DNA of 39,411 nucleotides, from positions 279,268 to 318,678 of the forward strand of contig NW_003124899.1 in assembly GCF_000003605.2 (NCBI RefSeq). The letters are read 5' to 3'. Under the pieces are notes generated by a model. That model had not been told where the DNA came from, searched no databases, and saw nothing but the letters and a program-made list of their open reading frames with translations. The stretch comes from Saccoglossus kowalevskii (lineage: Eukaryota; Hemichordata; Enteropneusta; Harrimaniidae). The position numbers were made by a program, and so were the translations under genes. The first letter of the stretch is position 1. Each line of letters opens with the position of its first letter. This document shows positions 1 through 39,411 of this stretch, piece after piece.

Positions 1-38
1 CATTCGCGTTCACACACACAGCGTCAAATTGAGGATTT

Positions 39-2065
<2,027 letters not shown>

Positions 2066-2272
2066 TTAGATCCGAGTGTCTTCAAATGAAGTATGGATTG
2101 GCGCAATCCAGATGTCTTCTAGCAAAATGTCAACTACTAACGAAAGGTCGTTTCGCGAAATATCCAGGTAATACGACGCACATGTTTTGCGTGGGTCGAA
2201 ATGTATCATACATCGCGACATTTGCCATATGCTCAACCCCTTGATAGGCAAAGGGGCTTCTGCAAGACCAAA
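2066..2272 (-). other. exon-like open frame, unrecognised
   Basis: A minus-strand open frame ends at 2066. Read towards its start it meets a plausible splice acceptor (TCTTGCAG, about 2265-2272), so it could be a terminal exon of about 65 codons containing the segment IHFDPRKTCASYYLDIS. It is richer in CpG than its surroundings. A second frame across the same DNA is also partly open and equally protein-like, which weakens the case. There is no family match I recognise, no neighbouring exon and no homologous copy in the window. It may be chance. Confidence 0.15.
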
Positions 2273-2467
2273 GTATCGAAATCATGCACGTTTGAATATG
2301 TAAACAAGTATTTAAAATTCAAACACGACTCTTGTGATATTGGTAATGCAAATATATCAGTGTGTATTCTTCAAACTGATGCGTTGGTCTTCTAGAAAAT
2401 ATCTAAGCCCATCATTTTTTTTACTCAACTGTTTTTCTGTGAAAAGATAGTTGTTTGCTATTTTTGA

Positions 2468-2514
2468 GAGGTGTTAGACCTCCTTTAACATTTGTAATTC
2501 TTTAGGAGGGGTCT
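2468..2514. other. small overlapping hairpins
   Basis: GAGGT (2468-2472) can pair with ACCTC (2478-2482). The overlapping AGACCTCCT (2476-2484) can instead pair with the AGGAGG/GGTCT stretch at 2504-2514, so the two stems exclude each other. In an animal genome no attenuator role is implied. Confidence 0.3.
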
Positions 2515-3429
2515 TGCATTTACAGTATTTAACTCATTTCACTATTTACATGCAATATTGTATGTGTTTCCAATAATTAATGTTATATTTAATTCTATAT
2601 ATGTTTTATGTTTATGATGAGCGTTGAATGATCTTCTCCTTCGTGAATCACAAGGAAAATATCACAATGATCTTTCATCGCAAAGACATGAAATTGTCCA
2701 ATAAAACAGGAGGAAATAACTGAATTTAAAACTGCATTATGTATGACAAAAATGAAAAAAAAAACAGTATATGATGATGGTATTCATAAGAGTCTTGAGG
2801 GCAGCATAACCTTTGAAAGAATGATGTAACCCACAGTAACTGTAGTAAAACTGCTGCTATATCCCTTACATAAAGCTATATTTATTTTTTATAAATCTCT
2901 AAAATACGGTAGAGATGGAGTATTGTGTATACAAATCCACGAATATATAACCCCTTATTTAGCTGGCATGTACAAATCTATGGTATTACTCCTGTATCAA
3001 ATGGCCTTTTCCAGAAATCTATGGGTATACAGCTCTTATATTACGCTGTATTTGTACAAATCCATGATAATACTTCCATTTTATATTTTCACTATATTAA
3101 TACCATGATACAGGAAATGTATTTTTCTCTTATTGAAGAATGCCATTACATTTGAATACAGTATGTGTTCACACTTTATTTGCATGAAAACATTGTAACA
3201 TTTCTTATTATTTCTGTGTATTTCCGTAATTAATCCAGTAGGTATTTTCGGCATTTTCTTGTATTGTCACAGTGTGTATTGCAGTCATATACAAGTTTAT
3301 TCGGACAGCGAGGCCCCATATCTTTGTTGATACTCTTGTTGCATTTTCTTAGTTGACTGTATTTTTGGTCGATGCAGCTTTGCAGGTTGTTCTACTTATC
3401 GTTGACCCTCTCCAGATTTACGTTCTTCG
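2515..3429. other. AT-rich DNA with faint internal repeats
   Basis: No gene is supported. A motif close to GTACAAATCCATG recurs at about 2930, 2970 and 3055, which gives two overlapping open frames (2923-3155) that look alike but have no coding signature. From 3325 onward there are degraded units of the minisatellite annotated next. Confidence 0.4.
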
Positions 3430-3534
3430 TTGATACTCTCACTGCACTTTTGTGATTGATACTCCCTGGTGTACTTTCTCGATTTATACTCCTGGTGTAC
3501 TTTCTCGATTGATACTCCTGGTGTACTTTCTCCG
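3430..3534. repeat. 26-27-bp minisatellite
   Basis: Four head-to-tail units start at 3430, 3456, 3483 and 3509 with the common core TTGATACTCCTGGTGTACT followed by TTCTCGA. The last two are nearly identical and the first is the most diverged. A more degraded unit starts near 3325, so the array was once longer and has decayed from its left side. Confidence 0.85.
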
Positions 3535-6338
3535 TTGTTAATCCGGTTGTTTTTGTATGTTATGATACTCCGTGTTGTATTATTTTTCTTGCAGAATTTG
3601 CACTATAATCGTAGTATTTATAGTATCAGATGATGATTTAGATTCAAAACACCTTCATCTTCATTTCATGGTGATATCATAAAGTAACACACAGTGTATC
3701 AATACAATTGCCTATAATAACTTATAAATATGATTGCGCAACACAATGATAAAAGAGATCGTAAAGAGATATAAAATCATAGCAGTCAACATGAATACCA
3801 CCTCTTCCGCTACTGTTTTTGTTTTAATCTTCAAAATTATTAAGATCCCCTCCAGTAAGAAATCGCTCATACGTATGTATACATGACAAGCTTAAGCGAT
3901 TTTGTTTATCAAGTATTAATATGGATGGGAGTTTAGAGTTTTATGTCGGCGACCCTGACCTAAATATAGCTTGCAGGAGAACGTTGTTCTGACACGCTGA
4001 TTCGTCTGTTGGCGCCAATGCAGCTTATCAAGTTTGTCTAATCTTATTGAGATATAAAGTAACAGTGAGAAGCGGCATGACATTTGTTTCTATAAAACGT
4101 GAAATGCAATTTTCTGCTACTCTGGTGTATCATTGCCACATGGTTCACGCAACAGAGATGTTCCATGCTATGTTGCGTTATTTCGATGTTACCATATGCG
4201 CCAATGACTTTCATTTTAAACATAAAGCTGTTCTATATATGAGCATAAAACAATATTATTTTAAGTAATCCTTCAGATGCTTACAGATTAGCATCTATTG
4301 AAGATTGCATAGTTTCTTCTGTGATTTGTCCAAATCCGTGCGCTTAAGATGAACTTATACATAGTCATATTTTTGTAAAACGTGTTCGATTAAAATAAAC
4401 CGAACAGTATCTGCCGCAGCACTCACTAACACATTGTGCTTTGATCTTCCAGAATATAGATTTCACTGGCCGACTTCCGGATATTTATCAAGTGTAGTAA
4501 TATTCTTAAGTTAATTCAGTGTAACCCACCTGTGATAACTTCAGTATATACGTGGATACGAGCAATGAAAACAAAGCCCCAACACGTGTTAACATTTACA
4601 TAACAAAATCAGTGGAATATTAATGACCAGTACACACCCCTGGGCTTGTTCACGTATTGTAAGTCACCCAAGCCTTTGTCAGATATTTTACTATACAAGC
4701 TCCAGTATTGTACCTAACGTTTTGTCAATGAATGTTTACTATATGTAGAAAAACATCTCTGAAAAACCACAGCAAATCATAAATATAGCATGAACACATT
4801 CACTAACGACAATTATGGAAACTAGAAATGAGTATATTATTCGAACGTTTTGTTTGATACTCCAGATTTTTCGCATTAGAAAATGTAAGATACAATGATT
4901 TCAGAATCTTAAATGAAATGTTAAAATAAAAGCTAATTCAAAGTAATAGCTGTATATATATCTAGACATGTAAACCAGTGTATTATTTAAGTAAGTAACA
5001 TTTACCGATGAAGTATTTACTTCTATGGTTACACTTTTACGAGGAAACTTCAATTACTATTGTAACAATGCAGTAAATACTAATGCTTGGCAGCAACATT
5101 CATGCAAAATAACGACCAAACTACCAGGTAATCACCACTCTGCAGAAAACATTGATTGCTTTCGATGGCACTCTTTTCCATGAGAGTTATGCGTAGTTAA
5201 CAAGACGCACATCAAAGAATACATTGATTGGATAAATTAATAGACAGACAGACGGACGTATATGTCTGTACCTTACACAAAACAGTTCTTACGTTACTTA
5301 ATCAGGTATAATTGCATCATTTTATTATGGTTCTTTACAATACATGAAAGTAAGCCTCCAAGGGAGTACAGACACAATGAAACCAATCTTCGCTTTCAGT
5401 TGAAATTGATATGGGATTCGTCTTGTCTGCTGACGTCAAAAGTACATATTACCATTATAATTTGTTGTTTTCAGGCTATATACTCCTCTAAAATAACTCG
5501 CCATTTGTTAAAACCTCTGAGTTATTCTGATGTTAAGATAATATTACTTCACATGCCCTTTTTTGTGGCTCAACCAAGCTTCAGCATTTGATGTATAATG
5601 TTTTCAAATATAAACAAATGAAATGGAAACGAGAAACACTTCTTGGTAAATACATTTATAGCAAAAACGTTTAAGAATCACGACAATAGTTGCAGTTTTC
5701 TGCTTTGATGTGAGAGACCACACAATGTTAATGAATTGAATTATGAATAAGACGCAATGAAATTGCGACATTGTGTGCATTATAACCTATCTTTTTACTG
5801 TGTGATTAATAAGAGTTAGACCAACCCTAATATGTAAAAATGTTCCATTGGGTTTTTAAAGGTTCGTTTTCCTTCGATCGTGAGATCACAGCTGCGTTTG
5901 TCACGCGATTAAAGCCAGAGTGCTAGAAGATCGTTGGAATCGAGAAATGTAACACATTGGAAAGGCTTATTTAACAGTATTAATCTACGTTGATATTATG
6001 TTGTTGTCATTAGAAAGTAATATTTGGTTGAATTGAGACATACCGGGGGAAATATTCAGTGTTTTGAATTAGAATGAAGTTTATGTTGTTGTGAATATCT
6101 AATAGATGCAGCACTGCCTAACATTGAATTCAAATTTCGTTTTTAAGCACTTCGAGTCTGTATACTGGTAAATGCTACCACTAATTGAAAATATATTATA
6201 TCTCTCACACAGGAAAGTGTTAGTGTGAAGCCAACACATAACAAATAAATAAAAGCAAATATAGATGTGAGAGTCGATTATTTCAAAACGAAATGCTCAA
6301 TACAAAGTATATGTGGAGCGGATATATACGGTTATAAA
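3535..6338. other. AT-rich DNA without recognisable feature
   Basis: No repeat pair, RNA gene or protein family is visible. The longest open frame is 109 codons at 5262-5591 on the plus strand. Its translation is hydrophobic and Ile/Leu-rich with no motif I recognise, and its length is within chance for DNA of this composition. A short run of GACA repeats sits at about 5243-5255. Confidence 0.45.
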
Positions 6339-6575
6339 GGAATTAATACACAACTACATGAATATTGAAACTCGACAGCACTGTTTCGTAAGGCACAAGC
6401 TCCTCACTCATCCGGAGCTTTATGTTTAATAATATAATATAAGTTGCAAAGTTTATAATGTATGCTCGTTGGCACAGTGAATTGATAAACATAAAGCTTC
6501 TGATGAGTGAGGTACTTGTACCTTAAGAAACAGTGCTGTTGAGTTTTAATATTCATGTAGTTGTGTATTAATTCC
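6339..6575. repeat. long inverted repeat (90-bp arms)
   Basis: The left arm 6339-6428 matches the reverse complement of the right arm 6486-6575 with 8 differences in 90 positions and no gap. The loop is 57 bases. Both arms begin with GGAATTAATACACAACTAC. Several mismatches become G-U pairs in a plus-strand transcript, so an RNA would fold into a long, almost unbroken hairpin. It may be a palindromic MITE or a hairpin-RNA precursor. No clear target duplication is seen at the flanks, and there is no second copy in this window. Confidence 0.93.
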
Positions 6576-9404
6576 TCTATTATACTGTATTGTCTCTCAT
6601 ATGATATATTCTACGTACTTACATTATGTATTCATTTCGCGTTTCCAGCTTAGCTGAGACTCACGACACAAACTAGACAGATTACACTGTATTTCTGAGT
6701 AATTCAATTGTTTTGAATTGTTGTGTTGGGAAGCGGTCGATGAATGTACGTCACCTCATTGCCGTTAGCAATCCTTCTCTTCGGTTCAAATTTATATTTT
6801 GATATCATTAATTTATTGAGACAAATTACGTTTCTTGAACACCTGTTCTTTTCACATTTCGTGAAGCCTTGTAAACAACGCCTCTACCAAGGATGGGATT
6901 TCATGTGAGTGAAATGTAGTACACTCGTAGCATTTTATACATGTCGCCAGATAACATGCCATTGATACCAACTTATATATAATCGAGTTATAATAATAAT
7001 AATATCTGTTATTGTTAGTGATAGTGTTTCCTAAAACCTATCCATTGCTGGAGTACAGCAGTCTTCATCGCGTATAAACTACATTTTTACGCTCACAAAA
7101 AAGATTACGTTTTCGGTAGCGTTGGTTTATTTGTTTGTCTGTTAGCTGTTAACTCAAATTGCAAGTGACATATTTTCGTGATTTTTACAGTAGTGATTTT
7201 CCTTTACACAAGGACGAATCCAATATATCTTAAAAGAAATTAATATTGGTACTGTTACTTAGAAACGGCAATTTCAGAAATGACGTGTTATGTATAACAC
7301 TGGCGATTTTTTATGAAGTTGTTAGAAAAGGGTTGCCCTTGGCATCCAATAATATATTAATGCATTGGTAAAAATGTGAATACAGTTGCCATGGCAAAAC
7401 GGTAATTTTGAGAATGTTTTTTCATCTATAACTCAAAAGGTTGGTATCTTAAGGCACCTAATCCATGGTATCTCAAAGGGATAACTTGACAGCCACGTGA
7501 CAAATCGGCATGTTCAGAATTGCCGTTTATGTCACGCTCGCGCAGGTTCAGAATACGGAAAGTTGATTCGGCAATAATAGTGCTAGCTGTAGACAATAAC
7601 TGCATGCATATAAACTCATGTTAGTGACCGTAGTTTCAATTACGGGACAGGGACGACCCGTAATTATAAATACACGTCCTGCTCATCCTTGGACACGTAC
7701 ACTGACTTATTATGGGTCATTATATGGCGTTCAAATATTAAAAAAGCTCCAAATCATATCCACGTCGATCCGGCATGTCTCATACTCGTGGATGTATTCA
7801 AAGTAACTCATACCTTTCGTTTTCTATTATTCAAATATAATTAAATCTATTTCTATACTTTCCAATTAAAAAGCCTAGTATCTATTTGTGGGAGCAATTT
7901 GTTTAAAAAAACGAACTTGCAAGATTAGGAATCATTGCAGACAGAGGGAAATACACTGTTGGTGCATGGCGGTGACTTCAAACGAAAACACTTAAATATA
8001 TCTCGCGGCTCTCTACGTGCATCCAAATAACGAGCACTATCTATGACGAGATTGAATGTAAAATTCTCTTACTTTGCATTCAGTAATGCGCACCGGGTTA
8101 TTCAATAGACTAATTTTTTCCTGTACTCACAAAATTACCTTTATACAATAAAAAAATGAGTCATTGTGGTAATACGCCCCCGCAATCTAGGTTTGGTTGT
8201 TTGTATATAGATACGCAGAATCCTAATTTAGTTTATGATGTTATTTCTTTTATCTCTCAAAGTCTCAGTTATCTTGTTTTACTCAATATAGGCCGCTGCT
8301 GCGTGTATTTACTGATCTAATTCGTATAACTGTCTCAAACCAATTTTAGCTTCTGTGTGAATAAGAAACAAACGAAGGAAATCGACTTACTGCTTTGATC
8401 TTACTCATACAGAAACATACTTACTACCTTTGGTAGTAAGCGGGCCTTTCCTTGTTATTCCGTCTGTTATGATTGTTGAACACAATAATGCCCTGGGCAC
8501 ATTCCTTGCTACTGTAACATACAGACACACAGTTATACTTTTTCCAGACACGCGTCATACAGAGATCACAAACACCCGACATACATTTGACTCAGTGAAC
8601 ATTTTGTTTATCAACAGATACATTGAATCTGTCAGTAGTTCAGTTTTGACAACTGCACATCTTCACAATACAATTCAATTACTCCTGCCAAATGTAAGTC
8701 GTTGTCAACTGTTATCTCGTTACTTACGCATACTCAAATCTAACTTGACTCAGATGTATTGATTACAAATGAAAATCGAATAAGAAGTATATCAACGAAG
8801 GTTGTTTTTATATAAAGACTCCAAATATATCTTTAGGAAAAAATACGTTGTGTGCTAAGGGAAATTATAAAGCCATACAAATAATTTGTTCGTATATGTA
8901 TATATAAGTAACGCTGATTTCATGAAGGTTTATACCGATATATCATCAGAGCTAAAACCGATGGATTACATAGGGGCGAGGTCTTTCATCAAAGTTGGCA
9001 AGTGAAGTACAAAATGTTAGTTTGGATTATTATGTACATTGGCAGGCCAGCTCGTTGAAATAGATCTTCCGGTGTCAATTTCCTATCTCGTTGTTATTCT
9101 CAAATCAACGAATACAGTTACAGAAACAGTATATTCATCTGAGAATAAATATAAAAGAATAATATATTCAGTGAAGTAAATTTACATAGCGCATCATAAA
9201 CAATTTCGTGGAATAACCAGTCAATATAGGCATTGTCAAAAATGCTATAGCACACTGAATGCGCTTTGAACATTGCAGTAAATATATTGGAACAAATTGG
9301 AACATGTATATATGCAAACTGCAATGTTTTGTACAAATGTTGACCACAATAACAAGGGCTATATTTTCTGTATGATATATTTTATGATAGCTTAATAATT
9401 ATAC
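6576..9404. other. AT-rich DNA without recognisable feature
   Basis: No transposon, RNA gene or repeat pair is visible. Open frames include 7618-7806 (62 codons) and 8430-8762 (110 codons, apparently starting on TTG), both on the plus strand. Neither shows a domain, signal peptide or repeat, and neither is supported as a gene. Confidence 0.45.
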
Positions 9405-9487
9405 GATTGGTCACCGATAGCAGATAATGGTTGCAACATCGGACTCATATGATCGGTGGAGCCGAGTTAAAATCCCACACATTGGGT
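9405..9487 (+). mobile_element. tRNA-derived SINE head (degenerate)
   Basis: The block reads like a decayed tRNA with a CAT anticodon. TAGCAGATAATGGTTGC corresponds to the D-arm and A box, CGGACTCATATGATCGG to the anticodon arm, and GAGTTAAAATCCC to the T arm and B box, in the right order and spacing. The anticodon-loop core CTCATA matches animal elongator tRNA-Met. The T stem no longer pairs and the acceptor stem is not convincing, so it is not a functional tRNA. A tRNA-derived SINE is the most economical reading; the CpG-rich sequence that follows could be its body. Confidence 0.45.
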
Positions 9488-9492
9488 TGAAC

Positions 9493-9622
9493 ATTAAAGG
9501 TCCGTGGTCGTCGCGACGCGTGTTGTTCGATTTAGACTCTTAGCGACGTATACAACGCGTGTGAAACACAATGTTTGCTCACATGAAATTCGAAAACGCG
9601 CTGCGAGACGACCACCGCGCTT
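9493..9622. repeat. CpG-rich imperfect inverted repeat
   Basis: CGTGGTCGTCGCGACGCGTG near 9493 is mirrored by the reverse complement of the stretch around 9598-9620 (CTGCGAGACGACCACCGCG). This gives an imperfect stem of roughly 28 bp enclosing about 75 bases. The density of CG dinucleotides is far above the neighbouring DNA, so this piece is either young or kept unmethylated. A minus-strand open frame (9748-9494, 84 codons) crosses it but has no motif I recognise. Confidence 0.6.
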
Positions 9623-10450
9623 TAAATAGTTTGAATAAGTTTCTCTGGTTCCCGTCGTCCCTTGCGAAGGGCAAGTAGGACACAGGTAATTAGTAATCGC
9701 CAAATTGCCAAAGGCACTTGACTGAATGACGTAATAATTTGAAAACATTCAAAGTTCTGTTCAACGTGTATGTACGCCGCGTCCATTCATTCCGCCAGTT
9801 TATACTTCATACTTGAGGTGCTTCTAGTCTTTTTCGCTATTTTTAGCCAAAGTGATAACAAACAAAACAATTTTATATTCGTGAAATCGAAAGAAAAACA
9901 TTGCTCTGAGATATATTTTGCTCAGAATCAACACACCAATCCCGCTCATCTCATATGTGAACTATAATAACGTGACTTGCGTTCTGTGGTTACGTCATTT
10001 CTATTTTTAGTAAATCGGCTGTCCATGGGCGCCGCCATTATGTTTGTTGCTTCATTCATGAACATCTTTAGATTGTTGTTTAATGATACGGACATCGTTT
10101 TTTGGCAACGGACTAAAAGTTGTTTAATTTTGAATAGTGTTTCGCGTTATTTTGATCAGCGGCGAAACACAAAATTTGCGTGCGTCTTGAATCCCGCTCA
10201 AATGTTCCAAATTCAAGCGCTTTGACGTTCTTTGCTTTCGTCAGTTCGATTTTAGTGGGTCAACAAATTGCACAGCTGCGCTCGCGCGCCAGGCATTGCC
10301 TGCTACTTATCATATCAAATCATACATATTCGAGACAAATTCAAAGTAAAAATAGAAGACAATTCGAAAACGCGGGTAAATGGGATTTGTGAGTTTGTAA
10401 TAGCAATGGCGGCAGTGTGACATCAAGTCCCCGTAATACTGTTTCCAGAC
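9623..10450. promoter_or_regulatory. CpG-richer region with GCCGCCAT / ATGGCGGC motifs
   Basis: The stretch has clusters of CG dinucleotides (for example CGCTCGCGCGCC near 10279) in otherwise CpG-poor DNA. It contains GCCGCCAT at about 10031-10038 and ATGGCGGC at about 10407-10414, cores shared with YY1-type promoter sites. The 13-mer ATTCGAAAACGCG occurs near 9590 and again near 10363. Overlapping short plus-strand frames (9977-10225, 10180-10392) are not convincing genes. A promoter, or the end of an old mobile element, would both fit. Confidence 0.3.
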
Positions 10451-10755
10451 GCATATTTTAATACGGTTCAGTGATCTTGATTTGATAATCATAAAGACAG
10501 AAGTAACGTCATACCTATAATGTTGACTGTGTCAACGAACCAAACGTCTGTGTACGTGACGCTATCATTCAAATCTTAGAACTTGACCACATGGCAGCGC
10601 AATAAATTAACATACAAATCATCAATCAATAATTTGGGAGGCAATCTACGACTGCGTTCACAGGTCCATCACCAAGATAATAATAACAAGCAGCAATAAT
10701 TGGCCTGGGTCAATAGGCTGATGATGTTGATATGAATATGTTAATATGTACATGT

Positions 10756-10799
10756 CAGTGGTTTCTATGGAAGTACTAGTATGTTCCTAGCAACCACTG
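10756..10799. repeat. 44-bp stem-loop
   Basis: CAGTGGTT (10756-10763) pairs exactly with AACCACTG (10792-10799). Inside, CTATGGAA and TTCCTAG extend the stem with a bulge, and the loop centre is GTACTAGTA. The fold is compact, without homologous copies in the window. Confidence 0.55.
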
Positions 10800-12884
10800 C
10801 CATATTCGTATTATGAACATTATTGATCAACAACTAATGGTTAAATATCATTTGAATTCTTTGCTATGGTATTCCAGGTCTCAAAAAGTTCAATTTGCCT
10901 GGGATTAATGGCAATTAATGTTTATGTTCACCAAAGATGCTGTTTTGGCTTGATTGCTAGAGACACACCCGCCTCACTGTTGAGATGACTGTAGATCTTA
11001 TTTATCTGGTAGCATACATATATACAGATGACCACCGTATCATTCCCAAATTAAGTATAAGGGAATAAGACACTCTGGGCCTGTCATAAAAAGGCTCGTT
11101 TTAGCATAATTGCATGGGTGTGGTCATGGTTGCTCGGGTATGGTGTCATGCAAAATCAGTAAAAGTTTGTTGTGTTGTATTTTGTTGCAGATTTTTAAAA
11201 ATGAAATTAAATATTTAATAATTTAATTTGTTAAAATTGTTAGAGTACAATGACATTTTCTAATCATATTAAGTTCATAATATTTACCAGAATATGAAAT
11301 ACTATTTTTTTAATTTTTTTCATATTAGCACACGTCATTATTCAATACAGCTAATTTTATTCTAAACATCTTGATGTTTACACTAGTGCAGTATTGAACT
11401 TGATATTACTGGATCAGATTAAACTAAAAATATAGTACCCCGAAAAATATATTCAGTGTAATATCATGATTGATACTAATTTACTTCAAACCAGATCATA
11501 TTTACTTGTATGCATTTTATTTTCATTCTCATTTTATTAGCTTGAAGTGCAACATTTATGTAAAAATAATTTTCGTATTTTGAATACGATCACGTGCAAT
11601 ATTGTTACATTTCAACTTAGGTACGTCATAGGAAATGCAGTTATTGAACTAAAACAACAAATTTTTAAAATATAATTGGTGCCATATTTTGTTGGTCAAG
11701 AATGCCACGTATAATGTTTGTACTTATGCTTTATTATTATTTTCTTCACATTTCACAATACCCTTCCAGCAAAATGCAATGCATTTAATATTTTAAAACA
11801 AATAAATCAATCGCGGAAGTCATTAGAAGACTTGTCCTTTCCTTCATCTGAAGATTCAGTCCTAAAAAAAGTGATATTCAATTAATTTCGTGTGCCACAC
11901 TCATCCAATCTATAACTCACTTTTAATGACATTATTGGTATTTGTCATCAATCATACAATTGTTGATTGAAATGTAATTTAAAATACAAATTCTTAATCA
12001 ATAATATATACTATTTTTCAAAAATGGGTTTCACGTCAGGCATCTAATTTTACTTTTTGGTGGCATGTGTTGTTGTAGACGGGTATTTATTCGGAATTGT
12101 ATCACTGTGACAGTAAGGTACGTGTCTGTGTAAATTTTGATTCATTCAATGGCGTCGCATTTTGAATCCAAAATTTTGTTTTAAAATGGTGAAATTGGTC
12201 AAAAATCGGCACTTTAAAAGATGTAAAAATTGGTTCACCATTACACAATTCGGTATTTGGTCCGAAAAAGATTGAAAATTAAATATTCATATCTATCGGA
12301 AAAAAAATGAGCACAAATTTACCAAAGTTACTATAAAATATTATCTTTCTTTTTAAGATAATAAAAAACGATAATTTTAACAACAAATTATATTTCACTA
12401 CTTTAGTAGCGATAATCTAAAAAATGATAAATCTGAAAAAATATACATTTACTTTCAATTTTACAATAATTGTATACAGAACAAATTAAATTATGTTTTT
12501 TTCTATCCCAATACAATGAGACGGTCAGGAAAATGTGATAATATACAGCTCTCGTGAAGAAAAAGGCAGCAAAAATACAGTTTTGGTTTAATCATTATTT
12601 TTAAATTGCAAAGCTTGTAGTAGTAATTATGATTTAACTATTCTAAGGCATATCACTTTCTCTGTTGATATCTTTAAAAAAGAATATTTTATATGTAGCG
12701 CACAGATGCTAAATTAAACAGAATCCAAAGCATGGCTTTATGAATAAGACCGGTGTTATGTATGTTTTTTACATAACGTGTTGCATTAGATTCATTTGTA
12801 TATCGATCACTTTCACAGAGCATGACCATTGCCTGATTATATACACGTGTACCATTACGTAAGAAATGCACAGGCAGTATAATT
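10800..12884. other. very AT-rich DNA without recognisable feature
   Basis: Homopolymer-rich, low-complexity AT sequence, especially 11160-12500. There are no coding signals, paired repeats or RNA motifs that I can support. Confidence 0.5.
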
Positions 12885-13900
12885 TGATGAAGCTGAATCC
12901 CAATCTACCTAGACATTATCTACTAGGAATGAAATAGCAGGCAGTGATTGACTTATTCTTTAGATGTAAAACTTAGTAATCAGAGTTGCTTACATGAACA
13001 AACTCAATCTATTGCATGCCTGTCACCACTAACGTGATTAGAGTGCACATTAGAAGGACGGCTCGACATGTTTATTTTTCAAAACATTAGAGTTTCTCAA
13101 CATTAGACCAGTCAGATATTGAGAGTATCATCACCAAACAAGCTCACTCACATACACGTGTCAGTTCGTTTATCATTGGTGCCTTACTTGGGTACGATTG
13201 ATTCGGTTGCGGGAAGCATAGAACACTGTAAGAAAGAAAGATGAGAAATATGCGGGTAAACTAAAACTGTGAACACATACTGCAGAAGCATTAAGATTGA
13301 ATCAGTGAATCAACGAAGCTAATCTACCGACTTTCATGTCACTAATTAAAATTCAAGTAAACATCAAAACAATTAAATATGAAAACAGAATGGATAGAAT
13401 TTTGTGTGAAATGGTTTAAATAATTCACTGAACACAGTATTACAGTTTCCCTAAAGTATATATCCATGGATGGTTTAGGGCGTTGAGTACAATATCATTG
13501 AAGAAGCTCATCCACATACACATGTCGGTTCATTTATCAAGGGCATTTGCCTTGGGCACCATTTACATGCAGTACAGTACACAAAACCGGGTTATCATCA
13601 TGATTAGAAGCAGAGTATGTCCCTTGAATAAAGGAATAGAGAAAGGAAGAACAAATGAACAAATAATGGGTGTTTTGCTTACACTGCATCGCATATTAAA
13701 TATCTCGGACTGACACAGCATTCATTACTGGCAAACAGCCATGTGAAACATTAGGTGTTGTATCAAGGGAACTTTGATACTAACGGTATACAAAGAATAC
13801 TACAAACATCTACCTTTATCATAGTAAAGACAATTAATTGCTCAAACATTAAAGCACAGGTGCGCTGAATAATCTACATAATATGGGTGCACCGTCCTTT
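12885..13900 (-). mobile_element. repeat R, probable 3' part of a Ty3/gypsy element (copy 1)
   Basis: Pieces of this block recur at 19312-19700 and 29125-29720. Shared landmarks are a stretch with GGAATGAAATAGCAGGCA followed by ATTGACTTATTCTTTAGA, and the run CTCATCCACATACACATGTC with TTCATTTATCAAG after it. Within this copy the second landmark occurs twice, near 13140 and 13501, so an internal duplication is present. The block lies directly downstream, on the minus strand, of Ty3 integrase C-terminal sequence, and the copy at 29 kb stands in the same relation to integrase sequence at 30.6 kb. I infer that R is the untranslated 3' portion or LTR of that family. No LTR ends are certain. Confidence 0.55.
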
Positions 13901-14265
13901 AACATTTATATGCTGGTTAAATAGATATTATTCTTAGCCATGGGCATCTCAATCAGCTCAATAAGTACTTGCTCATGAAATAATTCTCCAGCATAATCCT
14001 TGTAACGCTTCGAGATATTGTTTTGTCTTTCAAGGCGTGTGGTGGCTTCGTACCTGACCAGTGAGTATTGTATGTTTGAAGATTCTATTAGAGACTGAAA
14101 GCCCAAATCTATGACTGGTAATGAAGACGTTTTTATTGGTTCAGGTGCTATATACCTCTGTAGCGATAGTTTATTTTACACAAACGAACATTTTCCGACG
14201 CACGAGCCTTATTCCTATTGCTGTCTAGATCGTAATGGTTGTATTTTATCAAATTTTGTGATACT
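13901..14265 (-). pseudogene. Ty3/gypsy integrase C-terminal region, degenerate
   Basis: On the minus strand this DNA is homologous, with many changes, to the segments at 23707-24003 and 30634-30947, where the integrase C-terminal character is easier to read. Here one open stretch remains (14106-13906, 66 codons, including RYEATTRLERQNNISKRYKDY), plus frame-broken pieces upstream to about 14265. It follows the integrase core fragment at 14400-14505 in the order expected for Ty3/gypsy pol. The open frame taken alone could be mistaken for an unknown gene; its context argues for transposon remains. Confidence 0.5.
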
Positions 14266-14394
14266 ATCTTTAGGTATTCGTTTCTAGTTCAGATTGATAT
14301 AAATGTCTGTAGTAATTCAAACCATTTGCATATTGTGTTAAGTTAGTTGTATATTCTGTATACGTTTTTTTGTTTAGCATGAATACAGATAATT

Positions 14395-14510
14395 CATTAC
14401 TGGTTCACCATATCAGCAATTCCATGTATTGCAAAATAAGACTTTGTTGTTGCATCGACAATTGTTAATGCAGTGTACTCAACGTATAATCCAACATAGC
14501 AAGTTACCTC
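14395..14510 (-). pseudogene. Ty3/gypsy integrase core fragment
   Basis: A minus-strand frame reads VEYTALTIVDATTKSYFAIHG followed by IADMV, matching the Ty3/gypsy integrase core around the second catalytic region (usual form: sustained by a variable linker, then HG-I-P-x-x-hydrophobic before the S-D-N-G motif). The catalytic aspartate that should follow is lost to a stop soon after IADMV, and the linker is shortened. Integrase would insert the cDNA copy into host DNA; this fragment cannot. Confidence 0.6.
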
Positions 14511-14589
14511 TGTTTAGTATGAACGTCGAGTATATTCGAAATTGTGTGTTATATTATTGACTGATTTTAGCAAAACGATCATCGAAATG

Positions 14590-14860
14590 CCACCTAACTT
14601 GTTACCCTCCGTTATGTCATCTATCATGCCTGACCAAAATAAAGCACCACCTGATCTTCGAACCACATACATCTATTCAAATTACTAGAATGTGCTTTTC
14701 CTATCATTGGCAGATGCATTGACATTGGAGCCACACCTTTTATTTGGTTAGAACGCCGCCCTGAGCAGCTAGTTTTTTTCTCTAAAGTTCCCGTATTACC
14801 GATACAAACTAGAATTCTCTCATGCGTATATATCCATCCGGTCAGGAATGTATTCACGAG
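14590..14860 (-). pseudogene. Ty3/gypsy integrase N-terminal zinc-binding region, frameshifted
   Basis: Two overlapping minus-strand frames together carry the hallmark order of the integrase H2C2 region: KAHSSNLN-RC in one frame (within 14857-14624) and then GALFWSGMIDDI in another. Family members read HSSHLG, an Arg-rich stretch and then a YWPGM-like motif. The second zinc-binding histidine is replaced by Asn, and the frame shifts between the two halves, so this is inactive. It sits between RNase H (above) and the integrase core (below) on the minus strand, as expected. Confidence 0.6.
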
Positions 14861-14876
14861 CGTTGGTGATGAGGTA

Positions 14877-15168
14877 TCAGCCGATGTACAGGATAAGATT
14901 TGTTGATGTGTTCACACGGATAAGTGCATATATGCTGTTTGATATCAACGAGCGACTCTTTGGAATAAACCACCCTCTTGATTGTGTAAGTTGAAATATT
15001 TGATATTCTGGAAAAATGTGTGCTTGTATAGTGCTGATCTCTCCACGTGTTCTACTTAACATCACAGCGAAGTGCATTTTAAACCCCGGTAAATAATCAA
15101 TTTGCAGTTTGTAGTTTTGCAGATGAAGCAATATTGACTGTTAATGTTTAAGCGCCGATGTAATAACT
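14877..15168 (-). pseudogene. Ty3/gypsy RNase H C-terminus
   Basis: The minus-strand frame reads LLHLQNYKLQIDYLPGFKMHF, then AVMLSRTRGE. This is the classic end of Ty3/gypsy RNase H (a leucine-rich stretch, then YxPG-K and ADxLSR), with ADMLSR changed to AVMLSR. An in-frame stop lies a few codons upstream of the motif. The frame continues 50 codons into the linker before the integrase zinc-binding region. No reverse transcriptase or protease portion is seen at higher coordinates, so the element is truncated on its 5' side near 15170. Confidence 0.8.
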
Positions 15169-15169
15169 T

Positions 15170-15788
15170 GTGGACAATTTAAAAGTAATAAATTGGTAAA
15201 CTAAACAGTGAAACAGTGACATAACAATTATATCACTTTGAGTCGCTGAGGCAAATATACATTTTCATGGCAATGATGAACCATGAAAACGTCGATCAAA
15301 TCAAATCTAAAACAAAAACATTCATATGCTGAAGTAATCGGCTAAAGGTAAATGGCCAATCAATAAACACGAAAACATTTATTGACGTATTTATTTTCAT
15401 CATGTATAATGTGTAAAAATACTATACTGTAATTAAAGATAAAAAAGATCACATGCCAGTTCTGTGGTCGTCATTTTCTCTCCTGAAACGTTAATACTGT
15501 AATAACATTGGACAATATGTGGGGAATTGTTTTAATATAGGTACCATTCGCATGATTGTAGCTTAAATAATTCAGCAAATACAACACACAATCTTCTAAG
15601 CAGCAAGAAATCACAAATATTATAAGAAAAAAATGTCCGACATATGGTAGGGTCGTCTCTAATTTCAAGCTTAAGGTTACTCAGTGCACGAAGTCGGATC
15701 GGGGACAAGCTGGCGGTCTAGATGGGCAAACACATAAATCAATTAAATAATTATAATCACAAACAAATCTTTTCAAACGAGAATATGT
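15170..15788. other. repeat-derived spacer with T-family fragment
   Basis: No gene is supported. About 15560-15620 (including AAATACAACACA and GCAGCAAGAAATCA) is similar to 19905-19970, and ATCAATAAACACGAA at about 15357 recurs at about 18377. Together they suggest that two parallel copies of an older repeat lie on either side of the LINE. A 65-codon minus-strand frame (15668-15471) has no recognisable motif. Confidence 0.4.
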
Positions 15789-16521
15789 CGGTCATTTGGC
15801 GGGGTTGGTTTATTTGGTAAGTGCTCACTATATAATGAGTATTTGATATCAATAATTGACAAGGGGCACAGAGACATACTCGGAGTTCGGTTTGAGAATA
15901 AATTAACTGGGTTCACTTTCCTAGTTTTTTCTTGTTATTTGCCACCTGAAAATTCGCCTTAGGGGAAGAGATGCAAATGCATTCTTTAGTCACCTACTTA
16001 GTCAGCTTTACATGACAGATGTCGATACAATTATTATATGTGGTGATCTCAATGCTCGTTTGGGAAATTTGAATGATAATATTGATGTAATAGATAACAT
16101 TAGGAATAGACATGTGATTGATACTAAAATTAATCAACATGGTCACAGTTTTTTGTGAGTTCCTGCAGGAATCTAAGCTATGTATTTTGAATGGTCGTTT
16201 TGATAGACACCAAAATGTTTTTACTTGTATTTCCAGTAGGGGGAGATCAGTAGTTGATTACGTGTGCGTCCCCAAGACCATTTAAGTTATTGTAATAATT
16301 TTAATATTATAACTATGTCGTCTCTGGTTGAGAAATACAATGTATATGATGCACTCACTGATAGAAGTAAACTTCATGACCACTCACTTTTAATTTTTGA
16401 TTTTCTTGATAGACCACTGGGTTCAATAGTGAAACAAAATTTGCCAAATGATATTAATATCAGTAATAACCGGCACAGTGCGACTGTTTTATTTATGGTG
16501 ATCTATGCAAATGTATTTTAA
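15789..16521 (+). pseudogene. LINE AP-type endonuclease domain, frame-broken
   Basis: Four consecutive pieces in changing frames show an apurinic-type endonuclease of a non-LTR retrotransposon. From 15789: SFGGVGLF, then GHRDILGVRF and VFSCYLPPENSP, ended by TAG at 15960. From about 15966: RDANAFFSHLLSQLY, then IIICGDLNARLG (the GDxN motif). From about 16158: EFLQESKLCILNGR, then RGRSVVDYVCVP. From 16264: HDHSLLIFDF, the terminal S-D-H motif with Ser changed to His. At least three disruptions make it inactive. The first part of the domain is missing, so the element is truncated at its 5' end near 15789. Confidence 0.85.
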
Positions 16522-16554
16522 ATGAAATAAATTCGACCATTCCAAATTATAACT

Positions 16555-18290
16555 GATCCAGTGGGGCAAGGAAAAGATTACGTCATCATAAGTCATAGCT
16601 AAATAGTATGTGGCGTGTTATGAGAGAACGAGGACGCTCTTACACTCGATTTGGCGGCTCTAAAAATATTAAAACGATAATACGTAATGATTTCAAAGCA
16701 CCGAGACGGGCATTTGACAACAAACTTCGGTGTTGCGAACGAAATTATAGAATCTATCTTGTTACTAGCATTGAAAGAGTATGTACTGAAAACCCACACC
16801 AATTGTGGGAGCATATAAATAAATTAGAGCCAGTCAAACGTACATATATCCCAATGGAAGTTTACGATGACGGCAGTCATATTACAAGTGATCATAACAT
16901 TGCTTTAAATAAGTGGAAACACGATTTTTCATCCCTTTATAATCACACTGATTTAAATGGATTTGACGCTAATTTCTACGAACATATTGTACATCATAAA
17001 TTGGTCCTAGAAAACGATTTGAATGATCCCTTGTATGATAGTAATTCTGAATTAAATAAGAATTTTTCTACTGTAGAAATTGAGTCAGTGATAGCAAAAG
17101 CAAAGTCAGGGAAGGCAGTTGAGGTAGATAAAATATCGTATGAAGTGCTTAAGAATGACAGTTCTTTTGCCATTTTAACACATCTTTTTCAACTTTGCTT
17201 TGACAGTGCAAAAGTTCCATGCATCTGGAAAAAGGCATTAATTTCTCCAATTCTGAAGGTGAGGTCGAGTGACCCTCGCGTTCCAAAGAATTGTAGGGGC
17301 ATGAGCATGCAGTCCACTTTATCAAAACTTTACAGCGCATTGCTTAATAGCTGAATCACAAGGTTTTTGGAAAATAATAATATTTTTGATGAGCAAAATG
17401 ATTTCAGAAAGGATAGAAATTGCGGAGATCATATTTATATTTTGACATCTATTATTAGGAATAGAATATCCCAACATGTGCCGCTTTCGTTGATTTACGA
17501 AAGGCGTTCGACATTGTCGATAGAGATGCGTTGTATAGCGACACAAATTCTTCTGTAAAACTAAATGATTTTAAAACAGACTGGTTTAACACCGGGCAAG
17601 GCTTGCGCCAGAGTGATAATCTTTCTCCTACGTTATTCTCCATCTTTATTAACAATTTGGCAGTTGAAATTAATCTGAAACAAAAAGGAATAACTCTTGA
17701 TAATAACGTTAATGTTAGTATTTTTTATACGCTAATGATATCGTGTTGTTAGCTGATAATGAAATTGATATGCAAATGATGTTAAGTCATTTAAATAGTT
17801 GATGTGAAAAGAAGCTAGAAGTGAAGCTAGAAGTGCATTCCAATTTTGTATTGGTGATGACGTGTTAGATTATACCGATACATATAAATATTTGGGGATG
17901 TTTTGGACGAATTTGTTGGTTATTCTGTAACTGCCAGTGTCGCAGTAGACTCGGCAAGTAGAGCGTTAGGAGCGTTATTCGTTAAACTTAAAACTCTCAA
18001 GAATCTTGGGTTTTCCACAAAGTGTATGATGCCAGTGTCGCGCCTGTACTCGATTATTGTTCCTGAGATTGGGGTTTCAGTAAATTTGAAAAGTGTGAAA
18101 TGATTCAAAATGGGACTTTAAGATTGTTTTTGGTACCCATAGGTTTTCCCCACTCCCGGCTGTTAAAGGTGACACTGGGTGGGTGTTTTTATACTAGGAG
18201 AGTAACACAGTTGGTCATTTGAAATAATTAAATGATTGGGTAATGAACATGCCATCAGTGGCAACCGTGACTTCTATCAACATATTATAA
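16555..18290 (+). pseudogene. LINE reverse transcriptase, frame-broken
   Basis: Continues the same element. The frame 16608-17354 contains AKSGKAVEVDKISYEVLKN and the WKKALISPILK...N-RGMS motif, and ends at a TGA (17352-17354) that interrupts an otherwise continuous frame and could be a decayed CGA. After a frameshift, FVDLRKAFDIVDRDALY (motif A, from 17486) is followed by a likely loss of 20-30 residues, then GLRQSDNLSPTLFSIFINN (motif B region). Motif C reads YANDIVLLADNE (from 17728), so YADD has become YAND and the catalytic pair is broken. KYLG and SRALGALFVKLK follow, then GTHRFSPLPAVKGDTGW near 18140. No poly-A or tandem tail is identifiable. The clade is not assigned. Confidence 0.88.
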
Positions 18291-19311
18291 TGAACATTAC
18301 ATTTCACTATTTTTTATATTGATTGGCCGTGATCAAATAATGCAATCAATAGATAATACAGACGAACAGTAACTAATCAATAAACACGAATTGGGTAGGT
18401 TGTCATTGATTTGTCTGATATATAGGCATCATAATTATATTCATGAAAATATATAAAATGAATACATTGACTGTACCAATGGCACTCATTGCGTGACGTC
18501 AGACCGGCATTATCTAAAATATATGATGTCCAATGGACGCTAATATTTTATGATAGCTTATTATTTAGACGATTTGTGTTATCATGTGAGCTGAATGCCC
18601 CCACTCAGCCAATTACTGACAATGTAAGCACTGTAAAACACAGTAAATATTTAGCCAAAGTATATTTACGGTCACTGTCTCCGCTATATATATGTACACC
18701 ATCAACTGAGTGCCTGCAACTAATACATTGCGATCGTTGAAACATTCGGCCTGTGGATACAATTCCCATGTTTTTAATTATCAACATGTATTCAAGACAA
18801 ATCACTTTGTTCTCATAAAATGTTCATAAACTTTGTTTACTGATGACGCGTAGTAATGACTATATTTTAGTGCGATAAGAAGAAATCAAACACAGAAATG
18901 ACACAGCGGTCAATCTGACAGACAGTCTCGACTTCATTGAATCATTTCAAGATCATTGAAAACAAATATAAAATAATTATATATTATATAAACAATTTTA
19001 AGACACGGACGGGTAAAACTTTGCGATATTGGTAATGGCCATGAGAGAACAAGTTAACGTAATGTTGTTCCAAGACGCCTGGTAATGCAACAATCGACAA
19101 TTTGGCACGGCAAAATATGCGACTAAAATACATCTCTAAGATCAAGGAAGGTAAGGTGAAAGGTAAATTGCAGCAACATCACAATATATAGGACGGATGT
19201 GTTTTCAACATAACATTTTATGGTGGCTATTTTCAATGTTGACTACTTTTCACGGAAGATGATCTTTTCCCAAAATATACAGGTGTTTAAATATAAGTAC
19301 CCAAGAAAAGC
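18291..19311. other. repeat-derived spacer with S-family fragment
   Basis: Mostly unassigned. GAGTGCCTGCAACTAATACA at about 18707 and the following GATCGTTGAAACATTCGGCC correspond to the start of repeat S at 21231 and 28828, so a short S fragment lies here (about 18695-18760). Two short open frames across it (18489-18740 plus, 18805-18605 minus) have no independent support. Confidence 0.4.
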
Positions 19312-19700
19312 ACTGGAATTATGAATCCCATTACATCTAGATATTGTCTACTGGGAATGGTATAGCAGGCAATTATTGACCTATTCTTTAGAAATTACAC
19401 TTAGTATTCAGTAGTTGCGTACACGAATAGACTTAATCTGTATATTTGTAGCCATTAATGTAATTAGTGGTAAATATATGCATCAATATGTCACTGCAAT
19501 TCGTGATCTCGTCACTAATATATCCATCAAAACGACTTGGTATGTTTATTCCGGCATGACATTTGAAAACGTCATGTGATAAGACCAGCACACATTGAGT
19601 ACATCTTATGGAACAAGCTCATCCACATACATGTGTTGGTTCATTTTTCAAAGGCATTTGCTTTGAGCACTATTGACTTGTTTATCAGGAGATGGTACAG
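19312..19700 (-). mobile_element. repeat R (copy 2)
   Basis: Similar to 12885-13580 and 29125-29430. It shares TGTCTACTGGGAATGGTATA followed by GCAGGCAATTATTGACC, then ATCCATCAAAACGACTTGGT and TGTTTATTCCGGCATGAC, then CAAGCTCATCCACATACATG. No integrase sequence adjoins this copy, so it may be a solo remnant of the Ty3 family. The strand is inferred from the other copies. Confidence 0.55.
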
Positions 19701-21104
19701 ACAGTGATTGAGATAAGAATGGAGGAATGATATTGTTTATTTAATAGGCATACTTCCACTGCAGCAGTAATCGAAGCAGTTAATACACTCTGGTGACATA
19801 ATGCGAGTGGGCGACGATCAATTCACACATATAGTTATGTATTCATGTATGTCACATGTAGTACACAATGTTGCCATTTATTCTACCAGTTTAGTACTGT
19901 AGTATTATTAATAATTCAACAAATACAACACAAAATCGTCCGAGCAGCAGGAAATCAACAATGTCACACAAACAACTGTGATCTTACTGAGTATCTGAGG
20001 ACGTTTCTCGTCTAAGCTATTGTTCTAAGATAGACAATTTTTGTGTCACATCTTGCCATACCACAAATACACGGCGATGAAATGATTGCGACAAATGGTA
20101 TACAAAAGTGAAAAGAAATTAGCTACAAAACTTCTAAATTCGAACATGATGACAAACTTTACAATAATATGTATATTAACTTGAACACACTCACAAGAGA
20201 TGCAAACGTGTTGCCATATTACTTCAATATTTATATTAACACTTATCAAGGCCACAGAGTGACTAGATGTTTTCTTTGTTGCAGATATTCCTGAAGGCTG
20301 GGTTTGCTATCAGACTTCACGTTTTTAATGAACATATTTTTAACAATGATTATTAAGTAATTCTCCTTAAAATATTGTTTGAGAGCAGAATCGGAGATAA
20401 AAAAATATTAACACTTATGATTTATTTAGCATGTTGTTGATATTGAATTTCTGAAGGACATGATATTGACATACTATCAAGGTCTATTAGGGTTCATTTG
20501 AAAAATCAGTATTCACAACAGGTATACTCACTTGACTGCTTATAGTAGCACAGGTACATTGCCATCGTCTTGAGTTCGAATTTCCTCCTGTACGTCTGTA
20601 TGTTGGTAATATGCCTGTGTTTTTATATTCTTGTTTTTTCGAGTTAATATTTCACACCTAGATCTCAAAAGACACTGACTAGATTTGAATGTAATTGGTA
20701 TTACACGAATATTTTAATATTTTTGAGGTTGGAAACCCATGTTTGTTGCGTAATAATTATCCTATTTATTTTAGTTTCATTTGTAACTTTATAAGGTGAT
20801 ACATGTACATGTTTGCTATCTGCATCAATAAGTGTCTGATAATAATATTTTACAGTTAATAAGTGCACAAATATTATCTAATTTGTCTAATTATCTCATT
20901 TTATTGCAGCAACGTGAGGAATGCTGATATTCAAATTATTGTATGTTGAATCTTGATTTAACTTTGCACAGGTGCTATTCAAGATGGCGTATTATTTTAA
21001 AAGCACTTGCATGAAATCTTAGCATTTGCGATATTATATATATATATATTTATATTATTTGTATGATGTGTTGCAACTCGATATTACACGGACACCAAAA
21101 GGAT
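19701..21104. other. AT-rich DNA with T-family fragment and a possible B-box
   Basis: The T fragment at 19905-19970 resembles 15560-15620. Near 20530-20590, TAGTAGCACAGGTAC and GAGTTCGAATTTCC look like separated A- and B-box remnants of a tRNA-derived SINE, but they are closer together than in a tRNA, so this is weak. A minus-strand 69-codon frame (20255-20046) is unrecognised. A short (TA)n lies at 21036-21050. Confidence 0.4.
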
Positions 21105-21545
21105 AACCTCTATATATCAAATTGTCGAAAGAGTGACTGTACAACAAAATGAAGATATCTCGAGGCATCAGAAAAATGGATACTTAAGAAACTGATGTTT
21201 CTGCTATATATTCACAGCATATTCCGAGTGCCTGCAACTAATGCATTGCGATTATATGGATATTCAGACTGTGAACACAATATGTACTCGGTACAAAACC
21301 ATTTCAAATAAAACAAATATAGAACACCTGAATTCGAAAACAATAGAATGCCAAAACTCAAAATCAATAAGCAAACACGGACAGCATCAAAATCAATAAA
21401 CAAATTTAAACAGTAGAACAAAGTCAATTTAGGAAGAGATACATGGATTCCATTGAAACCAACCCAACCAGCTATGTCGCAGTACCTGGCACCTCCTGCG
21501 AAATGCATCTCATAGCCACTTGTTAACTAGTCTGTAATTGAATCA
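21105..21545 (-). mobile_element. repeat S (copy 1)
   Basis: Similar to 28735-29090. Shared landmarks are GAGTGCCTGCAACTAATGCA, AAATAAAACAAATATAGAA, and AGGAAGAGATACATGGATTC followed by AAACCA. This copy lies alone, without R next to it. In the 28.7-kb copy S runs straight into R and then, further on, into Ty3 integrase sequence, so I infer S belongs to the same element family. The 98-codon minus-strand frame inside (21508-21212) is broken in the other copy and is not taken as a gene. Confidence 0.6.
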
Positions 21546-22009
21546 ACCAACAATATAAATACAAAACATTGTTGGGTAACAGTATACGAGGTTATTACGA
21601 GGATACCTCAAGGTATGCACGAAAGCAGTAGAGCGGGAGTATCGACCGAGGAATGCCCAAATCCAAAATGTTTAGAACAGAATCAGCGAACTTCTTTGTG
21701 TGGAGTCAAACCCTGGTGGCAGCCATGTTTGTTTGTAATCATTCCATATTTGCAACTAGTATTTCCTAATATGGTAGGATGAATATAACCCATAGAACAC
21801 CTCAAAGTTACGGCACGCTGTAACTTATGGCGTTACAATAACAAATGTATAATAATAACTCTTATTATACTATTTCTACCCAGTCAATTATGTTCAAACG
21901 CCTATTTGTGACAATATCTGATTTACAAGATCGAAGTATCTGCCATAACACTTGTTCAAGGACTTGTTCAAATTTTGCAGTTATGTCGATTTATACTAAT
22001 ACAATCCAT
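21546..22009. other. unassigned DNA
   Basis: No gene is supported. A near-palindrome GTTACGGCACGCTGTAAC lies at about 21808. Weak similarity of 21950-22009 to the DNA just left of 31645 suggests that block X may begin somewhat earlier than annotated. Confidence 0.35.
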
Positions 22010-22912
22010 TGCATAGAAAATCAAAAGTACGCACGCGCGCAGAAGTTGAAAGGTGTATATAATCATTAAATTGTCTGCATATGGGTAATTATTTGTACCG
22101 TTATTGTTAATGACGAACACTAATAAAAAAGAGATGTTCATAAATGTTGCAAGTATATACACACCATAAACTGTCACGAGGTTGAAGGTATATAAATTTA
22201 GGTGTATACGTGAGAAGATTAAAATTTGTGTGAGAGACAATTCTTGACTTTACGTTGATCTCTGCACTGTAGTGTTTTTGTCAGGGTTGCTTATGATGAA
22301 TTGAAATAGAAAATAGCATATGAGTCTTTATTGTTTACTCATTAAACGTCCTAACTGCAAATGGTATTAATTATCATAAATTATAATATACATTGTATAG
22401 TATCACGTGTTTTACAGTTTTTTATTTTATCTTTTACAATATCGATACAATGAAATCAACGAGTTAGATTCTAATGACCACTTTTGAGATTAACTTAAAA
22501 AAATGATGTAGATGATTCATACGCATGAGCAAATAATCGAGGTCATCCGAATGACCTCAACAGTTGCCATAGGAATATTACAGTAGCGTTTTACTAAGCT
22601 ATCATATCTTTTGCATTTTGAAAGACATTTCGTGCATAATTTGTATAACGTTTAGAATTGTGCATCAACAGACTACTACTAATCACATTATCTTGGCTGC
22701 TTCTTCGACTCCTCTTTTGTGAAGAATCCTGTAACAATTGGTTGATTGATATCTTCAATTTGAACGCCTCGTAAAAAGCCAAGTGGATGCGTATGTACAA
22801 GCATATGGGATCGACTTGTGTTTAGAATGAGCAATTTTGAACAATCGAGAACTGATAACGACAATATGAATCAGTCAATCATCGCCATAGCAACGGGCGT
22901 ATTCAAGTATAG
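22010..22912. repeat. block X, copy C
   Basis: First of three direct copies (22010-22912, 24004-24975, 31645-32512). Landmarks common to all are GATGTTCATAAATG, ACTGAGAGACGATACTTGAC-like sequence, AAACGTCCTAA, CAATTGGTTGATTGAT, ATGGGATCGACTTGTGTTTA and CAATCATCGCCATAGCAAC. This is the most diverged copy. It stops at about 22912, where the other two copies run on into block Y, and it is followed by a short piece of S. Whether X is an LTR, a separate element or part of a duplicated segment is not settled. Confidence 0.8.
22688..22804 (-). CDS. 38-codon ORF in block X (copy C), unrecognised
   Basis: ATG to TAA, encoding MLVHTHPLGFLRGVQIEDIN and ending TKEESKKQPR. The same ORF, with identical length and no insertions or deletions, is present at 24753-24869 and 32297-32413, although the flanking DNA carries many indels. 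Several differences are silent, most tellingly the last two codons: CCA-AGA here, CCC-CGC and CCT-AGA in the others, all Pro-Arg. That suggests past selection on this frame. It might be the last exon of a longer transposon or host protein rather than a peptide on its own. A second frame on the same strand is open across the region too. I recognise no family. Confidence 0.3.
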   Translation of the reverse strand: MLVHTHPLGFLRGVQIEDINQPIVTGFFTKEESKKQPR

Positions 22913-22913
22913 T

Positions 22914-22952
22914 TGTACAACGCAGTGAGGAAAAAGGATACCCACGAAACTG
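22914..22952. repeat. 39-bp exact match to 28775-28813 (S fragment)
   Basis: The run from TGTACAACGCAGTGAGG to CCCACGAAACTG is identical at 28775-28813. Directly after it, this copy jumps to CATTTTCTACAAAAATAAAC, which corresponds to 30042 in the other copy. So S and R, present at 28.8-30.0 kb, are absent here. Confidence 0.9.
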
Positions 22953-23097
22953 CATTTTCTACAAAAATAAACTAATCACCAAACTGCGTAATCAAGCAAA
23001 CAATCAGTCTGTCGATCAAACAAATACCACAAGGTAGTCATATATAAAAATAAGTCACTTAATTGCAAAATAAATAGGTTAATATTTTGCTAATTGT
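22953..23097. other. flank shared with 30042-30090
   Basis: AAATAAACTAATCAC and AAACTGC...AATCAAGC occur here and at 30053-30087. The same flank on the 3' side of the LINE in both places shows that the LINE inserted before the region was duplicated. Confidence 0.55.
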
Positions 23098-23150
23098 AAA
23101 ACAATCAGTCAGTCAATCAGTCGGCTTGTCAATCAGTTAATCAGTCAGTC
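23098..23150 (-). repeat. short tandem repeat, likely LINE 3' tail
   Basis: Repeated CAGTCAGTCAATCAGT-type units (minus strand TGATTGAC) directly follow the stop codon end of the LINE reading frame at 23145. Several LINE clades end in such short tandem repeats instead of poly-A. Confidence 0.6.
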
Positions 23151-23706
23151 CGTAATCAATAGTCGTTTAGTTAAACCGAATATTGAGATATAATTTTCAA
23201 AAAAATATCTACTAATATTGGCATTTTGTAGTTCTGGTCTTAGTGAATTCCAATGCTTAATTGATGCAAACTTTGTGTTATGCTGGGTTATAGAAAGTGT
23301 TGATATTGAGAGGCTGCCTCTTCTATTAATTTTAGTAGGATAATTATGAGAAGGCATGTTGGTGTAGTTCTCAGGACAGCGAAACGATTTTTATTTAAAT
23401 CGAAAATAAATAGACAAGAGTGGAATTTACATAGTTTGTGAATGTCCAGAATTTGAAGAGAACGAAACAGTGGTGCAGAATGCGAGTTTCATTTTGAAAA
23501 AAATGATAAGTCGCACAAGTCTTTTCTGGGGTCGTAGAATCGGTTCAAGAAGGGTAGGATTAGCGTTTCCCCATATTTCAACACAGTACGTTAAATGTGG
23601 AAGAATCAGAGCATTATATAATAGAATAAGAATAAGAATATATTTTGGGACATAAGTCGAATTTTTGAGATTCGACATTCGACACTAACTTGACTAACTA
23701 ACTAAC
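23145..23706 (-). pseudogene. LINE reverse transcriptase C-terminal part (copy A)
   Basis: Read on the minus strand, 23678-23427 gives LLYNALILPHLTYCVEIWGN, then NPTLLEPILRPQKRLVRLI, the region after the RT fingers-palm of many Jockey/CR1-like LINEs. After a frameshift, 23357-23145 gives FASIKHWNSLRPELQNANIS and ends at a stop, the usual G-x-K-x-WN-x-LP C-terminus. Catalytic RT motifs and endonuclease are absent, so this is a 5'-truncated insertion. Its 5' junction lies in a short ACTA-repeat at about 23694-23708. It belongs to a different family from the LINE at 15.8-18.3 kb. Confidence 0.85.
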
Positions 23707-24003
23707 TACTTGCTCATAACATAATCTTTGTAACAATTCAGGATGTTGCTTTTTCTTCTACTGCATGTAGTGTCCGTGTGTTTAATCAGTGAACATTATA
23801 TGTTTGTAGATCTTTGCAATTGTTGTGATTCTGATTGTAGTGTTACAAGGGCAATATGACTCTGATGATGATATCTTCTACACAAACGATCGTAGTCGGT
23901 TTCAATCGTTTGCAATGCATGGATCTTGTTCCCAAGACAGATTAGATCGCAATGGTTTTAATCTTATCTACATCTCCTATTACTAACTTCGGCAATGATC
24001 TGA
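23707..24003 (-). pseudogene. Ty3/gypsy integrase C-terminus (copy A)
   Basis: Minus-strand frames read RSLPKLVIGDV, then, after frameshifts, ETDYDRLCRRYHHQS. This matches the end of Ty3/gypsy integrases, where LP-x-L-x-x-GD-x-V-x-x-K-P is followed by SY-x-V-x-T-x-GR-x-YRRNR-x-H. Homologous DNA is at 30634-30947 and 13960-14265. The LINE abuts it on the downstream side. On the upstream side it is cut at a TGT (24004-24006), exactly where block X starts in this copy. Confidence 0.65.
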
Positions 24004-24975
24004 TGTATGGGAAATGAAAAGTACCCACTCAGAAGATGAAAGGTGTCTATAACCACTAAATTGACTGCTTATTTGTACCGTTATTTTTATTATTGATGGA
24101 TACTATTAAACAGTAGATGTTCATAAATGTAAGCTTTGTCGTAACGTATACTATATACGCCGTAAACTGTCACGACGTTGATGGCATATAAATTTAGATT
24201 TATACGTGACGAAATTAACTTTTTACTGAGAGACGATACTTGACTTTATGTTATACTTAGCAATGTAGAGTTTTTGTCAGGTTTGCACATGATTAACGAA
24301 AACGGAAAATAGAATACGTGGCATTATTATTTTCTTAATAAACGTCCTAATTGCAATTTGTGTTAATTATCATACTTTATAATATCTTTTGCATAGGATA
24401 TAGTATATGATTTTTTTTATCTTTGCTGCACGATTCAACTGCCCACTTTTGATATAAAAATGAAGTACACGAACCACACACATGCGCAAATAATCGAGGT
24501 CCGAAAGACCTCAACAAATATCATAGGAATATTACAGTAGCGTTGGAGTAAAGGGTAATCATTAGATAATCACGATCTTGAATTTTTGCTTAATTATTTG
24601 TTAGTCAAAATGTAATTAGTGCATGGATCAAGTGATGCAGTGCTTAGTGATTTCATTCTTCAACTATGCTCTAATATTTTTTCATTTGGAAAGACATGTC
24701 GTGCATTATATATAATTCAGAATATTTTATCAATAGAGTACTACTAATTACATTAGCGGGGCTGCTTCTTCGACTCCTCATTTGTGAAGAATCCTGTAAC
24801 AATTGGTTGATTGATGTCTTCAATTTGAACGCCTTGTAAAAAGCCAAGTGAATGCGTATGTACAAGCATATGGGATCGACTTGTGTTTAGAATGAGCAAT
24901 TTTGAACAATCGAGGACTGACAACGACAATATGAATCAGTCAATCATCGCCATAGCAACAAGAGTACTGAAGTAT
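24004..24975. repeat. block X, copy A
   Basis: Direct repeat of 31645-32512 and, more distantly, of 22010-22912. It begins TGTATGGGAAATGAAAAGTA and continues without a break into block Y. It holds the conserved 38-codon minus-strand ORF at 24753-24869. The left edge coincides with a deletion junction, so it does not by itself define the end of a mobile element. Confidence 0.85.
24753..24869 (-). CDS. 38-codon ORF in block X (copy A), unrecognised
   Basis: Begins MLVHTHSLGFLQGVQIEDIN and ends TNEESKKQPR, followed by TAA. It differs from copy C at three residues (Ser for Pro, Gln for Arg, Asn for Lys) and has silent changes at several other codons, including GAT/GAC and the final CCC-CGC. Length, start and stop are kept. 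No domain, signal peptide or membrane segment is visible in so short a product. Confidence 0.3.
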   Translation of the reverse strand: MLVHTHSLGFLQGVQIEDINQPIVTGFFTNEESKKQPR

Positions 24976-26583
24976 TATTAATATATGCTATACTATGCAC
25001 ATTAAACCAAGAAAGGGACTATTACAGTGTAAATCACTAAATTTCAGTCTGGCAAATAGCGAAATTAATAAAACAAAATTACTGCATATGTTCTATTTGA
25101 GCAAAATGGGTAATATCATGGTTGTATTATGTACTTTGTACTGTATCGCTTGATGACATTGTAAGGGATATAATATCCTAATTAATTAGCCGCATTAGTT
25201 AGTTGATATTTTGAATTCACTGCATCAATTGACTTGTTGTGCATGGTAAACATGTATCGTTGTGCGAGCTAATTTATATGATTTTAAAATTGACATTGCA
25301 TCGCCTGGGAAATATGTCAGGTTCAACTTTGAAATCAGGCGGGTGATACATGAAAATTGTTAAGCTAGTTTGTCAAACTGTTAACCAATCAGTTCAATAA
25401 TCTTCAAAAGTAAGGACAGAAATCATTGCGAATAATTTACATCACATTTGGTGTACATGAGTATTACGTGCTACTAAAATATGCGGAACAACGTTTTGTG
25501 TGCCTTGGAAACAAATGTTTAAAAATAGTCTTGTCGAATCAGGTGCAGAGCAAATAATAATCACCGCATGCCGTGTCGCCCATTATTCTCTAATGAGTAT
25601 TCCCAGGGACATCTCTCGAGATAAGAGGGTATAAGAATGAGGCTCTGTTGCAGCTGGTCTGGCGCTTACTGACATGTATTTATTACAGATACTGTTATTT
25701 TGAAATGCATCACACCTGAAGCATATTTTTCACATCAGACAGTTCGTCGCAACTCGTGGTGACTATGCATAACATTGACCTCTATTTCGGTGACTTGTTC
25801 ATTCAGTTTGTGTTGATGCATATATAGTGAAACATCAAGAACTAGATTCCTAGAATTTATGACGAATTCATTTTATAACAGCACCGTCAACGTTCAAAAC
25901 AGTTTTCATCGGATGACAACTTTTAGTTGCTATGCAGCAACATATGGAACATTTGGTCAACACCAGTAAAGCCATATATATCTCTAAGCATAAATGCACA
26001 ATAACATTGCTCTGTAGGCTGTAATTTGCTGTGCAGCAGGTGTTATAGATTATCATTCACGTTGTGCAATTGGCAATATTCAGAAAATCCTAAATCAATT
26101 GTATGTGTTTATCTATTTCATGCTTAACTATATATATATGACTTTAGATGTATTAAGACAAATGTTTTAATTGTTATTAGTAAGAGTTTTGAAAAATCGT
26201 GGCCAATGACATTCGATGAACAACTGTAGGTTGCCTTTCAAATGTTGGTGGCGCTGTTAAATAATAAACTAATCCATGTTTTCCAGGAGTTCTAGAAACC
26301 AGAGGGATTATTTAGTATGGTTATTAAGAAGGCGGAAGGATTGTGCCTTCGTGTTGAGAGAGGAGTCAATGTAGATGGTGGTTGCGAAGGGAATGTCAGC
26401 AGCACTGTGAGGGAATATTATGAATATAATTTATTATTAATAATAAGAATTTATTATGAAACGCTGCAAGCACATATTCTTTGGCCTTGACCTCCCCCTT
26501 TCTATTGTGATATCAGAAGAGTACATAATACTAAACTTTAAGAATACTTTAATTTAACAAGTTATTGACCAGCTGTATTATAG
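24976..26583. repeat. block Y, copy A
   Basis: Collinear with 32513-34540. Landmarks include CAGTGTAAATCACTAAATTT, GATGACATTGTAAGGGATAT, TTAAAAATAGTCTTGTCGAA and CGCTGCAAGCACATATT. Divergence is moderate with many indels, except for 25879-26228, which is almost identical to 33474-33815. Short minus-strand frames (such as 26056-25868) are broken in the other copy and are not genes. Copy B is longer because of extra sequence at about 33990-34200. Confidence 0.85.
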
Positions 26584-26784
26584 GATAACACTACGTTTTT
26601 TGTCTTGAGACACGGAGGTCTTAATATTGATACTCAATCTACACTAGATTTCATCGGGCATGCACTGACGGAGTGCTCAAAAGTTTATTCTTCAGGTATC
26701 ACTCCGCTGAATTTTAATTCTGTAAATAATATCTTTTCAGACGCTGCAATGTCGACATCAGAAGCATTAAAATACTTAAAATAA
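26584..26784 (+). CDS. 66-codon open frame, protein-like, unrecognised
   Basis: A frame open from just after TAG (26581) to TAA (26782-26784) reads LRHGGLNIDTQSTLDFIGH, then ALTECSKVYSSGITPLNF and SDAAMSTSEALKYLK. Its balanced composition is unlike the Ile/Tyr/Lys-rich chance frames of this window. There is no clear ATG near its start (the only Met is far downstream), so if real it is an exon or a transposon fragment. It straddles the end of block Y. Only its first bases are shared with copy B at 34.5 kb; the rest is unique here. I recognise no family. Confidence 0.3.
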   Translation, partial: DNTTFFVLRHGGLNIDTQSTLDFIGHALTECSKVYSSGITPLNFNSVNNIFSDAAMSTSEALKYLK

Positions 26785-27289
26785 AGTTATATATATCAAG
26801 ATTAAACATATTGGGGGAATCGTTGTCGTCATATAACATTGACACATCTGTCAACTGAGAATATATTTTGTTTTTTGGCAAATACAGAAATAACTTGGAA
26901 ACCTTGGTCAGTATAATATATTTTGTTATACTGCCGACAATACTATTTTGTCGTAGGAATATATTTTACAAAACAGCTCTAATTTCTGTTCCTTTGGGTT
27001 TTTTTTGTTATATTAATTTCGCAAAAAAAAAATTATGTTGGACACTGGTGTAAGTATTCAATCCACTTTTTGAAACAGATCCGTCATAAAGCTGAATAGT
27101 ATTTTCTGACATATATGTGTGATTTGAAGCTAAATTAACTTGCAACAATGTTATAAACCATCCCAGGTGATTCAAGATTCATTAACGTGCAATCATTAGT
27201 GTGGTCGATAGCGGCTTGTTCAAATCCTAACTGGTTTACTGTTTACCCATTATCATTTAAACTATAGTAAGTTGTATAGTATCAGTTTT

Positions 27290-28150
27290 TTATCATTAAG
27301 CAACCATATTTTGTTCGTGTCTATATTTACACATTGTGGGCGAGATTTAGTGACGGCAACAGGACCAGAAGAATGTTTATATAAAAGATTGCCAATAGTT
27401 TATACATGTTTTTGTGAATTTGTAAAACTGCAAAAGAGGAGGGGGGATTCATCTCGATACAGCCGTAATGTCAGACCATTGACATTAGTTTTGTATTGGC
27501 CCCCAGAGTTGTGAGTTTTTCAGCTACAATTAGTAAATTCGTGTTCCTGAAACTCGGTTCTAGCTGTGTATTTTTTTCATAAATATGTTAGGCAGCATTA
27601 TAATAGGGCTCTTGGTAGTATAAACTATTCTCTATTATTATATAATTGAATTAATAAATTCATGTGGCATGCTATATTATTGGACTATTAACATTTTGCT
27701 ACTTACATCACAAGATATGTCTTAGGTTTGGGCATGGTTTTGGTGCAAGTTATATAAGGATGGTACTCTATTACCCTTTCTATCTAACATGTATGTTGAT
27801 GGCATCAGTGCATAACTACTGTCATTTACATTAGATGTTCTTTTGGTATAAAATAATATTAAAAACTTAAAAATTGAGGGTTACCAATTTAAATTCAAAA
27901 CTATTTGTTCACATTTTTGTATTATATCGGTACACATATTGCCAAATACAAAACTAATTTTTTAACAAATTTCGTTTCGGTTTGGAAAGCTTAGAACATT
28001 CGATATATTTTTGGAGGGGAAACAGCATCATAGTTATAGTTATATTATAGAGTTGGACTATTCAATGTAGGGATGATGGAATTGGAAAATTGATGTATTA
28101 AATTGTAGTTATTATCACAAAATAAACAAATCCTAGGAATATTCAACTAA
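27290..28150 (+). pseudogene. heavily decayed LINE reverse transcriptase (tentative)
   Basis: Near 27757-27810 one frame reads KDGTLLPFLSNMYVDGISA, close to the RT motif G-x-L-SP-x-LFN-x-Y-x-DxL of non-LTR elements. Upstream, 27272-27514 contains TATGPEECLYKRL and SRNVRPLTLVL, which could be remnants of the GPD and YRP-I-x-L motifs that precede it at about the right distance. Frames change repeatedly and no YADD is readable. Each piece alone could be chance; their order gives modest support. Confidence 0.3.
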
Positions 28151-28734
28151 GGTATAAATATTTATCACATGTATCGTGTAGTAGCTGTGACATAAATGTA
28201 TGTAATATTTTCCCATATTAAACCACGTTAGTGAAAATTTGACTGGTTCTTACGCTTATTTGAAACTGTGAAGTCACCTCCTAAAATGCCAGAACACAAC
28301 TCATTAAACGAGTAGACACATTATTGTTTTGAAAATTTTTGAAATATGTGTGCTATAAATATATCAGTATTTTTTTTATTCGCCAATAGGCTTTTTCATT
28401 ATAAATAGCATTTGAGGATTTCGCCGTTGTTAATGCTCACGGCCTTACAGTATCAATGCATGGGATTCGTTTTCTCTACTGAACCGCGACTATTGCTTGT
28501 CGAGATACTGTTAATATACGTAAATACAACTAATAAAACTAGTCAACAATTTAATTAGGATGTTACCAATGTGTTTCTATAACTGTGAATATTTTGATGG
28601 TTCAAATATTGTTTATTTTTCACTTACAAAACCTAGTAGTAATTTTATAGTAAGTATTTGTATATGTTGAACATATGTCAATTACTACACTCGTTTAATA
28701 AATGTGATATTACATGGGCAGCAATTTGATATAC
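28151..28734. other. AT-rich DNA without recognisable feature
   Basis: No coding, RNA or repeat feature can be supported. Confidence 0.5.
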
Positions 28735-29090
28735 TTTATATATCAAATATCAGATCAATTGTCGATGAAGTCACTGTACAACGCAGTGAGGAAAAAGGAT
28801 ACCCACGAAACTGATAATGAGTGCCTTCAACTAATGCATTGAGATTATATGTATATTTAGACTGTGTATACATGCTCGCTACAAAAATATTTTAAATAAA
28901 ACAAATATAGAATAGTTCGAAAACAATGCTCAAGCAAACATCAGAATCCACAAGAAAATTTACACAGTCAAATTAGGAAGAAATACATGGATTCCGTGGA
29001 AACCAGCTCACACTGTCCTGCTGCGGTACCCAGCAAATACCTGTTGCGATGTACCTCATTGTAACTATAGTTTTGTGATTGAATTAAATC
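28735..29090 (-). mobile_element. repeat S (copy 2)
   Basis: Similar to 21105-21545, with shared GTGCCTTCAACTAATGCATT, AAATAAAACAAATATAGAA and AGAAATACATGGATTCC. It is followed at once by repeat R, which gives the order S-R-LINE-integrase in plus coordinates. The first 80 bases include the 39-bp run shared exactly with 22914-22952. Confidence 0.65.
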
Positions 29091-29124
29091 ATTTTACTTG
29101 ACAATATCGCAGTTTAAAATATCA

Positions 29125-29720
29125 ATCCCAAATATCAGGCAGTGAAAAAATTGTATTCAGAGTTGCTAACAAGAACAAACTTAGTCTGTTGCATAACACA
29201 CGTAATCCTATTTCACAATTATAGCAAATATTCAAGACAATTTCGATTTTTTGCACGATTTCATCACTAATCTGTCCATCAAGAATGGGTCGATATGTTT
29301 ACTTCGGCATGACACAAGACATTACCGGAGATTCGACCAGATATTGAGTACAGTTTCATTGAACAAGCTTATCCCACATACACGTGTCGGTTCATTTATC
29401 AAGTGCATTTGCTTTGGGCGCCATTGACTTACATCACAGTACACAACACTTGGTTATCGTAACTAGCTAGTATATTCGCAATGTAAAACATTGGGTGTTA
29501 CATCAAGTGAAATTTGATACTAACAATGATTTAAACCAAATGCATCTTACTACCAACACTTATCGTTTCAACAAATTAAAAAACTGTAAACCACAAATGC
29601 ACTGACTGATCATCCCAGTGTGGAAAAGACAGTACAAGACTGCCCTTCTTTAAAACCCATACACTTAACAGACTTGAAATTATTCTTACCAATGTATGTC
29701 TCAATAACTTGTATTTTTGT
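29125..29720 (-). mobile_element. repeat R (copy 3)
   Basis: Aligned with 12975-13900: CAGAGTTGCTAAC.AGAACAAACT, ATCCATCAAGAATGGGTCGA, CATACACGTGTCGGTTCATT and CATTGGGTGTTACATCAAG all have counterparts there. It lies downstream, on the minus strand, of integrase C-terminal sequence, as copy 1 does. This supports its place in the 3' part of the Ty3 family. Confidence 0.65.
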
Positions 29721-30094
29721 ATTTGTATTTATTTGTTTACACCAGAAAAAACAAAAATATACATAACACAATTATTTTTTTTATTTTTACCACTGCAAAA
29801 TATTCTGGTGTGGTCATGGGAATAGCTCATTTGAGCTTGTCGAGTCCTAGACCCGGAATGAGAAATAATATTGTACTGACGTGCGGATTATCATAAAATT
29901 ATCATATACATATATTTCTATCGTGATATGACGCAAAACTATGGTTAATATACTAAATTAAATAAATATGTCATTGAAATTGCTGAGTGAATGTAAACAT
30001 TATTTTGTCGCATAATAAGCAAATCACTTAATTTAATAAATCATTTTCCACAAAATAAACTAATCACTAAACTGCAAAATCAAGCTTATTATGT
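29721..30094. other. spacer between R and LINE copy B
   Basis: AT-rich, without a gene. From 30042 it matches the LINE flank at 22953 (see there). Confidence 0.45.
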
Positions 30095-30633
30095 TATGCG
30101 GAGTTATAGAAAGTTTTGTTTTTGATATTCAGAGGCTGTCTGTTCTATTTATTTTAGTAGGATAATTATTTCAAAGATATATCTACTAACATTGGCATTT
30201 AGTAGTTCTGGTCTTAGTGAATTCCAATGCTTAATTGATGCAAACTTTGTGTTATGCTGGGTTATAGAAAGTGTTGATATTGAGAGGCTGCCTCTTCTAT
30301 TTATTTTAGTAGAATAATTATGAGAAGGAGTGTTGATGTAGTTCTCAGAACAGCGAAACGATTTTTATTTAAATCGAAAATAAACAGACCAGGGTGGAAT
30401 TTACATAGTGTGTGAATGTCCAGAATTTGAAGAGAGTGAACCAGTGGTGCAGAATGCACATGTTATGGAGCCGTAGAATCGGTTCAAGAAGGGTAGGATA
30501 AGCGTTCCCCCATATTGCAACACAGTACGTTAAATGTTGAAGAATTCAGGCATTATATAATAGAATAAGAATATATTTTGGGACATAATGTCGAATTTGT
30601 GAGATTAGACATTCGACACTAACTAACTAACTA
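30095..30633 (-). pseudogene. LINE reverse transcriptase C-terminal part (copy B)
   Basis: Duplicate of 23145-23706 in the same position relative to integrase sequence. On the minus strand it keeps LTYC and IWGNAYPTLLEPILRL. It lacks about 38 bases found at about 23487-23524 in copy A. Its 3' end is rearranged: 30095-30168 is a second, diverged copy of 30243-30320 and replaces the normal C-terminus. It is inactive. Confidence 0.8.
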
Positions 30634-31010
30634 CTTGCTCATAACATAATCTTTGTAACAATTCAGGATGTTGCTTTGTCTTCACTGCATGTAGTGTCCG
30701 TGTGTTTAATCAGTGAACATTGTATGTTTGTAGATCCTGCTTGCTGAGAATATCTTGCAATTTATGTGATTCTGATTGTAGTGTTACAGGAGCAATAAGA
30801 CTCTGATGATGATATCTTCTACATAAACGATCATAGTCGGTTTCAATCCTTTGCAATGCATTGATCTTGTTTCCAAGACAGATTAGATCGCAATGGTTTT
30901 AATCGTATTTACATCTCCTATTACTAACTTCGGCAATGATCTGATGTGTTTGTTATAAACAGCAGTTCCTGTCCGCCTGTTGATTCTAAATTTAGTTATT
31001 ATATACAAAT
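30634..31010 (-). pseudogene. Ty3/gypsy integrase C-terminus (copy B)
   Basis: On the minus strand the longest readable part is RINRRTGTAVYNKHIRSLPK, then LVIGDV, the Q-x-x-YDKH...LP-x-L-x-x-GD signature that precedes the C-terminal barrel in Ty3/gypsy integrases. ETDYDRLCRRYHHQSLIAPV follows in another frame and matches the closing YRRNR-x-H region. This copy keeps the portion upstream of 30947 that copy A has lost. Confidence 0.7.
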
Positions 31011-31644
31011 AGTATATCCAGTTGAACTGAATATAATGACCAGCTGCCCTCACATATCTGCCTATACAGTATATGTTTCCAAGTTCATCAGGACCTAACT
31101 ACTTATGCACATTTTTTAAACAAACATTTTATTCTTTCGCCAAAAACATTTAACCAAGGGTGTTGTAGGGAAATACAGGATTAAAATTCAAATGTTGTCT
31201 TTTTGGCAGATGTAATTAACTTGTCGTAAAATGCAATAAAACTGTTAAAAACAAAAATGATATAGGTGACATCAATATCATTTGTCTGATATAGATTACT
31301 CAGTGATGGGTGCCACATGTGGAGCAGGATGTCATCACATTTTCGCTTAATGTATACCATAAAGTTTATGTACCATTTTCATACTGATTTGACTATGTGC
31401 TATGGTGTACTCGTCTGTTTTGTCAATTGACGTCGGTAATTGTTTTGCGTACTTGGACTTGTAAATTTTCCCATACAACTTTTGTTTGAGTATGTTATTT
31501 CTAACTTATCTAGATGTATCCATGTGTGATACATGGTACAGATCAGTATTATGTAAACGTGGAAATAACATACTCAACTGTAGACACATAGTTACAAATT
31601 TTTCCGTTGTGTCTCTCTTAAAAGTGTCGATATAGGCAATCAAT
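31011..31644. other. unassigned DNA with nested inverted repeats
   Basis: No readable pol motif continues here. At 31486-31501 and 31562-31577 lie perfect 16-bp inverted arms (TTGAGTATGTTATTTC). Inside the loop is a second palindrome, CCATGT (31520-31525) with ACATGG (31531-31536). This may be a small MITE or just a fold-back. Confidence 0.6.
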
Positions 31645-32512
31645 TGTATGGGAAATGAAAAGTATTAGCGCAGAAGATGAAAGGTGTCTATAACCACTAA
31701 ATTGACTGCTTATTTGTACCATCATTATTATTATTGATTGATACCATTAAACAGTAGATGTTCATAAATGTAAGCTTTGTCGCAACGTATACTATATGCA
31801 GCGTAAACTGCCACGATGTTGATGGTATATAAATTTATACGTGAAAAAATTAACATTTTATTGAGAGACGATACTTGATTTTATGTTGCACTTTCCAATG
31901 TAGTGTTTTTGCACATTATTAAAAAAAAATAGATTATGGTCATTTACATTTTCTTGATAAACGTCCTAATTGCAATTGGTATTAATTATCATAATTTATA
32001 ATATCTATTGCATAGGATAAGTATATATTATTTTTGTTCATTTTTACATTGCCGATACAACGAGTTGAGCAATTCAAATGCCCACTTCTGAGATTAACGT
32101 TCAAATATGACGTACATTAGATAATCACAGTCTTTAAATTTTGCATAATTATTTGTTAGTCAAAATGTAATTAGTACATGAATCACGTGATACAATGCTT
32201 AGTGATTTCATTCTTCAACTAAGTTATCATATTTTTGTCATTTGCAAAAACATTTCGTGCATTATTATATCGATAATAATACAGTAATTAATCGCATTAT
32301 CTAGGCTGCTTCTTTGACTCATAATTTGTGAATAATCCTGTCACAATTGGTTGATTGATGTCTTCAATTTGAACGCCTTGTAAAAAGCCAAGTGGATGCA
32401 TATATACGAGCATATGGGATCGACTTGTGTTTAGAATGAACGATCAAGGACTGACAACTACAATATGAATCAGTCAATCATCGCCATAGCAACGAGCGTA
32501 TTGAAGTACTAT
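31645..32512. repeat. block X, copy B
   Basis: Closest to copy A (24004-24975), sharing TGTATGGGAAATGAAAAGTA at its start and CATCGCCATAGCAACGAGCG near its end. It contains the conserved ORF at 32297-32413 and continues into block Y. Similarity to copy C seems to extend left of 31645, so the TG at this edge is probably not a true element end. Confidence 0.85.
32297..32413 (-). CDS. 38-codon ORF in block X (copy B), unrecognised
   Basis: Begins MLVYMHPLGFLQGVQIEDIN and ends TNYESKKQPR, then TAA. It is the most changed of the three at the protein level (Tyr, Met, Leu and Tyr replacements), yet the frame, start, stop and central PLGFLQGVQIEDINQPIVTG segment are intact. See copy C for the coding argument. 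Confidence 0.3.
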   Translation of the reverse strand: MLVYMHPLGFLQGVQIEDINQPIVTGLFTNYESKKQPR

Positions 32513-34489
32513 TACTATGCTATACTATGTAATATACACGGAGCACATTAGACCAAGAAACTCGGGGAATATTACAGTGTAAATCACTAAATTTCAGTCT
32601 GGCAAATAACGAAGTTAATAAAATAAGATTACTGTATTTGTTCGGCGAAATGTTTAATATCATGGTTGTATTATGTACTGTGTAATCTATCGCTTTGATG
32701 ACATTGTAAGGGATATAATTTATTACCCAAATTAGTTAGTTGACACATTTTTGACATTCACTGCATCGAGCTTATTTATGATTCTAAAATTGACAATGCA
32801 TCGCTAGGAAAATGTAACAGGTACGAAAATGAAATCAGGCGGGTGATACATGTACATTGCTTAGATGGTTAATTAAATGTTGACCAGTCCGCCAGAAAAG
32901 AAAAACTTCAAGAGTAAGACAAGAATCATTGTAAGTATTTTATATTTGGTGTACATAAGTACTAGGTGCTACTAAAATGTACACAACAACGATGCAGTGC
33001 CAATTATCATTGCATTTGCTGCCTTGAATACAATTGTTTAAAAATAGTCTTGTCGAATCAGGCGTAGAGCATATATTATTCACCGTGCAGTTTCGCTCAT
33101 TTTTCTCTACTGAGTATACCCAAGGACATCTCTTCTCTTGTGATACGAGTGTATTCAAATGAGGCTCTATTGCAACTGGTCTGAAGCTAACTGACATTCA
33201 ATTATTACAGATGCTGTTATTTTGAAATGCATTGTTTTTACATCCGATGAAAAAACCCGGGGTAACTCTAGTTAATGAATGTTAATTTTATGCATAACAT
33301 TGACCTCAGTAGCTTGTTCATTCAATTCGTGTTGATGCATATATAGTGAAACATCAACAAATAAATTCCTCAAATTCCTGACGAATTTATTTTATAATGT
33401 ACAGCACCACCAACGGATGTCAACTTTTATATGCTTTGCTACAATATATATATATGGAACATTTGGTTCAATGCAGCACCGTCAACGTTCAAAACAGTTT
33501 TCATCGGATGACAACTTTTTGTTGCTATGCAGCAACATATGGAACATTTGGTCAACACCAGTAAAGCCATATATATCTAAGCATAAATGCACAATAACAT
33601 TGCTCTGTAGGCTGTAATTTTCTGTGCAGCAGGTGTTATAGATTATCATTCACGTTGTACAATTGGCAATATTCAGAAAATCCTAAATCAATTGTATGTG
33701 TTTATCTATTTCATGCTTAACTATATATATGACTTTAGATGTATTAAGACAAATGTTTTAATTGTTATTAGTAAGAGTTTTGAAAAATCGTGGCCAATGA
33801 CATTCGATGAACAACTGTATGTTGCCTATTAAATGTTGGTAGCACTGTTAAATAATACACTAATCCTTGTTTTTCAGAAATTCTAGCAACCCAGAGAGCA
33901 CCAGAACTAGAAATTGATGAAGTTCACTGAAGTAGAAAAGGATTATTTAATAACTGTTTGTTTTTAAGGAGAGAAAGGATTGTGCCTTAGTGTTGAGGAA
34001 AGAGACAACGTAGATGATTGTGAAGGGAGTTATGAATGAATGGGCGCCAGACCCTTGGTGCTGATAGGATACATTTAACATAAAGTTCAAAGGTTACACT
34101 GACTATGTGGAAGTGTGTGTAGATGTAGATCAATATAGTGAGACAAAATTAGTCAATGTCAACAACACTGGGAAAGTCATATCTCGTGAATATTATTTCA
34201 AGGTGCAATTATTAACAGAAAGAATTTATTATAGAACGCTGCAAGCACATATTGTCGGCCCCCACCCTGTCTATTGTGGTTATTGGAAAACTGCACGCTT
34301 TCTACGATACTAAACTAGTCACCAGATTTAATAAGTTCTGCTGGGCCTAATGCTATAAGTCTACTTTTGCGAGCTACTAAAGAGTTCGAAAATATACAGC
34401 GCCACCAGTGGCTGTTCGCCGGCACTATGCGCCGATTCAAAAAATCCTTCAAGTTGTTCTCAAATTATGTGAAAACAACGAGATGTTAG
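32513..34489. repeat. block Y, copy B
   Basis: Collinear with 24976-26583. The span 33474-33815 is nearly identical to 25879-26228, whereas 33403-33473 just before it is an older, diverged copy of the first part of that same stretch. Extra sequence at about 33990-34200 is absent from copy A. The 85-codon minus-strand frame at 33197-32940 has a stop in copy A and is not taken as a gene; nor is the 68-codon plus-strand frame at 34107-34313. Confidence 0.85.
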
Positions 34490-34590
34490 TAGGATTATGA
34501 CCAGCTGTATTATAGGGTAACATTATCCATGTTTTGCGTTATGCCGTGTACGCGAGTTTGATTCCAGAATTGTCATTTCCCTCGTTGATT
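34490..34590 (+). mobile_element. possible tRNA-derived SINE head
   Basis: TTATAGGGTAAC and, 50 bases on, GCGAGTTTGATTCCAG resemble the A and B boxes of a Pol III tRNA-type promoter in correct order. Stems are not convincing. The corresponding place in copy A (26568-26600) keeps only the first half. Weak call. Confidence 0.25.
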
Positions 34591-34975
34591 GCAGCTAAAC
34601 TGGCGTCTACACTGGAAGTGTAAATCAATAATTTGTGTTCGTTCTACCCACTTCTTGGCTGAGAAACTGATTGACTGTACTGGATACTGTGCACATAGAT
34701 AGGTCATGTGCTCCAGAATATCTGAACAATAAAATCAGGTTGTGGAGAAATTTAAACAGCTCACCAATTATCACGTGATGTACTAAAATATAATCTGGAC
34801 ATGCATAGTAGATTCAACTGAGAAAACCGTCTTATTGGATTTCGTTTCGTTGCAGTCCGTCATTATACACACTTATGCAAGAATATAACCATTTATTATA
34901 TAACTTCTAATGAATATAATTGAATCCGTGACAAGCATTAGAAACTATAAATAGACACAAAGGATTAGCATTATA

Positions 34976-35001
34976 TATATGTGTGAGTGTGTGTGTGTAA
35001 G
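34976..35001. repeat. (TA)n-(TG)n microsatellite
   Basis: A short TA run passes into TG repeats. Confidence 0.8.
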
Positions 35002-35172
35002 CCGCCCTCTTGTGATGAGCTATCGGTATTATTTTGTCTTCATAATGTTGATTATGATGTGATAAATCAGCTGGACTCAGCTGAGTTGTGACTTGAATGG
35101 CGTACACGTTTTGAAGAACATAACGGAAACAGATAAGTACACTAATGTATGCCGTGGGTGAATGTAAAACTG

Positions 35173-35173
35173 A

Positions 35174-35230
<57 letters not shown>
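35173..35230. repeat. (ATT)n microsatellite
   Basis: An uninterrupted ATT trinucleotide run of about 19 units. On the minus strand it yields a long poly-isoleucine stretch inside a 141-codon frame (35332-34907), which is therefore an artefact. Confidence 0.95.
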
Positions 35231-35231
<1 letters not shown>

Positions 35232-35546
35232 CTTCGTACTGCTGGAGATACTGCTAAATGATGAAGGGAAAGGCCCTCAATGATTACTATAATGTTCGTC
35301 ATTGTAGAGCGAGCACGATTTAACACTTGCAACCTAATGCGAGGGGAGCAATTCCATACCTATACTCTATGCACAATAAACGTTTGTTTTCACCTGTATA
35401 AATATTTATAAATTTCACAATCTGAATATAAAAGATATGTTTCTACTATGAAAGACACAAAGCTTTGGCTCGGCTTATGAACGTATTTATAAAAAAAATA
35501 AAAGCCGATCATCAGCTTTCATTCAAATTCAATTATACGCTCATAA

Positions 35547-35555
35547 TGAGCGGTC
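35547..35555. repeat. target-site duplication, left
   Basis: TGAGCGGTC here and TGAGCGGGC at 38179-38187 immediately flank the TIR element and agree at 8 of 9 positions. A 9-bp duplication is typical of Mutator-like elements and also occurs in some other cut-and-paste families such as Merlin. Confidence 0.75.
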
Positions 35556-35761
35556 CAATCTGATTAAAATGTAGGTACGGGGCTCCAATTTTTATTATTA
35601 TTATTTTTTATTTAACCCTTTATGTTATATTATATTTATTTGTATTTTAGTTTGAATATGTCGATTTTTTTTGTTTTTTCTTGCCGTTAATCAGTTCTTA
35701 GAAAATCGTGTCCCAGTCGCCTCTAACTACATCTGACTCAATGCCTATACAAATCTCGTAC
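35556..35761 (+). repeat. left terminal inverted repeat
   Basis: Pairs with 37981-38178. It begins CAATCTGATTAAAAT and ends AATCTCGTAC. The run 35693-35761 is identical to the complement of 37981-38049. Confidence 0.92.
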
Positions 35762-35781
35762 GAATCTCGCCCAGGGATCAT

Positions 35782-35835
35782 CCAATCAGATCACGGGTTA
35801 CAAACGCGCCTGAGCATGACTCAAAACATGGCGGC
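35782..35835 (+). promoter_or_regulatory. promoter-like motifs inside left TIR
   Basis: CCAATCA at 35782-35788 is followed by AACATGGCGGC (35825-35835), which fits the YY1 consensus found at animal transcription starts. A consensus splice donor GTAAGT lies downstream at 35926-35931, so a plus-strand transcript with a short first exon is plausible. The ATG in the motif opens a 24-codon frame that ends before the donor, so the first exon would be non-coding or carry only a small upstream ORF. Confidence 0.45.
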
Positions 35836-35931
35836 GTACGGCAGCTACTTTTGCATGAGCTGCACCTCATACAACTTATTAACAACGCAGTTTTTTCGAT
35901 GATGGATCGTTGTCTAAAATAACAAGTAAGT

Positions 35932-36998
35932 AGCATTCATTAACCAGTTTGGCCTTGGTTGTATTTCATTTCTGTTTGGTGGAAGATGAATTACATGTGC
36001 CAGTAATGTTGTTGTTTGCCTCTGCATCGGCGTCGGTGATCCGGTATCAACTTCAAGTCGTTTTATCCCAATCACGATCTTTACTTGAAAATTCCTTTTA
36101 GTCGATCGTTTCTAAACTAAGAATTCATGAAATATGATGCTTTTTCTACTGCTCCTGGTTGACAGATTATGTACTATAATTTTGTTCATACCAGTTCTGT
36201 TTTTTTTCTATCATTATTGATGACATCATTGTCCTTGTCTGTCTGATCAGAATTGATTCCATCTATTTTTAGTCAGTGTTTTTGATGCAAAATGTCTTAA
36301 TTTATATCTTTGGCCACACAAAGAAAAGATCCACCAGGTATCTTTAGTATCCATCAATTTGTTATTTAACTAAGATTCACAACAGGCATTTTGGAATAGT
36401 TGTGATATTTTGATAAACAGTACCATCACAATTAACTAATAGTAGATAGCCACATATCCCAGTTGACTTCGCAACAACAAAAAATGTAATTCTATAACTG
36501 TGATGAATAGCTGCCAAATACTTTTGTTATAAGAGTATTTTCAGTAAATTAGTGAATGACAAACGTATTTTCTTTGAGATATAAATATTTATTGATACTT
36601 AAATAAACCTTGTTCTGTCAATTGTCTTTTTCGAGCAGATGAACAGATGTAGTTCTTATGAAAACAGCTGGAAAATAAATTAATGGCTTAATATACCAAG
36701 ATGTCACTTATTTAGGTGATGTGGTTTATTGCTCTTCATGTGATGTCTTCACTTGATGCAAAATCTTCAAATAAATTAACCCTTACACATACTGTTACAT
36801 TTATTATATAATTTTGTAATTTACATGATAAAACAAGACTGCTGAGAAGGTTCATTAGCTCTACCACCTCAACCCGACGCCTGTATTATAACTTTCAATA
36901 TCGAAAAAGAGTACATGAGTACCTGAGTTGTTTTGATAAAAATGGCCATACCAAAGGCTGTGTGGCAAAATATTAATCTCAAATTTTAGTTGGACACT
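35932..36998. other. transposon interior without readable gene
   Basis: AT-rich sequence between the left promoter-like region and the minus-strand frame. I find no transposase signature on either strand. Confidence 0.45.
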
Positions 36999-37331
36999 TC
37001 AGCTATTTCTTTTGGATGCGATTCTTGTACAATACTGCCAGTTTCCCCCTTTGAAATAATGATAAAGAGCTAGGGAACAATAAATATTTGTCTGTGGGAA
37101 AGTATTTTTCTCTTCTCTTAGTTTGTCAACCATCCAATAAAATATGGATGCACAGTCCCACTGAATCTTTACGACTGACAATCCAATGTTCCCTATTTGG
37201 GCAAATGTTCACAGTCTTGCAATCTCGAATAATGTAATGAGGCTGTCTTTCAACTGGGACTGTAGACTTTGAGGCAGTTGTAACAAAATTTCTTGAATGC
37301 ACTTTGTTGTGTCTTGCGCCTGCTTTTTTAG
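36999..37331 (-). pseudogene. candidate second exon of the TIR-element gene, one in-frame stop
   Basis: After an AG at 37333-37332 the minus strand reads, in the same phase as exon 1, LKKQAQDTTKCIQEILLQLP, then SQLKDSLITLFEIARL, a TGA (37211-37209), and on in frame to VKIQWDCASIFYWMVDKLRE and YHYFKGGNWQYC before a stop at 36999. The long amphipathic stretches look like real protein. A competing frame (37338-37126) starts with ATG and reads MTAKKAGARHNKVHS, but is less protein-like. I recognise neither. If the first reading is right, the TGA makes this copy defective. Confidence 0.35.
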
Positions 37332-37815
37332 CTGTCATCTAGTTTTTCACCCCTACAAAAAAAATCACAGAAATTATCATTTGAAGGTAAACGTGTACAA
37401 GTTAGGACTCCAAATCTAATTATTTCCAGATTTTGAAAAAACAAAATTCTCTAATAAAACATGCACACTGGAATTTTGTTAGAATGAGCACTTTTATAAT
37501 GAATTGCCCAAATGAACCAACACAGCTCTGTACACATGCAGTAGTGGGGGAATATGTTTACCATAGACTCACAAAAACATTGCCTGGTCGTAATGCATTA
37601 ACTCATAATGCAATAGTTAGATCGTGATGACTGTATCAGTATAAAGTCGAGACAACATGCACGTATGGCTTATATTGCATCAAATGTGACTAGCTAACAT
37701 GATCGAGTAATACAAGGTCATCAAAGTTGAAATCTGAATTATCTCCAATTACACACATCAAACGTGATTTCTCACAAAAGATAATTAAGTTTTTGTAAAA
37801 GTGACTAAAACTCAC

Positions 37816-37872
37816 CTCAAATTCGGAATCCTCTAATGATTTTACATCCGTTCTAACATTACTTGCAACCAT
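37816..37872 (-). CDS. candidate first coding exon of the TIR-element gene
   Basis: ATG at 37872 in the context TTCAAGATGG begins MVASNVRTDVKSLEDSEFE, 19 codons, and ends at GAG followed by a consensus donor GTGAGT (37815-37810), in phase 0. Upstream on the minus strand, and before the TIR, lie GCGCATGC and CCAATCA promoter-like motifs. It is most likely the start of the element's own gene, probably a transposase, but 19 residues are too few to name it. The intron to the candidate second exon would be about 480 bp. Confidence 0.4.
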
Positions 37873-37900
37873 CTTGAAATAACCAGGAACGATGATTCTG

Positions 37901-37951
37901 GCGCATGCACAAAGTCAGAGCCTATTTTTGTAAGCCGCACTATGATTGGTC
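37901..37951 (-). promoter_or_regulatory. promoter-like motifs inside right TIR
   Basis: On the minus strand CCAATCA (complement of about 37943-37949) is followed towards the ATG by GTGCATGCGC (37910-37901), close to the NRF1 site. Both lie between the right TIR and the ATG at 37872, mirroring the CCAATCA beside the left TIR. Confidence 0.45.
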
Positions 37952-37980
37952 GACAAAACTCGTCGAAAACTGATCTTGTT

Positions 37981-38178
37981 GTACGAGATTTGTATAGGCA
38001 TTGAGTCAGATGTAGTTAGAGGCGACTGGGACACGATTTTCTAAGAACTGGTTAACGGCAAGAAAAACCAAAAAATGACATATTCAAAGTAAAATACTAA
38101 GTATAATATAAATGGTTATTAAAAGAAAAAAGAAAAAAAATTGGAGCCTCATACCTACATCGGATTTTAATCAGATTG
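37981..38178 (-). repeat. right terminal inverted repeat
   Basis: Reverse complement of 35556-35761, with poly-A where the left copy has poly-T. It is 8 bp shorter because of length changes in the homopolymer stretch. It ends CAGATTG. Confidence 0.92.
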
Positions 38179-38187
38179 TGAGCGGGC
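38179..38187. repeat. target-site duplication, right
   Basis: TGAGCGGGC; see the left copy at 35547-35555. Confidence 0.75.
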
Positions 38188-38576
38188 ATGACATCACATA
38201 GCATAACGACGTTGGAACGTTTTCAAATGATCTCGTTGCACACTGCGCCGTTGATGGGTGATGAATGTGAACATGATGCCCGAAAAATGATTTTATAAGA
38301 GGAATAATCTTTGTTGGCGAATAGATGATTCAATATCAGACCAATCAAAATTAGGCCTTTTATATAGACTCAACAAGAATGCCAAATGTCAACATAAGAC
38401 AACATTCCAAATATATAACTTTTTATGTTCTTGCGTGCCGGGGTACTATGATTGGTGACCAGTGATATACAATCTTTCTACTGAATAAAAAAAAACAAAT
38501 CGTGATACTAAATAAAGCAATGTATCTATACAGTACACAAACACTTTTAGTGGGGCATCGTATAACTTTATTTTAA
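38188..38576. other. unassigned DNA
   Basis: Flank of the transposon, with no coding or repeat feature I can support. Confidence 0.45.
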
Positions 38577-38870
38577 TCATTTGATAGATATTGAATTTAG
38601 CATTTGAATTATTCCATCAAACTTTGCACTTGTTGTTGTTATTGCTGCTGCTGTTGCTTCCAGGTTGTGGTATGAGAACAAGCTCTGACATTTTTCTAGC
38701 AAACGATCTATAGTCAGGAAGCCAAGACCTTGAAAATATGCTAACCTTACCTGAGATGACCCACTTTTTAAAACCACTTTTCTGTGTATGGTTTGGAGGT
38801 TTTGAAATTGCTTGTTGAAAATTTTAATTCTCTTGCGCAAATACACAGGACCTATGTTTATATTTATCCA
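38577..38870 (-). CDS. exon-like open frame, unrecognised
   Basis: On the minus strand, 38870-38751 is exactly 40 codons between an AG acceptor (CAG, 38873-38871) and a consensus donor (CAG before GTAAGG, 38750-38745), in phase 0 at both ends. It reads NIGPVYLRKRIKIFNKQFQN, then LQTIHRKVVLKSGSSQ, basic and helical. Read without splicing, the frame stays open to 38577 and ends in an Ala/Thr-rich tail, from a GCTGCTGTTGCTT-like simple repeat, and NSISIK. It lies upstream, on the same strand, of the TIR element, so that element may sit in an intron of a host gene. I recognise no family. Confidence 0.35.
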   Translation of the reverse strand, partial: WININIGPVYLRKRIKIFNKQFQNLQTIHRKVVLKSGSSQVRLAYFQGLGFLTIDRLLEKCQSLFSYHNLEATAAAITTTSAKFDGIIQMLNSISIK

Positions 38871-38879
38871 CTGCTTGTC

Positions 38880-39200
38880 AGCTTAAAACAATATTTCACA
38901 TTTTTCATGATTGAATTATCTTTATTGTCTTAAATTCTTTACATTAGATATGCAAAACACCTTCTAATCGTGTTCATCATTGATATTCATGTAATAACAA
39001 AATGTCACTTTGTGATGTTATATTTATAATTTCCATAAATTTGCATGACATTAGTTACTGTCAACGCATTAATTATTCACTTGGCTTTAATTTTGATATT
39101 TTCGCTGATAGGTAAAATCCGCTAAATTAAATCCACATGAATATGTAAAATAACAATAAAACTCATTGTTTCTTTGACAAAGTCCTGACATTAAAACACA
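38880..39200. other. AT-rich DNA
   Basis: No gene or repeat pair seen, apart from degenerate forms of the repeat that follows. Confidence 0.4.
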
Positions 39201-39411
39201 GTAAATATGCTCAAAACATCAAAAGTAAATGTCAGTGAAAATAAATGGTTTTACAGTAGATTGATGATATATTGCTGCAAAATGCTTTACTTTCGGAATA
39301 ATTCAGTGAAAATAAAATCCAGCAAATATAACCTTTTTCCTATATTTTACATTCAACTCGCCAAAAATCAGTGAAAATAAATTCCATACAAAACACCGAA
39401 AAATAATAATT
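39201..39411. repeat. decayed interspersed repeat, CAGTGAAAATAAA motif
   Basis: CAGTGAAAATAAA recurs at about 39232, 39304 and 39369, spaced 65-72 bases, each followed by a purine/pyrimidine mix ending in CC or GG. The window ends inside the pattern, so its size and family cannot be judged. Confidence 0.5.

Follow-up and report, generated by a model that had tools for sequence, protein, structure and literature searches.

Within the window, i.e., the whole stretch of 39,411 nucleotides of the Saccoglossus kowalevskii genome that was analysed, a transposon of approximately 2.6 kb occupies positions 35556-38178. It is a real, well-bounded copy that is non-autonomous, deleted and decaying. Its features are listed below, where positions in the C14 element refer to an 11.8-kb full-length relative on contig C14 of the same genome.

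35547..35555, left target-site duplication TGAGCGGTC, 8/9 identical to 38179-38187
35556..35761, plus strand, left terminal inverted repeat (TIR)
35782..35788, plus strand, presumed inward CCAAT box (CCAATCA) on the putative transposase side; CCAATC in 9/12 elements with the left start found
35828..35925, plus strand, remnant start of the plus-strand gene, ATGGCGGCG..; donor-like GTAAGT from 35926; end colinear with C14 element 1-637
36168..36169, deletion junction; a block of ~330-400 bp (~570 in L009) found in 11 aligned loci is absent here
36561..36630, block colinear with C14 element 8387-8456
36716..37419, minus strand, RecQ-like helicase remnant broken by frame changes and stops, colinear with C14 element 8787-9638
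37556..37557, second deletion junction; ~500 bp found in 8 aligned loci are absent here
37816..37872, minus strand, remnant of helicase exon 1, MVASNVRTDVKSLEDSEFE, with a donor-like GTGAG at 37811-37815; exon limits placed by eye
37901..37910, minus strand, presumed NRF1-like site; exact GCGCATGCGC in 6/13 elements with the right start found, absent from the window
37943..37949, minus strand, presumed inward CCAAT box (CCAATCA) on the helicase side; in 11/13 elements with the right start found
37981..38178, minus strand, right TIR
38179..38187, right target-site duplication TGAGCGGGC, 8/9 identical to the left flank

Inverted arms at 35667-35761/37981-38075 (95 nt, 98%), 35569-35611/38118-38160 (81%) and 35556-35570/38164-38178 (100%) together constitute one TIR pair of approximately 200 bp with the tips CAATCTG/CAGATTG (tip sequence CAATCTGATTAAAAT). 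In agreement with an initial annotation of this DNA, which had described a well-bounded TIR transposon flanked by a 9-bp target-site duplication (TSD) matching at 8 of 9 positions, these TIRs, the same count of matches between TGAGCGGTC and TGAGCGGGC and the existence of other copies all bear out the element as such. Searches of the window for Rfam families and tRNAs returned no match.

Copies sharing these tips, as predicted by the annotation, are abundant in the same genome (572 Mb, 4830 contigs). Matches to the window element amount to at least 143 pieces, derived from 40 scored of 203 candidates, and the tip pattern, at up to two mismatches, is present 422 times in forward and 417 times in reverse orientation (839 genome-wide). 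Since the reversed control gave no match in either orientation, these tips are not due to chance. With a longer tip of the window type and up to three mismatches, 72 and 80 matches were obtained, again with none in the control. Among the matches listed for the tip pattern at up to two mismatches, at least 18 inward pairs are 0.9-2.3 kb apart, many of them about 1.3 kb, in addition to single pairs spaced by 265 bp and 11.8 kb; the matches listed for the longer tip include at least 10 inward pairs 167-379 bp apart plus one of 565 bp. The short tip pairs, known mostly by their spacing alone, look like deletion derivatives and MITEs. Very short pairs, e.g., C1753:8347-8513 and C3044:178074-178250, apparently are MITEs with little beyond the two TIRs. 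Elements sharing the tips thus form a size series of 11.8 kb, 2.2-3.8 kb (where gap-free), 1.3 kb and 0.2-0.6 kb.

Both ends were readable in 15 copies, comprising 10 of 20 fetched regions as well as L007, the window, C14, L035 and L046; the remaining 10 fetched regions, in which a tip was missing or the second end unreadable, were not counted. The TSD is 9 bp long in 11 of these copies, perfect in eight and matching at 8/9 positions in three (window, L011, L023), and 10 bp long and perfect in the other four (L009, L012, L025, L046). All 15 TSD sequences differ from one another. The expectation that the copies end in CAATCTG/CAGATTG holds exactly for 12 of the 15, which were found partly by these tips, but one or two letters are changed in one tip of L014, L023 and L025.

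The relative on contig C14 (C14:262794-274593) has the same tips, contains no N and is flanked on both sides by the perfect 9-bp TSD CATTCCGCT. It is the sole long copy that was read, with exons unjoined, and eight unspliced frames of at least 90 aa were compared with Pfam. On the plus strand, one frame matched DUF6589 (PF20231) above the cut-off (2.3e-7) and another matched it weakly (0.044), and the minus strand gave DEAD (1.1e-10) and Helicase_C (2.4e-14) matches. Apart from DUF6589, C2H2 and helicase domains, the scan yielded a few weak others; transposase domains of the P, hAT and Merlin type were not among the matches of these eight frames, nor was the MULE domain PF10551. Judged by eye from its motifs, the minus-strand gene appears to be RecQ-like. 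The two genes are convergent, each starting at an inner TIR edge. In the plus-strand gene, GDN, GGDRLT and an E-bearing stretch follow each other in this order; GDN and the E-bearing stretch align with a second DUF6589 family, and GGD.LT is also found at two further DUF6589 loci, L049 and L050. These motifs may represent the D, D and E of a DDE transposase, and the DUF6589 gene probably encodes such an enzyme. Genome-wide, DUF6589 gave 16 matches, 12 of them above the cut-off. A 225-aa frame of the C14 element has 10 matches on six contigs, one being itself and the next best being 70% identical with an internal stop, so that few transposase sources are seen for the many short copies.

The window element is colinear with the C14 element at 1-637, 8387-8456, 8787-9638 and 11191-11800, and hence retains only the start of each gene together with a broken scrap of the helicase; no working gene was seen in this copy. 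What the initial annotation had regarded as a minus-strand gene to be compared with transposases turned out to be this helicase remnant, given its colinearity with the C14 element, its frame changes and its stops. The larger size of the first missing block in L009 is owed to an extra insert. Reading the two blocks as insertions in the other copies was rejected, since their sequence is common to those copies and absent in the window copy; parts of both are also lost from some other copies. Most of C14 element 801-8335 is missing from the other short copies, and a block near 6910-6952 is kept in 7 of 18 rows compared. Among the frames listed for the interior of short copies, none that is gap-free exceeds approximately 150 aa, and short peptides from the copies matched nothing in Pfam (four peptides) or PDB.

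As proposed earlier, CCAATCA is present just inside each TIR and faces inward. On the plus strand (35782-35788) it is followed by ATGGCGGC at 35828, and on the minus strand (37943-37949) by GCGCATGC-type sequence (37901-37910) and then by ATGGTTGC from 37872. We take CCAATCA to be a CCAAT box, the plus-strand start ATGGCGGCG to be YY1-like and minus-strand 37901-37910 to be NRF1-like. The right CCAATCA is missing from C14 and L019. Of 23 elements, 12 have an ATGGCGG start close to their left end, the 1.3-kb relative L035 included, and 13 have an ATGG(C/T)TG start close to their right end; the misses include ends that were unread, deleted, badly bounded or changed. The left start of the C14 element reads ATGTCAGCG. 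In L035, the left inner edge carries TGACGTCA and AAAATGGCGGA, followed by a donor-like GTAAGT. The colinearity with the C14 element identifies the inward CCAAT boxes and starts of the window copy as remnants of the two gene starts of its parent, an arrangement that resembles MuDR. Among nine short copies, the gene-start stretches diverge by 0.111 (left) and 0.075 (right) vs. 0.084 in the interior; they are kept no better than the interior and therefore give no clear sign of selection. Two convergent transcripts, as envisaged by the initial annotation, fit the parent with its two convergent genes but are hypothetical for the window copy.

With regard to the TIRs, it had been claimed that their inner 69 bp are identical and their outer parts diverged, in a manner suggestive of constraint or conversion at the inner end. 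The identical run measures 70 bp, and the two arms differ at 12 of 103 compared sites in the outer part vs. 1 of 82 in the inner part (p = 0.007). Eight of the 12 outer differences fall into an AT-rich tract, however, and significance is lost when the tract is left out (4/71 vs. 1/82, p = 0.18). In a comparison of 10 elements, from which L007 with its replaced left end was dropped, the inner TIRs differ by 0.075 within an element, about as much as between elements (0.079 for left vs. left, 0.099 for right vs. right), and the partner of a TIR in the same element is its nearest relative in only 3 of 20 cases. In a segment comparison of nine copies, without the badly bounded L019 and without L023, inner-TIR divergence is the lowest among 11 segments on the left (0.067) and among the higher ones on the right (0.103). 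Points in favour of constraint or conversion are this low left value, the outer excess in the window as long as the tract is included, and the AT-rich middle of the TIR, for which the difference within elements (0.174) is smaller than that between them (0.322 and 0.226; 10 elements). Overall, decay of the inner TIR in the copies compared is similar to that of the remaining element, and special constraint or conversion is unsupported. The simplest reading of the outer excess in the window, which resides in the AT-rich tract, is slippage of that tract, a 5-bp deletion close to the left tip and little time. In the C14 element, the TIRs differ at 1 of 184 compared sites, so that homogenisation of the whole TIR, or youth, is possible there.

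Descriptions of Academ transposons assign TSDs of 9 or 10 bp to AcademH and of 3 or 4 bp to AcademX, tie these lengths to the encoded helicase and nuclease, and characterize the full AcademH element by such a TSD together with a helicase (PMC10045372); Academ is reported to be expanded in bivalves (PMC10294476). In our set, all 15 copies have TSDs of 9 or 10 bp, and the full-length C14 element carries a superfamily-II (RecQ-like) helicase on its minus strand (DEAD, Helicase_C). AcademH thus fits both TSD and helicase, and the superfamilies named in the initial annotation (Mutator-like, Merlin, P, hAT) are not favoured. The two genes of the C14 element converge from the TIR edges. We infer that DUF6589 is the Academ transposase; in the literature searched, no paper joining DUF6589 and transposase was found.

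Membership in the Mutator-like elements (MULEs) would likewise explain a 9-bp TSD, TIRs of ~200 bp and convergent TIR-promoted genes as in maize MuDR, and MULE domains (PF10551) do occur at 12 places in this genome. A TSD of 9-11 bp and long TIRs are present here but are shared with AcademH and hence not decisive. We consider this assignment improbable, as the MULE domain is absent from the eight C14 frames scanned and the tips were found near only one of eight fetched MULE places (8 of 12, with 1.5 kb added on each side), where a nested 1.3-kb relative interrupts the MULE gene; MuDR is not known to have a RecQ helicase as partner. The likeness to maize MuDR comprises the long TIRs, the 9-11-bp TSD of the superfamily and two convergent genes driven by TIR promoters (PMC3310237), and the difference lies in the genes themselves, MURA and MURB there vs. 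DUF6589 and a RecQ-like helicase here. The only tip-bearing place among the eight is the target of the nested insertion, and Mutator as owner of the tips was accordingly rejected. This insertion (L035 1800-3110, contig C3234) has the same tips and a perfect 9-bp TSD, GTGGCGTCG. Its flanks, compared separately with the seven other MULE places, gave no nucleotide match; at the protein level, only L032 has both sides, the left reaching 1788 and the right beginning at 1783, which weakly suggests that L032 might be an uninterrupted relative with a single copy of the L035 duplicate.

A Pack-type origin, in which the TIRs would have captured promoters and first exons from host genes, could account for the two short initial exons and their housekeeping-type motifs, and Pack-TIRs are known in animals (PMC8277862). 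Both ends align colinearly with genes of the 11.8-kb element, and of 27 matches to the helicase-side peptide, 24 overlap element pieces, one (C1119) is 1.9 kb away from such a piece and two (C1492, C4350) are on contigs that hold element blocks. No separate host donor is therefore seen, and such a capture is very improbable. Least credible of all, to the point of being negligible, is a RecQ-bearing Kolobok element, either KolobokH or Kolobok-1_CCri, the latter with its RecQ on the complementary strand. A RecQ helicase beside a DDE transposase is known from this group, but its TSDs are described as TTAA of 4 bp, or as 3-5 bp in the KolobokP lineage, and its ends as RR..YY (PMC9587614). None of the 15 copies has a 4-bp TTAA duplication; all show varied 9-10-bp TSDs, and most have C..G ends.

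The window element is therefore very probably non-autonomous and derived, by internal deletion, from a DNA transposon of the AcademH type; it would have been inserted by transposase acting in trans and has since decayed. The parent would have carried a convergent pair, a plus-strand DUF6589 gene (the probable DDE transposase) and a minus-strand RecQ-like helicase gene, starting at the inner TIR edges, and the helicase may have taken part in transposition. Loss of most of the ~7.5-kb middle would have given rise to short copies that retained both ends and measure 2.2-3.8 kb where gap-free; two further pieces are gone from the window copy. Transposase supplied in trans would have acted on the TIRs and left the 9-bp duplication upon insertion, and the inserted copy would have decayed afterwards.

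Going further, the putative TIR-edge promoters from which the two genes converge in this AcademH lineage (CCAAT box, then a start codon within ATGGC(G/T)G) might form a matched pair; the many short copies keeping both could then produce convergent RNA and silence their own family, which would parallel MuDR in a non-plant host. This reading is conceivable but rather unlikely. The CCAAT-then-start layout recurs in L050 on contig C3659, a distant pair of DUF6589 and helicase genes, at whose helicase start CCAATCAG lies upstream of ACATGGCGG. Here, a DUF6589 gene (1.9e-11, 1e-7) faces a RecQ-like helicase on the other strand (DEAD 2.2e-20, Helicase_C 5.2e-16) that is 33% identical to the C14 helicase over 292 aligned positions; the gene order of the C14 element is repeated in this pair, which speaks for the AcademH-type derivation. 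This gene pair occupies L050 1015-8877, and a 587-aa frame with repeated VQPDVGPVSQST-like units was noted there. DUF6589 frames are also present in L049, read over 9.1 kb of its 11.6-kb contig, with no helicase among its frames of at least 110 aa. A CAATCTG tip pair or a gene-bounding TIR pair was found neither in L049 nor within the 10 kb read of L050.

A previously unclassified 2.6-kb repeat can now very probably be traced to deletion in a helicase-bearing DNA transposon; a full-length relative is present in the same genome. This adds a case of a helicase-bearing transposon with MuDR-like convergent genes, together with a size series sharing tips; the window element itself is real but largely ordinary and by itself opens no new question. 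Elsewhere in the window, a 251-aa open frame at 16599-17354 resembles by eye a fragment of a LINE-type reverse transcriptase, without a Pfam match. An inverted repeat at 6334-6580 (100-nt arms, 89% complementary, 47 nt apart) is possibly a small fold-back element, and a 26-bp unit is present in three tandem copies at 3454-3532.
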